64,000 nucleotides of DNA from Flavobacteriaceae bacterium (GTDB taxonomy: Bacteria; Bacteroidota; Bacteroidia; Flavobacteriales; Flavobacteriaceae), in the NCBI GenBank assembly GCA_009926065.1, contig RFPP01000006.1, positions 1 to 64,000 of the forward strand, given 5' to 3'. Under the pieces are notes generated by a model. It did no database searches. It saw only the letters and a list, made by a program, of their open reading frames with translations, and had not been told where the DNA came from. Position 1 is the stretch's first letter. Each line of letters begins with the position of its first letter. This document shows, piece after piece, positions 1 through 64,000 of this stretch. Position numbers and translations under genes: made by a program.

Positions 1-1
1 T

Positions 2-280
2 GAAGTTACTGATGCCGATTCGTTTATCTTTGGATTAAAAGGTATGCCTGAAATTAAATTGAAAATGAAAGATAAAACTCCCAATTCTAAAATTGTTTTG
101 GGCGCTGCAAGTGATAAATTACCTTTTACATTAACTGCTAATATTGAGGAAATATCAGAATCTTCAGCTGCAATTCAATTGATATTTGAAGGAGAATTTA
201 ACGCGATGATGGCTATGATGGTTAAAGGGCCAATTAGCAAATTCATTGAGACTTTATCTGAAAACATGTCTAAATTATAA
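2..280 (+). CDS. SRPBCC-family protein, C-terminal part (5' end outside window)
   Basis: Frame is open from base 2 through the listed ATG at 44 (EVTDADSFIFGLKGMPEIKLKMK...), so the ORF-track start is internal; gene order next to birA/rsfS/ftsH as in Flavobacterium. Confidence 0.6.
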   Translation, partial: EVTDADSFIFGLKGMPEIKLKMKDKTPNSKIVLGAASDKLPFTLTANIEEISESSAAIQLIFEGEFNAMMAMMVKGPISKFIETLSENMSKL

Positions 281-292
281 ATTCAATAGCCT

Positions 293-1024
293 TTAGTAGA
301 GTAACTGAATCTCTTTTATTCCAAAAGTTTCAATTGAATCATTTTCTATTTTTACTTCTAATTTTCCAGAAGAATTTACGCCTTGTATAATTCCCATGAA
401 CTTTTTTCCATTGGGTAATGAAAAAGCCATTGGAATTCCTTTTTTAAATAAATTTTTGTTATAGCTGTTCCATAATTGAGTAGTTAATTTATTTTGGAGT
501 ATATCACAATTAGATTTCAAACATACTATCAATTGGTTTAGGATAATTTCTTTATCAAATTCTTTTTTTGAAATTACTGCCATTGAAGAAGCTTTAGGAA
601 GATTATCAAAATTAATTTGGTTAACATTCAATCCAATGCCAATAATTGAAGTGATTTCTCCGTTATTTTTGATGGTATTTTCAATTAATATTCCAGCAAC
701 CTTTTTATTTTCTGACAATATGTCGTTTGGCCATTTAATTGATAAATTAGGAATTTTATTTTTTTCTAATGTTGTTAAAATGGATAAAGCAACAGCCACA
801 TTAAGATCAAAAATTTCAGAAATAGTGTTTAATACATTGTTAACTAAAACACTAAACATAAGGTTTTTACCGATTTCGGAATCCCATTTTGCTCCCATTT
901 GCCCTTTACCACGCGTTTGACTTTCGGCAGTTACAACAGTGAAATTCTCAAGTGATTGTTCTACTGACAAGCGCTTCAGAAAATCGTTAGTTGAATCTAT
1001 GGCATCGAGTTTGATTAATTTCAT
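293..1024 (-). CDS. birA: biotin--[acetyl-CoA-carboxylase] ligase
   Basis: DSTNDFLKRL, ESQTRGKGQMGAKWDS, IKWPNDI and KVAGILIE motifs. Confidence 0.95.
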   Translation of the reverse strand: MKLIKLDAIDSTNDFLKRLSVEQSLENFTVVTAESQTRGKGQMGAKWDSEIGKNLMFSVLVNNVLNTISEIFDLNVAVALSILTTLEKNKIPNLSIKWPNDILSENKKVAGILIENTIKNNGEITSIIGIGLNVNQINFDNLPKASSMAVISKKEFDKEIILNQLIVCLKSNCDILQNKLTTQLWNSYNKNLFKKGIPMAFSLPNGKKFMGIIQGVNSSGKLEVKIENDSIETFGIKEIQLLY

Positions 1025-1116
1025 TAAAAAAAATGATTATGTTAATTTAAACTTGTGTAAAGTTTCAAAATTAAGTACAAAAAATGGTAACTTTGCAAAA
1101 AACATAAAATTATTAA

Positions 1117-1488
1117 ATGGCTAAAAAAAATAACAGCAATGATGTTTTATTAACAAACATTATTAAAGGGATTGAGGAAGTTAAAGGAAATGATATTGAT
1201 ATTTTAGATTTAAGAGCAATTGATAATTCAGCTTGTGATTATTTTGTAATTTGCAATGGAAATTCTAACACTCAAGTTACCGCAATTGTTAATTCAGTAC
1301 AAAAAACAGTTTCAAAAGAAATAAAAGACAAGCCTTGGCATGTTGAAGGAATGGAAAATGCAGAGTGGGTATTGATGGATTATGTGAATATTGTGGTTCA
1401 TGTATTTCAAAAAAATATTAGAGAATATTATAACATTGAAAGTCTTTGGGGTGATGCTAAAATTACAACAATAGAAAATAAATATTAA
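1117..1488 (+). CDS. rsfS: ribosome silencing factor
   Basis: RsfS/Iojap family: DYFVICNGNSNTQV, WHVEGMENAEWVLMDYVNIVVHVF. Confidence 0.95.
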   Translation: MAKKNNSNDVLLTNIIKGIEEVKGNDIDILDLRAIDNSACDYFVICNGNSNTQVTAIVNSVQKTVSKEIKDKPWHVEGMENAEWVLMDYVNIVVHVFQKNIREYYNIESLWGDAKITTIENKY

Positions 1489-1501
1489 GAAAATAAATTA
1501 A

Positions 1502-3430
1502 ATGGCTTCAGAAAACAATCCAAATCCAAAAAAAATAAAAATTAGTCCTTGGCTAATTTATGGTGTAGTTGCACTGATTTTTTTATTCATAAGCTTTATA
1601 ACCGGTGGCTCTAGTTTCGAAGAGCCATTAAAAACATCGTCTTCTAAATTCAACGAGTACCTTGAAAAAGGACAAGTTGGAAAAGTAATCGTTTATAACA
1701 AATCCGAAGCCGAAGTTTACTTAACAGCTGAAGCCTTAAAAGATCCAATTCACAAAGCGGTTGCAAATGATATTTTAAACCGACCTAGTAAAGGACCTCA
1801 TTACTCATTAGAAATTGGAAACGATGAAATCTTCCAAAATAAACTGGAAGCAGCTGTAAATGCAAAAAAATTAAAAGAATATAGCTTCTTACCGAAAAGC
1901 AGCTGGGGCGATTTATTGCAAATGATATTACCTTTTATTCTTATACTAGGTCTATGGATTTTCATAATGAGAAGAATGAACGGTGGTGCTGGCGGTGGCG
2001 GTGGACAAATTTTTAATATTGGAAAATCTAAAGCTAAATTGTTTGACGAAAAAACAGATATTAAAACCACTTTCAAAGATGTCGCTGGACTTGAAGGAGC
2101 AAAAGAAGAAATTCAAGAAATTGTAGAATTTCTTAAAAACCCTGAAAAATATACTAACTTGGGAGGTAAAATTCCTAAAGGAGCTTTATTAGTAGGACCT
2201 CCAGGAACTGGAAAAACTTTATTAGCTAAAGCAGTAGCAGGAGAGGCTCAAGTTCCATTTTTTTCATTATCCGGTTCTGATTTCGTTGAAATGTTTGTGG
2301 GTGTAGGAGCGTCAAGGGTAAGAGATTTATTTAAACAAGCAAAAGAAAAATCACCTGCTATTATATTCATTGATGAAATAGATGCCGTAGGTAGAGCTAG
2401 AGGAAAAAATAACATATCTGGCGGAAATGACGAACGTGAGAACACTCTAAATCAATTGCTTACAGAAATGGACGGATTTGGAACCAATTCAAATGTGATT
2501 GTTTTAGCCGCAACAAATAGAGCCGATGTATTAGACAAAGCTTTAATGAGAGCAGGTAGATTTGATAGACAAATATTTGTTGATTTACCGGACATTCGAG
2601 AAAGAAAAGAAATTTTTGAAGTTCACCTAGCCCCATTAAAAAAGGTCGAAGGATTAGATACTGACTTTTTAGCAAAACAAACTCCTGGATTTTCAGGTGC
2701 TGATATAGCTAATGTTTGTAACGAAGCCGCCTTAATTGCGGCAAGAAATAACAAATCGGCTGTAGATAAACAAGATTTTCTTGACGCAGTAGATAGAATT
2801 GTAGGAGGACTTGAAAAGAAAAATAAAATTGTTACTCCTGAAGAAAAAAGAGCAATTGCAATTCATGAATCGGGACACGCAACAGTTAGTTGGATGTTAG
2901 AACATGCAGCTCCATTAATAAAAGTAACTATTGTTCCAAGAGGCCAAAGTTTAGGTGCAGCTTGGTATTTACCTGAAGAAAGATTAATTGTTCGAACAGA
3001 ACAAATGCTGGATGAAATGTGTGCTACTATGGGGGGACGAGCGGCTGAAAAAGTTATTTTCGACAGAATATCTACCGGTGCATTAAGTGATTTAGAAAAA
3101 GTAACTAGACAAGCAAGAGCAATGGTTACAGTATATGGATTGAATGAAAAACTTGGAAATATTACCTATTATGATTCAACAGGTCAAAGTGAATATAGTT
3201 TTTCAAAACCATATTCAGAAGATACTGCAATGATTATTGATAAAGAAATTTCAAAATTAATTGAAAGTCAGTACCAAAGAGCAATTGATATTTTGTCTGA
3301 AAATAAAGATAAATTGATTAAATTAGCTGATATTTTAATTGAAAAAGAGGTTATATTCAAAGATGATTTGGAAGCAATATTCGGAAAACGTCCATTTGAA
3401 GAAATAATTTCTGAAGAAACTTCAGAATAA
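1502..3430 (+). CDS. ftsH: ATP-dependent zinc metalloprotease FtsH
   Basis: Walker A GPPGTGKT, AAA SRH region, HESGH zinc site. Confidence 0.98.
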   Translation: MASENNPNPKKIKISPWLIYGVVALIFLFISFITGGSSFEEPLKTSSSKFNEYLEKGQVGKVIVYNKSEAEVYLTAEALKDPIHKAVANDILNRPSKGPHYSLEIGNDEIFQNKLEAAVNAKKLKEYSFLPKSSWGDLLQMILPFILILGLWIFIMRRMNGGAGGGGGQIFNIGKSKAKLFDEKTDIKTTFKDVAGLEGAKEEIQEIVEFLKNPEKYTNLGGKIPKGALLVGPPGTGKTLLAKAVAGEAQVPFFSLSGSDFVEMFVGVGASRVRDLFKQAKEKSPAIIFIDEIDAVGRARGKNNISGGNDERENTLNQLLTEMDGFGTNSNVIVLAATNRADVLDKALMRAGRFDRQIFVDLPDIRERKEIFEVHLAPLKKVEGLDTDFLAKQTPGFSGADIANVCNEAALIAARNNKSAVDKQDFLDAVDRIVGGLEKKNKIVTPEEKRAIAIHESGHATVSWMLEHAAPLIKVTIVPRGQSLGAAWYLPEERLIVRTEQMLDEMCATMGGRAAEKVIFDRISTGALSDLEKVTRQARAMVTVYGLNEKLGNITYYDSTGQSEYSFSKPYSEDTAMIIDKEISKLIESQYQRAIDILSENKDKLIKLADILIEKEVIFKDDLEAIFGKRPFEEIISEETSE

Positions 3431-3544
3431 CCTACAAATATTTAATAAATATTAAAATCTTAATTCAAAATTTATATTTGAATTAAGATTTTTTTTATCT
3501 TTGAATGTTTTGTTAAAAATAAACTATATATTTTTGAAATAGTA

Positions 3545-4147
3545 ATGAGTCTTTTTAGAAAATTTTTTGGTTCAAATGATGATTCCTCAGACGAGGATAA
3601 CATCAGTGAATTCAATCGGTCCGGTTCGGATCTTTCTTTGCCTATTGACGAAAGATTCACATATAACTTTAAAAAAAATGGAGGAAAATTCTTGTACTGT
3701 GAAAATCTTACCGAAATTAAAGAACATTTCGAAAATATTTTAGAAGAAAATGACTGGTTTGAATCTGAAGTGCTTTGCTTTGATTCTAGTTTATTTGAGT
3801 TATTAGATGAAAATAAACTAAGTTATGACCAACCTTCAAATCCAAAATTTTTATTTGGAACTTGTGAAAATTTAATTGCCGAAGAAGGTTCGATTCTTTT
3901 TTCCTCCAGTCAAATTAAACAAAATAAACCAAACGAATTACCTACAAACATCATTATTTATGCTACAACTAGTCAAATAGTTGAAAGCACAAGTGATGGA
4001 CTCCGAATGATAAAAAATAAATACCAAAAGAACTATCCTACCAATATAACAACAATTAAGTACTTTGAAAAAGTTAAAGAAGATGACTTTTTACATTATG
4101 GAAGTTCAGCTAAGAATCTTTACTTATTGCTTTTAGAGGATTTATAA
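3545..4147 (+). CDS. LUD domain-containing protein (LutC-like)
   Basis: GTCENLIAEEGSILFSSSQ pattern, ~200 aa, position upstream of cdsA. Confidence 0.7.
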   Translation: MSLFRKFFGSNDDSSDEDNISEFNRSGSDLSLPIDERFTYNFKKNGGKFLYCENLTEIKEHFENILEENDWFESEVLCFDSSLFELLDENKLSYDQPSNPKFLFGTCENLIAEEGSILFSSSQIKQNKPNELPTNIIIYATTSQIVESTSDGLRMIKNKYQKNYPTNITTIKYFEKVKEDDFLHYGSSAKNLYLLLLEDL

Positions 4148-4148
4148 A

Positions 4149-4994
4149 ATGGGTGAAACTCTAAAAAGAGCAATTTCAGGAGCTGTTTATATTTTTTTAT
4201 TGCTTGCCTGTATATTATATTCAACTGAAAGTTTTTTAATATTATTTGGAATATTTCTAATTATCTCTCTAATTGAATTTTGTAACTTAATTCAAGTTAA
4301 TAAAATAATTCCTGTTCTTTTTGGAACTTCTATTTACACATCAGTAATAATTTTTAGTAATTATTACAAAAGTAAATTTGAAATTATCCAAACCTTAGAT
4401 AATATTTTACTTATTACTACCCTTATAGTTTCCATAAAATGTATTTTTTTTCTATTTGATAATAAAAGTAAAATTGATACTTTTTCAAAATACCTTTTTT
4501 TATTGGGATACATAACTTTACCTTTTATTTTCATTACCAAAATTTCTTTTGGTATTAATAATTACAATCCAAAAATAATTATAGGTTTATTTATATTAAT
4601 TTGGACAAACGATACATTTGCATACATAATTGGAAAATCTACAGGAAAACATAAATTATTTGAAAAAATATCGCCAAAAAAAACTGTGGAAGGCTTTTTT
4701 GGAGGACTGATTTTTGCGATATTTGCAGGGTACTTAATTTCTAGTTATCTAATTAAACCATCAACTCAATTTAGCAATAAATCTATGTTAATTTGGATGA
4801 TTATCGCAGCAATTGTAGCCGTAATAGGTACTGTTGGTGATTTAATTGAATCGAAATTTAAACGGATAGCTGGTGTAAAAGATAGTGGAAAAATAATGCC
4901 CGGTCACGGAGGTGTTTTAGATCGTTTAGATAGTGTTATATTTGTAGCACCATTCATATTTTTATTTTATAAAATTTTAAATTATGTTTCATAA
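4149..4994 (+). CDS. cdsA: phosphatidate cytidylyltransferase
   Basis: Multi-TM protein with C-terminal GDLIESKFKR...KDSGKIMPGHGGVLDRLDS signature. Confidence 0.97.
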   Translation: MGETLKRAISGAVYIFLLLACILYSTESFLILFGIFLIISLIEFCNLIQVNKIIPVLFGTSIYTSVIIFSNYYKSKFEIIQTLDNILLITTLIVSIKCIFFLFDNKSKIDTFSKYLFLLGYITLPFIFITKISFGINNYNPKIIIGLFILIWTNDTFAYIIGKSTGKHKLFEKISPKKTVEGFFGGLIFAIFAGYLISSYLIKPSTQFSNKSMLIWMIIAAIVAVIGTVGDLIESKFKRIAGVKDSGKIMPGHGGVLDRLDSVIFVAPFIFLFYKILNYVS

Positions 4995-5634
4995 AGAAGG
5001 GAGTAAAATAATATTATTTTCAACAACATTAACGGTAGCGTTTTTATTATTAGCTGATACATTTATATCTACAATATGGTTACAAAAAACTGTTGAAATA
5101 GTAGTTTTACTATTTCTAATAATTATTTTACAATTTTTCAGAAATCCTGAAAGAAAAGTTGAAATAAATGACACCCACATTATAGCCCCAGTAGACGGAA
5201 AAGTTGTAGTAATTGAAGAGGTTTTTGAAAGTGAATATTTTAAAGATAAACGAATACAAGTATCTATTTTCATGTCTCCAATAAATGTTCATGTGACAAG
5301 GTATCCAGTAAACGGTACAGTAAAATTTAGTAAATATCATCCAGGAAAATTTTTGGTAGCTTGGCATCCTAAAGCAAGTGAAGAAAACGAAAGAACGACA
5401 ATAGTTGTTGATAACATCGAATTTGGAGAAATATTATATCGCCAAATTGCTGGTGCTTTAGCCAAGAGAATCGTAAATTATGCCGAACAAGGGACTCAAG
5501 TAGTTCAAGGAACGGATGCAGGATTTATTAAATTTGGTTCTCGAGTAGATTTATTTTTACCTTTAGGTACAAAAATTAATGTGAAATTAAATGAAAAAGT
5601 AGTTGGAGGCAAAACTATAATTGCAATAAAATAA
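4984..5634 (+). CDS. psd: phosphatidylserine decarboxylase family protein
   Basis: IAPVDGKVV, SPINVHVTRYPVNG, KFGSRVDLFLP; overlaps cdsA by 11 nt. Confidence 0.93.
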   Translation: MFHKEGSKIILFSTTLTVAFLLLADTFISTIWLQKTVEIVVLLFLIIILQFFRNPERKVEINDTHIIAPVDGKVVVIEEVFESEYFKDKRIQVSIFMSPINVHVTRYPVNGTVKFSKYHPGKFLVAWHPKASEENERTTIVVDNIEFGEILYRQIAGALAKRIVNYAEQGTQVVQGTDAGFIKFGSRVDLFLPLGTKINVKLNEKVVGGKTIIAIK

Positions 5635-5638
5635 TATT

Positions 5639-5908
5639 ATGGACGGTCGTGATTTAGAAACTAGATTTGCTGAAGCTGTTGAAATTGCTTCAAAAATGTC
5701 TCAGGATTCATTGCCCCAAGATGTTCAATTACGCTTATATGCTTATTATAAACAAGCTACATTTGGAACAGCAAGTGGAATGCCAAATTCAAATTTTGAC
5801 TTAAGAAACGCTTTTAAAACCAATGCATGGATGCAAATTAGTCACTTATCAATCGATGAGGCAAAAGAATTATATATAGAAAACATATTGTCATTACAAA
5901 AAAAATAA
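5639..5908 (+). CDS. acyl-CoA-binding protein
   Basis: ACBP signature: QLRLYAYYKQATFG ... FKTNAWMQ, 89 aa. Confidence 0.88.
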   Translation: MDGRDLETRFAEAVEIASKMSQDSLPQDVQLRLYAYYKQATFGTASGMPNSNFDLRNAFKTNAWMQISHLSIDEAKELYIENILSLQKK

Positions 5909-5912
5909 AATC

Positions 5913-6686
5913 ATGAAAAAGACAAAATTATTATTACTGTGTTTTTCATTCCTTTGCTTGGTTACATCTTGTAACAAAAAAAAACTTACCGAAGTTGTTG
6001 AAGTTCCATTACCAACTGCAGAAGAAAAATTTATTATTGGTTCTCCAAATGATGTCGAAGCAAACGAAGGTGCATTTGAATTAATAAAATTACCTTATGC
6101 TTATGATGCAATTTCCCCAGAAATTGAGGCAGGCACGATGCAATTGCATTATTCCAAGCACTATTTAAATTACACCAATAGCTTGAATAAGGCTATTAAA
6201 GATTCCGATTTTGAGGACCTATCTATCGAAGAATTATTGAGAAAATCAATACCTGATAGTTTGAATATTAAAAATAATGCTGGTGGATATTATAATCATT
6301 CTTTGTTTTTTGAATGTATTGGGCCAAAATCTGGAGGTAAGCCAAAAGATACTTTAGCAATTGCTATTAATAGAGATTTTGGTTCTTTAGATGGATTTAA
6401 AAACCAATTTAAAAATGCTGCTAACAGGGTTTTTGGATCTGGATGGGCCTGGTTAATTGTAGATAATTCAGGTAAATTAAAAGTAACTACAACTGCTAAT
6501 CAAGATAATCCTTTGATGCCAGGAGCTGATGTTCCTGGAAAACCAATTTTAGCTCTTGATGTATGGGAACATGCTTATTATTTGGAATATCAGAATTCTC
6601 GTAAAAATTATATTGAGGCTTTTTTTAATATAATAAATTGGAATATAGTAGGTGAAAAATATGAAGCAGCTATAAAAAAAGAATAA
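5913..6686 (+). CDS. superoxide dismutase (Fe/Mn family), predicted lipoprotein
   Basis: HYSKHYLNYTNSLNKA, GGYYNHSLFFE, GSGWAWLI, DVWEHAYYLEYQN; N-terminal lipobox LVTSC. Confidence 0.92.
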   Translation: MKKTKLLLLCFSFLCLVTSCNKKKLTEVVEVPLPTAEEKFIIGSPNDVEANEGAFELIKLPYAYDAISPEIEAGTMQLHYSKHYLNYTNSLNKAIKDSDFEDLSIEELLRKSIPDSLNIKNNAGGYYNHSLFFECIGPKSGGKPKDTLAIAINRDFGSLDGFKNQFKNAANRVFGSGWAWLIVDNSGKLKVTTTANQDNPLMPGADVPGKPILALDVWEHAYYLEYQNSRKNYIEAFFNIINWNIVGEKYEAAIKKE

Positions 6687-6711
6687 TTCTAAAAATAATT
6701 TAATTTTCTTA

Positions 6712-7215
6712 ATGAAAAAGATACCTCTTCTTTTTATATACTTGTTGATAATTACTTTTTCAAGCTGTGAAAAGGATGACATTTGCGATGCATCCACTTC
6801 TACTACTCCAAAACTAATTATTGAATTTTATGACATTCTAAATCCAATAGTGAAAAAAAATGTGACCAATTTAGCTGTCAAAGAAATAAATACTTCATCG
6901 AGTTTAGTATTTAATGGGACAAGTAAAATCAAGATTCCTTTAAAAACAAATTTAGATCTTACCAAATATAGCTTCATATTGAATAGCACTGATACTGCGA
7001 TTGATAACGAGGATTTTCTTCAATTTAATTATACTAGGCAAAATCTATTTGTTTCAAGAGCGTGCGGATTCAAAACCAATTTTACACTAAATCCAATAAC
7101 TCCCTTTATTAAAACAGAAACTTCAACACCTGATGGTTATTGGATTCAAAATGTGGAAATTATTACCTCAAATATAACAACTGAAAATGAAATACATGTC
7201 AAAATTTACTTTTAG
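6712..7215 (+). CDS. DUF6452-like lipoprotein
   Basis: Signal peptide/lipobox ITFSSC, ~167 aa, paired with the following DUF6048-like gene. Confidence 0.6.
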   Translation: MKKIPLLFIYLLIITFSSCEKDDICDASTSTTPKLIIEFYDILNPIVKKNVTNLAVKEINTSSSLVFNGTSKIKIPLKTNLDLTKYSFILNSTDTAIDNEDFLQFNYTRQNLFVSRACGFKTNFTLNPITPFIKTETSTPDGYWIQNVEIITSNITTENEIHVKIYF

Positions 7216-7921
7216 TATACTTCTGATTTTGACATCATTTTTTGTGATTGCTCAAAATAATAAAATAGACAGTATTCCGCCAAAAATTGAAAAATATGGT
7301 GTCCGATTTGGAGCTGATTTATCAAAAATAATTCAATCTTTTTACAATAAAAATTATAAAGGAATTGAATTTGTTGGAGATTACCGAGTAACAAAAAATT
7401 ACTACTTAGCTGGTGAAATAGGAAATGAAAATATAACTGTTGAAGATAATAGATTAAGTTTTACAACCCAAGGTACTTATTTAAAAGTTGGTTTCGACTA
7501 TAATTCCTATGAAAATTGGCTTGATATGAGAAATATGATTTATATAGGTATGAGATATGGTGCAAGTACTTTCAGTCAAACCTTAAATTCCTATTCTATT
7601 TACAATACATCAACCTATTTTCCTGAGGCTCCAACTGTAATTTCCGGAGAAAAATACAACGGATTAACCTCCCAATGGATTGAAGTTGTATTGGGTTTAA
7701 AAGCGGAAGTCATAAAAAATATCTATTTAGGATTTAGTGTAAGAGTAAACAGGTTACTAACCAATACAAAACCTGACAATTTTGATAATTTGTTTATTCC
7801 TGGCTTCAACAGAACCTATAATGGAGATTTTGGAGTTGGTTTTAATTATACCGTTTCCTACTTCTTACCTTTGTATAAAACAAAATCAACTGCAAAGGCA
7901 GAACCTAAAAAGAAAAAGTAA
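7196..7921 (+). CDS. DUF6048-like outer-membrane beta-barrel protein
   Basis: Signal peptide, YGVRFGADLSK, beta-rich body; start chosen at ATG 7196 (MSKFTFSILL) rather than 7187; overlaps the preceding CDS. Confidence 0.6.
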   Translation: MSKFTFSILLILTSFFVIAQNNKIDSIPPKIEKYGVRFGADLSKIIQSFYNKNYKGIEFVGDYRVTKNYYLAGEIGNENITVEDNRLSFTTQGTYLKVGFDYNSYENWLDMRNMIYIGMRYGASTFSQTLNSYSIYNTSTYFPEAPTVISGEKYNGLTSQWIEVVLGLKAEVIKNIYLGFSVRVNRLLTNTKPDNFDNLFIPGFNRTYNGDFGVGFNYTVSYFLPLYKTKSTAKAEPKKKK

Positions 7922-8158
7922 TTACTTAATTTCCTTAATTCCTTTTAGGAATAACCATTTCATAAATAGCTTTTCACCATCGTTTGTTTTTACAGCTTGA
8001 AATTTAGGTGACAATATCGTGCTAACAACAAATGATGTAATTGGAACCCAAAATCCTGTCAAATTGGAATATTTATCAAGTAAAATTCTAAACAAAATAA
8101 ACAAAACTGCAAAACATAACAATTGAAAAACGAAAGCTTTAACTTGTAACTTAGTCAT
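7922..8158 (-). CDS. small membrane protein
   Basis: 78 aa ORF with two hydrophobic segments, fills the gap between flanking genes. Confidence 0.6.
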   Translation of the reverse strand: MTKLQVKAFVFQLLCFAVLFILFRILLDKYSNLTGFWVPITSFVVSTILSPKFQAVKTNDGEKLFMKWLFLKGIKEIK

Positions 8159-8168
8159 AATTATAAAT

Positions 8169-9368
8169 TTAATCAGTTGGATTTTCTATCGCTTGGAATT
8201 TTGTTCTTTTACTGCCTTCGTACATTTCATACTTCACTAATCTAGCTTCAATACTCGCATTAAACAACTTGATTTTTCTTGATGGTTTAAGTCCAACAAA
8301 CTTCAAAGCCTCTAAGTTTCCTGTAATAAACCATGCATTAGTTCCAGGATAATTTTTCTTCAAAGTATCGCCAATATTCTTGTAGAATTGTTCCACCTGA
8401 ATATCCAAACGCTCGTCATAGGGAGGATTAAATACAACATGTAATTTACCTTCAGAGTTTTTTTCCGATTCAAAAAAATTCTTTTCTTGTATGGTAATAT
8501 ATTCCTCTAAATTTGCATTTTTTATATTTTCTTTGGCTTTACCTACCGCACTTGGTGCTTTATCATAACCTTTAATTGAATAATGAAATTCTCGAACTTT
8601 CTTCAATAAAGAATCTAAAATCATATCAAAAAGATCATTGTCCCAATCGTTCCATTTCTCAAATGCAAATTCTTTTCTATTAATATTTGCTGGGATATTA
8701 CATGCAATCATAGCAGCTTCAGCAAGAAAAGTTCCCGATCCACACATAGGATCCAAAAAATCACATTGACCATCCCAACCAGATAATAATAGAATTCCTG
8801 CAGCCAATACTTCATTTATGGGAGCAATATTTGTTGCTGTACGATAACCTCTTTGATGTAAAGAATTCCCAGAAGTATCCAAAGAAACTGAAACTTGATC
8901 CTTATCAATATGTATATTTATTCTTAAATCAGGGTGTGCTTTGTCAATACTTGGTCTCTGACCTGATCTCTCGCGAAATTGATCTACAATTGCATCTTTA
9001 CATTTTTGAGAAATAAACTCAGAATGATTAAAGTAAGTTGAATGAATAGTGGAATCAACCACAAAGGATTGATTGGCACTTATATATTTTGACCAATTAA
9101 CACCCTGAACTCCTTTATAAAGTTGACTATCATTAGTGGCTTTAAAAAAATAAATTGGCTTTAATATCTTCAAAGCAGTTCTCAAAGACAAATTGGCTTT
9201 ATACATAAAACCTTTATCTCCTTTAAAACTAACCATTCTAACACCCTGCTCAACTTCCTGAGCACCAAGCATTTTTAGCTCATTTGCTAGAATTTCTTCA
9301 AAACCAAAAAAGGTTTTGGCTATCATTTTAAAATTATTTTCCATTATAAAATCAAGAATTCGTTGCAA
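8169..9368 (-). CDS. THUMP domain class I SAM-dependent RNA methyltransferase
   Basis: DPMCGSGTFLAEAAMIA and NPPYDERL motifs; start likely at the internal ATG MENNFKMIAKTFFGFEEIL (9344). Confidence 0.92.
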   Translation of the reverse strand: MQRILDFIMENNFKMIAKTFFGFEEILANELKMLGAQEVEQGVRMVSFKGDKGFMYKANLSLRTALKILKPIYFFKATNDSQLYKGVQGVNWSKYISANQSFVVDSTIHSTYFNHSEFISQKCKDAIVDQFRERSGQRPSIDKAHPDLRINIHIDKDQVSVSLDTSGNSLHQRGYRTATNIAPINEVLAAGILLLSGWDGQCDFLDPMCGSGTFLAEAAMIACNIPANINRKEFAFEKWNDWDNDLFDMILDSLLKKVREFHYSIKGYDKAPSAVGKAKENIKNANLEEYITIQEKNFFESEKNSEGKLHVVFNPPYDERLDIQVEQFYKNIGDTLKKNYPGTNAWFITGNLEALKFVGLKPSRKIKLFNASIEARLVKYEMYEGSKRTKFQAIENPTD

Positions 9369-9412
9369 AAATACACTAAATTTGCTCGACTTTAATTAAT
9401 TGAAATAAGATA

Positions 9413-10177
9413 ATGTCTGATTCAAATAAACAATTAGAACAAAATTCACCATTAAAAACCAGTAATTGGTTTGCTTCATGGTTTGATTCTCCTTATTATC
9501 ATGTTTTGTATAAAGATCGCAATGAAATGGAAGCCCAGATATTTATGGATAATATTGTTCATTACCTTAACCTTCCTCAGGATTCGAAAATATTGGATTT
9601 AGCCTGCGGAAAAGGTCGTCATTCAATATATTTAAATCAATTAGGTTTTAATGTGACTGGGGCTGATTTATCATCAAATAGTATTACCATCGCTTCACTA
9701 AATGAAAATGAAACACTCAAATTCATTGAACATGACATGCGAAAACCATTCGTTGAAAAATTCGATGCAATTTTTAATTTGTTTACCAGTTTTGGATACT
9801 TTGAAAATGAAGAAGATAATATCAATACCCTCAAAGCTATTAAAGATAGTTTAACAGAATACGGTTTTGCAGTAATTGACTTTATGAATGTACCCCACGT
9901 TTTAGCAAATTTAGTTCCTGAAGAAGTGAAAATTGTAGATGGAATAGAATTTCACATCAAAAGGTATTTTAAAGATAACTATATCTTTAAGGAAATTAAT
10001 TTTTATGACCTTGGGGAAAAATTTCATTTTATAGAAAAAGTGAGAGCATTAAATTTAGAAGAATTTGAATCAATGATGCAAAAAGCTGGAATTTTTTTAT
10101 TAGACGTTTTTGGAGATTATAAACTAAGAAAATATCACAAAATTGAAAGTGAAAGATTAATATTGATATTTAAATAA
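9413..10177 (+). CDS. class I SAM-dependent methyltransferase
   Basis: ILDLACGKGRHSIYLNQLGFNVTGADLS. Confidence 0.88.
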   Translation: MSDSNKQLEQNSPLKTSNWFASWFDSPYYHVLYKDRNEMEAQIFMDNIVHYLNLPQDSKILDLACGKGRHSIYLNQLGFNVTGADLSSNSITIASLNENETLKFIEHDMRKPFVEKFDAIFNLFTSFGYFENEEDNINTLKAIKDSLTEYGFAVIDFMNVPHVLANLVPEEVKIVDGIEFHIKRYFKDNYIFKEINFYDLGEKFHFIEKVRALNLEEFESMMQKAGIFLLDVFGDYKLRKYHKIESERLILIFK

Positions 10178-10857
10178 TGATAACTTATTTTCCATTTTTA
10201 CTACCACTATTTTCCGTATTAATCGGATATGCTTTTGCATTATTTATTAAGCCAAAAGGTAAAAAAAATCTAAAATTACTTTTAGCTTTTAGTGGTTCTT
10301 TTCTATTATCACTAACAGTAATGCATTTGCTTCCAGAGCTTTATGTGACAAATGATTCAAATATTGGTTTGTTTATTATGCTTGGAATTCTATTTCAAAT
10401 CATCTTAGAGTTTTTCTCAAAAGGAGCTGAACACGGACACGTTCACCGTCATGATAAATTACAAAAAATGCCATGGCTTTTATTTATAAGCTTGTGTATT
10501 CACGCTTTTTTAGAGGGATTTCCTGTGGGTAACCAACATAAATTGGCTTTAGGAATTGCAATTCATCATTTCCCAATTGCGATAATTTTAACGGCCTTTT
10601 TTGTAAATGCCGAATTAAACAAAAAAGCGTTGTTTTTATTCATGATTTTTTTCTCAATTATGACTCCTTTAGGAACTTTAGTCTCTGAGATTTTACCATT
10701 AATAAATAACTATTACACCGAAATAACAGCAGTAGTTATTGGTATTTTATTCCATATTTCATCTACAATTATTTTTGAAAGTAGCGAAGGACACAAATTC
10801 AATATTGCTAAAATTTCCATGATTGTACTCGGAATTGCAATTGCTTATTTTGTTTAA
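10177..10857 (+). CDS. ZIP family metal transporter
   Basis: Multi-TM, HxHxH loop (EHGHVHRHD), HAFLEGFPVG, AIHHFPIA. Confidence 0.88.
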   Translation: MITYFPFLLPLFSVLIGYAFALFIKPKGKKNLKLLLAFSGSFLLSLTVMHLLPELYVTNDSNIGLFIMLGILFQIILEFFSKGAEHGHVHRHDKLQKMPWLLFISLCIHAFLEGFPVGNQHKLALGIAIHHFPIAIILTAFFVNAELNKKALFLFMIFFSIMTPLGTLVSEILPLINNYYTEITAVVIGILFHISSTIIFESSEGHKFNIAKISMIVLGIAIAYFV

Positions 10858-10860
10858 TTT

Positions 10861-10995
10861 GGGCGTGTCCTCGTTAATACATTTCAAGGTATGATACAAT
10901 TTTTGTTAAACTCGGTCGGGCTATTCGCTTGAAGTCCTCGCCAAGTTCAGTTTTACTTGACTTGCCTGTGGGCTTTCCACTTCTATCCCTCACGT
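10861..10995. repeat. Dispersed palindromic intergenic element, copy A1
   Basis: Shares an exact 25-nt core GTTAAACTCGGTCGGGCTATTCGCT (10905-10929) plus CATTTCAAGG and a terminal ATCCCTC segment with 39896-40036; internal hairpin 10932-10975. Confidence 0.8.
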
Positions 10996-11073
10996 AAAAA
11001 AATTGCTTAAATTAACAATAGTGCTTTCCATAAAATCTTTGTAACTTTGAACTTAAATCATTGAATACAGAAA

Positions 11074-11895
11074 ATGACCTTTGTTAAAACCACCGAACAA
11101 ACCTCAAAATACGAACATTTAGAAAAAATGTCGATTGAAGATTTGTTATACAATATCAATCAAGAAGACCAAACAGTTCCTTTGGCAGTGGAAAAAGCAT
11201 TACCACAAATATCAGAATTGGTAGCTCAAATAGTTACTAAAATGAAACTTGGAGGACGATTATTTTATATAGGCGCTGGAACCTCTGGAAGATTAGGAAT
11301 TGTTGATGCCTCAGAATGTCCGCCAACATTTGGAGTTCCATTTGATTTAGTAAATGGAATAATTGCTGGTGGCGATAAAGCCATCCGAAGAGCTGTTGAA
11401 AATGCTGAGGATAATCCAAACCAAGCGTGGATTGACCTTCAAGCAGAACATATCTCAAAAAAAGATGTGGTAATTGGAATTGCAGCTTCTGGAACAACAC
11501 CATATGTTATTGGGGGATTGAAAGCATGCAACGAAAATAATATTATTACGGGTTCTATTTCGTGTAATTCAGGAAGCCCACTTTCTAAAACTGCAAAATT
11601 TCCAATTGAAGTAATTGTAGGACCTGAATTTATTACTGGAAGCTCAAGAATGAAAGCTGGAACTGCACAAAAATTAGTCCTAAACATGATTTCAACGGCT
11701 ACAATGATTCAGTTGGGGAGAGTAAAAGGAAACAAAATGGTAGATATGCAATTGAGTAATAACAAACTTGTAGATCGAGGCGTGAAAATGATTATGGATG
11801 AAATCTCCGTAAACTATGAAAAGGGAGCTGAATTGTTGGCCAAATATGGAAGTGTTAGAAAAGCAGTGGATCATTATAAAAATGAAAATAAATAA
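11074..11895 (+). CDS. murQ: N-acetylmuramic acid 6-phosphate etherase
   Basis: FYIGAGTSGRLGIVDASECPPTFG, GPEFITGSSRMKAGTAQKLVLNM. Confidence 0.96.
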   Translation: MTFVKTTEQTSKYEHLEKMSIEDLLYNINQEDQTVPLAVEKALPQISELVAQIVTKMKLGGRLFYIGAGTSGRLGIVDASECPPTFGVPFDLVNGIIAGGDKAIRRAVENAEDNPNQAWIDLQAEHISKKDVVIGIAASGTTPYVIGGLKACNENNIITGSISCNSGSPLSKTAKFPIEVIVGPEFITGSSRMKAGTAQKLVLNMISTATMIQLGRVKGNKMVDMQLSNNKLVDRGVKMIMDEISVNYEKGAELLAKYGSVRKAVDHYKNENK

Positions 11896-11897
11896 TT

Positions 11898-12119
11898 ATG
11901 GGTACTAATAGAGAGATTTTAAGCAAAGGTATAAAATACATTACCATTTCCCTACCCTGCTTATTCATTGGTCCAGCTGTGATTCATTTTGCTTTTATAA
12001 ATAAATTACAACCTCTATTTTATTTAATTTTAGCAATTGGAATTGGAATTTGTATTATCGCAATGATAATGCTATTTATAGGCTTAAACACAATAATGAA
12101 AAGTCTTTTTAATAAATAA
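11898..12119 (+). CDS. small membrane protein (DUF6095-like)
   Basis: 73 aa, two TM segments, coupled between murQ and the pentapeptide gene. Confidence 0.6.
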   Translation: MGTNREILSKGIKYITISLPCLFIGPAVIHFAFINKLQPLFYLILAIGIGICIIAMIMLFIGLNTIMKSLFNK

Positions 12120-12691
12120 TGGACGCCTTAATTCACATCAATAAGACTTTTGAAAAAGTCATTTCTATAAATAGTAGAATTAATAATAGGGAGTTTGAAG
12201 GATGCGTTTTTAAGAATTGTGATTTTTCAAATAGCGATTTTTCAAACAATACCTTTATGGATTGCGAATTTTACGACTGCAATCTTTCGATGACCAAATT
12301 AAAAGGATCCGGTTTAAAAACAGTGGATTTCATCAATTGTAAATTGCTTGGAATTCAGTTCAATGAATGTGATGATTTTTTATTTAACGTGAGTTTTGAA
12401 GAATGTGTTTTGGATTATGCTTCGTTTGCCAATAAAAAAATGCTGAAAACAAATTTCCTGAATTCGTCATTAAAGGAAGTTACATTTATAGGAGCCAATT
12501 TATCCAATTCCGTGTTTGAAAATAGTAATCTAGACGGAGCCATTTTTAACGACACGCAATTGGCTGGTGCTGATTTTACCTTAGCGCAAAACTATAAGAT
12601 TGATCCAGAGTTTAATCCGATGCGAAAAGCTAAATTTTCAACCTTGGGAATTGTGGGATTATTGGATAAATATGATATTAAAATAGAATAA
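12119..12691 (+). CDS. pentapeptide repeat-containing protein
   Basis: Repeated A/C(D/N)(L/F)xx units: FKNCDFSNSDFSNNTFMDCEFYDCNLS...GANLSNSVFENSNLDGAIFNDTQLAGADF. Confidence 0.9.
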   Translation: MDALIHINKTFEKVISINSRINNREFEGCVFKNCDFSNSDFSNNTFMDCEFYDCNLSMTKLKGSGLKTVDFINCKLLGIQFNECDDFLFNVSFEECVLDYASFANKKMLKTNFLNSSLKEVTFIGANLSNSVFENSNLDGAIFNDTQLAGADFTLAQNYKIDPEFNPMRKAKFSTLGIVGLLDKYDIKIE

Positions 12692-12780
12692 CTAGCCCTG
12701 ACCTTTCGGCAGGCAGGCAGGTAGATGGGAAAATCCCGAGCTTTTAGCGAGTATTTAGAATTATAGCAGGATAAAGCTTC
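12692..12780. repeat. Degenerate palindromic intergenic element, copy B1
   Basis: Reverse complement begins GAAGCTTTATCCTGCTAT and ends CAGGGCTAG, matching the ends of the element at 31211-31352; contains CGAGC/GCGAG and three GGCA units. Confidence 0.5.
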
Positions 12781-12781
12781 A

Positions 12782-12808
12782 AATAATAATAATAATAATA
12801 AGAAGAAG
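12782..12808 (+). repeat. Trinucleotide microsatellite (AAT)6(AAG)3
   Basis: Read directly, immediately upstream of the ATG at 12811. Confidence 0.95.
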
Positions 12809-12810
12809 AA

Positions 12811-13185
12811 ATGAAAAAAATAATATTATTCTTTTCTCTACTGATTTTGACTTCGTGTTACGACGTAGAAAGAGAATGTAAAGATTTCAAAACAGGCAAA
12901 TTCCAGTTTGATTATGTGTTAGACGGCGTTAAGAAAACGACCCTATTTGAACGTACTGAAACAATGCAAATAGAAACCTACGAAGGTAAAACCGACACCG
13001 CAACTGTTCGCTGGGTAAATGATTGTGAGTTTATTTTACAAAAATTACATCCTAAAAATATGAAAGAAAAAAAAGCAATTAATATAAAAATTGTATCAAC
13101 TACAAAAAATTCTTATACCTTTGAATTTGGAATTATTGGCAGTGACGAAAAGCAAAAAGGAATTGCAATAAAATTAAAATCGTAA
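12811..13185 (+). CDS. small conserved lipoprotein of unknown function
   Basis: Lipobox LILTSC; 124 aa; no recognisable catalytic motif. Confidence 0.75.
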   Translation: MKKIILFFSLLILTSCYDVERECKDFKTGKFQFDYVLDGVKKTTLFERTETMQIETYEGKTDTATVRWVNDCEFILQKLHPKNMKEKKAINIKIVSTTKNSYTFEFGIIGSDEKQKGIAIKLKS

Positions 13186-13195
13186 ACAAACCTAA

Positions 13196-13969
13196 ATGGA
13201 AGTTTTTTTAAACCCCAGTGCTTGGATAGCTTTATTAACATTAACTTTTTTAGAAATTGTTTTAGGAATTGATAATATCATTTTCATCTCTATTGCTACT
13301 GGAAAGTTACCCAAAGAAAAGAGAAAAAAAGCAACCCAAATTGGTTTATTTTTGGCGATGTTTTTACGTATAGCTATGTTAATGGGAATTTCAGTATTGA
13401 TTGCTATGAAAGAAGCTTGGTATACTATAAATTTGAATTGGTTTTCAGCTCAAATTACAGGACAAAGTTTAATATTATTATTTGGAGGATTATTTTTATT
13501 ATATAAAAGTACCAATGAAATTCGTGAAAAAATTGATGAAAAAGGCGTTGAAGAAAAACAACTTGGAAGATCTGCTGCAAAACGTTTTTCTAGAGTTTTA
13601 ATTCAGATTATGTTAATTGATTTAGTTTTTTCATTTGACAGTATTTTAACTGCAGTTGGGATGACAAATGGTGTTCCGGGTGCATTATACATAATGGTAA
13701 CTGCAGTTATAATTTCAGTTTTCATCATGATGCAATTTGCCGTGCCCGTTGGCATTTTCGTAAATAAACACCCTTCCGTTCAAATATTAGGGCTCACTTT
13801 TTTAGTTTTAATAGGTTTTATGTTGATAACTGAAGCAGCACATTTGGCAAATGCTTCCTTTTTTGGAAATCACGTAGAGGTCGTTCCAAAAGGATATCTG
13901 TATTTTGCAATTTCATTCTCACTTCTTGTAGAAGTGTTGAATATGAAAATGTCGAAGAATAAGAAATAA
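13196..13969 (+). CDS. TerC family integral membrane protein
   Basis: LEIVLGIDNIIFIS, LIDLVFSFDSILTAVGM signatures. Confidence 0.93.
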   Translation: MEVFLNPSAWIALLTLTFLEIVLGIDNIIFISIATGKLPKEKRKKATQIGLFLAMFLRIAMLMGISVLIAMKEAWYTINLNWFSAQITGQSLILLFGGLFLLYKSTNEIREKIDEKGVEEKQLGRSAAKRFSRVLIQIMLIDLVFSFDSILTAVGMTNGVPGALYIMVTAVIISVFIMMQFAVPVGIFVNKHPSVQILGLTFLVLIGFMLITEAAHLANASFFGNHVEVVPKGYLYFAISFSLLVEVLNMKMSKNKK

Positions 13970-13970
13970 C

Positions 13971-13999
13971 AAAAAAGCCACTTGAAAGTGGCTTTTTTA
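13971..13999 (+). terminator. Rho-independent terminator after terC
   Basis: AAAAAAGCCACTTGAAAGTGGCTTTTTTAT; could act in both directions. Confidence 0.85.
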
Positions 14000-14014
14000 T
14001 TATTTAGAAAAAAT

Positions 14015-14662
14015 TTATTTTTTGAGTTTATCTTTGAATAGCTTTCTAACTTTTTCCACTTTAGGAGTAATTACATAACTGCAATATCCTTGTGACTGAT
14101 TTTGATTGTAATAATTTTGATGGTAATCTTCTGCTTCATAAAATTTTGAGGCTTCTGAAATAACTGTTAAAATAGGCTTTCCAAAAGTATTTTCTTTCGT
14201 TAATAAAGCTATATAATCTTCAGCTATTTTCTTTTGACTTGCAATATGATAGAAAATTTCACTTCTATACTGAGTTCCAACATCATTTCCTTGACGATTT
14301 AATGTAGTAGGATCATGGGTTGCAAAAAAAACTTCCAGTAGTTCACCAAAAGATATTATTTTCGGGTCAAATATAATTTGGATTGCTTCAGCATGACCAG
14401 TATCTCCCCTACAAATATCAGAATACGTTGGACTTACTGTTGTTCCACCAATGTACCCTGAAGTCACTGATTTTACACCCTCCAATTCTAAAAATACAGC
14501 TTCGGTACACCAAAAACAACCTCCTGCAAAAGTTGCAATTTCTAATTTATCTTGAATTTCCATCGGTTTGTTGTGTTTAAAATGAGGTAAATCTTGGACT
14601 TTTTCTTTTGACTGACACGAAAAAGTTAACATCGTTAATAGAATACTGATTTTCTTTTTCAT
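14015..14662 (-). CDS. msrA: peptide-methionine (S)-S-oxide reductase, predicted lipoprotein
   Basis: GGCFWCTEAVF, GYIGG, HAEAIQI, EDYHQNYY; lipobox MLTFSC. Confidence 0.95.
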   Translation of the reverse strand: MKKKISILLTMLTFSCQSKEKVQDLPHFKHNKPMEIQDKLEIATFAGGCFWCTEAVFLELEGVKSVTSGYIGGTTVSPTYSDICRGDTGHAEAIQIIFDPKIISFGELLEVFFATHDPTTLNRQGNDVGTQYRSEIFYHIASQKKIAEDYIALLTKENTFGKPILTVISEASKFYEAEDYHQNYYNQNQSQGYCSYVITPKVEKVRKLFKDKLKK

Positions 14663-14805
14663 ACTTTATGTTTTTACAAATTTATTAAGTTTCAAATCTA
14701 ATAGATTTGCAATTAACTAAAAATTATAATTTGTGAGGTGATTTAATCTCAAGTAATTTTAAATAATAATGAAAATCTTTGTTACTTTGCGAAAACGAAA
14801 TCTAT

Positions 14806-15483
14806 ATGATAGAAGCAAGAAAAATATTCAAATATTACGACAAACTCCAAGTTTTAAAAGGGGTTGATTTGCATATTAAAAAAGGGGAAATCGTATCGAT
14901 TGTTGGATCTTCAGGAGCCGGAAAAACGACGCTACTGCAAATATTAGGAACATTAGACAAACCTAATTCTGCTGAGCCACACCAAGAAATAGATACTGAA
15001 TTGATAATTAATAGTCATAACGTTTTATCAATGAACGATAAGGAATTGTCAAAATTTAGAAATTTAAATTTGGGCTTTATCTTCCAATTTCATCAATTAT
15101 TACCAGAATTTACTGCATTGGAAAATGTATGTATTCCTGCATTTATAGCTAATAAATCAAAGCAAAAAACGGAAATGGAAGCGAAGAAATTGTTAGATTA
15201 TTTGGGACTTTCTAATAGAATTAATCACAAACCAAATGAACTATCAGGCGGTGAACAACAACGGGTAGCGGTTGCTAGAGCATTAATTAACAAGCCTTCC
15301 ATTATTTTTGCAGATGAACCTTCAGGAAATTTAGATACCGCATCTGCAGAAAATTTACACCAATTGTTTTTTAAATTACGTGATGAATTTGGTCAAACCT
15401 TTGTAATTGTTACCCACAACGAAGAATTAGCGAATATGGCAGATAGAAAATTAACTATGATTGATGGACAAATTAGTAACTAA
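14806..15483 (+). CDS. ABC transporter ATP-binding protein (LolD-like)
   Basis: Walker [25 protein letters not shown], Walker [13 protein letters not shown]; start set to [11 protein letters not shown] at 14806. Confidence 0.92.
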
Positions 15484-15486
15484 TTA

Positions 15487-16278
15487 TTGGCTTCCAATTA
15501 TATAATGACAACTAACGAAATCAAACTTTTTCTTGATGAAAAAGTAGAATTGTACAATAATCCTAATTTTATTGAAAGTGATCCAATTCAAATTCCACAT
15601 TTGTTTTCACAAAAAGAAGATATTGAAATTGCAGGATTTTTAAGCGCAACCATTGCTTGGGGAAATCGGAAAATGATCATCAAAAATGCTATTCGAATGA
15701 TGGATTTGATGGGAAATACACCCTATGATTTTGTGATGTCACACACTGAAAATGATTTAGAAAGACTTGATAATTTTGTTCATAGAACTTATAATAGTAT
15801 AGATTTTCGGTATTTTATTACAAGTCTTAAAAATATCTATACTAATCACAAAGGTTTAGAAGCTGTTTTTTATTATGGACAATCAATTAATGATTCAAGA
15901 GCGATGCAAACATCCATTTCAGAATTCAAAAAAGTTTTTTTCGAATTACCGCATTTAACCAGAACAGAAAAACACATTTCAGACCCTAAGGCTAATTCTG
16001 CTGCCAAAAGAATAAATATGTTTCTACGTTGGATGGTTCGAAAGGATAATAAAGGGGTCGATTTAGGTATTTGGAAATCAATATCACCATCTCAACTTTC
16101 TTGCCCTTTAGACGTTCATTCTGGAAATGTTGCTCGAAAATTAGGCCTTTTGCAAAGAACTCAAAATGATGGAAAAGCACTTTCTGAGTTAGATTCTAAC
16201 CTTAGACTTTTCGATTCTAAAGATCCGGTTAAATATGATTTTGCCCTATTTGGACTGGGAGTTTTTGAAGGATTTTAA
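15487..16278 (+). CDS. TIGR02757 family protein
   Basis: FLSATIAWGNRKMIIKNA, MFLRWMVRKDNKGVDLGIWKSI, PLDVHSGNVARKLGLL; start probably at internal ATG 15505. Confidence 0.88.
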   Translation: MASNYIMTTNEIKLFLDEKVELYNNPNFIESDPIQIPHLFSQKEDIEIAGFLSATIAWGNRKMIIKNAIRMMDLMGNTPYDFVMSHTENDLERLDNFVHRTYNSIDFRYFITSLKNIYTNHKGLEAVFYYGQSINDSRAMQTSISEFKKVFFELPHLTRTEKHISDPKANSAAKRINMFLRWMVRKDNKGVDLGIWKSISPSQLSCPLDVHSGNVARKLGLLQRTQNDGKALSELDSNLRLFDSKDPVKYDFALFGLGVFEGF

Positions 16279-16362
16279 TTTTTAAATTCATTCGACTCGA
16301 ACATTTTAAAAAAAATATTATTATTTTAAATTTTTGGATTTATAAAAACTTATTTTTGCGCT

Positions 16363-17775
16363 ATGGCAAGAAAAATTACAAATAAAATTGTATTCAATCA
16401 CATAAAAGTCCTTGATGCCGGAGCTAAAGGTCTCTCTGTTGCAAAAGCACCTGATGGAAAAGTAATATTTATTCCTAATGTTGTTCCAGGTGACGTAGTT
16501 GATATTCAAACTTTAAAGAAAAGGAAAGCTTATTACGAAGGGAAAGCAGTGCGATTTCACGAATTTTCAGAACATAGAATTGATCCTGTTTGTGAGCATT
16601 TTGGTGTTTGTGGTGGTTGCAAATGGCAAAATATGAAATACAGCCAACAATTATTTTACAAACAAAATGAAGTAAAAAATCATTTGCAAAGAATTGGTAA
16701 AATTGAACTTCCTGAATTTGAAACAATTTTAGGATCAGAAAAGCAGTTTTTCTATAGAAATAAAATGGAATTTAGTTTTTCAAATAGCCGTTGGTTGACG
16801 CAAAGTGAACTTGAAAGTCAAGAAGATATAGAAAATAGAAATGCACTTGGATTTCATATTCCAAAAATGTGGGACAAAATATTAGATATTAATAAATGTT
16901 TCCTTCAAGAAGATCCTTCAAATGCAATTCGTAACGAAATTAGAGAATTTGCTAACCTAAATAGCCTTACTTTCTTTAATCCAAAAAGTCATCAAGGATT
17001 ATTAAGAACTTTGATGATACGAACTTCATCCGTAGGTGAAATCATGGTTTTAATTCAGTTTTTTGAAGATGACAAACAAAATCGTGAATTATTATTAGAT
17101 CATTTGTATGAAAAATTTCCACAAATTACGTCTTTACAATATGTAATAAACAATAAAGCCAATGATACTTTATATGACACTGATGTAAAATTATTCAAAG
17201 GTCGTGATTACATTTTAGAAGAAATGGAAGGAATGAAATTTAGTATTAATGCAAAATCATTTTACCAAACCAACTCTGAACAAGCTTATGAATTATATAA
17301 AATTACTAGAGATTTTGCAGGTTTAACAGGGAATGAAATTGTTTATGATTTATATACTGGAACAGGAACTATTGCTCAATTTGTATCCACAAAAGCTAAA
17401 AAAGTAATTGGTGTAGAAAGTGTTCCTGAAGCAATTGAAGATGCTAAAGAAAATGCAAAAAGAAACGAAATTACCAATTGTGAGTTCTTTGTTGGCGATA
17501 TGAAAGTCGTTTTCAATGAAGCTTTTATAGCGAATCACGGAAAACCAGACGTAATAATTACAGATCCTCCAAGAGATGGAATGCACAAAGATGTAATTGA
17601 ACAAATATTGAAAATTGAACCTCAAAAAGTAGTTTATGTAAGCTGTAATTCAGCAACACAAGCGAGAGATTTAGCTTTGATGGATAAGAAATACAAGGTA
17701 AAAAGAGTTCGACCAGTTGATATGTTTCCGCAAACCCATCATGTTGAAAATGTAGTGCTTTTAGAAAAAAGATAA
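16363..17775 (+). CDS. rlmD: 23S rRNA (uracil(1939)-C(5))-methyltransferase
   Basis: CEHFGVCGGCKWQ Fe-S cysteines, QTN, DLYTGTGTIAQF, DPPRDG, YVSCNSATQARDL. Confidence 0.95.
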   Translation: MARKITNKIVFNHIKVLDAGAKGLSVAKAPDGKVIFIPNVVPGDVVDIQTLKKRKAYYEGKAVRFHEFSEHRIDPVCEHFGVCGGCKWQNMKYSQQLFYKQNEVKNHLQRIGKIELPEFETILGSEKQFFYRNKMEFSFSNSRWLTQSELESQEDIENRNALGFHIPKMWDKILDINKCFLQEDPSNAIRNEIREFANLNSLTFFNPKSHQGLLRTLMIRTSSVGEIMVLIQFFEDDKQNRELLLDHLYEKFPQITSLQYVINNKANDTLYDTDVKLFKGRDYILEEMEGMKFSINAKSFYQTNSEQAYELYKITRDFAGLTGNEIVYDLYTGTGTIAQFVSTKAKKVIGVESVPEAIEDAKENAKRNEITNCEFFVGDMKVVFNEAFIANHGKPDVIITDPPRDGMHKDVIEQILKIEPQKVVYVSCNSATQARDLALMDKKYKVKRVRPVDMFPQTHHVENVVLLEKR

Positions 17776-18462
17776 TTAATCTTTCACAATAACTATAGTA
17801 GCTTTAAAACCAGTAGAGAGATTCCATTGATTTGCAGAAATTGATACTCCTTTATCGTCAAAAACTTGGAATTCAGCAGTATTCGGACCAGAAGAACCTT
17901 GATTTATAGCTTCAATATCTATTTTATTAAAGCCGTTTTTTAATGTAAATTCAAAGGATTGATAATAACCCTCTAAAAGTACATTCTCCTGAATTATTAA
18001 GTCGTTAATGTAGATCCGAACACGATCGCCGTCAACAAATTGATTGTCACGACATAAAATTTTTACAAATAAAGATTTGGTTTTAAAATCTCCTAAATTC
18101 TGATTTCTTCTAAATTCTTGAGTAACTTCCCCATCGCTATTTTTATTCAATTTCTCTTGATAAATGGCACCCGGATTCACAAAATCACTTTTCATTGTAA
18201 GATCTAAAGGTTTAGATCCCCCTATTTTTTGAAATATAATTTCTGGCTCTTTGTTTATAGGTACATCTTTAAAATTTGGTGTTATTGGAGAAACAGGACT
18301 AAATTTTGAAGGCGAACTATTCGGTTTTGGAATTGTCGTATTCTTAATCGGAGCTATTTTAACAGCTTTATTACCATTATCAAATTGAGAATAGCTAAGC
18401 AATGAAAAAAATAAAAAAATCAATAAATAAATTCTGACTTTCATAATAAATCTCCAAATCAT
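17776..18462 (-). CDS. secreted protein of unknown function
   Basis: N-terminal signal (LIFLFFSLLSYSQ), conserved-looking beta-rich domain. Confidence 0.7.
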   Translation of the reverse strand: MIWRFIMKVRIYLLIFLFFSLLSYSQFDNGNKAVKIAPIKNTTIPKPNSSPSKFSPVSPITPNFKDVPINKEPEIIFQKIGGSKPLDLTMKSDFVNPGAIYQEKLNKNSDGEVTQEFRRNQNLGDFKTKSLFVKILCRDNQFVDGDRVRIYINDLIIQENVLLEGYYQSFEFTLKNGFNKIDIEAINQGSSGPNTAEFQVFDDKGVSISANQWNLSTGFKATIVIVKD

Positions 18463-18482
18463 TAATTTTATAAAAATAAATA

Positions 18483-18519
18483 AAAAAACTTCGTTAATAA
18501 ATACATTAACGAAGTTTTA
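18483..18519 (-). terminator. Rho-independent terminator (downstream of the aminotransferase on the minus strand)
   Basis: AAAAAACTTCGTTAATaaataCATTAACGAAGTTTT. Confidence 0.75.
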
Positions 18520-18539
18520 GTATTATTTATGATTGAATC

Positions 18540-19733
18540 CTATTTTGAATTATATACAGTAATTGCATCTTTTAATATTTCTACTGAACGGATTAAGTCT
18601 TTTTTATTCAAAACATAAGCAATTCTAACTTCATTTAACCCGACACCTGGTGTAGAATAAAACCCTGCGGCTGGAGCAACCATTACAGTTTCTTTATTTA
18701 AATCATACGATTCCAAAATCCATTGTGCAAATTCATCAGCATTATCAATTGGCAATTGAGCAATACAATAAAAAGCACCTTTTGGTTTGCTGACCACTAC
18801 TCCATCGATCTTTTTTAACTCTTCAACCAAAGTATCACGACGACTTCTATATTCTGAAATTACCTCATCAAAATAACTTTGAGGAGTATCTAAAGCTGCT
18901 TCACTAGCAATTTGTTCAAATGTTGGCGGACTCAATCTTGCTTGTGCAAATTTCATCGCTGTTTCCATTATCTCTTTATTTTTAGAAACAATGCAACCAA
19001 TTCTTGCGCCACACATGCTATAACGTTTTGAAACAGAGTCAATCATTATAGCATTTTCCTCTAATCCAGGAATATTCATTACCGAATAATGAACATCCCC
19101 ATCATAAGTGAATTCTCTGTAAACTTCATCTGAAATTAAAAATAAATCGTGTTTTTTAACTAGAGCTGCCAATTGCATAATCTCTTCCTTTGAGTATAAG
19201 TAACCTGTAGGATTTCCTGGATTACAAATCAAAATAGCCTTTGTTTTTGGAGTAATTAATTTTTCAAAATCTGCAATTGGAGGTAAAGAAAATCCAGTTT
19301 CGATTGTCGAAATTACAGGTACAACTTTCACTCCTGAAGCAGTTGAAAAACCATTATAATTAGCATAAAATGGCTCAGGTATAATCACCTCATCTCCAAA
19401 ATCCATTGTACTTCCCATAGCAAATAGCAACGCTTCTGAACCTCCGGTTGTTATAATAATATCAGAAACATCTATTGGTAAACCTGTGTTTTTATAAAAT
19501 TGAGACAATTTGGTTCTATAACTTTCAAAACCTGCCGAATGACTGTATTCTAAAATCTTAATATCTATATTTTTTATAGAATTCATAGCCACTTCAGGTG
19601 TTTTAATATCCGGTTGACCTATGTTAAGATGGTACACTTTGTGACCTTTCTTTTTGGCAATTTCTGCATAAGGCACCAATTTGCGAATTGGTGATTCTGG
19701 CATTTGAATTCCTTTATTTGAAATTTTAGGCAT
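18540..19733 (-). CDS. pyridoxal phosphate-dependent aminotransferase (class I/II)
   Basis: LNIGQPDIKTP, NPGNPTGYLYS, ISDEVYREF, DSVSKRYSMCGARIG; start set to MPKISNKGIQ. Confidence 0.93.
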   Translation of the reverse strand: MPKISNKGIQMPESPIRKLVPYAEIAKKKGHKVYHLNIGQPDIKTPEVAMNSIKNIDIKILEYSHSAGFESYRTKLSQFYKNTGLPIDVSDIIITTGGSEALLFAMGSTMDFGDEVIIPEPFYANYNGFSTASGVKVVPVISTIETGFSLPPIADFEKLITPKTKAILICNPGNPTGYLYSKEEIMQLAALVKKHDLFLISDEVYREFTYDGDVHYSVMNIPGLEENAIMIDSVSKRYSMCGARIGCIVSKNKEIMETAMKFAQARLSPPTFEQIASEAALDTPQSYFDEVISEYRSRRDTLVEELKKIDGVVVSKPKGAFYCIAQLPIDNADEFAQWILESYDLNKETVMVAPAAGFYSTPGVGLNEVRIAYVLNKKDLIRSVEILKDAITVYNSK

Positions 19734-19848
19734 AATAATAAATTTTGAAATGCAAATTTGCAATAATTATTTTAAAATAATAGACAATTTGTGTACTTTA
19801 TAAAAAAAAACGCCTCAATTGAAGCGCTTTAATTTTCTATTTAAATTT

Positions 19849-20283
19849 TTATTGACTGGGTAATGCTTTTTTCTTTTCTAGGATATTAACTTCCGGTTTT
19901 ACAATTACTTCTCCTCTGATTTTTAAAGCAACTTTTCCACCTTCAACATTAATTGCATTCGATTCAACTGTAATAGTTTTTCTAATAGGTCCGGGATTCA
20001 TGTTGTATTTAACCTCAATTTTTCCCATCATACCAGGCATAATTGGTTCTTTAGGCTTGGTCGGAACGGTACATCCACAGGTTGACTGTACATTTGAAAT
20101 AATTAATGGCGCATCACCAGTGTTTTTAAATTCAAAGGTGCGAAGTCCATTGTCGGAATCTTTGCTGACTATTCCATAATCAATGGTATTGTCTTTATTT
20201 AAAAATTCAATTTTAGCACCACTTTGAGCAAATCCAATTGAAGTAAAGGCAAAAAAGGCTAATAGTAAGATTATTTTTTTCAT
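19849..20283 (-). CDS. DUF1573 domain-containing protein
   Basis: FEFKNTGDAPLIISNVQSTCGCTVPTKPKEPI. Confidence 0.9.
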   Translation of the reverse strand: MKKIILLLAFFAFTSIGFAQSGAKIEFLNKDNTIDYGIVSKDSDNGLRTFEFKNTGDAPLIISNVQSTCGCTVPTKPKEPIMPGMMGKIEVKYNMNPGPIRKTITVESNAINVEGGKVALKIRGEVIVKPEVNILEKKKALPSQ

Positions 20284-20375
20284 CTAATTAGTATTAAATT
20301 AGTATTAGTAAATGTACTTTCTTTTATTTAATCATACAAATTTTTATTTCCCTTTTTATAGTGTTTATAATTATA

Positions 20376-20383
20376 TACTTTTG
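20376..20383 (+). promoter_or_regulatory. Candidate Bacteroidota -7 box (TACTTTTG) for valS
   Basis: Matches TAnnTTTG 24 nt upstream of the ATG. Confidence 0.5.
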
Positions 20384-20407
20384 TAGAAATAAAGAATATA
20401 TTATACA

Positions 20408-23041
20408 ATGACGATTCCATCGCAATTTGACGCAAAAACCATCGAAGAAAAATGGTACGATTACTGGATGAAAAATAACTATTTTCATTCTAAACCCGAC
20501 CATAGAACTCCTTACACTATTGTTATACCACCACCTAATGTTACCGGGGTACTTCACATGGGTCACATGCTAAACAATACCATTCAAGACGTATTAATTC
20601 GTAGAGCAAGACTTAAAGGTTTTAACGCCTGCTGGGTGCCAGGAACCGATCACGCTTCAATTGCTACCGAGGCAAAAGTAGTTGCAAAACTAAAAGCCGA
20701 CGGAATAAATAAAGACGATTTGACTCGTCAAGAATTTATAGATCACGCATGGGAATGGACCGATAAATATGGAGGAGTAATCCTAGACCAATTAAAAAAA
20801 TTAGGCGCATCTTGCGATTGGGAGAGAACAAAATTTACTATGGACCCTGATATGTCAGCTTCTGTAATTCGTTCTTTCGTCGATTTACATAAAAAAGGCC
20901 TAATCTATCGTGGTTTCAGAATGGTAAATTGGGATCCAGATGCAAAAACCACACTTTCTGACGAAGAAGTAATATTTGAAGAACAACAAGGAAAATTATT
21001 TTACATAAAATACGAAATTCAAGGAAGCTCTGATTATGTTACCGTTGCTACTACCCGACCAGAAACTATATTTGGAGATACCGCAATTTGCATCAATCCA
21101 AATGACGAACGATTCAATCACTTAAAAGGTAAGCACGCTATTGTGCCAATTTGCGGAAGGGTAATTCCAATTATCCAAGACGAATATGTAGACGTTGAAT
21201 TTGGAACAGGTTGTTTAAAAGTTACGCCAGCTCATGATACAAACGATAAAACTTTAGGAGAAAAACATCATCTTGAAATTATCGACATTTTCAATGAAGA
21301 TGCAAGTTTAAATAGTTATGGATTGCATTACCAAGGCAAAGATCGATTTGTAGTACGTGAAGAAATTGCTAAGGAATTAGCTGCAATTGGTAACTTGGTT
21401 AAAGTTGAAAACCATATTAATAAAGTGGGAACTTCTGAAAGAACAAAAGCGGTGATTGAACCAAGATTATCCGATCAGTGGTTTTTAAAAATGGAAGACT
21501 TAGTGAAGCCGGCAATTAAAGCAGTTTTAGTTGATAACGAAATTAAATTGCATCCTAAGAAATTTGATAACACCTACAAACATTGGTTAGATAACATCCG
21601 CGATTGGAATATTTCTCGTCAATTGTGGTGGGGACAGCAAATCCCTGCCTATTATTTTGGTGATGGAAAAGAGGACTATGTTGTTGCAGAATCTATTGAG
21701 GAAGCATTGGTTTTAGCCAAAGAAAAAACAAAAAACAACCAATTGACTATTGAAAACTTAACCCAAGATAAAGATGCTTTAGATACTTGGTTCTCGTCAT
21801 GGCTTTGGCCAATGTCAGTATTTGGAGGAATCATGAATCCAGAAAGTGAAGATTTTAAATATTATTATCCAACAAATGACTTAGTTACCGGACCCGATAT
21901 TTTATTTTTTTGGGTAGCAAGAATGATTATTTCAGGTTATGAATATACTGGAAAAAAACCTTTTACAAACGTTTATTTAACTGGGTTAGTTCGAGACAAA
22001 CAACGCCGTAAAATGTCTAAATCATTAGGTAATTCTCCTGATCCATTGGATTTAATTGATAAATTTGGTGCCGATGGCGTGCGGGTAGGATTACTTTTAA
22101 GCGCCTCTGCAGGAAATGACATCATGTTTGATGAAGAACTTTGCAACCAAGGAAAAGCATTTACCAATAAGATTTGGAATGCCTTAAAATTGATAAAAGG
22201 TTGGGAAATTTCGGATACTATTCCACAACCCCTATCTTCAAAAGTAGCTATCGAATGGTACGAAGCAAAATTGCAACAAACCTTAGTTGAAATCGAAGAT
22301 AATTTTGAAAAATACAGAATTTCTGACGCCTTAATGGGTATTTACAAATTGGTTTGGGACGATTTTTGTTCGTGGTTTTTAGAAATAATAAAACCCGCCT
22401 ATCAAGCGCCAATTGACAAAATTACTTTTGAAAAAGCCATTGAAATGCTGGAAAGTAATTTGAAATTATTACATCCATTTATGCCATTTCTAACTGAAGA
22501 AATTTGGCATTACACTGCTGAAAGAACTCCTGACGAAGCACTAATTATTTCAACATGGCCAACATTAAAACCATTTAATTCCAATTTGATTTCTGAATTT
22601 GAAAATACAATGGAAGTAATTTCAGGAATTCGAACCATTAGAAAAGATAAAAACATACCTTTTAAAGATAGCATTGAATTTAAAGTTGTGAACAATGACA
22701 ACGTTTCTCATCATTTTGATTCAGTTGTAACCAAATTAGGTAATATATCTTCATTAGAATATGTTTCTGAAAAAGTGAATGGCGCTTTATCATTTAGAGT
22801 AAAATCGAATGAATATTTTATACCAATTTCTGGGAATATTAACGTTGAGGAAGAAATTTCGAAATTAACCGAAGAGCTAAAATACATTCAAGGATTTTTG
22901 AAATCGGTACAAGCGAAGTTGTCCAATGATAAATTTGTAAATGGCGCTCCCGAGAAAGTATTGGCAAACGAAAAACAAAAAGAAGCCGATGCATTAGCAA
23001 AAATTGCAACCATAAAACAAAGCTTAGCTAGTTTAAAATAA
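20408..23041 (+). CDS. valS: valine--tRNA ligase
   Basis: PPPNVTGVLHMGHMLN, VPGTDHASIATE, DTWFSSWLWP, KMSKSLGN. Confidence 0.98.
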   Translation: MTIPSQFDAKTIEEKWYDYWMKNNYFHSKPDHRTPYTIVIPPPNVTGVLHMGHMLNNTIQDVLIRRARLKGFNACWVPGTDHASIATEAKVVAKLKADGINKDDLTRQEFIDHAWEWTDKYGGVILDQLKKLGASCDWERTKFTMDPDMSASVIRSFVDLHKKGLIYRGFRMVNWDPDAKTTLSDEEVIFEEQQGKLFYIKYEIQGSSDYVTVATTRPETIFGDTAICINPNDERFNHLKGKHAIVPICGRVIPIIQDEYVDVEFGTGCLKVTPAHDTNDKTLGEKHHLEIIDIFNEDASLNSYGLHYQGKDRFVVREEIAKELAAIGNLVKVENHINKVGTSERTKAVIEPRLSDQWFLKMEDLVKPAIKAVLVDNEIKLHPKKFDNTYKHWLDNIRDWNISRQLWWGQQIPAYYFGDGKEDYVVAESIEEALVLAKEKTKNNQLTIENLTQDKDALDTWFSSWLWPMSVFGGIMNPESEDFKYYYPTNDLVTGPDILFFWVARMIISGYEYTGKKPFTNVYLTGLVRDKQRRKMSKSLGNSPDPLDLIDKFGADGVRVGLLLSASAGNDIMFDEELCNQGKAFTNKIWNALKLIKGWEISDTIPQPLSSKVAIEWYEAKLQQTLVEIEDNFEKYRISDALMGIYKLVWDDFCSWFLEIIKPAYQAPIDKITFEKAIEMLESNLKLLHPFMPFLTEEIWHYTAERTPDEALIISTWPTLKPFNSNLISEFENTMEVISGIRTIRKDKNIPFKDSIEFKVVNNDNVSHHFDSVVTKLGNISSLEYVSEKVNGALSFRVKSNEYFIPISGNINVEEEISKLTEELKYIQGFLKSVQAKLSNDKFVNGAPEKVLANEKQKEADALAKIATIKQSLASLK

Positions 23042-23042
23042 T

Positions 23043-23069
23043 AAAAGCCTCAATTATGAGGCTTTTTTA
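23043..23069 (+). terminator. Rho-independent terminator between convergent valS and the membrane protein gene
   Basis: AAAAGCCTCAATTATGAGGCTTTTTTAT. Confidence 0.85.
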
Positions 23070-23368
23070 TTGAATATAAATCCCAATCCGATTTTTGCTA
23101 ACATTCTTTTTCCAAAAGGAAAGAAAAATTTGGACTGCCCAAATAAATAGCCAAAACCCATTAATAAAAAGGGATAAATTGGTAAAACTAAAACTAATAA
23201 AATCAGGTAATAAATGAACCAATGTGTGTTATCCTCGTTTATGCCAATTAACTTCATTAAAAAACTTGAAATTCGAGCAGAAACGGAACCGTTAATAGCA
23301 AACACTACAATTATCAATATAAATTGATAAACTGTAGCAATTCCCCATCGTTCTTTTAACTTATTCAT
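23054..23368 (-). CDS. small membrane protein of unknown function (DUF6787-like)
   Basis: 104 aa, two hydrophobic stretches, conserved-looking N-terminus LKERWGIATVYQFILI. Confidence 0.65.
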   Translation of the reverse strand: MNKLKERWGIATVYQFILIIVVFAINGSVSARISSFLMKLIGINEDNTHWFIYYLILLVLVLPIYPFLLMGFGYLFGQSKFFFPFGKRMLAKIGLGFIFNKKAS

Positions 23369-23479
23369 TTCTTAAATTTGATTATCAAATTTACAAAATT
23401 AATTGTCAAATAATCAGCTTAATAAAACAAAAAATGCACCTCAAAAGAGATGCATTCAATTAATTTTTTAAATAAAATA

Positions 23480-24433
23480 TTAATTTTTTAAAATACTAAT
23501 TATCTGGGAAGCTAATTCAGTACCTATTCTATCTTGTGCTTCCAAAGTAGCAGCCCCAATATGAGGCGTTAATGATATTTTTTGGTTCATTAAAATTGTG
23601 ATTTCTGGGTTTGGTTCGTTTTCAAAAACGTCTAAGCCTGCAAATAAAACTTTACCGCTATCTAACGCTTTTATTAAAGCAACCTCATCAATTACTCCAC
23701 CACGAGCACAATTTACGATTCCAACTCCAGTTTTCATAGTTTCAATTTCGGCAACGCCAATGATGTAACCTTCTTGCGCAGGAACGTGAAGCGTTATAAA
23801 ATCAGCTTCTTTAAATAAAGAATCTAAAGATTGTGTTTTTATAGTTGTAGTGATCGATTGACCGTCAAAAAACTCCACTTTAACATCTACTTTTTCAATA
23901 AAACTATCGCTTGCAATCACTTTCATTCCAAGTCCTAAAGCTATTTTTGCAGTAGCTTGTCCAATTCTTCCGATTCCAACAATTCCAAGCGTTTTTCCCC
24001 TTAATTCTATACCATTGGAGTAGGCTTTCTTTAAACCTTCGAAATTTGAATCTCCTTCCAATGGCATATTTCTATTGGAATCATGTAAAAAACGAACTCC
24101 AGAGAATAGATGTGCAAAAACTAATTCCGCTACCGATTCAGATGAAGATGCAGGAGTATTAATTACACTAATACCTTTGCTCTTAGCATATTCAACGTCG
24201 ATATTGTCCATACCAACTCCACCTCTACCGATAATTTTTATTCCTGGACAAGCATCAATGATATCTTTTCTAACTTTAGTTGCGCTTCTAACTAAAACTA
24301 CACTCACGTTGTTTTCATTTACATAATTGGCAACTTGCTCTTGAGCCACTTTTGTTGTAATTACTTCAAAACCAGCTTTTTCTAAAGCTATAATTCCACT
24401 TTTTGAAATTCCATCGTTTGCTAAAACCTTCAT
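23480..24433 (-). CDS. serA: D-2-hydroxyacid dehydrogenase / phosphoglycerate dehydrogenase
   Basis: GKTLGIVGIGRIGQATAKIALGLGMKV, NCARGGVIDE, TPHIGAATLEAQDRIG; adjacent to serC. Confidence 0.88.
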   Translation of the reverse strand: MKVLANDGISKSGIIALEKAGFEVITTKVAQEQVANYVNENNVSVVLVRSATKVRKDIIDACPGIKIIGRGGVGMDNIDVEYAKSKGISVINTPASSSESVAELVFAHLFSGVRFLHDSNRNMPLEGDSNFEGLKKAYSNGIELRGKTLGIVGIGRIGQATAKIALGLGMKVIASDSFIEKVDVKVEFFDGQSITTTIKTQSLDSLFKEADFITLHVPAQEGYIIGVAEIETMKTGVGIVNCARGGVIDEVALIKALDSGKVLFAGLDVFENEPNPEITILMNQKISLTPHIGAATLEAQDRIGTELASQIISILKN

Positions 24434-24439
24434 AATTAT

Positions 24440-25510
24440 TTATATTTTAGATTCAAAATCTTTCATTACATCCACCAATAGTTGTACACTTTCTATTGGA
24501 AGTGCATTGTACATGGAAGCTCTATATCCACCCACCGAGCGATGTCCTGAAATACCTGAAATACCTGCAGATTTACACATTGAATCAAAAAGATCTGTGT
24601 GTAGTTCATTTTCTAATAAGAAAACAACGTTCATATTAGAACGGTCTTCCGTTTTTGCTGTCCCTTTAAAATATGGATTTCTATCTATTTCATTATATAA
24701 TAAATTAGCTTTTTCTATGTTTAATTTTTCAATAGCTGCTATTCCTCCCATTTTTTTCAACCATTGTAATGTCAAAAGAGAAGCATAAACCGAGAAAACA
24801 GCAGGAGTGTTAAACATACTATCAGCTTTAATATGCTTTTGATAATCCAACATACTTGGTATTTCTCTTCCAGTTTTCCCTAAAATTTCCTCTTTAATAA
24901 CTACTAATGTGGTTCCTGCAGGTCCCATATTTTTTTGAGCACCCGCATAGATAATGCCAAATTTTGAAAAATCTAAAACACGAGAAAATATATCCGAACT
25001 CATATCACAAACCATTGGTGCTGAAGTAGTTGGAAATTCTTTAATTTGAGTACCAAAAATAGTATTATTGCTTGTGCAATGAAAATAATCTACATCATCA
25101 GGTACTAAAAAGTCTTTAGGAATATAATTGTAATTATCCTGTTTGGATGAGGCTACTACATTAACATCTCCAAATAATTTTGCTTCTTTTATTGCGGCAG
25201 AAGCCCAACTACCTGTATCCAAATAAGCAGCTTTTCCTTTTACTTTCATTAGGTTATAAGGAACCATTAAAAATTCTAAACTTGCACCACCATGAAGAAA
25301 CAAAGCTTGATATCCTTTTTGCTTTAAATCTAATAATTCTAATGCTGAATCTCTTGCTTCATCCATTACTGCAGTAAAATCTTTGCTTCTGTGAGAAATT
25401 TCTATCAGGGATAATCCAGAATTATTAAATTCTATTATCGATTCCGCAGATTTTTGAATAACCTCTTGAGGCAAAATACATGGACCAGCACTAAAATTAT
25501 GTTTTTTCAT
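24440..25510 (-). CDS. serC: 3-phosphoserine/phosphohydroxythreonine transaminase
   Basis: NFSAGPCILPQEV, ISHRSKDF, LHGGASLEFLMVPYN, GAQKNMGPAG, SGHRSVGGYRASMYNA. Confidence 0.97.
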   Translation of the reverse strand: MKKHNFSAGPCILPQEVIQKSAESIIEFNNSGLSLIEISHRSKDFTAVMDEARDSALELLDLKQKGYQALFLHGGASLEFLMVPYNLMKVKGKAAYLDTGSWASAAIKEAKLFGDVNVVASSKQDNYNYIPKDFLVPDDVDYFHCTSNNTIFGTQIKEFPTTSAPMVCDMSSDIFSRVLDFSKFGIIYAGAQKNMGPAGTTLVVIKEEILGKTGREIPSMLDYQKHIKADSMFNTPAVFSVYASLLTLQWLKKMGGIAAIEKLNIEKANLLYNEIDRNPYFKGTAKTEDRSNMNVVFLLENELHTDLFDSMCKSAGISGISGHRSVGGYRASMYNALPIESVQLLVDVMKDFESKI

Positions 25511-25646
25511 TTGTGTTGTGTTGTTGAAATTAAGCTACAAATTTCGTAATTAGGAAATAAAATCAATTAAAATAAATTAAATAGTTATTCTGATTTATTA
25601 ACAAAAACGTTTTAGTGAAAATGATCAAATTGAAGAATTTAAGATT

Positions 25647-26705
25647 CTATAAATTGATTAAGAAGTTTATTGTATCAATATTATCAGCATAATCCCACAA
25701 TTTTGGTTTTTGTGTTTGTCCAAATGACACGCTATTTTCAATTAAATTATTGGAAACAATACACTGAATTTGCTCGTAATCTTGCAGTAATCTGTTTTTT
25801 ATATCCTCCAAATTATCATAATATTCATAAAATACGCATGAAATTGGCGAAGCATAACTTGTATCTTCTTTGATAATTAAAAATTCATTGTCCAATAAAT
25901 TAAAATTACTCATCAAGAAAACGGCCTTATTGTAATCGTAATTGTTAATGTACTTTTCAAATTTCATCACTTGGTGATAAGGATACATGCCGTTAAAAAA
26001 AATATCAAAATTATAATTTCTTGGTACAAATAACTTAGAAACATTTCTACATCCTAAACCAAAATAACGAAAGATATCCTCTCCTAATGCAATCATTTGC
26101 TCCTTGGTTTCATTTCCGTCTAAAACAGCAACTGAATTTCTTGATTTTCTAATAATTGAGGGTTTGTCCTTGAAATAATATTCGAAATATCGAGCGGTAT
26201 TATTACTTCCGGTTGCAATTACAGCATCATAATATTCTAATTTACCCTCTACAAAAGTGATGTAATCTTCTAATTTAGGTTCAATCGAAATTATGTATTT
26301 TGCTAAAAAGGGTAATAAATACTGATCGTTTGAAGAGGTTTTCACCAATACTTTATGACCTGAAAGTAAAACAGAAATAAAATCATGAAAACCCACTAAA
26401 GGAATATTTCCTGCTAAAACCAATCCAACTGTTTTAGGATTTACATTATCTAAATTATAACTACCCAACCATAGGTTTAAATTCTCCTCGGTCAATGCCT
26501 CTGCCCAAGATTGAATTGCAAAATATACGTTTTCATTGGTGTACCAGCCGTTATGTGATGGTGATAACTGAATTAATTCAATGAATTTATCATAAAACAA
26601 ATCGTTGTTAAGAACCGTCTGACATTTAGTATTTCCAACCTCAGAAAATTGCGATAAAAATTTACCTAGTTGAATGAAAATACTTTTTTTATGTTCTAAT
26701 GTCAT
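25647..26705 (-). CDS. acyl-CoA reductase (LuxC-like)
   Basis: VGLVLAGNIPLVGFHDFISVLLSGHKVLVKTSS, FRYFGLGCRNVSKL; start set to MTLEHKKSIF. Confidence 0.85.
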   Translation of the reverse strand: MTLEHKKSIFIQLGKFLSQFSEVGNTKCQTVLNNDLFYDKFIELIQLSPSHNGWYTNENVYFAIQSWAEALTEENLNLWLGSYNLDNVNPKTVGLVLAGNIPLVGFHDFISVLLSGHKVLVKTSSNDQYLLPFLAKYIISIEPKLEDYITFVEGKLEYYDAVIATGSNNTARYFEYYFKDKPSIIRKSRNSVAVLDGNETKEQMIALGEDIFRYFGLGCRNVSKLFVPRNYNFDIFFNGMYPYHQVMKFEKYINNYDYNKAVFLMSNFNLLDNEFLIIKEDTSYASPISCVFYEYYDNLEDIKNRLLQDYEQIQCIVSNNLIENSVSFGQTQKPKLWDYADNIDTINFLINL

Positions 26706-26834
26706 ATTGATTTGTTTATGATAAGTTTTGGATGTAATTTTGCACAAAAATAAGGATAAAAATGTCGAATTTCAAAAGATTAACTCTTGGACAAAATTAA
26801 GACTTTATGACCTTTAACTTTAAGACTATAAAAA

Positions 26835-27185
26835 ATGGCAATAAAAATAACAGACGAATGTATTAATTGTGGTGCTTGTGAACCGGAATGTCCGAACACA
26901 GCAATTTATGAAGGAGCTGACGATTGGAGGTACAAAGACGGAACAAAAATTAGAGGAAAAGTAATTTTGGCCGATGGTACAGAAGTAGATGCTGACGCAC
27001 CTCAAACACCTATTTCAGATGATATTTACTATATTGTTCCAGGTAAATGCACCGAGTGTAAAGGGTTTCACGAAGAACCACAATGTGCAGCTGTTTGTCC
27101 TGTAGATTGTTGTGTTCCTGACGAAAATCATGTGGAAAGCGAAGAAACACTTCTAAACAGACAAGCTTTTTTACACAACGAATAA
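26835..27185 (+). CDS. 4Fe-4S dicluster ferredoxin
   Basis: [16 protein letters not shown] and [22 protein letters not shown]. Confidence 0.94.
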
Positions 27186-27186
27186 T

Positions 27187-27223
27187 AAAAAAATCCTGAG
27201 CTATAAACTCAGGATTTTTTTTT
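27187..27223 (+). terminator. Rho-independent terminator after ferredoxin gene
   Basis: AAAAAAATCCTGAGctataaaCTCAGGATTTTTTTTT. Confidence 0.9.
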
Positions 27224-27247
27224 GAATAAAATTATTTAAAAAATAAA

Positions 27248-29929
27248 TTAGAATTTATAATTCAAAGATAAGTTAACCATAGTCCCTAATTGACTAAAAT
27301 GATACCCATCATAACCCATTTGGGAATAACGTCCATTAAAAGTAACCAGATTGAATTGTTCTCTCTCATTTGTAACCGTTGATGTACCATTTAAAATTGC
27401 AGTTCCTGCTGCATTTTCTGCTTTAAATTTCCATTCAGGTAAAACATTTAATAGGTTATTTACGTTTAAAGCAATTGTTAATTTTTTAGATGCGGAATAA
27501 GTAATTCCTAAATCAGTTACAACTTTAGTTAAAAATTCAACTCTCAAATCATTAGACATACCCGCATTTTTAAATTTAGTAGGTCCAAAAAGTGTATTAT
27601 TTAATGACAAACCCCATTTTCCAATTTCGTAGTCAGCACCTCCAATAAATTTAAATTTAGGTCTTGAAGTAAATAATAATGCTTCTTGAGTAGCGTCTAT
27701 AACTGATTGCCCTACAGCATTAACGCTAGCAGGATTTTTAACTGCACCCTCTCTTTCATTTTGAATCGTATAATTACCTGAAAGGTTCAATGCCATTTTT
27801 CCTTCACCTATAGTTATGTTTCGATAACCAGTTACTAAATCAATTCCTGAAGTTCGAGAGTCTATACCATTCACAAAAAAAGCGGAGTTATTGGAGACAG
27901 AAAATTGGATTGTATTTCCCAATACTATTCTATCATTAACTTTTATATTATAATAATCTAAAGTTAAGTTGAAGTTTTTAGATGGTTTCAAACCAAAACC
28001 AACGGTAAAATTAGAAGAATTTTCAGCATCCAATTTTGGAACACCACTTGCTCTTGCAGCAGAAGAAACATTGTTAATCAACCCTTCCACAACAATTCCT
28101 TGTCCAGGAACGAAAGAAGATTGAGATTTTTGAGTATAAATTTGATGCAATGAAGGAGCTCTAAATCCTGTAGAAAGTGATGCTCTCAAAGTAACTTTAT
28201 CATCCGCAAATTTATATCTAGAACTTACTTTCCAAACTGTTGCACTTCCAAAATCACTATAATTTTCATATCTAAGAGTTCCATTTATAAGAAAGTCTTT
28301 ATTAAAATCATATGCTAAATCTAGGTAAGCTCCAAGATTGTATCGATTAAATTTTCCAGAGTTTTCTGGAGTATTTCCTTGAAATGAATCGGCTCCTGAA
28401 CCAATATATGAAGCTTCGTCTCCAACAAGAATCTCAAAGTTCTCTGTTCTAAATTCTGAACCAAAACCTACACTTAGTTTATCATTTATGTTTTTAGAAA
28501 TATCAATATTTCCTACATAATGATTGAATGTTGTTCCCCCAGGTTTAAACGAAATAGGTGTTGCTGAACCATAGATGAAATTTCCATTACTATCTTTAGA
28601 TCTATTTTGAGAATTCGAAACACCATATATTTGAGAATTTCCCCCAGTTGTTATACTCGCATCGGTATTCCAACCATTTTTGACAGATTTATATCCTAAT
28701 GTTGCATTATAATCATTCAAATCTCCTTCAAATGTTGGAACATATCCCATATAATTTGCGGGATTTCCCCCAGCGAATAAATCTGCTAGATAGGGCATGT
28801 CTGCAACAGATCTCCAGTAGGGAGTTCTATAATTAGCAAATGAATTTACTTTTTTGTAAACATAAGCTGCATTATAATACATTTGAGTATTGTCATTAAA
28901 TTTTTCCCCACCGTTAATTAAGAATTTTGCAGAAGCGGTTTCTGGAGAACCATTTATGTTTCCTGCATCTGGCATTTTTGCTAAAAAAGCATTAACTACT
29001 GACAAACTAGCCCCAAAATCAGCCGCTTCTCCATCTGCATTTACTTTACCTGGTCTGTTGGCTAATGCTACTTTAGAAAAGTCTATTGTATAATTAATAA
29101 ATCCGTTTTCCCCAACAGTAGATCCGTTATTTAAACTAATTCCAAACATCTCACCATCACCTTTACTTGTAATTCCACTTCTTAATGTAGCAGAACCAAT
29201 TGTGGTATTTTTTTTAAGTATAATGTTCATAACCCCAGCTATGGCGTCAGAACCATATTGTGCAGAAGCACCATCGCGAAGAATTTCTACTCTTTCAATA
29301 GCATCTGTAGGGATTGCTGAAATATCTGAACCTGTTTCACCTCGTCCTGGAGAAGTTTGAGTATAAACTAATGCACTCATATTTTTTCTTTTTCCATTAA
29401 TAAGAATTAATGTTCTACTTGGTCCCATGTTTCTAATCTCGTATGGATCTAGTAAAGACGTAGCATCATTAACCGGTGTTTGAACGGTATTAAATGAAGG
29501 TATTCTATATTGTAATGCTTTATCAAAAGTTGATTGTCCTGTAGAAGACAATTCTTTGGCTGACAAAACATCTATAGGTAATGCAGAATTTGTATTGCTT
29601 CGTGGAGCGGTTCGTGTTCCAACAATTACAATTTCATCTAATGCTTGTTCACCTTGTTCAGAAAGAACGACATCAATAGTTGATTCTGTAGCCATTTTTT
29701 CAACTTTTGAAAACCCAATATAACTAAAAGTTATTGTTGCGCCTTCTTTTACTTTAATCTTGTAATTTCCTTGGAGATCTGTTGTTGTACCGTTTGAAGT
29801 TCCTTTTTCTAGGACATTTACACCAGGAAGTACTACTCCTGTGTTGTCTTTTACTACTCCTGTAACTTCTTTTTGGGCAAAAAGAAAAGAGATGTTCAAT
29901 AATAGTGCGAATAATGTAATTTTTTTCAT
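27248..29929 (-). CDS. TonB-dependent receptor with N-terminal carboxypeptidase-like domain
   Basis: Signal peptide, KEVTGVVKDNTGVVLPGVNVLEKGTSNGTTTDLQGNY, plug domain VEILRDGASAQYGSDAIAGVMNIILKK, C-terminal beta barrel ending LNYKF. Confidence 0.93.
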   Translation of the reverse strand: MKKITLFALLLNISFLFAQKEVTGVVKDNTGVVLPGVNVLEKGTSNGTTTDLQGNYKIKVKEGATITFSYIGFSKVEKMATESTIDVVLSEQGEQALDEIVIVGTRTAPRSNTNSALPIDVLSAKELSSTGQSTFDKALQYRIPSFNTVQTPVNDATSLLDPYEIRNMGPSRTLILINGKRKNMSALVYTQTSPGRGETGSDISAIPTDAIERVEILRDGASAQYGSDAIAGVMNIILKKNTTIGSATLRSGITSKGDGEMFGISLNNGSTVGENGFINYTIDFSKVALANRPGKVNADGEAADFGASLSVVNAFLAKMPDAGNINGSPETASAKFLINGGEKFNDNTQMYYNAAYVYKKVNSFANYRTPYWRSVADMPYLADLFAGGNPANYMGYVPTFEGDLNDYNATLGYKSVKNGWNTDASITTGGNSQIYGVSNSQNRSKDSNGNFIYGSATPISFKPGGTTFNHYVGNIDISKNINDKLSVGFGSEFRTENFEILVGDEASYIGSGADSFQGNTPENSGKFNRYNLGAYLDLAYDFNKDFLINGTLRYENYSDFGSATVWKVSSRYKFADDKVTLRASLSTGFRAPSLHQIYTQKSQSSFVPGQGIVVEGLINNVSSAARASGVPKLDAENSSNFTVGFGLKPSKNFNLTLDYYNIKVNDRIVLGNTIQFSVSNNSAFFVNGIDSRTSGIDLVTGYRNITIGEGKMALNLSGNYTIQNEREGAVKNPASVNAVGQSVIDATQEALLFTSRPKFKFIGGADYEIGKWGLSLNNTLFGPTKFKNAGMSNDLRVEFLTKVVTDLGITYSASKKLTIALNVNNLLNVLPEWKFKAENAAGTAILNGTSTVTNEREQFNLVTFNGRYSQMGYDGYHFSQLGTMVNLSLNYKF

Positions 29930-30047
29930 AAACAAATTGTTTTATAGGTGTATAAATAATAAAATATGGGCCAAGGTAACATAAAAAAAATGACTATCAG
30001 TAAAATAAAGAAATTATTTACTGATTTTTATTAAAAGATATAAATCC

Positions 30048-30055
30048 TATATTTG
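30048..30055 (+). promoter_or_regulatory. Candidate Bacteroidota -7 box (TATATTTG) for ychF
   Basis: Matches TAnnTTTG 22 nt upstream of the ATG. Confidence 0.55.
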
Positions 30056-30077
30056 CACTCTTAAAAAATAAACCATA

Positions 30078-31172
30078 ATGAAAGCAGGAATTGTAGGATT
30101 ACCAAATGTTGGAAAATCAACATTATTCAATTGTTTGTCTAACGCTAAAGCACAAAGCGCTAACTTCCCATTTTGTACTATCGAACCCAATATTGGTGTA
30201 GTAAATGTACCTGATTCAAGAATCTCAAAATTAGAAGAATTAGTAAAACCAGAGCGCGTTCAAATGGCAACTGTTGATATTGTTGATATTGCAGGTTTAG
30301 TCAAAGGAGCAAGTAAAGGAGAAGGTCTAGGAAATCAATTTCTTGGAAATATTAGAGAATGTAATGCTATAATTCATGTTTTACGATGTTTTGATAATGA
30401 TAATATTATTCATGTTGATGGAAATGTAAATCCGATTAGAGACAAAGAAACCATTGACATCGAATTGCAATTAAAAGACCTTGAAACCGTTGAAAAACGA
30501 CTTGAAAAAGTAAATCGAGCTGCAAAAACAGGGAATAAAGAGGCGCAAACTGAAAAAGCATTATTAGACCGTATTAAAGACGCTTTATTACAAGCAAAAT
30601 CAGCCAGAACTGTAATTCCGCAAAATCATGAAGAAGAAGAATTAATGGAATCATTCCAATTAATTACCACAAAACCCGTTCTATATGTTTGTAACGTAAA
30701 TGAAGAAGCCGCTGTGAACGGTAATCAATATGTAGATCAAGTTCGCGAATTAGTAAAATCTGAAGACGCCGAAGTAATCATACTTTCTGTGGGTGCTGAA
30801 GCTGATATCGCAGAATTAGAAAGTTATGAAGAACGTCAAATTTTCCTTGAAGACATGGGATTAACTGAACCAGGATCTTCGGTTTTAATTCGTGCAGCCT
30901 ATAAATTATTGAAACAACAAACCTATTTCACCGCTGGAGTTAAAGAAGTTCGTGCATGGACAATCAATGTAGGGGCCACTGCACCTCAAGCCGCTGGTGT
31001 AATTCATACCGATTTTGAAAAAGGATTTATCCGTGCCGAAGTAATCTCCTACGAAGATTTTATTCACTATGGATCTGAAGCCAAATGCAAAGAAGCAGGA
31101 AAATTTAGAGTAGAAGGAAAAGAATATGTTGTAAAAGATGGCGACGTAATGCACTTCCGATTCAACGTATAA
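30078..31172 (+). CDS. ychF: redox-regulated ATPase YchF
   Basis: [36 protein letters not shown]-terminal TGS-like domain. Confidence 0.97.
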
Positions 31173-31183
31173 ATAAATATAAG

Positions 31184-31208
31184 ACCGCTAGATTAGCGGT
31201 TTTTTTTT
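31184..31208 (+). terminator. Rho-independent terminator after ychF
   Basis: ACCGCTAGATTAGCGGTTTTTTTTT. Confidence 0.9.
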
Positions 31209-31210
31209 AA

Positions 31211-31352
31211 GAGCCTGTTTCCAGCTATCCATTACAAGATTTTTTAATAAAATGTTGTTTTCTAACCAAAAATGGAGCTTCCTTTGGTCGCTCATTAAAA
31301 CTAAGAAAAAATACATTTTCTCAAAAAAATGCTATCCATTTCTATCTGGGGC
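31211..31352. repeat. Dispersed palindromic intergenic element, copy B2
   Basis: Ends GAGCCTGTTTCCAGCTATCC...GCTATCCATTTCTATCTGGGGC; internal foldback AAAATGTTGTTTTCT / AGAAAAAATACATTTT with GAGC/GCTC near the apex. Confidence 0.6.
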
Positions 31353-31553
31353 AAAATATCGTTTTATATTATTTATTTCGTTTATAAATCTAAAATCTGA
31401 GATCTTAAATTATAAATAAAATTGTCAATATCATTCTTAATAACTTTGAAAAAAATAATTTTAAAACTAAGCGAATATAACTAAATTAGCACTCTGTTGG
31501 TCTGAAATTAATATAATACCAAACAAATAGCAGTAAAATCCATATTAATTAAA

Positions 31554-33416
31554 ATGTTAGAACAAAATCAATATACCGAAGACAATATACGCTCCCTCGA
31601 TTGGAAAGAACATATCCGAATGCGACCAGGAATGTATATTGGAAAACTAGGAGATGGCTCCTCTCCTGACGATGGTATTTATATACTTTTAAAAGAAATA
31701 TTAGATAACTGTATCGATGAATTTGTAATGGGAGCCGGCAAAACCATTGAGGTTACCATAAAAGATAAAATAGTAACTGTTCGTGATTATGGTCGTGGAA
31801 TTCCATTGGGAAAAGTAGTTGATGTAGTTTCCAAAATGAATACTGGAGGTAAATACGATTCGCTTGCCTTCAAAAAATCGGTAGGTTTAAATGGTGTTGG
31901 TACTAAAGCTGTAAATGCACTTTCTAATTATTTCCGTGTTGAATCTGTTCGTGATGACAAACAAAAAGCTGCAGAATTTTCGGAAGGAAATCTAGTTTTA
32001 GAAGAAGATATAATTGAAACCACTAAGAGAAAAGGTACCAAAGTAACCTTCACTCCTGATGAAACGATATTTAAAAATTACAAATTCCGAATTGAATATG
32101 TAATTAAAATGGTGAAAAACTACTGTTACCTTAACAACGGTTTGACCATTTTATTCAACGGAGAAAAATACTATTCTGAAAATGGTCTTAAAGATTTATT
32201 GGAGGAAACCATTCACGCCGATGATTTAGAATACCCAATCATACATTTAAAAGGAAATGATATCGAAATTGCGCTTACACACAGTAAAACGCAATACAGC
32301 GAAGAATACCACTCCTTTGTAAACGGTCAAAACACTACTCAAGGAGGAACACATTTAGCGGCCTACAGAGAAGCTATTGTAAAAACAATACGAGAATTTT
32401 ACAACAAAGGGTTTGAAGCTTCCGACGTAAGAAAATCAATCGTAACTGCAATTAGCATCAAAGTAATGGAACCCGTTTTTGAATCACAAACAAAAACTAA
32501 ATTGGGTTCTACTGATATGGGTTCTGAAGCTGGAATGCCATCGGTTCGTACTTTTGTAAATGATTTTGTGAAAACAAATTTGGATAATTATTTACATAAA
32601 AATCCTACCACTGCTGATGCCTTATTACGCAAAATTCTACAAGCAGAACGCGAAAGAAAAGAACTTTCAGGAATTAGAAAATTAGCCACTGATAGAGCAA
32701 AAAAAGCCAATCTTCATAATAAAAAATTAAGAGATTGCAGAGTACATCTTCAAGATACCAAAAACCCTCGAAGTTTAGAAAGTACCCTTTTTATTACCGA
32801 AGGAGATTCGGCTTCTGGATCAATTACTAAATCTAGAGATGTCAATACCCAAGCAGTATTTAGTTTGCGTGGTAAGCCTTTAAATTCCTATGGAATGACT
32901 AAGAAAATCGTTTACGAAAATGAAGAATTCAACTTGCTACAAGCCGCATTGGATATAGAAGATGGATTGGAGCGTTTGCGATATAATAATATTGTAATTG
33001 CAACCGATGCCGATGTGGACGGAATGCACATACGATTATTATTAATTACGTTTTTCCTGCAATTTTTCCCAGAATTAATAAAAGAAGGCCATTTGTATAT
33101 TTTGCAAACTCCCCTTTTTAGAGTAAGAAATAAGAAAGAAACGATATATTGCTATTCAGACGATGAGCGAAAAGAAGCCATTGAGAAGTTAAAACCCAAA
33201 CCTGAAATCACTCGATTTAAAGGATTGGGAGAAATTTCACCTGATGAATTTAAAAATTTCATTGGAGAATCCATTCGTTTGGACCCAATTATGATGGATA
33301 AAGCCACATCAATTGAGCAATTATTATCCTTCTATATGGGTAAAAATACCCCTGACCGCCAAGATTTTATTATTAAAAACTTGAAAGTCGATTTAAATGT
33401 TGTCGAAGCAATTTAG
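31554..33416 (+). CDS. parE: DNA topoisomerase IV subunit B (type IIA topoisomerase)
   Basis: [48 protein letters not shown]. Confidence 0.95.
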
Positions 33417-33439
33417 TATAAAAGAGTCAATAAAAATTA

Positions 33440-36106
33440 ATGGACGAAGAAGAAGAAAATATTTTTCCATACGAGGAAAAACAATCTAAACCATCAGACG
33501 AGAAGCATTTTTATGAAAATGAAGAAGATGCCAATGATACCATTACCAAAGTTACAGGAATGTACAAAGATTGGTTTTTGGATTATGCTTCCTATGTAAT
33601 TTTAGAACGTGCTGTTCCTGCAATTGAGGATGGTTTTAAACCAGTTCAACGTCGTATCATGCACTCTTTGAAAGAGTTAGACGACGGTAGGTTTAATAAA
33701 GTTGCCAATGTAGTAGGTCACACTATGCAATACCATCCACATGGTGATCAAAGTATTGCAGATGCAATGGTTCAAATAGGTCAAAGAGATTTATTAATAG
33801 ATTGTCAAGGAAACTGGGGTAATATTTTAACTGGTGACAGTGCAGCTGCGTCAAGATATATCGAGGCACGGTTGTCAAAATTTGCTCTAGAAGTTTTGTA
33901 TTCTCCAAAAATTACTGATTGGGGGGTTTCTTATGATGGTCGTCGAGCGGAACCAATTAACTTACCAGTTAAATTCCCTCTCTTATTAGCTTCTGGAGCC
34001 GAAGGTATTGCCGTAGGTTTATCTACGAAAGTACTACCACATAATTTTAATGAATTAATAGACGCTTCTATAAAAATATTAAAAGGAAAACCATTCCAAT
34101 TATTTCCTGATTTTCAAACTGCAGGAATTGCGGATGTTTCAAACTATAATGATGGAATGCGCGGCGGAAGAGTTCGAGTTCGTGCTAAAATTAGTCAATT
34201 AGACAAAAGCACTTTGGTGATTACCCAAATTCCATTTTTTACTAATACTACTACATTAATTGATAGTATTTTGAAAGCTAATGAAAAAGGTAAAATCAAA
34301 ATTAAAAAAATTGAAGACAATACCGCCGCAGAAGTTGAAATCTTAATTCATTTATTTCCAGGTGTTTCACCAGATAAAACCATCGATGCCTTATTTGCCT
34401 TCACGGCCTGCGAAACTTCTGTTTCTCCTTTAGGGTGCGTTATAGAAAACAATAGTCCGTTGTTCATTGGTGTTTCTGATATGCTTAAAATTTCAACCAA
34501 CAGAACAGTTAGTTTGTTAAAAAGTGAATTAGAAATTCAATTGTCAGAATTAGAAGAACAATGGCACTTTGCTTCTTTAGAACGTATTTTTATTGAACAA
34601 AAAGTATATCGTTTAATTGAGGAAGAAGACACCAAAGAAGGTGTAATTAATGCAATAGATGAAGGTTTAAAACCTCATATAAAACATTTAAAGAGAGCGA
34701 TTACAGAAGACGATATTTTACGACTCACGGAAATTCGAATCATGAGAATTTCAAAATTTGATAGCAATAAAGCCCAAGATAAAATTGAAGCTCTTGAAGG
34801 TGACATCGAACAAGTGAAATTCGACTTGGACAACCTAATCGATTTTGCAATAGCATATTTTACTCGATTGAAAGAAAAATATGGTAAAGGTCGTGAACGA
34901 CAAACCGAGCTAAGAATTTTTGATGATATTGAAGCTACTAAAGTAGTTTTAAGAAATACCAAATTGTACGTAAACAGAGAAGAAGGATTTGTAGGAACGA
35001 GTCTTAAAAAAGACGAATATGTAGCCGATTGCTCTGATATTGATGATATTATCGTTTTTCTCAGAGATGGAAAAATGATGGTTACCAAAGTTGATGCAAA
35101 AACTTTTGTAGGTAAAGACATCATTCACGTAGCTATTTTTGATAAAAGTGATAAACGTACCATTTACAATATGATTTATCGAGATGGTAAAAACGGTCCT
35201 TCCTACATAAAAAGATTTAATGTATCTGGAGTAACTAGAGACAAATTTTATGATTTAACAAATGAAAAACCAGGATCGCAAGTGCTTTATTTCTCTTGTA
35301 ATCCAAATGGTGAAGCTGAAGTAATAACAGTTTTACTTCGCCAAGTAGGAAGTATAAAGAAACTGAAATTCGATATTGATTTTGCTAAATTGGCCATAAA
35401 AGGTCGTTCTTCAAAAGGTAATATCGTAACTAAATATCCTATTAAAAAAGTTGAACTTAAAGAAAAAGGAATTTCAACTTTATTACCTCGTAAAATATGG
35501 TTTGACGACACCGTTCAAAGACTAAATGTAGATGCTCGAGGAGAATTGTTAGGAGAATTTAGACCTAATGATAAGATTCTAATTATTAATCAATCTGGTA
35601 AATTAAAAGTTATCACCCCTGAATTAACAACCCACTTTGATGAAGATATGGTTGTGTTAGAAAAATGGATTCCTAAAAAACCAATATCAGCAATTTATTA
35701 TGATGGTGAAAAAGAACGTTATTTTGTAAAACGATTCTTAGTGGAATTTGAAAACAAAGAAGAATCATTCATAACAGAACACCCAAATTCTCAATTAGAA
35801 ATTGTTTCTACCGATTACCGACCAGTTGCAGAATTAATGTTTAATAAAATAAAAGGAGTTCAAAAAGATAACTTAATTGTTGATATTGAAGCATTTATAG
35901 CAGTAAAAGGATTTAAAGCATTAGGTAACCAATTAACAACCGACAAGGTAAAACAAGTTAGCTTGCTTGAGCCACTGCCCTTTGAAATTCCTGAGGAAGT
36001 AATTCCTGAAGAAATTGAAGTTGAAGTAAATGAAGATTTTGATAATACGGATTTTGATGATTCCGATATTCAACTAGATGAAGACGGACAAATAACATTA
36101 TTTTAA
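33440..36106 (+). CDS. parC: DNA gyrase/topoisomerase IV subunit A
   Basis: YASYVILERAVPAIEDGFKPVQRRIMHS, YHPHGDQSI, AASRYIEARLS. Confidence 0.95.
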   Translation: MDEEEENIFPYEEKQSKPSDEKHFYENEEDANDTITKVTGMYKDWFLDYASYVILERAVPAIEDGFKPVQRRIMHSLKELDDGRFNKVANVVGHTMQYHPHGDQSIADAMVQIGQRDLLIDCQGNWGNILTGDSAAASRYIEARLSKFALEVLYSPKITDWGVSYDGRRAEPINLPVKFPLLLASGAEGIAVGLSTKVLPHNFNELIDASIKILKGKPFQLFPDFQTAGIADVSNYNDGMRGGRVRVRAKISQLDKSTLVITQIPFFTNTTTLIDSILKANEKGKIKIKKIEDNTAAEVEILIHLFPGVSPDKTIDALFAFTACETSVSPLGCVIENNSPLFIGVSDMLKISTNRTVSLLKSELEIQLSELEEQWHFASLERIFIEQKVYRLIEEEDTKEGVINAIDEGLKPHIKHLKRAITEDDILRLTEIRIMRISKFDSNKAQDKIEALEGDIEQVKFDLDNLIDFAIAYFTRLKEKYGKGRERQTELRIFDDIEATKVVLRNTKLYVNREEGFVGTSLKKDEYVADCSDIDDIIVFLRDGKMMVTKVDAKTFVGKDIIHVAIFDKSDKRTIYNMIYRDGKNGPSYIKRFNVSGVTRDKFYDLTNEKPGSQVLYFSCNPNGEAEVITVLLRQVGSIKKLKFDIDFAKLAIKGRSSKGNIVTKYPIKKVELKEKGISTLLPRKIWFDDTVQRLNVDARGELLGEFRPNDKILIINQSGKLKVITPELTTHFDEDMVVLEKWIPKKPISAIYYDGEKERYFVKRFLVEFENKEESFITEHPNSQLEIVSTDYRPVAELMFNKIKGVQKDNLIVDIEAFIAVKGFKALGNQLTTDKVKQVSLLEPLPFEIPEEVIPEEIEVEVNEDFDNTDFDDSDIQLDEDGQITLF

Positions 36107-36176
36107 TTGTAATTATTTCATTTTAATAATAAAAAACACAATACAAATTATTTTGCAAAATGGACTTTTAAAAAGT

Positions 36177-36184
36177 AATTTTGC
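36177..36184 (+). promoter_or_regulatory. Candidate Bacteroidota -7 box (TAATTTTG) for purL
   Basis: Matches TAnnTTTG; an upstream TTG lies at about 36152. Confidence 0.5.
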
Positions 36185-36208
36185 ACAACACAACAACAAA
36201 ACAATAAA

Positions 36209-39200
36209 ATGATTCACTTTTTCGAAAACGAAACCAATACGGTTTTTGCTGTTCAATCGCAAAAAGAATTTTCTGCAGAAGACATTTCAAAATTAAACTG
36301 GCTTTTTGGTAACTCAATTAAAATAGATAAATCCGTTCTAAATACTCTTGGAACGGATTTTTTTATTGGCCCTCGAGCTACAATGATTACTCCTTGGAGC
36401 ACCAATGCCGTAGAGATTACTCAAAATATGGGAATCTCAGGGATCGTTAGAATTGAAGAATTTTTCAAAGTAAATTCCGATTTTACCGATTTTGATCCGA
36501 TGCTTTCGCAAAAATACCAAGAGCTAAATCAAACTATTTTCAACATCAATATCGAACCAGAAGCGATTTTAGAAATTGATGATATTGGGACCTATAATCA
36601 AAGTGAAGGTTTAGCTTTAAGCGATGAAGAAGTAGATTATTTGAATAAATTATCAACTAAAATAGGAAGAAAATTAACCGATTCTGAAGTGTTTGGTTTT
36701 TCTCAAGCTAATTCAGAACACTGTCGTCATAAAATTTTCAATGGTACTTTTGTAATTGACGGAGTTGAAATGCCCACTTCCCTATTCAAATTAATAAAGA
36801 AAACATCAGCAGAAAATCCGAACGATATTGTTTCCGCTTATAAAGATAATGTTGCTTTTATAAAAGGACCAAAAGTGCAACAATTTGCACCTAAAAGCCC
36901 TGAAAAAGCAGATTTCTATGAAACCAAAGATTTTGATTCTGTTCTTTCGCTTAAAGCAGAAACACATAATTTCCCTACAACTGTAGAACCTTTTAACGGA
37001 GCTGCAACAGGATCGGGTGGAGAAATTCGTGACAGATTAGCCGGTGGTCAAGGCTCAATTCCACTTGCTGGAACGGCGGTTTACATGACTTCTTATTCTA
37101 GATTATCGGAATTGAAACCTTGGGAAAACGTAATGCCAGAAAGAAAATGGCTGTATCAAACTCCAATGGATATTTTGATAAAAGCATCCAATGGAGCTTC
37201 CGATTTTGGAAATAAATTTGGTCAACCTTTAATTTCAGGATCAATTCTTACCTTCGAACACGAAGAAAACAACCGTAAATTAGGTTACGATAAAGTGATC
37301 ATGCAAGCGGGTGGAATTGGTTACGGAAAATTAGACCAAGCCATCAAGCAAAAACCAAAAGCAGGTGACAAAATCGTTATTTTAGGTGGTGATAATTACC
37401 GAATTGGAATGGGTGGAGCGGCAGTTTCATCCGCAGATACAGGCGAATTTAGTTCTGGAATTGAATTGAACGCTATTCAACGATCCAACCCTGAAATGCA
37501 AAAAAGAGCTGCAAATGCTATCCGAGGATTAGTAGAAAGCGATCACAATCCTATCGTTTCTATCCATGACCACGGTGCTGGAGGACACTTGAATTGTCTT
37601 TCAGAATTAATTGAAGAAACGGGCGGATTAATCGATTTAGATAAATTGCCTGTTGGGGATCCGACGCTTTCTGCAAAAGAAATCATTGGAAACGAATCTC
37701 AAGAAAGAATGGGATTGGTGATTGGTCAAAATGACATTGAATTACTTCAAAAAATTGCCGACAGAGAGCGCTCTCCAATGTACCAAGTTGGTGAGGTAAC
37801 CGACAATCATCGTTTTACATTTGAATCAAAAACTACAGGTAAAAAACCAATGGATTTTGCCTTAGAAGATTTTTTTGGAAGTTCTCCGAAAACAATCATG
37901 ACCGATAAAACAGTTACTATAAATTACGCCGATTTAAACTATTCGCAAGAAAAAATAGCAACCTATTTAGAGCAAGTTTTACAATTGGAAGCCGTAGCCT
38001 GTAAAGATTGGTTGACCAATAAAGTAGACCGTTGTGTGGGTGGAAAAGTCGCCAAACAACAATGTGCTGGACCAATTCAATTGCCACTTAATAACTGTGG
38101 CGTTATGGCTTTGGATTACCTTGGAAAAGAAGGGATTGCAACCTCAATTGGGCACGCTCCTATTGCGTCATTAATTGATCCGGTTGCAGGAACTAGAACC
38201 GCAATTGCCGAAGCGTTGTCAAATATTATTTGGGCTCCAATTAAAGACGGGATCAAAGGGATTTCCTTATCTGCCAATTGGATGTGGGCTTGTAAAAACG
38301 AAGGCGAAGACGCGCGTTTATATGCTGCCGTTCAAAGTTGTTCTGATTTTGCTATCGAATTAGGAATTAATATCCCAACAGGGAAAGATTCCCTTTCGAT
38401 GAAACAAAAATATCCAAATGAAGAAGTTATTGCGCCGGGAACGGTAATAATATCGGCAGGTGGAAATTGCACCGATATTAAAAAAGTAGTAGAACCAGTA
38501 TTGCAAATTGGCGGTGGCTCTATTTATTATATCAATTTGTCGCAAGACGATTTTAAATTGGGTGGAACTTCATTTGCTCAAGTTTTAAATACCATTGGAA
38601 CGGAAGTGCCAACCATAAAAGATTCCGATTTTTTCAAAAAAGCATTCAATGTAATTCAAGATGCCATTGTAAACAATCAAATTATTGCTGGACATGATAT
38701 TGGAAGTGGTGGATTGATTATTACTTTATTAGAAATGTGTTTTGCTAATAATAATTTAGGAGCCACAATAGATTCGAGCTCTTTTGAAGAAAAAGATTTA
38801 ATAAAAATTCTATTTGCTGAAAATATCGGAATTGTATTTCAAGCAAAAAATGATGATGAATTGGAAAGCAAATTAAATTCCAATAACATTCCTTTTCATA
38901 AAATAGGAAAAGTAACCAATGAAGCTACTTTAAATTTTGGTCCATTATCATTTGATATACCAAAATACAGAGACATTTGGTATTCAACTTCTTACCTATT
39001 GGATCAAAAACAATCGAAAAACGGAATGGCAAAAGCCCGTTTCGAAAATTATAAAAACCAACCACTAAATTTCACTTTCCCAACACATTTTACAGGAAAA
39101 AAACCCGTAATCGACGCCTCAAAATCACGTCCGAAAGCCGCTATTATTCGTGAAAAAGGAAGTAATTCCGAGCGTGAAATGGCCAACGCGATGTACCTTG

Positions 39201-39874
39201 CTGGCTTTGATGTGAAAGACATACACATGACCGATTTAATTTCGGGAAGAGAAAATCTAGAAGACGTTCAGTTTATTGGCGCTGTAGGTGGATTTTCAAA
39301 TTCTGATGTATTAGGATCGGCAAAAGGTTGGGCTGGAGCATTTTTATACAATGAAAAAGCAAAAACGGCCTTAGCCAATTTCTTCAAAAGAGAAGATACT
39401 TTATCGGTAGGAATTTGCAACGGATGCCAGTTGTTTATGGAGTTGGAAGTCATTAATCCGGAGCATGAAGTACATGGAAAAATGAAGCACAATACTTCCA
39501 GAAAGCACGAAAGTGGCTTTACTTCGGTAATCATTCAAGAAAATAATTCAGTGATGTTATCTACACTTGCGGGAGCTACTTTAGGAGTATGGATTTCGCA
39601 TGGTGAAGGCCGATTCAACCTACCTTTACCAGAGGAAAATTACAATATCGTTTCTAAATATGCTTACGCCGATTACCCTGCAAACCCAAATGGATCCGAT
39701 TATAACACGGCGATGCTATGCGATAAAACAGGCCGCCATTTAGTGATGATGCCGCACATTGAACGCTCGACATTTCAGTGGAATTGGGCCAATTATCCCA
39801 ATGACCGAAACGACGAAGTTTCCCCTTGGCACGAAGCTTTTGTGAATGCGAGAAAATGGATAGAAACTAAGTAA
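36209..39874 (+). CDS. purL: phosphoribosylformylglycinamidine synthase
   Basis: Large single-chain FGAM synthase: SQANSEHCRHKIFNG, ETHNFPTTVEPFNGAATGSGGEIRD, glutaminase GICNGCQL. Confidence 0.97.
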   Translation: MIHFFENETNTVFAVQSQKEFSAEDISKLNWLFGNSIKIDKSVLNTLGTDFFIGPRATMITPWSTNAVEITQNMGISGIVRIEEFFKVNSDFTDFDPMLSQKYQELNQTIFNINIEPEAILEIDDIGTYNQSEGLALSDEEVDYLNKLSTKIGRKLTDSEVFGFSQANSEHCRHKIFNGTFVIDGVEMPTSLFKLIKKTSAENPNDIVSAYKDNVAFIKGPKVQQFAPKSPEKADFYETKDFDSVLSLKAETHNFPTTVEPFNGAATGSGGEIRDRLAGGQGSIPLAGTAVYMTSYSRLSELKPWENVMPERKWLYQTPMDILIKASNGASDFGNKFGQPLISGSILTFEHEENNRKLGYDKVIMQAGGIGYGKLDQAIKQKPKAGDKIVILGGDNYRIGMGGAAVSSADTGEFSSGIELNAIQRSNPEMQKRAANAIRGLVESDHNPIVSIHDHGAGGHLNCLSELIEETGGLIDLDKLPVGDPTLSAKEIIGNESQERMGLVIGQNDIELLQKIADRERSPMYQVGEVTDNHRFTFESKTTGKKPMDFALEDFFGSSPKTIMTDKTVTINYADLNYSQEKIATYLEQVLQLEAVACKDWLTNKVDRCVGGKVAKQQCAGPIQLPLNNCGVMALDYLGKEGIATSIGHAPIASLIDPVAGTRTAIAEALSNIIWAPIKDGIKGISLSANWMWACKNEGEDARLYAAVQSCSDFAIELGINIPTGKDSLSMKQKYPNEEVIAPGTVIISAGGNCTDIKKVVEPVLQIGGGSIYYINLSQDDFKLGGTSFAQVLNTIGTEVPTIKDSDFFKKAFNVIQDAIVNNQIIAGHDIGSGGLIITLLEMCFANNNLGATIDSSSFEEKDLIKILFAENIGIVFQAKNDDELESKLNSNNIPFHKIGKVTNEATLNFGPLSFDIPKYRDIWYSTSYLLDQKQSKNGMAKARFENYKNQPLNFTFPTHFTGKKPVIDASKSRPKAAIIREKGSNSEREMANAMYLAGFDVKDIHMTDLISGRENLEDVQFIGAVGGFSNSDVLGSAKGWAGAFLYNEKAKTALANFFKREDTLSVGICNGCQLFMELEVINPEHEVHGKMKHNTSRKHESGFTSVIIQENNSVMLSTLAGATLGVWISHGEGRFNLPLPEENYNIVSKYAYADYPANPNGSDYNTAMLCDKTGRHLVMMPHIERSTFQWNWANYPNDRNDEVSPWHEAFVNARKWIETK

Positions 39875-39895
39875 AGTAGTACCTTTTTTTTATTT

Positions 39896-40036
39896 GGGCG
39901 CGCCCTCGTTTACCTCATTTCAAGGAAAAAAGTAATCTCCAGTTAAACTCGGTCGGGCTATTCGCTGCAATCCACAAAATTGCTAAGTTGTTCCAACTTG
40001 CAATAATGTGGGATTTCCCCTGTTATCCCTCGCGCG
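39896..40036. repeat. Dispersed palindromic intergenic element, copy A2
   Basis: Exact 25-nt core shared with 10905-10929 at 39942-39966; strong hairpin 39969-40015 (AATCCACAaaATTGCtAAGTTG-ttc-CAACTTGCAATaaTGTGGGATT). Confidence 0.85.
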
Positions 40037-40051
40037 AAACTTGATTTAGTA

Positions 40052-40633
40052 TTACCTCAAAGAATCTTTTCTTCTAATATAGTTGTGTAAGAAATCTCCT
40101 TTCGGTTTTCCTAAATCAAATGAGCTCCATTTGGTTAAAAATCGGGTGCTAGTTCTGGCTTCGTCTTTGTCCCAATTTTCATATTCTATTCGGTACACTG
40201 CAGAGTACAATTCGGCACGCCCTACTCCATGATAACAGTGAATTAATACCGGATAATTAGCTGGATTGTCCATAATTTTATAAAACAAAACTAGATTTTC
40301 TTTCGTAGGTACTTGATCGGAACCGTCATTAAAATAATTTAATCCTATTATTTTTGCAACAGCACTTTTCTCAGCTTCTAATTCAGCAGCATCTTCAGGA
40401 TTATTTACGTCGTCGCCGGTTCCCGGGAATCGCAAATCAACAATAGACTTGATTTTATATTTTTTTACGTAGGTTTCTAACTCATCGGGAGGAATAACCC
40501 CCGATTTATAAACTTTTCCTTCAGAAATTGTTTCAAAATTATGGTTGATATTCATATCGTATACATATTTACCTCCAAATAGAAGCGCCAATACCAATAA
40601 TAAAATTCCAATAATTTTGAGCTGTTTTTTCAT
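40052..40633 (-). CDS. membrane-anchored dual-specificity/tyrosine phosphatase-like protein
   Basis: N-terminal TM; CX5R active-site HCYHGVGR. Confidence 0.82.
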   Translation of the reverse strand: MKKQLKIIGILLLVLALLFGGKYVYDMNINHNFETISEGKVYKSGVIPPDELETYVKKYKIKSIVDLRFPGTGDDVNNPEDAAELEAEKSAVAKIIGLNYFNDGSDQVPTKENLVLFYKIMDNPANYPVLIHCYHGVGRAELYSAVYRIEYENWDKDEARTSTRFLTKWSSFDLGKPKGDFLHNYIRRKDSLR

Positions 40634-40751
40634 AATGTAAAATTAAAAACTATATGGTATAATTATGTTAATTTTTATTAAATATATTAATAAATTATTG
40701 AAAGTGTAAATTTTTCATTAATTTGGCTAGGTTAAAAAAAATCTATTTATA

Positions 40752-42527
40752 ATGACAAATGTAACGCGGTTATTCGAGTTTCCTTATTATCAATTAGAAA
40801 AATACAATTCCATTTCGGATGCATTAGTAACGAAATATGATGGGAATTGGATAAAAACTTCTACAGAAGAATACATCAATAAATTCAATGCGATTTCACG
40901 TGCTTTACTGAAAATTGGCGTTCAGAAAGACGATAAAATTGCAGTAATTTCTACCAATAATAGAACCGAATGGAATATTGTTGATATTGGTGTTTTACAA
41001 ACAGGTGCTCAAAACGTACCTATTTATCCTACCATTTCTGAATCGGAATACGAATATATTCTTAATCATTCGGAATCGGTTTATTGTTTTGTTTCCGATG
41101 CTGAAATATTACGTAAGGTAAATCTTATAAGAGCTAACGTTCCTAAACTGAAAGAAGTTTACTCATTTGATACTATCGAAGGATGTAAAAATTGGACCGA
41201 ACTTCTTACCATTGGTGAAGGTCTAGACAACCAAGACGAAGTGGAAGCAAGAAAGAATTTGGTTCAACCTAATGATTTAGCAACTATTATTTACACTTCA
41301 GGAACTACTGGAAAACCTAAAGGGGTTATGCTTTCTCACAATAATATTGTTTCTAACGTATTTGCTGGAGCTGCTAGAATTCCGCTTTCACCAGGAAATA
41401 GCAGAACCATGAGTTATTTACCGGTGTGTCATATTTTAGAGCGATTTTATTTATATTTATGTCAATATTATGGTGTTTCCATTTATTTCGGGGAATCGAT
41501 TGATAAAATTGGTGACAACCTAAAAGAGGTAAAACCCAATTTAATGACTGGTGTGCCAAGAGTTTTGGAAAAAGTATATGATAAAATTTATTCTAAAGGA
41601 TTGGAATTGAAAGGCGTTAAAAAATTGATATTCTTTTGGGCATTAAATTTAGGATTCAAATTTAAACCTTATAATGAAAATGGTTGGTGGTATGAATTCC
41701 AATTAAAAATAGCACGTAAATTAGTTTTTAGCAAGTGGAAAGAAGGTGTTGGAGGCAATTTAGAAATGATTGCTTGTGGAAGTGCGGCTTTACAACCAAG
41801 ATTGGCAAGAATTTTTGCTGCAGCAAATATCACAATCATGGAAGGCTACGGTTTAACAGAAACTTCTCCATTAATTTCTATTAACGATATGAGAAATCGT
41901 GGCTATAAAGTAGGAACTGTTGGAAAAGTAGTTGATCAAGTAGAAATAAAAATTGCTGAAGATGGAGAAATTCTATGCAAAGGGCCAAATGTAATGTTGG
42001 GTTATTATAAAGATCCTGAACAAACAAATGAGGTATTGAAAGACGGATATTTTCATACTGGCGACATCGGTGAAATAGATTTTGAAGGGTTTCTAAAAAT
42101 CACCGATCGCAAAAAAGAAATGTTTAAAACCTCAGGCGGAAAATACATATCACCACAATTACTTGAAAATGCATTTAAGCAATCTCGATTTATAGAACAA
42201 ATAATGGTAATTGGCGATGGTCAAAAAATGCCAGCTGCTTTTATTCAACCCCACTTTGAATATATTAAGGAATGGCAAAAATTACACAATATCACTCCAG
42301 ACACTTCTAATGAAGCTATTGCAAATAATCCAAAAGTTATTGAGCGAATTCAGGAAGAAGTAGATAAAATAAATGAAAAATTTGGAAATTGGGAAAGAGT
42401 GAAGAGATTTGAGCTAACTCCTGACCTTTGGACCATTGATGGTGGCCACGTAACCCCAACGTTAAAGCTCAGACGAAAGGTTATACTTGAGAAGTATAAA
42501 GACCTATTTAATAAAATTTACAATTAA
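40752..42527 (+). CDS. long-chain fatty acid--CoA ligase (AMP-dependent synthetase)
   Basis: IIYTSGTTGKPKGVMLSHNN, MEGYGLTETSPL, GYFHTGDIGEID. Confidence 0.95.
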   Translation: MTNVTRLFEFPYYQLEKYNSISDALVTKYDGNWIKTSTEEYINKFNAISRALLKIGVQKDDKIAVISTNNRTEWNIVDIGVLQTGAQNVPIYPTISESEYEYILNHSESVYCFVSDAEILRKVNLIRANVPKLKEVYSFDTIEGCKNWTELLTIGEGLDNQDEVEARKNLVQPNDLATIIYTSGTTGKPKGVMLSHNNIVSNVFAGAARIPLSPGNSRTMSYLPVCHILERFYLYLCQYYGVSIYFGESIDKIGDNLKEVKPNLMTGVPRVLEKVYDKIYSKGLELKGVKKLIFFWALNLGFKFKPYNENGWWYEFQLKIARKLVFSKWKEGVGGNLEMIACGSAALQPRLARIFAAANITIMEGYGLTETSPLISINDMRNRGYKVGTVGKVVDQVEIKIAEDGEILCKGPNVMLGYYKDPEQTNEVLKDGYFHTGDIGEIDFEGFLKITDRKKEMFKTSGGKYISPQLLENAFKQSRFIEQIMVIGDGQKMPAAFIQPHFEYIKEWQKLHNITPDTSNEAIANNPKVIERIQEEVDKINEKFGNWERVKRFELTPDLWTIDGGHVTPTLKLRRKVILEKYKDLFNKIYN

Positions 42528-42534
42528 AAAAAAG

Positions 42535-42559
42535 TCCTCAATTATGAGGATTTTTTTTT
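42535..42559 (+). terminator. Rho-independent terminator after the acyl-CoA ligase gene
   Basis: TCCTCAATTATGAGGATTTTTTTTT. Confidence 0.85.
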
Positions 42560-42583
42560 AACATAAAATAAATATAAAAATAC

Positions 42584-42595
42584 TATGCGTGCATA
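42584..42595. promoter_or_regulatory. Candidate MarR operator (TATGCGTGCATA)
   Basis: Perfect inverted arms TATGC/GCATA just upstream of the TACATTTG -7-like box (42607-42614) of the marR operon. Confidence 0.5.
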
Positions 42596-42630
42596 CTATT
42601 TTTTATTACATTTGAAAATAAATAAAACTG

Positions 42631-43095
42631 ATGAAAGAGAAAACTATAGATTATATATTAAGAGCTACATGGCAGGCAGTCTCAAGAATGTATAATGATG
42701 AGGCTCAAAATTACGGTGCTTCTATGGCTACTGGTTTTGCCTTGTTGAGTATGGATAAAGACAAAGGAACACCTTCAACTTCATTGGGTCCAAAAATGGG
42801 AATGGAGGCAACAAGCTTAACAAGAACATTAAAATCGATGGAAGATAAAGGGTTAATTATAAGGAAGAAAAATCCAAAAGATGGTCGTGGAGTACTAATT
42901 TACCTAACTGATTTTGGGAGAGAAAAGAGAGAATTATCCAGAAATACTGTTTTAAAATTTAACGAAACAATTAAAAATCATGTTTCAGAAGAGAAATTAA
43001 AGCACTTTACGGAAGTAACTGATATTATAAATGAATTAATTCTAGAGAAAAAAATATTTAGTAATACCGAAAGTCCAACAGACCAAAAAAAATAA
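42631..43095 (+). CDS. MarR family transcriptional regulator
   Basis: Winged-helix: LGPKMGMEATSLTRTLKSMEDKGLIIRKKNPKDGRGVLIYLTDFG. Confidence 0.92.
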   Translation: MKEKTIDYILRATWQAVSRMYNDEAQNYGASMATGFALLSMDKDKGTPSTSLGPKMGMEATSLTRTLKSMEDKGLIIRKKNPKDGRGVLIYLTDFGREKRELSRNTVLKFNETIKNHVSEEKLKHFTEVTDIINELILEKKIFSNTESPTDQKK

Positions 43096-43099
43096 ATAA

Positions 43100-45490
43100 A
43101 TGAAACGTACCATTAAAAAAGTTGCAGTTATAGGTTCCGGTATTATGGGATCGGGAATTGCATGTCATTTTGCCAATATCGGAGTTGAAGTTTTACTATT
43201 AGATATTATACCAAATCAATTGACAAGTGACGAAGAAAAAAAGGGATTAACATTAGAAAGTAAGATCGTTAGAAATAGATTGGTTAATGAGCATTTAGCC
43301 AATTCATTAAAATCGAAACCTTCCCCTATTTACAATCAAAAATTTGCTAGTAGAATTACCACAGGAAACACCACCGACGATTTGGTTAAAATTGCCAATG
43401 TAGATTGGATTATTGAAGTGGTTGTTGAGCGTTTGGATGTCAAGAAATTAGTATTTGAACAAATAGAAAAATACCGCAAACCAGGAACTTTGGTAACATC
43501 AAATACTTCAGGAATTCCGATTCACTTTATGAGTGAAGGAAGAAGTGAAGATTTTCAGAAGCACTTTTGTGGAACCCACTTTTTTAATCCAGCAAGATAT
43601 TTAAAATTATTTGAGATTATTCCAGGGCCGCAAACCTCCCCTGAAATAATTGATTTTCTTACAATATACGGAGAGAAATTTTTAGGAAAAACTTCGGTTG
43701 TTGCCAAAGATACTCCCGCATTTATAGGTAATCGAATTGGTATTTTTGGAATTCAGAGTTTATTTCACTTAGTCAAAGAATTAGGTTTAACTATTGAAGA
43801 AGTTGATAAATTAACAGGTCCAGTTATTGGAAGACCTAAATCGGCGACTTTTAGAACGGTTGATGTAGTTGGATTAGACACTTTAGTACATGTGGCCAAC
43901 GGAATTTATGAAAACTGTCCTAATGACGAAAAACACGATTTGTTTCAATTACCCAATTTTATAAAAAAAATGATGGAAAACAATTGGCTTGGAAGCAAAA
44001 CTGGTCAAGGTTTTTATAAAAAAGAAGGTCGAGATATTTTATCATTGAATTTAAATACATTAGAATATAGAGCCGCAAAAAAAGCATCATTTGCAACGCT
44101 CGAATTAACAAAAACGATAGCAAAACCTATTGATCGTTTCAAAATATTGGTAACCGGAAAAGACAAAGCTGGAGAATTTTATAGAAAGAGTTTTGCTTCT
44201 ATGTTTGCTTATGTTTCCAATAGAATTCCAGAAATAGCTGATGAATTGTACAAAATTGACGATGCGATGAAAGCTGGTTTTGGTTGGGAAAATGGTCCGT
44301 TCGAAATTTGGGATGCCATTGGTGTTGAAAAAGGAATCGAAATCATGAAAACGGAAGGCTTAGAACCTAATTCTTGGGTGAATGATATGTTGGCTTCTGG
44401 AAATTCGAGTTTTTATACCGTAAAAGAAGGTGCAACCTATTATTATTCGATTCCAAATAAAACACAAACGAAAGCTCTAGGTCAGGATGCCTTTATTATC
44501 TTAAACAATATTCGCGAAAGCAAAAAGGTATGGAGTAATAGCGGAGCAATTATTCAAGATTTAGGAGATGGAATTTTGAATTTAGAATTCCAATCGAAAA
44601 TGAACACCATTGGAGGCGACGTTTTACAGGCCATCAACAAAGCTATTGATTTATCAGAAAAAGAATATCAAGGATTGGTTATTGGAAACCAAGCAGCAAA
44701 TTTCAGTGTGGGTGCAAATATCGGAATGATATTTATGATGGCTGTAGAGCAAGAATATGACGAATTGAATATGGCTATTAAAATGTTCCAAGACACAATG
44801 ATGCGTGTTCGATATTCTGGAATTCCAGTAATTGTTGCTCCACACGGAATGACACTGGGAGGAGGTTGCGAAATGAGCATGCACGCTGATAAAGTAGTTG
44901 CTGCGGCAGAAACGTATATTGGATTAGTAGAATTTGGAGTTGGTGTAATTCCAGGTGGTGGAGGTTCGAAGGAAATGACCTTACGAGCTTCTGATTTATT
45001 TCGAAAAAATGACGTTGAATTGAATGTATTACAAGAATATTTCTTGACTGTTGCAATGGCAAAAGTTTCTACTTCAGCTTATGAAGCCTACGATTTGGGT
45101 ATTTTACAACATGGGAAAGACGTTGTAATAGTAAATAAAGACCGCCAAATTGCTGAAGCTAAAAAACATGCATTATTAATGGCAGAGGCAGGATACACTC
45201 AACCTATTCGCCGAAACGATGTGAAAGTTTTAGGAAAACAAGCGTTGGGAATGTTCTTAGTTGGAACTGATCAAATGGAAGCTGGAAAATACATTTCAGA
45301 ACATGACAAGAAAATCGCAAATAAACTGGCTTATGTTATGGCGGGAGGAGATTTATCAGAACCTACATTGGTATCAGAACAATATTTATTAGACATAGAA
45401 AGAGAAGCTTTTTTGAGTTTATGTACCGAAAGAAAAACCTTGGAAAGAATACAATTTATGTTAACTAAGGGGAAACCGCTTCGCAATTAA
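43100..45490 (+). CDS. 3-hydroxyacyl-CoA dehydrogenase / enoyl-CoA hydratase fusion
   Basis: VAVIGSGIMGSGIACHFANIGVEVLLLDI NAD-binding motif, HFFNPARYLKLFEIIPG, C-terminal crotonase APHGMTLGGGCEMSMHAD. Confidence 0.95.
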   Translation: MKRTIKKVAVIGSGIMGSGIACHFANIGVEVLLLDIIPNQLTSDEEKKGLTLESKIVRNRLVNEHLANSLKSKPSPIYNQKFASRITTGNTTDDLVKIANVDWIIEVVVERLDVKKLVFEQIEKYRKPGTLVTSNTSGIPIHFMSEGRSEDFQKHFCGTHFFNPARYLKLFEIIPGPQTSPEIIDFLTIYGEKFLGKTSVVAKDTPAFIGNRIGIFGIQSLFHLVKELGLTIEEVDKLTGPVIGRPKSATFRTVDVVGLDTLVHVANGIYENCPNDEKHDLFQLPNFIKKMMENNWLGSKTGQGFYKKEGRDILSLNLNTLEYRAAKKASFATLELTKTIAKPIDRFKILVTGKDKAGEFYRKSFASMFAYVSNRIPEIADELYKIDDAMKAGFGWENGPFEIWDAIGVEKGIEIMKTEGLEPNSWVNDMLASGNSSFYTVKEGATYYYSIPNKTQTKALGQDAFIILNNIRESKKVWSNSGAIIQDLGDGILNLEFQSKMNTIGGDVLQAINKAIDLSEKEYQGLVIGNQAANFSVGANIGMIFMMAVEQEYDELNMAIKMFQDTMMRVRYSGIPVIVAPHGMTLGGGCEMSMHADKVVAAAETYIGLVEFGVGVIPGGGGSKEMTLRASDLFRKNDVELNVLQEYFLTVAMAKVSTSAYEAYDLGILQHGKDVVIVNKDRQIAEAKKHALLMAEAGYTQPIRRNDVKVLGKQALGMFLVGTDQMEAGKYISEHDKKIANKLAYVMAGGDLSEPTLVSEQYLLDIEREAFLSLCTERKTLERIQFMLTKGKPLRN

Positions 45491-45517
45491 TTATAAATTA
45501 TGAATTATAAATAATAA

Positions 45518-45542
45518 AAGATAATAGACGGAAGATGATAGA
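45518..45542 (+). repeat. Repeat copy L1 of the AAGATAATAGACGGA... family
   Basis: AAGATAATAGACGGAAGATGATAGA; about 22/26 match to the reverse complement of 47262-47287. Confidence 0.75.
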
Positions 45543-45606
45543 AAAATTCGAAGTAAAATTTTATCAATCTATTATCTCATTGTCTATCAAAAAAAAAAAA
45601 GAAATT

Positions 45607-46788
45607 ATGAAAACAGCCTATATTGTAAAAGCTTACAGAACTGCCGTTGGTAAAGCACCAAAAGGCCTATTTAGATTCAAGCGACCTGATGAATTGGCGG
45701 CGGAAACAATCCAGTTTATGATGAATGAATTACCCGATTTCGACAAAAAACGCATCGATGACGTAATGGTTGGAAATGCCATGCCAGAAGCAGAACAAGG
45801 TTTGAATATGGGACGATTGATTTCATTAATGGGATTAAAAATCGAGGATGTTCCTGGAGTAACAGTTAATAGATATTGTGCTTCAGGATTAGAAACTATA
45901 GGAATGGCAACGGCTAAAATTCAATCAGGAATGGCCGATTGTATAATTGCTGGAGGTGCGGAAAGTATGAGTTTTATTCCTATGGGTGGTTATAAACCAA
46001 CCCCTGATTATGCAGCAGCAAAAGCCGGAAATGAAGATTACTATTGGGGAATGGGTTTAACTGCAGAAGCGGTTGCCCGACAATATAACATTTCAAGAAT
46101 AGACCAAGATGAATTTGCTTATAATTCACACATGAAAGCTTTGAAAGCACAATCGGAAGGAAAATTTGACAAACAGATTGTACCAATTACGATTGAGCAA
46201 ACCTTCATCAATGAAAATGGTAAAAAAGAAACCAAATCCTATTTAGTTAATAAAGATGAAGGTCCACGAGCAGGAACTTCCGTAGAAGCTTTGGCAGGAT
46301 TACGAGCAGTTTTTGCAGCTGACGGAAGTGTAACTGCTGGAAATTCTTCCCAAATGAGTGACGGAGCGGCATTTATATTAATAATGAGTGAAGAAATGGT
46401 TAAAGAACTCAACCTCACTCCTATTGCAAGATTAGTCAATTTTGCTTCCGCTGGTGTAGAACCAAGAATTATGGGAATTGGGCCAGTAAAAGCCATTCCA
46501 AAAGCATTAAAACAAGCAGGATTGCAATTAAAAGATATCGATTTAATCGAATTGAATGAAGCATTTGCCTCACAATCATTGGCTGTAATTCGTGAATTGG
46601 ATTTAAATCCAGAAATAGTAAATGTTAATGGAGGAGCAATTGCATTGGGGCATCCACTAGGTTGTACAGGAGCAAAATTATCAGTTCAATTGTTTGACGA
46701 AATGAAATTACGAGGGAGTAAATACGGGTTAGTGAGTATGTGTGTTGGAACTGGTCAGGGAAGTGCGGGGGTTTTTGAGTTGTTGTAG
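45607..46788 (+). CDS. acetyl-CoA C-acyltransferase (thiolase)
   Basis: VNRYCASGLETI, NVNGGAIALGHPLGCTGAK, CVGTGQGSAGVFE; start set to MKTAYIVKAYRT at 45607. Confidence 0.95.
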   Translation: MKTAYIVKAYRTAVGKAPKGLFRFKRPDELAAETIQFMMNELPDFDKKRIDDVMVGNAMPEAEQGLNMGRLISLMGLKIEDVPGVTVNRYCASGLETIGMATAKIQSGMADCIIAGGAESMSFIPMGGYKPTPDYAAAKAGNEDYYWGMGLTAEAVARQYNISRIDQDEFAYNSHMKALKAQSEGKFDKQIVPITIEQTFINENGKKETKSYLVNKDEGPRAGTSVEALAGLRAVFAADGSVTAGNSSQMSDGAAFILIMSEEMVKELNLTPIARLVNFASAGVEPRIMGIGPVKAIPKALKQAGLQLKDIDLIELNEAFASQSLAVIRELDLNPEIVNVNGGAIALGHPLGCTGAKLSVQLFDEMKLRGSKYGLVSMCVGTGQGSAGVFELL

Positions 46789-46795
46789 TAGATAA

Positions 46796-46821
46796 TAGAT
46801 AATAGACGGATGGATAATAGA
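46796..46821 (+). repeat. Repeat copy L2, left inverted repeat bracketing the four-helix-bundle gene
   Basis: TAGATAATAGACGGATGGATAATAGA, inside a GATAATAGA-rich tract (46791-46837); about 20/26 match to the reverse complement of 47262-47287. Confidence 0.7.
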
Positions 46822-46870
46822 CGATAGATAATAGATATTAATAAAAATCAAAGCGATAAAAAGATAAAAT

Positions 46871-47236
46871 ATGAGCGAATTTAAAAGACATAATTTTAAG
46901 AAACTTAAAATATGGCAAATGGGAATGGAACTAGCCAAACAAATCTTAGATATTACTGATACTTATCCTAGTTCTGAAAAATTTGATCTAAAAAATCAAA
47001 TGGATAGATGTTCTATTTCAATGCCTTCGAATATTGCAGAAGGTTCGAGTAGAACTGATAAATCCTTCAGTCATTTCATTGATATTTCGTTAGGATCTTC
47101 TTATGAATTACAATCACAACTAATATTAGTAAATCATAGAAAATATATCACCGACGATTTCTCAAGTTTAATTGAAATTAAAATAGAGGAGTTTCAAAAG
47201 GCAACGATGTCAATTCAAAACACATTAAATAAATAA
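46871..47236 (+). CDS. four-helix-bundle protein (S23/IVP-like family)
   Basis: FKKLKIWQMGMELAKQILDITDTYPSSEKFDLKNQMDRCSISMPSNIAEGSSR is the classic signature of this family. Confidence 0.93.
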   Translation: MSEFKRHNFKKLKIWQMGMELAKQILDITDTYPSSEKFDLKNQMDRCSISMPSNIAEGSSRTDKSFSHFIDISLGSSYELQSQLILVNHRKYITDDFSSLIEIKIEEFQKATMSIQNTLNK

Positions 47237-47261
47237 AATAATATTAAATCAAGATAAGGCG

Positions 47262-47287
47262 TCTAACATCTATTCGTCTATAATCTT
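47262..47287 (-). repeat. Repeat copy R, right inverted repeat bracketing the four-helix-bundle gene
   Basis: TCTAACATCTATTCGTCTATAATCTT; reverse complement AAGATTATAGACGAATAGATGTTAGA matches L1 and L2. Confidence 0.72.
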
Positions 47288-47301
47288 TAATCTGCAAAAT
47301 A

Positions 47302-49092
47302 ATGGATATTAAAACACGAGGAGGTCAATTCCTAGTAAAAGAGACAAAATGTGAAGATGTTTTCACGCCCGAAGACTTCAATGAAGAGCAACTGATGATG
47401 CGTGATTCAGTTAGAGAATTTGTAGACAAAGAGATTTGGCCTTACAAAGATAGATTTGAAAACAAAGATTTCGCCTTAACTGAGGAAACGATGAAAAAAG
47501 CGGGAGATCTTGGATTTCTTAGTGTAGCTGTACCTGAAGCTTATGGCGGAATGGGAATGGGATTTGTAAATACAGTATTGGTTTGCGATTATATTTCGGG
47601 AGCTACAGGTTCGTTTTCAACGGCATTTGGTGCGCACACCGGAATAGGAACCATGCCAATTACGCTTTATGGAACTGAGGAGCAAAAGCAAAAATATGTT
47701 CCAAAACTCGCATCAGGAGAATGGTTTGGTGCTTATTGTTTAACAGAACCTGGGGCTGGATCGGATGCAAATTCTGGGAAAACAAAAGCAGTTTTATCAG
47801 AAGATGGAACACATTACAAAATTACAGGACAAAAAATGTGGATTTCAAATGCTGGTTTTTGTTCTTTATTTATTGTTTTTGCTCGTATCGAAGATGACAA
47901 AAACATAACTGGTTTTATTGTTGAAAACGATCCTTGTAATGGAATTTCAATGGGAGAAGAAGAACATAAGTTAGGAATTAGAGCCTCTTCTACTCGACAA
48001 GTGTTCTTTAATGAAACTAAAGTTCCAATAGAAAATATGCTATCGGAAAGAGGAAATGGTTTTAAAATTGCCATGAATGCTTTGAATGTTGGAAGAATAA
48101 AATTAGCTGCAGCTTGCTTAGACGCTCAACGAAGAGTTACAACAGGAGCTATAAAATATGCAGTTGATAGATTCCAATTCAATACTTCAATCTCTCAGTT
48201 TGGGGCAGTGAGACAAAAAATTGCTGAAATGGCTACTTCATGTTATGCTGGTGAAAGCGCAACTTATAGAGCAGCAAAAGATATAGAAGATAGAATAACT
48301 GCTCGTGAAAAAGATGGTGCCACTCATCAGGAAGCAGAATTGAAAGGAGTTGAAGAATATGCAATTGAGTGTTCTATTTTGAAAGTTGCTGTTTCTGAAG
48401 ACGTTCAAAATTGTGCTGATGAAGGAATACAGATTTTTGGCGGAATGGGATTTTCAGAGGATACTCCTATGGAAAGTGCATGGAGAGACGCCAGAATTGC
48501 ACGTATTTATGAAGGTACCAACGAAATCAATAGAATGCTTTCAGTTGGAATGCTAATTAAAAAAGCAATGAAAGGCCACGTTGATTTATTAGGACCTGCT
48601 TCTCAAGTTCAGGAAGAATTAATGGGAATTCCATCATTTGAAACATCAGATTATTCTGAATTATTTGCTGAAGAAAAAGAGATGATTGGAAAAATAAAAA
48701 AGGCCTTTTTAATGGTTGCAGGTGGTGCAGTTCAAAAATACGGTCCGGATTTAGAAGGACACCAACAATTATTAATGGCTGCTGCCGACATGCTTATTGA
48801 AATTTACATGGCAGAAAGTACGATTCTTAGAACAGAGAAAATTGCTAAAAATAATGGAGAAGAAAAAGTTCAAGAACAAATTGCAATGGCAAAACTTTAC
48901 TTGTATAAAGCAGTAGATATCATTAATTTAAGAGGTAAAGAGAGTATAATTTCATTTGCAGAGGGTGACGAACAACGAATGATGTTAATGGGATTACGTA
49001 GATATACAAAATATACAAATATGCCAAATATAGTAGCTTTAAGAGAAATAATCACTTCAAAATTAGTTGACAAAAACGAATATTGTTTTTAA
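47302..49092 (+). CDS. acyl-CoA dehydrogenase family protein
   Basis: CLTEPGAGSDANSGKTKA, KMWISNAGF, IQIFGGMGFSEDTPMESAWRDARIARIYEGTNEIN. Confidence 0.95.
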   Translation: MDIKTRGGQFLVKETKCEDVFTPEDFNEEQLMMRDSVREFVDKEIWPYKDRFENKDFALTEETMKKAGDLGFLSVAVPEAYGGMGMGFVNTVLVCDYISGATGSFSTAFGAHTGIGTMPITLYGTEEQKQKYVPKLASGEWFGAYCLTEPGAGSDANSGKTKAVLSEDGTHYKITGQKMWISNAGFCSLFIVFARIEDDKNITGFIVENDPCNGISMGEEEHKLGIRASSTRQVFFNETKVPIENMLSERGNGFKIAMNALNVGRIKLAAACLDAQRRVTTGAIKYAVDRFQFNTSISQFGAVRQKIAEMATSCYAGESATYRAAKDIEDRITAREKDGATHQEAELKGVEEYAIECSILKVAVSEDVQNCADEGIQIFGGMGFSEDTPMESAWRDARIARIYEGTNEINRMLSVGMLIKKAMKGHVDLLGPASQVQEELMGIPSFETSDYSELFAEEKEMIGKIKKAFLMVAGGAVQKYGPDLEGHQQLLMAAADMLIEIYMAESTILRTEKIAKNNGEEKVQEQIAMAKLYLYKAVDIINLRGKESIISFAEGDEQRMMLMGLRRYTKYTNMPNIVALREIITSKLVDKNEYCF

Positions 49093-49125
49093 AAATAAAA
49101 ACACTTAAAATGTTGGTTTAGGTGG

Positions 49126-49165
49126 AAAAGTCACTATGTATTTATTTACAAAGTGACTTTTTTTT
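49126..49165 (+). terminator. Rho-independent terminator after the acyl-CoA dehydrogenase gene
   Basis: AAAAGTCACTatgtatttatttacaAAGTGACTTTTTTTT. Confidence 0.85.
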
Positions 49166-49244
49166 GTTTGAATTAAAATTAAATTTGTTTAAAGGAAACC
49201 TGGAATAATTAATAATTAGTAATTTTATAAATTAATTTAAAAAC

Positions 49245-49772
49245 ATGAAAAAAATATTAGTTTCTATCGTAATCATAATTGCAGTAATAGTAGGCTGTAA
49301 AACGAACTCTTCAAAAGGAGTTGCCTCAAAACTGAATGTAATATTTGAGCCAAAAAGTAGTAGTAATGTTCAAGGAACAGGCTTTTTTACAGAAAAAAAT
49401 AATCAAGTTACTTTTACCGCTAAATTTTCAGGTTTAAAACCAGGTATTCACGCCATACATATTCATGAAAAATCCGATTGTAGTGCTGCAGACGGGAGTT
49501 CTGCCGGTGGACATTGGAATCCAACTTTCAAAAAACATGGAAAGTTAGGTGAAGGAGATGCACATAAAGGGGATATTGGTAATTTTACGGCAGATGATTT
49601 AGGTAATGGAAGCATTACATTCAATACTAACGAATGGTGTATCGGATGTGAAGATAAAACTAAAGACATACTAGGAAAAAGCTTAATAGTTCATCAAGGT
49701 GCCGACGATTACGTTTCACAACCAGCAGGAAATTCAGGTGCTAGAGTAGCATGTTCAGCAATTATCAAATAA
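49245..49772 (+). CDS. Cu/Zn superoxide dismutase family protein, predicted lipoprotein
   Basis: HAIHIHEKSDCSAADGSSAGGHWNP, HKGDIGN, LIVHQGADDYVSQPAGNSGARVACSAI; lipobox AVIVGC. Confidence 0.93.
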   Translation: MKKILVSIVIIIAVIVGCKTNSSKGVASKLNVIFEPKSSSNVQGTGFFTEKNNQVTFTAKFSGLKPGIHAIHIHEKSDCSAADGSSAGGHWNPTFKKHGKLGEGDAHKGDIGNFTADDLGNGSITFNTNEWCIGCEDKTKDILGKSLIVHQGADDYVSQPAGNSGARVACSAIIK

Positions 49773-49839
49773 AAATTAAATTTCTATAAATATTATTTTT
49801 GATATCTTAAATATATAAATTTGTTGATATAAATTTCAA

Positions 49840-51039
49840 ATGATAAACGCATCTGCTCCAGGCTGGATTGATAAATTTTTTTCTGATCAAAAGTCGATAA
49901 CAAACCCTGTTATTGAAAGTTCATATGTGTATTATAAAAAAACAAGAAATACTGGTTTTATATACGGGTATATTGTTTCGCTAGATACAGAAATTAATAT
50001 AAATACCTCTAAATGGACAGAAGATGAAATTTCAAAAGTTGCCTTATTAAATTCTTTATTTGGAGTTTATAAAATTAAAACTGAAGATATAAATTCTGAT
50101 AATTTTATTGAAAAAATAGTTTCTTTTTATAATGAAATGCACCCTCAGGGTTTTAATTTATTAAAGAAATTTCTTCCTAATAACCCCAAATCTATTGATT
50201 TAGAAAATATAATTGATGAGAGGATTCAAACAAATATTGATATTATCAATAAACAGTTTTCACATGTATTAACTAACGCTTTACTTTTTATAGATGTTCT
50301 TGCATTTAATTATTATTTAACTCACGGTTCAATTCCTGAAAAATATATTAAAAAAATTGAAGAAACTATTATAGGTATTGTTTCATTGGCATTAAAAATT
50401 AAATCAAATAAAAGTAACTATGACGATTTATTAATAAAGTTATTAGAGGCATCAGTTCGTTATAGTAAGTTTTCCAACATAAGTATACAAAATCTCGAGG
50501 AATTAAAATTAGACTCTTTTAGTTTAGAAATAGAAAAGTATTATCTAATTGATTTGGCTGGTATGGCTTTATGGAGTGATGAAAAAATTGAAAAAAACGA
50601 AGCTTTTTTCCTACATCATCTTGCAGAAATCATGTCGATTTCTGAGCAATTTGTTGAAGAAAGTATTCACGACACAAACGAATTTATTTCAAAATACAAA
50701 ACGGATATACCATATTTTAAATATTCTAATCCTGTAAAACATTTCTTTGATCATACTACACAAAATGTGGAAGTATTGATAAGTAGAAATAAAAATCGCC
50801 TATTTAAGGAAATCTCCGAAAGTAAAGAATTGATGATGTTACTTGCAAAATCTACAAGAAGAGATTTAGATGAAAAAGAAAAGAAAAAAATCAAAAAACA
50901 ACTATTAGATATATGCAAAACTATACCTTCACTAACGATTTTTTTGTTACCAGGCGGATCGTTATTGCTTCCTATATTAATAAAATTTATTCCTAAATTA
51001 TTGCCTTCTGCATTTAATGAAAACTTAGATGGGGAATAA
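49840..51039 (+). CDS. LETM1-related protein of unknown function
   Basis: C-terminal STRRDLDEKEKKKIKKQLLDICKTIPSLTIFLLPGGSLLLPILIKFIPKLLPSAF resembles the LETM1 core. Confidence 0.7.
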   Translation: MINASAPGWIDKFFSDQKSITNPVIESSYVYYKKTRNTGFIYGYIVSLDTEININTSKWTEDEISKVALLNSLFGVYKIKTEDINSDNFIEKIVSFYNEMHPQGFNLLKKFLPNNPKSIDLENIIDERIQTNIDIINKQFSHVLTNALLFIDVLAFNYYLTHGSIPEKYIKKIEETIIGIVSLALKIKSNKSNYDDLLIKLLEASVRYSKFSNISIQNLEELKLDSFSLEIEKYYLIDLAGMALWSDEKIEKNEAFFLHHLAEIMSISEQFVEESIHDTNEFISKYKTDIPYFKYSNPVKHFFDHTTQNVEVLISRNKNRLFKEISESKELMMLLAKSTRRDLDEKEKKKIKKQLLDICKTIPSLTIFLLPGGSLLLPILIKFIPKLLPSAFNENLDGE

Positions 51040-51040
51040 A

Positions 51041-51064
51041 AAAACCACTTAAAAGTGGTTTTTA
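51041..51064 (+). terminator. Rho-independent terminator between convergent genes
   Basis: AAAACCACTTAAAAGTGGTTTTTAA. Confidence 0.75.
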
Positions 51065-51066
51065 AT

Positions 51067-51702
51067 TTATAATTTCAATTGATATACTTTATCTAAGTCT
51101 TCATTTGAACTGAAATTTACTTTTAAATCGGTTACAAAACCTGAATTCAAACCATATGTCCAACCATGTAATGTTAAATCCTGACCATTTTTCCAAGCCG
51201 ATTGTACGATAGAAGTTTTAGCTAAATCAAAAACTTGCTCTTTTACATTTAATTCAACAAATATATTGAAGCGATCATTTTCATCTTCAATTGAATCTAA
51301 ATAATCTTGATGTAAACGGTAAACATCTTTAATATGACGGATCCAGTTATCAATAATACCAATAGAATCGTTACCCATGGCCGCTTTTACACCTCCACAA
51401 CCATAATGCCCACAAACAATTACGTGTTTAACTTTTAATACATTAACAGCATAATCCAATACACTTAGCATGTTCATATCCGAATGGACTACCATGTTTG
51501 CTATATTTCTATGAACAAAAACTTCACCTGGTCTAGCTCCAATAATTTCATTTGCAGGAACTCGACTATCAGAACATCCAATCCACAATAGAGGAGGTGA
51601 TTGACCTTTAGCCAAATCTTTAAAGTAATTTGGGTCTTTTTCTAAGGCAGTTTCAACCCAAATTTTATTATTTTCAATTATTTTTTTATAAAAATCGCTC
51701 AT
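51067..51702 (-). CDS. can: beta-carbonic anhydrase
   Basis: IGCSDSRVPANEI, VCGHYGCGGVKAA. Confidence 0.95.
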   Translation of the reverse strand: MSDFYKKIIENNKIWVETALEKDPNYFKDLAKGQSPPLLWIGCSDSRVPANEIIGARPGEVFVHRNIANMVVHSDMNMLSVLDYAVNVLKVKHVIVCGHYGCGGVKAAMGNDSIGIIDNWIRHIKDVYRLHQDYLDSIEDENDRFNIFVELNVKEQVFDLAKTSIVQSAWKNGQDLTLHGWTYGLNSGFVTDLKVNFSSNEDLDKVYQLKL

Positions 51703-51775
51703 TTTCTTATTTTTTTAAAATTATTTATTTTCAAATCATTATAAAATAAAATAAATACATGTTAGTAAATTTACT

Positions 51776-53416
51776 CTATTTAATTATTTCTTTCTTGACC
51801 ATTTTTCTTTTTACAAAATCATAATGATTTTCATATGAAACATTATTTGGTGTTTCAATGGAATTTTCTAAATTATATGATTTTTTAAATCCCTTTAATT
51901 TTACTTTAATATTACTATCTATGGCACGTGTTAACTTAAATTCTCTTATTAAATCTAATATATCATGAGCAATATATAGTGTTTCAGTTGCATCAATAAT
52001 TACTTTTGAATTTTCAGGAATTTCACTTAATGTAGACTTTATCGCTGCTTTATTAAGAAAAGAAACTTCTTGTGCTAAATGAATGTGTATAATATCTCCA
52101 TCTATATATTCATCCTTTTTGAAACTGTATGCTCTTTTTAAATTACCTTTTAAAACAAATATTATGCTTATGATAATTCCTAATGCAACTCCTTTTAATA
52201 AATCAGTTAAAACAACCGCAACAAAAGTGGCTATAAATGGAATAAATTGGTATTTCCCTTTTTTCCAAAAATAAACTATTATTTTAGGGTTTGCCAATTT
52301 ATAACCCACCAAAAGCAAAACAGCTGCCAAAGTTGATAATGGAATTTTGTTGAGTATCATTGGTATAGAAAATACACAAACGGATAATAATAAGCCATGA
52401 ATGATGGTAGCTAATTTTGATTTAGCACCTGCAGTATGATTTGCGGAAGTTCTAACTACTACTGAGGTCATTGGCAAACCGCCAAGTAAAGAACTAATTA
52501 TGTTACCTATACCTTGTGCTTTTAATTCAATATTGGTATCGGTAAATCTCTTTTGTTCATCCATTCTATCTGAAGCCTCTATGCATAATAGAGTTTCTAT
52601 AGAAGCTACAACAGCAATTGTAATACCTACAATCCAAACCTGAGTGTTCAACAAAGCTGAAAAATTAGGTAATATAAATATATTTTTAAACTCCTCAAAC
52701 GAATTCGGTACTGGTAAATTAACCATATTATCATTTAGAATTGAAAAATCACTTCCTGAAATAATAAAAAATTCATTCAATAAAATACTAACAATTACTG
52801 CAACTAATGCAGGAGGAACTAACTTAATTTTTTTTAAGAATTCAAATTTAGTCCATGCGATTAATACAAAAAGTGAAAGTGATGAAATAATAATAGATCC
52901 CACTTGTACATGTCCAATCAAATGAAATAATTCAGAAAATGTATTTTCCGAGTCCGGTTGTAAGAAAGCTAAATTCCCCTCAAAATCTTTATCATATCCA
53001 AATGCATGCGGAATCTGTTTTAAAATAATAATAACACCGATACCAGCTAACATTCCTTCAATTACATTGGTTGGAAAATAATTTGAAATACTACCCGCTT
53101 TTATTAAACCCAGAATGAATTGAATTATACCTGCTATAAATACAGCAGTTAAAAAAATATCAAATGCTCCTAAATCAGTTATTGCTGTAAGGACAATAGC
53201 AGTTAATCCTGCAGCTGGTCCAGAAACACTAAGATGAGAGGTACTTAAATAACCAACCACTACACCCCCTACTATACCTGAGATAATACCGGAAAATAAA
53301 GGAGCTCCGGAAGCCATAGCAATACCTAAACATAAAGGTAAAGCCACCAAAAAAACTACTAATCCTGCAGAAAAATCGGATTTAAAATTTGTAAAAAAAT
53401 TATTTTTTTTTGTCAT
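51776..53416 (-). CDS. SulP family inorganic anion transporter
   Basis: Multi-TM: FSAGLVVFLVALPLCLGIAMASGAPLFSGIISGIVGG, C-terminal STAS-like domain; adjacent to carbonic anhydrase. Confidence 0.92.
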   Translation of the reverse strand: MTKKNNFFTNFKSDFSAGLVVFLVALPLCLGIAMASGAPLFSGIISGIVGGVVVGYLSTSHLSVSGPAAGLTAIVLTAITDLGAFDIFLTAVFIAGIIQFILGLIKAGSISNYFPTNVIEGMLAGIGVIIILKQIPHAFGYDKDFEGNLAFLQPDSENTFSELFHLIGHVQVGSIIISSLSLFVLIAWTKFEFLKKIKLVPPALVAVIVSILLNEFFIISGSDFSILNDNMVNLPVPNSFEEFKNIFILPNFSALLNTQVWIVGITIAVVASIETLLCIEASDRMDEQKRFTDTNIELKAQGIGNIISSLLGGLPMTSVVVRTSANHTAGAKSKLATIIHGLLLSVCVFSIPMILNKIPLSTLAAVLLLVGYKLANPKIIVYFWKKGKYQFIPFIATFVAVVLTDLLKGVALGIIISIIFVLKGNLKRAYSFKKDEYIDGDIIHIHLAQEVSFLNKAAIKSTLSEIPENSKVIIDATETLYIAHDILDLIREFKLTRAIDSNIKVKLKGFKKSYNLENSIETPNNVSYENHYDFVKRKMVKKEIIK

Positions 53417-53477
53417 AATACTATATAAAATTAATTCAAAGAAACAAACGCAAGATGATTGCGTAAAAAATTATAAA

Positions 53478-53759
53478 TTAGATAGTATCAGGTGGTGGTA
53501 TGACTATTTTCTTAGAAACTGTGTCGTGTTTATTTATATTCTTAAAAAGAATAGTAGTTGATTTATTTTTAATATTAAATACATTGTATGATAAGAAGGT
53601 AAATATAAAATCAGTATTGAGTTCTTTTTGAGATTCATCTGATTCAGTATTGTCATAACTAAATTCAATAGTTACTTTCTTCTCCACTAAACTTAAAATT
53701 GTAGGGCTTGAGAGGAAAGTTAGAAAAAATACAATCAAAAATTTTACAATAATTTTCAT
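53478..53759 (-). CDS. small secreted/membrane protein of unknown function
   Basis: 93 aa with N-terminal hydrophobic segment. Confidence 0.5.
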   Translation of the reverse strand: MKIIVKFLIVFFLTFLSSPTILSLVEKKVTIEFSYDNTESDESQKELNTDFIFTFLSYNVFNIKNKSTTILFKNINKHDTVSKKIVIPPPDTI

Positions 53760-53885
53760 AAGACAAAACTAATTTTTATTTAGAAATAAATTACAATAAA
53801 CTTAAAAAAAATTAATAATTAATATTAAAATATATTATTTAAAAATAGACTTTAAAATTATACTATAAGTTAAACTGATTGTTTT

Positions 53886-53893
53886 TATATTTG
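53886..53893 (+). promoter_or_regulatory. Candidate Bacteroidota -7 box (TATATTTG) for the LysR gene
   Basis: Matches TAnnTTTG 17 nt upstream of the ATG. Confidence 0.5.
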
Positions 53894-53910
53894 CATAACA
53901 AATTACTATT

Positions 53911-54852
53911 ATGACAATCACTCAACTTCAATATGTTTTAGCTGTTGCAGAATATAAAAATTTTACTATTGCAGCTGATAAATGCTTTGTAACCCAGCCT
54001 ACTTTAAGTATGCAAATTCAAAAAGTAGAAGAAGAACTTAATATTCAAATTTTTGATCGTACAAAAAAACCCATACAATTAACCGAAATAGGTCAAAAAA
54101 TTGTAAACCAAGCGAAAAATATTGTAAATGAAGCTGGCCGTATGAAAGACATTGTTGAACAACAAAAAGGATACATCGGTGGTGATTTTAAAATAGGAAT
54201 TATTCCAACAGTGATGCCTACTTTATTGCCAATGTTTTTAAATACATTTATAAAAAAATACCCCAAAGTAAAACTAATAATTGAAGAATTAAATACTGAT
54301 GATATCATTCAAAGATTGAAAAATGGAAATTTAGACGCTGCTATTGCTGCTACTCCTTTAAATGAAGATAAATTAAAAGAAATCGTAATTTATTACGAAC
54401 CATTTGTAGCTTATATTCCTGAGAAACATAGAATAGCAGACAAAAAAGAAATCGAAGTTTCTGATTTAAATTTGGATGAAATTTTACTTTTACAAGACGG
54501 ACATTGTTTTAGAGATGGAATACTAAATTTATGTAAGAATCAAGAGGTAGCACAAACTAATAATTTCCAAATTCAAAGTGGAAGTTTCGAAACATTAATA
54601 AAATTAGCAGACGAGGGTTTAGGATTAACGCTACTTCCCTATTTACACACCTTAGATTTAAAAGAAAAAGACAAACAAAAATTAAAACATTTTAAAGATC
54701 CAAAGCCAGCAAGAGAAATTAGTCTTATTTTTCCAAAAACCGAACTCAAAATTCAAATAATTGATGCATTAAGACAATCAATTTCCGGGGTGATTCGAGG
54801 TGCAATTGCATTTCAAAATGTAGAAATTATTAATCCACTACCAAAAAAATAA
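53911..54852 (+). CDS. oxyR: LysR family regulator, OxyR-like
   Basis: MTITQLQYVLAVAEYKNFTIAADKCFVTQPTLSMQIQKVEEEL; conserved cysteines in LLQDGHCFRDGILNLCKN. Confidence 0.9.
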   Translation: MTITQLQYVLAVAEYKNFTIAADKCFVTQPTLSMQIQKVEEELNIQIFDRTKKPIQLTEIGQKIVNQAKNIVNEAGRMKDIVEQQKGYIGGDFKIGIIPTVMPTLLPMFLNTFIKKYPKVKLIIEELNTDDIIQRLKNGNLDAAIAATPLNEDKLKEIVIYYEPFVAYIPEKHRIADKKEIEVSDLNLDEILLLQDGHCFRDGILNLCKNQEVAQTNNFQIQSGSFETLIKLADEGLGLTLLPYLHTLDLKEKDKQKLKHFKDPKPAREISLIFPKTELKIQIIDALRQSISGVIRGAIAFQNVEIINPLPKK

Positions 54853-54880
54853 AAAAAGGGGCTAATTCGCCCCTTTTTTA
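54852..54880 (+). terminator. Rho-independent terminator after oxyR
   Basis: AAAAAAAGGGGCTAATTCGCCCCTTTTTTA. Confidence 0.88.
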
Positions 54881-55072
54881 TTTTATGTATATTAAACATT
54901 CTTTTAATTCCGGCTTTTGATTTGTATAAAATAAAAGCCATTCTGTTAATTCTTCTACTTCGTAGGGTAATAATTTTTTTAATGCTTTTTCTAACTCTTT
55001 ACAAAAAAGTTTAGGATCAAAACTAACGCTTTCCAAAATGTTTTTTGTGTAGGCGACCATTGATACTTTCAT
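54878..55072 (-). CDS. small conserved-looking protein of unknown function
   Basis: 64 aa ORF in otherwise empty space, coding-like composition. Confidence 0.5.
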   Translation of the reverse strand: MKVSMVAYTKNILESVSFDPKLFCKELEKALKKLLPYEVEELTEWLLFYTNQKPELKECLIYIK

Positions 55073-55142
55073 AAAAAAATAAATTATTTGGTTATCGATA
55101 TCAAATTTAATAAATAATTAAAATAGTAATCAAAATAATTCG

Positions 55143-55817
55143 TTAATATTTCAATTCATTTTTAATTGCTCTAAACATTTCCCTTTTTCCAGGGGGTCCA
55201 GGTAGTTTTTCAACTTTAAAACCAACTTCAATCATACTTCTTTTTACTACTCCACGTGCAGCATATGTTACCAGAGTTCCTTTTGATTTTAATGATTTAT
55301 ACATTCTTCTAAAAATATCTGTACTCCATAATTCAGGTTGTACACGATAACCAAAAGCATCAAAATAAATTAAATCAAATTTATTTTCATCCACTATGTT
55401 TTCAAAAAACTGTTTTCTCTTGGTTAAGGTGAAAATCGATGATATTTGTATTTTTTTACCCCATTCACATTCATGTAAAATTTGAAAAATTTTACTTTCA
55501 TTATTTGCATTCAATACTGAATCATAATTCATTTGAGAAATTTCATCAGTAGAAATTGGATAAGCTTCTACGCCATAATAATCAATTTTTTGATTTAATT
55601 TCTTAGATTCTAAATAAGTTATAAAAGCGTTTAGACCTGTACCTAAACCAATTTCTAAAATAGAAACAGGCTGACTATTAAAAGTGTTTAAACCATTTCG
55701 GATAAAAACGTGATATGCCTCTTGGATAGCGCCATGTTTAGAATGATATGTTTCATTCCAATCTGGCAAATGTATTGAAGTAGAGCCATCCAACGTAGTA
55801 AGAATTTCCCTTTTCAA
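55143..55817 (-). CDS. mnmD: tRNA 5-methylaminomethyl-2-thiouridine methyltransferase-like protein
   Basis: DGSTSIHLPDWNETYHSKHGAIQEAYHVFI, EIGLGTGLNA, IYFDAFGYRVQPELWS, GFKVEKLPGPPGKREM. Confidence 0.9.
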   Translation of the reverse strand: MKREILTTLDGSTSIHLPDWNETYHSKHGAIQEAYHVFIRNGLNTFNSQPVSILEIGLGTGLNAFITYLESKKLNQKIDYYGVEAYPISTDEISQMNYDSVLNANNESKIFQILHECEWGKKIQISSIFTLTKRKQFFENIVDENKFDLIYFDAFGYRVQPELWSTDIFRRMYKSLKSKGTLVTYAARGVVKRSMIEVGFKVEKLPGPPGKREMFRAIKNELKY

Positions 55818-55818
55818 A

Positions 55819-56256
55819 TTACTTTATATATAACTTTTTTATTTTGGGAATTGGACCACCACATTTAACTTGATGACAGCTAATACAAACATTTATTCCT
55901 TCATTAAAATGTTGCTTTGCATTTTTGGGATCTTTATAAATCAACTCTTGAGACTTTATAAAAAGTGCTGCTTGTTCCTTAAAAAATTGATCATTTTCAG
56001 ATTGATCTGTCATAACTGCTTTATGAATATTTAGAAAATGACTAGGAAATTGTCCAATTGTATCTCCTTTTTTTATTCTTTCCTTGAGCTTTTCATTTTC
56101 AAAATACATACTTTCCATCAAAGCTGCCATTTCCGACATTTGATACATTTCAAACTTTTTTGTTGATTTTTGATTAGAGTTGCATTCTTGCTTGTCCACA
56201 TTTTTGTTGCAGGAAAGAAAAAAATAAAGAGCGATTAATAAAAAATATTTTTTCAT
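55819..56256 (-). CDS. lipoprotein with a single CxxCH haem-binding motif
   Basis: Lipobox-like FLSC; NVCISCHQVKCGGPIPKIKKLYI. Confidence 0.7.
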   Translation of the reverse strand: MKKYFLLIALYFFLSCNKNVDKQECNSNQKSTKKFEMYQMSEMAALMESMYFENEKLKERIKKGDTIGQFPSHFLNIHKAVMTDQSENDQFFKEQAALFIKSQELIYKDPKNAKQHFNEGINVCISCHQVKCGGPIPKIKKLYIK

Positions 56257-56257
56257 T

Positions 56258-56743
56258 TTACTTTTTTATTAAAACTCCGTCAGCCAGAAAAGCATAAGTA
56301 GTTTTAGGGGTAATAATACTATCTATAGCGGCCTGAGACTTTCCTTCATCTTTAGCATAATGTTTTAATTCTTCAACAGATTCAACATTTACAAAAGCTT
56401 TACCGTTGACAATAGCATTTTCATTTTGAGCATTTTTAGGAACAAAAAAAGCATAGTCTTTAAACTTTACAAATACTTCTTTTCCGGAAGGTAATTCCAA
56501 AGTCATCCAGCACCCTTTTTTCTTACAAACACTTTTAATTTTTGATTTAAATTTAATATTAAGTGTATCTCCAGGTTTTAATTTATCATATTGATCCAAC
56601 ATTTCTTCATTTGTAATAGCTTTATCAGCTGAAATACTATCCCCAAAAATTGCATAATCATCAGATGAATTTGAGGTAATTGTTTCTTTTTTACAACTTG
56701 ATAATGCAAAAAAGCAAATTAATAAATAGAAAATTTTATTCAT
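56258..56743 (-). CDS. DUF4920 domain lipoprotein
   Basis: KSKIKSVCKKKGCWMTLELPSGKEVFVKFKDYAFFVP; lipobox FALSSC. Confidence 0.82.
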   Translation of the reverse strand: MNKIFYLLICFFALSSCKKETITSNSSDDYAIFGDSISADKAITNEEMLDQYDKLKPGDTLNIKFKSKIKSVCKKKGCWMTLELPSGKEVFVKFKDYAFFVPKNAQNENAIVNGKAFVNVESVEELKHYAKDEGKSQAAIDSIITPKTTYAFLADGVLIKK

Positions 56744-57016
56744 AATATGTCTAATTAATATTTTTAGATTGATTTCGCAAAAATATAAGAAATTTTAATA
56801 TAAATTAATAGAATTAGTATAAAAATGATTAAATTAAAAACAGTTTTTAAGATATTTTTAATTTATTTAATAAAAATATACTATATCAACATAAAAGAAT
56901 GTAATTTTTATTAATTTAGCCAAAATTTTATAAGTAATAATTTTTGATTGCAATAAAAACGCAAATCCCTCATTTAAAAGGTTTTAGCAAAAATAATATA
57001 AATTATTTACAATATC

Positions 57017-58084
57017 ATGAATTCAAAAATCGAAAACAAAATTCAAATTTCTAAAATTTCAACTTCAAAAATTGAATCCATTGATTTTGATCATCTTCCT
57101 TTTGGTGAAGTTTTTACTGATTATATGTTGACCTGTGACTTTGTGAATGGTGAATGGGGAATTCCAAAAATTGTTCCTTATGCTCCTTTTTTAATAGATC
57201 CATCCTCCAAGGTTTTTCATTATGGACAAGCTATATTTGAAGGAATGAAGGCCTATAAAGATGAAAATGATACTGTTTGGTTGTTTCGTCCAGAAGAAAA
57301 TTTTATTCGATTTAATAAATCAGCGGTAAGAATGGCTATGCCTGAGGTACCTGAATTTATCTTTCTCGATGGAATAAAACAGCTTGTAGACCTGGAAAGA
57401 GACTGGGTAAAAAAGGGGGTTGGTAGTACTTTATATATAAGACCATTCATGATTGCAATTGGAACAGGCGTGATCGCTTCAACTTCAAATGAATATCGTT
57501 TTATGATATTATTATCTCCTGCAAAATCATATTATTCAGGAGAGGTAAAAGTACTAATTGCAGAACATTATAGCCGAGCAGCAAATGGTGGTATTGGTGC
57601 TGCAAAAGCTGCAGGAAATTATTCCGCTCAATTTTATCCTACCAAATTAGCCAACGAAAAAGGATTCCAGCAAGTAATTTGGACTGATGATGCTACCCAT
57701 ACAAAAATGGAAGAATCTGGTACAATGAATGTGTTTTTTAGAATTAATGATACTTTATATACTGCGCCAACAAGTGAAAGAATTCTTGATGGGGTAACCA
57801 GAAAAAGTATTATAGCCATAGCGGAAAGAGATAATATTAATTTAATTGTAAGACCCGTGTTGGTTGCTGAACTTGTTGAAGCAGCAAAAAATGGCACATT
57901 AAAAGAAATTTTTGGAGCTGGAACTGCTGCTGTTGTAACAATTATTAAAGGATTTTCTTATCAGGATGTTTACTATGAATTACCTCCTGTAGAACAATCA
58001 TATGCATTAGACTTAAAAAATAAACTAACAGCTATACAACATAAACTAGCTGAAGATACATTTGGTTGGACGGTAAAAGTTTAA
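57017..58084 (+). CDS. ilvE: branched-chain amino acid aminotransferase
   Basis: FHYGQAIFEGMKAYK, KAAGNYSAQFYPTKLANEKGFQQVIWTD, EIFGAGTAAVVTII. Confidence 0.95.
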   Translation: MNSKIENKIQISKISTSKIESIDFDHLPFGEVFTDYMLTCDFVNGEWGIPKIVPYAPFLIDPSSKVFHYGQAIFEGMKAYKDENDTVWLFRPEENFIRFNKSAVRMAMPEVPEFIFLDGIKQLVDLERDWVKKGVGSTLYIRPFMIAIGTGVIASTSNEYRFMILLSPAKSYYSGEVKVLIAEHYSRAANGGIGAAKAAGNYSAQFYPTKLANEKGFQQVIWTDDATHTKMEESGTMNVFFRINDTLYTAPTSERILDGVTRKSIIAIAERDNINLIVRPVLVAELVEAAKNGTLKEIFGAGTAAVVTIIKGFSYQDVYYELPPVEQSYALDLKNKLTAIQHKLAEDTFGWTVKV

Positions 58085-58120
58085 TCTTAAATGACTTATT
58101 TATAAGTTGATTTTATCGAA

Positions 58121-58501
58121 TTAAATGATTTTTGAAAAATCTGGCTTGAAATAATTTGGGCCTTTCATTACTTTACCGTCTTCTCGATAGATTGGTTTTC
58201 CATTACTATCTAATTTACTCATATTGCTTTTTTGAATTTCGTCAAAAACGGCTTCAATTTTATCTTGCAATCCATGTTCAATTATAGTTCCGCATAAAAT
58301 ATAAAGCATATCCCCCAGCGCGTCTGCAATTTCAATAATATCATTATTTTTAGCCGCTTCTAGATATTCTTCATTTTCTTCTTTCATTAAATTATATCTT
58401 AGGATATTTTTAGTTTCTCCTAAATTTCCTTTTGGACTTTCACTATAACCTATTTCAAAGGCAGTATGAAATTCTTTAACGGCATTAATTTGTTTAATCA
58501 T
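58121..58501 (-). CDS. MazG-like nucleoside triphosphate pyrophosphohydrolase
   Basis: EENEEYLEAAKNNDIIEIADALGDMLYILCGTIIEHGL: ExxE/ExxD arrangement. Confidence 0.88.
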   Translation of the reverse strand: MIKQINAVKEFHTAFEIGYSESPKGNLGETKNILRYNLMKEENEEYLEAAKNNDIIEIADALGDMLYILCGTIIEHGLQDKIEAVFDEIQKSNMSKLDSNGKPIYREDGKVMKGPNYFKPDFSKII

Positions 58502-58573
58502 AGTTTATTTTTTAATTGATTCTGGAAATAGTTACTTTTGAAGACAAATTTAGTATTTTTGTATAAAAAATAT

Positions 58574-58762
58574 ATGTTTAGCAAAGGTCAAATAATTTTT
58601 TCAATAATTTTTTTTATTTCATTTGTAATAGCAATTTTCTATTCTTACAGAAAAGACATTATTGTTCATCAAAGAATTTATAAAGGAAGTTATAAAATAT
58701 TAATAGGCTTCATTCTATTTATACTTCTATTATTTGTAATTAAAATTTTCTTCAAGCACTAA
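58574..58762 (+). CDS. small membrane protein
   Basis: MFSKGQIIFSIIFFISFVIAIFYSYRKDIIVHQRIYKGSYKILIGFILFILLLFVIKIFFKH; two TM segments. Confidence 0.65.
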   Translation: MFSKGQIIFSIIFFISFVIAIFYSYRKDIIVHQRIYKGSYKILIGFILFILLLFVIKIFFKH

Positions 58763-58799
58763 ATTATTATTTCAAGCCATATAAATTTAATTAATAATT

Positions 58800-59888
58800 A
58801 TGAAAATATTAAAATATTTATTCCTATTAGTTTTATTACTCTCATTTGGGGGTACCATTTTTATTGCTACTCAAAAAAGTAATTTTAATTTGGTTAAATC
58901 TATTGTAATAAAATCCAACAAAACCTCTATTTATAACTATTTAAATGATACTAGAAATTATAAAGATTGGTTTATTTTTGATAAAAATAATTCAACTGTA
59001 GAATTAAATTATTCAGAAAAATCTTTTGGTGTTGGGAGCTTTTTTTCATGGACAGGAAGCGAAGGGAAAGGTAAAACAACAATATATTTTACCTCAGAAA
59101 ATGATAGTATTATTCAAAAAACAAATTTAGATGGTAAATTTTCAGAAACCGTTTGGAAACTAAAAGACACTATTGGCGGTACAAAAGTTACCTGTATTTC
59201 AAAAGGGGAAATGTCATTTTTAAATAAACTAAATTTCTTTTTTACAGGTGGTATAAATAAAACAATTGAAAGAAAAATAGAACAAAGCTTAACTAATTTA
59301 AATAGAAGTTTAGATTATGAATTGAATACATATTCTATAAATTCAAAAGGTGTAGTATTTAAAAAAGCATGTTACTATATAAAACACACTATAAATACAA
59401 AATTTTCAAGACTTAATTATAATATAAAAATAATAATACCATATTTGATTAATTTTTCAAATCAGAATAATATTATTTTAAGTGGGAAACCATTCATAAT
59501 TTATAATTCAATTGATGAAAATAAAGAAATAACAAATATATCTGTTTGTTTACCAATAAAAAGGAGGATTTTAACAAGCTCTGGAAGTGATATAATTTGT
59601 TCAGAACTTGAGGGATATAATGCATTTAAAACTAATTTAAACGGAGATTATTCCCACAGGAAAACAGCATGGAAAAAAGCTAAAGAGTTTATCACTAAAA
59701 ATAATGAAAATATAGAAAAATCGATTCCATTATTAGAAATTTATAATAAAAGTTTTATTGACGGTTTGAGTCCTTCAAAATGGCAAACTACTATTTATAT
59801 AGCATTACAATCAAAAAATAATTCGGACAAACCTGCTTCTACAAAAGAAACAGAAGTTATTGAAACGAATGAATTAGACTCGCAATAA
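58800..59888 (+). CDS. SRPBCC-domain protein with C-terminal GyrI-like effector domain
   Basis: N-terminal SRPBCC pattern (TSIYNYLNDTRNYKDW...ETVWKLKDTIGGTKVTC), C-terminal GyrI-like pattern (RKTAWKKAKEFITKN...PLLEIYN). Confidence 0.65.
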   Translation: MKILKYLFLLVLLLSFGGTIFIATQKSNFNLVKSIVIKSNKTSIYNYLNDTRNYKDWFIFDKNNSTVELNYSEKSFGVGSFFSWTGSEGKGKTTIYFTSENDSIIQKTNLDGKFSETVWKLKDTIGGTKVTCISKGEMSFLNKLNFFFTGGINKTIERKIEQSLTNLNRSLDYELNTYSINSKGVVFKKACYYIKHTINTKFSRLNYNIKIIIPYLINFSNQNNIILSGKPFIIYNSIDENKEITNISVCLPIKRRILTSSGSDIICSELEGYNAFKTNLNGDYSHRKTAWKKAKEFITKNNENIEKSIPLLEIYNKSFIDGLSPSKWQTTIYIALQSKNNSDKPASTKETEVIETNELDSQ

Positions 59889-59950
59889 TTTATTTTATAT
59901 AACAAATTAAACCTTTGTTGTTTATTTCAATCTTACCATAAAAATAATAT

Positions 59951-60490
59951 TTGGAAGAGAAAGAATTCATATCAAATTTATTAAATCCACAAACTCAAAA
60001 CAGTGCTTTTGAAAAGTTAGTTTCCGATTATAAGCGTCCGCTTTATAATCATATCAGAAATATAGTTTTAAATCATGATGATGCTAATGATGTATTACAA
60101 AATACATTTATCAAAGTATTTAAAAATTTGAATAATTTTAAAGGTGAAAGCAAATTGTATTCTTGGATTTATAGAATTGCTACTAATGAATCGATCACTT
60201 TTATTAAACAAAAAGCAAAGTTAACTGGTTTTTTGGAAAGCGATTTAAAAATAAAAATAGTAGAAAATCTTGAATCCGACACTTATTTTGATGGAAATGA
60301 GATACAAATTAAATTACAAAAAGCAATTCTAACTCTTCCAGAAAAGCAGCAAATAGTTTTTAAAATGCGTTATTTTGAAGAAATTAAATATGATGAAATG
60401 TCATCTATTTTAGGAACTTCGGTTGGGGCATTAAAATCATCTTATCATCATGCTGTGAAAAAAATTGAAAATTTAATGAATAAAGATTAA
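59951..60490 (+). CDS. RNA polymerase sigma factor, ECF/sigma-70 family (TTG start)
   Basis: HDDANDVLQNTFIKVFKNLNNFKGESKLYSWIYRIATNESI, region 4 LPEKQQIVFKMRYFEEIKYDEMSSILGTSVGALKSSYHHAVKKI. Confidence 0.93.
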   Translation: MEEKEFISNLLNPQTQNSAFEKLVSDYKRPLYNHIRNIVLNHDDANDVLQNTFIKVFKNLNNFKGESKLYSWIYRIATNESITFIKQKAKLTGFLESDLKIKIVENLESDTYFDGNEIQIKLQKAILTLPEKQQIVFKMRYFEEIKYDEMSSILGTSVGALKSSYHHAVKKIENLMNKD

Positions 60491-60514
60491 ACTATAAATA
60501 AATTTAATTGTCTA

Positions 60515-60931
60515 ATGGGTATGGAAGAATTTAAAATAAATGACAAAAATAAATTAACTTCGGGTTTTATTACACCCGAGGGATATTTTGACAATTTTTC
60601 AATAGATATAAATAACAATGAAAGTCAACCAGAAACTGACAAAAAAGTTATTTTTATAAATTCTAAAAGATGGATATCAACAGTAGCTGCAGCATTAATA
60701 GTGGTTTTATCAGTTACAATATATTTCAAAATAGTCACTGAAAATACTGGTGATTATTCTAAAATTGAAAATTATATCACTAATCATTCTGAAATCAGTC
60801 AATATGATTTAATTAATTTATTAGATCAAAAAGATATAGAAAATCTTGGTGTTGAATTAAATTCTAACAGTACAAAAATTGAAGAAGAATTTGTGAATAC
60901 TAACGAAATTGAAAATTATATAATCGATTAA
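60515..60931 (+). CDS. putative membrane anti-sigma factor
   Basis: TPEGYFDNF motif, single TM WISTVAAALIVVLSVTIYF, directly downstream of the sigma gene. Confidence 0.7.
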   Translation: MGMEEFKINDKNKLTSGFITPEGYFDNFSIDINNNESQPETDKKVIFINSKRWISTVAAALIVVLSVTIYFKIVTENTGDYSKIENYITNHSEISQYDLINLLDQKDIENLGVELNSNSTKIEEEFVNTNEIENYIID

Positions 60932-60941
60932 TAAATTAAAA

Positions 60942-61400
60942 ATGAAAAATATAAACTATCTAATTACTGTTCTGTTTTTTTTAACTTATGGACTATTTGC
61001 TCAAGGAAAAGTACTTTTAGAAAAAAAAGAAGAAATATTTGCATTGAAAGTTGCGTTTATTACTAATAAACTACCATTAACAAGTAGTGAAGCTGAAAAA
61101 TTTTGGCCAATTTACAATGCTTTTGAAGATAAACAATTTGAGTTAAAGCATGAAAAATCAATGGTTATCTTAAAAAAAATGGACAATGAAACGTTGAACA
61201 AAATGTCAGAAAAAGAAGCCGGATTATTATTATCAAAAATGGAAGCTAATGAAGACGAAATAATCCAAATGCGTAAAAAATTATTTATTAGTTTAAAACC
61301 TATATTAAGTCAAGTTAAATTGTTAAAACTAAAAAAAGCTGAAGAAGAATTTAATAGAAGATTATTATTTCAATATATGAAAAAAGGTTCCAGAAATTAA
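60942..61400 (+). CDS. periplasmic helical protein, putative sensor of the ECF module
   Basis: Signal peptide, KVAFITNKLPLTSSEAEKFWPIYNAFEDKQFELKHEK helical Spy/LTXXQ-like pattern. Confidence 0.7.
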   Translation: MKNINYLITVLFFLTYGLFAQGKVLLEKKEEIFALKVAFITNKLPLTSSEAEKFWPIYNAFEDKQFELKHEKSMVILKKMDNETLNKMSEKEAGLLLSKMEANEDEIIQMRKKLFISLKPILSQVKLLKLKKAEEEFNRRLLFQYMKKGSRN

Positions 61401-61416
61401 TAGAAATTATATATTA

Positions 61417-62025
61417 TTAATATTCAAAATGAAAAGGTTCAACCATTATTTTTTCAACAATTGCATCTATTCTTTCTGAAAAATAATCTGAAAAAATCAA
61501 TCTTTGTGTTTTAATTATACTATTGGAAATTCTTACTATTTTAGTATCATGACGTAATTTCAAAATGGTATCCGCGTCATCTATAACAAACATTTTTAAG
61601 CGATTTACATTATAACCTGCTGTTGAAAACATATTGCTTAATCTGTTTGGGGTTCCAATTAGAACATCAATTCCAGTAGATATATAGTTTTTATCATATT
61701 CTAGATCTCCTTTATCGTGAACCCCATATACTCTTAAATTTGTTTTACTTCCAAATTGCTCGAATAATTTTTGCATTTCCATTACCTTCTCTTTGTCTTC
61801 CACAATAATCAAAGCCCTTGGTGACTCCTCACCTTCGCATACTAATTGTTGTATCACATTTATAACAATACTAGTTGATTTTCCAGAACCTTTAGGAGAA
61901 ATGATTAAACAATCAGCACCACTTTTAATGGTTGAAAAAGTTTCTACTTGCATTTCATTGGCTTCGGTAAAACCTAATTCAACTAAAGCTTCTTGTAAGT
62001 TATTGTTAATTTTTTTAAGTTTCAT
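61417..62025 (-). CDS. DEAD/DEAH-box helicase-like protein (single RecA-like domain)
   Basis: Q-motif region ELGFTEANEMQVETF, Walker A SPKGSGKST, TPNRLSNMF, VIDDAD; only 202 aa. Confidence 0.85.
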   Translation of the reverse strand: MKLKKINNNLQEALVELGFTEANEMQVETFSTIKSGADCLIISPKGSGKSTSIVINVIQQLVCEGEESPRALIIVEDKEKVMEMQKLFEQFGSKTNLRVYGVHDKGDLEYDKNYISTGIDVLIGTPNRLSNMFSTAGYNVNRLKMFVIDDADTILKLRHDTKIVRISNSIIKTQRLIFSDYFSERIDAIVEKIMVEPFHFEY

Positions 62026-62054
62026 ACAATCTTTAAGGATGTCATTTTTTTTGA

Positions 62055-63218
62055 CTATTTACTTGCAAATAAATGAATATCTGTTTCGGAAATTTCATTT
62101 CCGCTAAGTATTATTAATCTTTCTACTATATTTCTTAATTCACGAATATTACCTGTCCAATCATATTGTTGTAATAACTTTATTGCATCTTCAGAAAATG
62201 ATTTGGGAGCTATTCCTTGTTCCAAAGCAATTTTTTCGGTAAAATATTTAATTAAAATAGGGATGTCGTCTCTTCTTTCGTTCAATCCTGGTACTTTTAT
62301 TAAAATTACTGCCAAACGATGATATAAATCTTCCCTAAAACGACCTTTTTCAATTTCTATTTTTAAATCTTTATTGGTTGCCGCAATTACACGAACATCC
62401 ACTTTGATATCTTTATCAGCACCTACTCTAGTAACCACATTTTCTTGTAAAGCTCTTAAAACTTTGGCTTGAGCAGATAAACTCATATCTCCAATTTCAT
62501 CTAAAAATAATGTTCCTTTGTCGGCAGCTTCAAATTTACCAGCTCTATCTTTAATTGCAGATGTAAAGGCTCCTTTTACATGACCAAACAGTTCACTTTC
62601 AATTAATTCAGAGGGAATTGCAGCACAATTAACTTCAATTAATGGAAAATTAGCACGATCACTTTTTTCATGTAATTGATGAGCAACTAATTCTTTTCCT
62701 GTCCCATTTGGACCTGTAATTAAAACTCGTGCTTCCGTTTTTGCCACCTTATCAATCATACTTTTGATATGTTTTATGGCATCACTTTCACCAATAATTT
62801 CATAGTTTTTACTTACAATTTTTTTAAGAATTTTATTTTCAACTACTAATTGTTTTTTATCCAAAGCATTTCGAACTGTATTTAATAGTCGATTAAGATC
62901 CGGCGGTTTAGAAACATAATCAAAAGCTCCCAATCTCATCGTTTGGATTGCTGTTTCCATGTCGCCATGGCCTGAAATCATTACTATTGGAATTTCTGAT
63001 TTTAGTTTTTTTACCGCTTGAAGTAATTCAACACCATCCATTTTGGGCATTTTAATATCACATAAAACCAAATCATAATCGTTTTGAGTTATCTTTTCAA
63101 AACCAATACTTCCATCTTCCGCTTCTTCAACTTGATACGTATCGTTTTCTTCAGTCAGAATTTTGGTTAAAACTCTTCTTATTGATACTTCATCTTCAAT
63201 AATTAATATTTTGCTCAT
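62055..63218 (-). CDS. sigma-54-dependent response regulator (NtrC family)
   Basis: Receiver domain ILIIEDEVSIRRVL...DIKMPKMDG, AAA+ GPNGTGKE, ELFGHVKGAFTSA, DWTGNIRELRNIVERL. Confidence 0.94.
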   Translation of the reverse strand: MSKILIIEDEVSIRRVLTKILTEENDTYQVEEAEDGSIGFEKITQNDYDLVLCDIKMPKMDGVELLQAVKKLKSEIPIVMISGHGDMETAIQTMRLGAFDYVSKPPDLNRLLNTVRNALDKKQLVVENKILKKIVSKNYEIIGESDAIKHIKSMIDKVAKTEARVLITGPNGTGKELVAHQLHEKSDRANFPLIEVNCAAIPSELIESELFGHVKGAFTSAIKDRAGKFEAADKGTLFLDEIGDMSLSAQAKVLRALQENVVTRVGADKDIKVDVRVIAATNKDLKIEIEKGRFREDLYHRLAVILIKVPGLNERRDDIPILIKYFTEKIALEQGIAPKSFSEDAIKLLQQYDWTGNIRELRNIVERLIILSGNEISETDIHLFASK

Positions 63219-63236
63219 ATTATTTTGGTTATCAAA

Positions 63237-64000
63237 TTAGTATTTTAACCATTTGTACAATTCCTTCCAAGTTGGTTTTTTTCCATACATCAATATTCCA
63301 ACTCGATATATTTTGGAGGCAAACCAAACCACCAAAATGAAGGTTCCAAAAAGAATTATTATTGAAAATAATATTTGCCACCAAGGCACACCAAAAGGAA
63401 TTCTCATTAGCATAACTATTGGAGAAGTTAGGGGAATCATTGAAAAAACCGTTGCTATAGTGCCATGAGGATCATTCATAACTGTAAAAAAACCGATATA
63501 AACCCCTAAAATTAATGGTAATATTATAGGCAATAAAAATTGTTGAGAGTCAGTTTCATTATCAACGGCAGCTCCTATTGCTGCGTAAAATGAACTATAT
63601 AAAAAATAACCTCCTATAAAGTAAATTACAAAACAAATTAGCAATTCAGCAATTGGTAAATTAATTAACTCATTGAAATACAATTGTCCCATAGAACCTA
63701 ATTCTTGCTGGGCATTATTAAGCATTTCTGGGGGAATATTCGATGTAGGGGTTGAATTTACTCCCAAAAACAATGAAACAGATAATAATAAAGTCAGTCC
63801 AACAAGTGTCCAAATAAAGAATTGTAAAATTCCAGCTAGTGAGGTTCCAATAATTTTTCCCATCATTAATTGAAAAGGTTTTACTGAAGAGATGATAATT
63901 TCAATAATTCTATTTGTTTTTTCTTCTATTACGCTTCGCATTACCATATTCCCATAGATGACTATAAACATCATTATTAGATAACCAAAAGCACCTCCTA
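63237..64000 (-). CDS. ABC transporter permease (NatB-like), 5' end outside window
   Basis: RSVIEEKTNRIIEIIISSVKPFQLMMGKIIGTSLAGILQF; frame remains open beyond the ATG at 63974 to the window edge. Confidence 0.85.
   Translation of the reverse strand, partial: GGAFGYLIMMFIVIYGNMVMRSVIEEKTNRIIEIIISSVKPFQLMMGKIIGTSLAGILQFFIWTLVGLTLLLSVSLFLGVNSTPTSNIPPEMLNNAQQELGSMGQLYFNELINLPIAELLICFVIYFIGGYFLYSSFYAAIGAAVDNETDSQQFLLPIILPLILGVYIGFFTVMNDPHGTIATVFSMIPLTSPIVMLMRIPFGVPWWQILFSIIILFGTFILVVWFASKIYRVGILMYGKKPTWKELYKWLKY

What the first reader, a model, noticed from the sequence alone, without database searches (positions are those of the whole stretch)
46796..47287. Four-helix-bundle (S23/IVP-like) gene bracketed by inverted repeats inside the beta-oxidation operon: candidate mobile cassette
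Directly seen: a 121-aa four-helix-bundle ORF (46871-47236) sits between thiolase and acyl-CoA dehydrogenase genes and is flanked by TAGATAATAGACGGATGGATAATAGA (46796-46821) and an inverted copy TCTAACATCTATTCGTCTATAATCTT (47262-47287), about 20/26 identical as inverted repeats. Established: S23-family proteins are encoded in intervening sequences inserted in 23S rRNA of some bacteria (e.g. Leptospira, Coxiella), where flanking inverted sequences form a stem. Inference: this may be a non-rRNA relative of such an insertion unit that carries its own foldback ends, with the mRNA able to form a stem around the ORF.
Basis: partly seen in the sequence, partly recalled or inferred. Interest (0 to 1): 0.6.

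Follow-up and report, generated by a model that had tools for sequence, protein, structure and literature searches.

The report
S23 gene bracketed by heptad arrays
A small gene of unknown function sits in a fat-burning operon between two mirror-image arrays of a 7-letter DNA repeat. The same gene-plus-repeat arrangement turns up across about twenty bacterial phyla, which points to a widespread, little-noticed insertion element and a likely source of bacteria's puzzling 7-letter repeats.

Summary
The ORF (46871-47236) is an S23/IVP four-helix-bundle protein (PF05635). The arms extend to 34 nt (46790-46823 / 47260-47293, 27/34 matched) and are imperfect 7-nt tandem arrays. The arrangement is general: in 77 usable S23 loci from about 20 phyla the 5' and 3' flanks are inverted copies (median score 37 versus 18 in 141 control ORFs, p=1e-23), and period 7 is the main period raised. 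Heptad sequence follows the protein clade across unrelated sites. Cognate arrays without the gene, often convergent hairpins, are scattered in the same genomes (Xanthomonadaceae GGGAATC arrays: 42/75 S23+ versus 9/104 S23- genomes). In Azospirillum lipoferum, a 23S rRNA copy with the element and an empty copy show the arrays are the insert's exact ends. In the window's genus this operon slot is empty, filled or decayed by species. Best reading: an old IVS-type insertion unit whose S23 protein recognises its own heptad arrays, comparable to RAYT-REPIN but with no known catalyst. Binding by S23 and the mobility chemistry are inferred, not shown. This copy is mostly vertically inherited. I found no paper linking S23 genes to heptameric repeats in general.

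The parts
46789..46837 (+). 5' terminal array: imperfect 7/8-nt tandem repeats (TAGATAA TAGACGG ATGGATAA TAGACGA TAGATAA)
   Evidence: TRF 46789-46837, period 7, 6.9 copies; arm 46790-46823 of inverted pair I1; starts directly after the thiolase stop codon
46871..47236 (+). S23/IVP four-helix-bundle protein gene, 121 aa
   Evidence: PF05635 101.5 bits, TIGR02436 89.8 bits; AF2 pLDDT 94.3; closest fold 2GSC XCC0516, TM 0.88; family members in the genus under purifying selection, dN/dS about 0.07
47260..47293 (-). 3' terminal array, inverted copy of the 5' array (CGTCTAACATCTATTCGTCTATAATCTTTAATCT)
   Evidence: arm of I1, 79% complementary, 27/34 identical; pairs with the 5' arm in MFE and centroid RNA folds, z=-4.0
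46789..47293 (+). whole element (about 505 bp), inserted between thiolase and acyl-CoA dehydrogenase genes
   Evidence: slot is 21-30 bp in empty relatives, 430-584 bp where S23 is present
45607..46788 (+). upstream neighbour, acetyl-CoA acyltransferase (thiolase)
   Evidence: PF00108/PF02803
47302..49092 (+). downstream neighbour, acyl-CoA dehydrogenase
   Evidence: PF02771/PF00441/PF21263
45517..45589 (+). solo (gene-less) hairpin of the same heptad type just upstream of thiolase: GATAATAGACGGAAGATGATAGA ... TCTATTATCTCATTGTCTATC
   Evidence: pattern hit 45517-45530; sequence; RNA hairpin z=-2.9
45489..45518 (+). second heptad array (AATTATA x4.3) abutting the solo hairpin
   Evidence: TRF

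Best explanation
The feature is an S23/IVP insertion element: one gene for a small four-helix-bundle protein between two terminal arrays of about 4-7 heptad units in inverted orientation. It is the same kind of unit as the intervening sequences of 23S rRNA but sits inside a protein operon, in the sense direction. Most likely working: the S23 protein (pentameric toroid in the solved homologue 2GSC) recognises the heptads of its own arrays, perhaps one unit per subunit. The two arrays fold back on each other as single-stranded DNA or RNA. In RNA the stem lets RNase III cut the unit out of the transcript, so insertion in an operon or rRNA is tolerated. Over evolutionary time the unit and gene-less array hairpins spread to new intergenic slots. 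Shown here: the anatomy, its generality, array/protein co-inheritance, scattered solo copies, and exact terminal position of the arrays in one filled/empty allele pair. Inferred: S23-array binding, excision from mRNA, and the chemistry of movement, for which no catalytic domain or reverse transcriptase was found.
For: S23 family membership. Inverted heptad arms at all three S23 genes of this genome, with three different heptads, at most of 77 loci in the genus (70% of own-arm scores >=34) and in 77 cross-phylum loci (median inverted score 37 vs 18 direct, cross-locus or control; p=1e-23; lag 7 matches 16.6/24 vs 10.5 shuffled, other lags near flat except 14). Array type tracks protein clade at non-homologous sites: 91% of pairs >70% identical share arrays, about 2% of pairs <50% identical do; the window clade keeps TAGA-type heptads at several separate slots. 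Cognate solo arrays: 14/18 genomes with the window S23 clade vs 44/232 others (p=5e-7; cis copies included, but >=3 copies 11/18 vs 19/232, p=2e-7); Xanthomonadaceae >=10 GGGAATC matches 42/75 S23+ vs 9/104 S23- (p=5e-12); GTTTAAA solo hairpins in this genome. Arrays are the insert ends: A. lipoferum 23S with 473-bp insert vs empty copy, flanks 484 and 344 bp identical. Empty, filled and decayed states at this slot. Arm order mirrored (p=0.012 and 4.5e-5); arms within an element are more alike than between orthologues in 75% of 404 pairs. Sense orientation 77/77 and 51/67. RNA stem z=-4.0.
Against: No experiment shows S23 binding to heptads or moving DNA. No transposase or nuclease domain was found in the protein. 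Most copies in the genus are vertically inherited at about 10 site clusters, so movement is rare, and the pairwise statistics are not phylogenetically independent. 33 of 75 S23+ Xanthomonadaceae have fewer than 10 GGGAATC matches (other heptads presumably) and 9 S23-negative genomes have 10 or more. 21 of 77 cross-phylum loci did not reach p<=0.05 (partly start-codon choice). The Coxiella IVS study suggests that S23p is not made in vivo there (PMC4990558).
Confidence: 0.62

Rival explanations
1. Regulatory rather than mobile: S23 is a host RNA- or DNA-binding regulator and the arrays, around its gene and elsewhere, are its operator sites; spread is by ordinary gene transfer and mutation.
For: Strong purifying selection (dN/dS about 0.07); solo arrays in spacers near the start of other genes; mostly vertical inheritance. 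[quoted passage not shown]
Against: Does not explain arrays as exact ends of an insert in 23S rRNA with an empty copy in the same genome, convergent solo hairpins, or clean empty slots. Both readings can be partly true.
Confidence: 0.2
2. Passive: heptad arrays grow by polymerase slippage and S23 genes are bystanders that tend to sit in repeat-rich spacers.
For: Slippage is the explanation cited in the literature for heptameric SSRs (PMC4692102, PMC4679880).
Against: Slippage does not make inverted pairs with mirrored unit order, nor arrays that follow the protein clade across unrelated sites. 141 control ORFs in the same loci show no such flanks.
Confidence: 0.05
3. Retroelement: S23 is an Avd-like partner of a reverse transcriptase supplied in trans; the element moves through its RNA.
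For: Fold match to Avd of DGR ribonucleoproteins (8UBE, TM 0.78; 4DWL, TM 0.76); sub-threshold bAvd hits; sense-only insertion in the genus.
Against: The window's genome has no RVT_1 gene and only 69/150 genus genomes do, whereas 146/150 have S23. DGR Avd models are far below cut-off.
Confidence: 0.1

Closest known systems
Intervening sequences (IVS) of 23S rRNA encoding S23p (Leptospira, Coxiella; PMC4990558)
   Same: S23-family ORF between terminal inverted sequences that form a stem; heptameric repeats (GACAGAT) are reported beside the Coxiella ORF; patchy presence.
   Different: The window element is in a protein operon, not rRNA; it has its own heptad type; cognate solo arrays are scattered in the genome. 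RNase III excision is untested here.
RAYT-REPIN systems (PMC3116915)
   Same: A vertically kept gene flanked by short inverted repeats that also occur genome-wide as gene-less hairpin pairs; repeat type coupled to protein clade.
   Different: RAYT is a Y1 HUH tyrosine transposase; S23 is a four-helix bundle with no known catalytic motif. The repeats are heptad arrays, not fixed palindromes.
Avd of diversity-generating retroelements
   Same: Related fold; pentameric and part of a ribonucleoprotein (own knowledge and PDB titles).
   Different: Scores below the Avd model cut-offs; no reverse transcriptase in this genome.
Heptameric simple sequence repeats: GGGAATC in Xanthomonas, GGGGA(T/C)T in Nostoc (PMC4692102), TAACTGA in Beggiatoaceae (PMC4679880), STRR in cyanobacteria (own knowledge)
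   Same: 7-nt unit, intergenic; in Xanthomonas often convergent pairs; the GGGAATC unit flanks the S23 gene next to accC in Xanthomonadaceae loci (L146-L149).
   Different: Described without any link to an S23 gene; origin given as unknown or slippage.

Membership tests
S23/IVP protein family (PF05635, TIGR02436) | profile match above curated cut-off | tested here: met
   101.5 vs 33.8 bits; 89.8 vs 24 bits
S23/IVP protein family (PF05635, TIGR02436) | four-helix bundle matching the solved homologue | tested here: met
   AF2 pLDDT 94.3; 2GSC TM 0.88, rmsd 1.1
S23/IVP protein family (PF05635, TIGR02436) | homopentameric toroid | not testable with these tools
   only a monomer was modelled; 2GSC has five chains
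23S rRNA intervening sequence (IVS) | S23 ORF between terminal inverted sequences forming a stem | tested here: met
23S rRNA intervening sequence (IVS) | located in a rRNA gene | tested here: not met
   between thiolase and acyl-CoA dehydrogenase; it works like an IVS but is not an rRNA IVS
23S rRNA intervening sequence (IVS) | excised from the transcript by RNase III | not testable with these tools
   needs RNA-seq or in vitro cleavage
RAYT-REPIN | gene flanked by repeats that also occur as dispersed inverted pairs | tested here: met
RAYT-REPIN | gene encodes a Y1/HUH transposase | tested here: not met
   Pfam scan gives only 23S_rRNA_IVP and sub-threshold bAvd
IS / MITE | transposase in the element | tested here: not met
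IS / MITE | target-site duplication | tested here: inconclusive
   the one clean allele pair (Azospirillum) shows replacement of a 19-nt hairpin, no duplication; protein-operon sites too diverged to tell
Diversity-generating retroelement | Avd above model cut-off and a reverse transcriptase | tested here: not met
   bAvd 25.5 vs 40, NF033474 20.8 vs 80 bits; no RVT_1 in this genome

The most novel reading that the evidence does not exclude
S23 proteins and cognate heptad arrays form a distinct, bacteria-wide class of mobile gene-repeat system. Each protein clade reads its own 7-nt code, and these systems are the source of many of the unexplained heptameric repeats of bacteria, including Xanthomonas GGGAATC and probably the cyanobacterial STRR repeats. 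The rRNA intervening sequences are its members that landed in rRNA.
Probability: 0.45. Interest if true: 0.9.

Novelty: new variant of a known kind. Interest (0 to 1): 0.78.

Why it matters
S23p has had no known function since rRNA intervening sequences were described in the 1990s, and heptameric repeats in bacteria have been noted repeatedly without a mechanism. Linking the two gives both a testable partner: a 120-aa protein and a 7-nt site predicted from its own flanks. It would unify rRNA fragmentation elements, operon insertions, including those inside CRISPR operons, and dispersed repeats. It may also explain why S23 genes appear in lists of CRISPR-associated genes, and it would supply a REPIN-like system built on a different protein.

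Tried and rejected
DGR/reverse-transcriptase dependence: no RVT_1 in this genome, RT in 69/150 genomes vs S23 in 146/150. Known RNA family: none in Rfam at 45000-48000. Own promoter or terminator: promoter-like sites 8 vs 5.0 (sd 2.1) in shuffles, no terminator. Phage origin: no match in 50,697 phage records. Simple slippage: contradicted by inverted, order-mirrored arms. A 13-nt pattern scan of the own genome was not above its reversed control, so longer patterns were used. A 15-sequence alignment was too diverse to scan genomes; a 4-sequence one worked. Two searches failed because a locus was given as centre and were rerun with genome handles. Insertion in all relatives as a fixed operon gene: rejected by empty slots.

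Full report
Observation. The 121-aa ORF at 46871-47236 is a clear S23/IVP protein (PF05635, 101.5 bits; TIGR02436). Its flanks carry the longest inverted pair of the region, 46790-46823 and 47260-47293, 34 nt, 27 matched. The arms are heptad arrays: TRF finds 6.9 copies of TAGATAA at 46789-46837, and the 14-nt form of the same array is the top-scoring tandem repeat of the 64-kb window. The 5' array begins directly after the thiolase stop codon. The element scores 43 for inverted flank similarity, against at most 35 in 100 shuffles.

It is not local. The genome has three S23 genes. All three are bracketed by inverted heptad arrays of different sequence: TAGATAA, GTTGTTG and AGTTTAA. In the genus, 146 of 150 genomes have S23 genes, 1-17 each, and almost all loci read show the same plan with their own heptad or octad. 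The genus is Flavobacterium in the GTDB sense by inference: one of its genomes shares S23 coordinates with the genome behind a named Flavobacterium record (G129 and G278).

It is not limited to Bacteroidota. S23 genes on plasmids of cyanobacteria, Azospirillum and Gemmatirosa show it. A scan of species genomes gave 80 S23 loci in about 20 phyla, chosen by protein motif and blind to flanks. In 77 usable loci the inverted flank score has median 37, against 18 for direct orientation, cross-locus pairs and 141 neighbouring control ORFs (p=1e-23; no control ORF above the cross-locus 99th percentile, 28 S23 loci above). The period scan shows lag 7 raised to 16.6 of 24 matches against 10.5 shuffled, with 14 as its multiple; other lags are near flat, with a slight rise at 8. 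Some genus loci have octads.

Arrays belong to the protein. Among 77 genus loci, pairs at non-homologous sites (no shared neighbour gene) share array sequence in 91% of cases when the proteins are >70% identical, 67% at 60-70%, and 0-2% below 50%. The window's clade keeps TAGA-type heptads at several separate slots. Pairs are not independent, and the number of distinct site clusters is only about ten.

Arrays without the gene. In 250 genus genomes the TAGATAATAGACG array pattern occurs in 14/18 genomes with the window clade and 44/232 others (p=5e-7). In 179 Xanthomonadaceae, ten or more GGGAATC matches occur in 42/75 S23+ and 9/104 S23- genomes (medians 26 and 0). Neither test is corrected for phylogeny. 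Gene-less arrays often form convergent pairs, e.g. window 45517-45589 and the GTTTAAA pairs L246, L248, L251 of this genome. The literature already reported 186 GGGAATC patterns in X. campestris, 70 cases as convergent pairs, without a mechanism (PMC4692102), and heptameric GACAGAT repeats beside the Coxiella S23p ORF (PMC4990558). I found no paper joining S23 genes and heptads in general; most subscription papers are not in the library.

Insertion. Azospirillum lipoferum 4B has one 23S copy with the unit (L113) and another without (L226): 484 bp before and 344 bp after are identical, and a 473-bp insert replaces a 19-nt hairpin in what the sequence context suggests is helix 45. The heptad arrays are the very ends of the insert. 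At the window's slot, relatives are empty (21-30 bp; L077, L091, L097, L098, L101, L102, L104), filled, decayed (L079, L095), or hold other hairpin elements.

Working. Two arms within an element resemble each other more than the arms of orthologues do (75% of 404 pairs), and the order of unit variants is mirrored (p=0.012 cross-phylum, 4.5e-5 genus), as expected if pairing of the arms matters. The transcript folds with the arms paired (z=-4.0). S23 genes point the same way as both neighbours in 77/77 genus loci and 51/67 cross-phylum loci, against 26/56 gene triples in the window. The protein is under purifying selection (median dN/dS 0.073). Its fold matches the pentameric S23 structure 2GSC (TM 0.88) and more remotely Avd of DGR ribonucleoproteins. 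Median array length is 4.6 units, near the five subunits of the toroid; this numerical match is only suggestive. Best-supported mechanism: the S23 oligomer reads its own heptads on folded-back arms; in RNA the stem allows excision, as for rRNA IVS; spread to new slots is rare, by an unidentified route. Binding, excision here and movement are inferred.

Limits. Host phylogeny was not corrected for. 21 of 77 cross-phylum loci were not individually significant. The copy in the window is old and vertically kept, so 'mobile' describes the family over time.

Noticed in passing
L049, L050, L055-L057, L060, L062: The 3' heptad array runs into the next gene and encodes its signal-peptide-like N-terminus (e.g. 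MLNSLSSIRLSSSRLSSISLPSVSLSSICLLSICLF...), an array turned into coding sequence.
   Followed up: partly
L106, L108, L116: S23 elements sit inside CRISPR operons (cas6/S23/cas4; cas10/S23/cmr3), which may explain why 23S rRNA IVP appears in a figure of CRISPR-associated genes (PMC10910872).
   Followed up: no
L076, L094, L099; L084, L089, L093: The same thiolase/ACAD slot holds two other gene-less hairpin families in relatives (GCCCCCTAACCCCC...GGGGGTTAGGGGGC; TTGTCATTTCGACGAAGGAG...).
   Followed up: no
L080, L092, L115: A second four-helix type (GANxxEA motif instead of NIAEG) occupies the same slot in two relatives; in Bernardetia a similar gene lies between AGTGATT heptad arrays.
   Followed up: no
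L022, L027, L067, L132: Other intergenic slots of the same beta-oxidation operon carry S23 elements with other heptads (TACAATA, TAGAATA, AGTATTA types): the operon is hit repeatedly.
   Followed up: partly
L033, L044, L122, L247: The slot upstream of a hemB-like gene holds an S23 element (TTAGC type) in relatives and a solo GTTTAAA array in the window's genome: slots are reused by different types.
   Followed up: no
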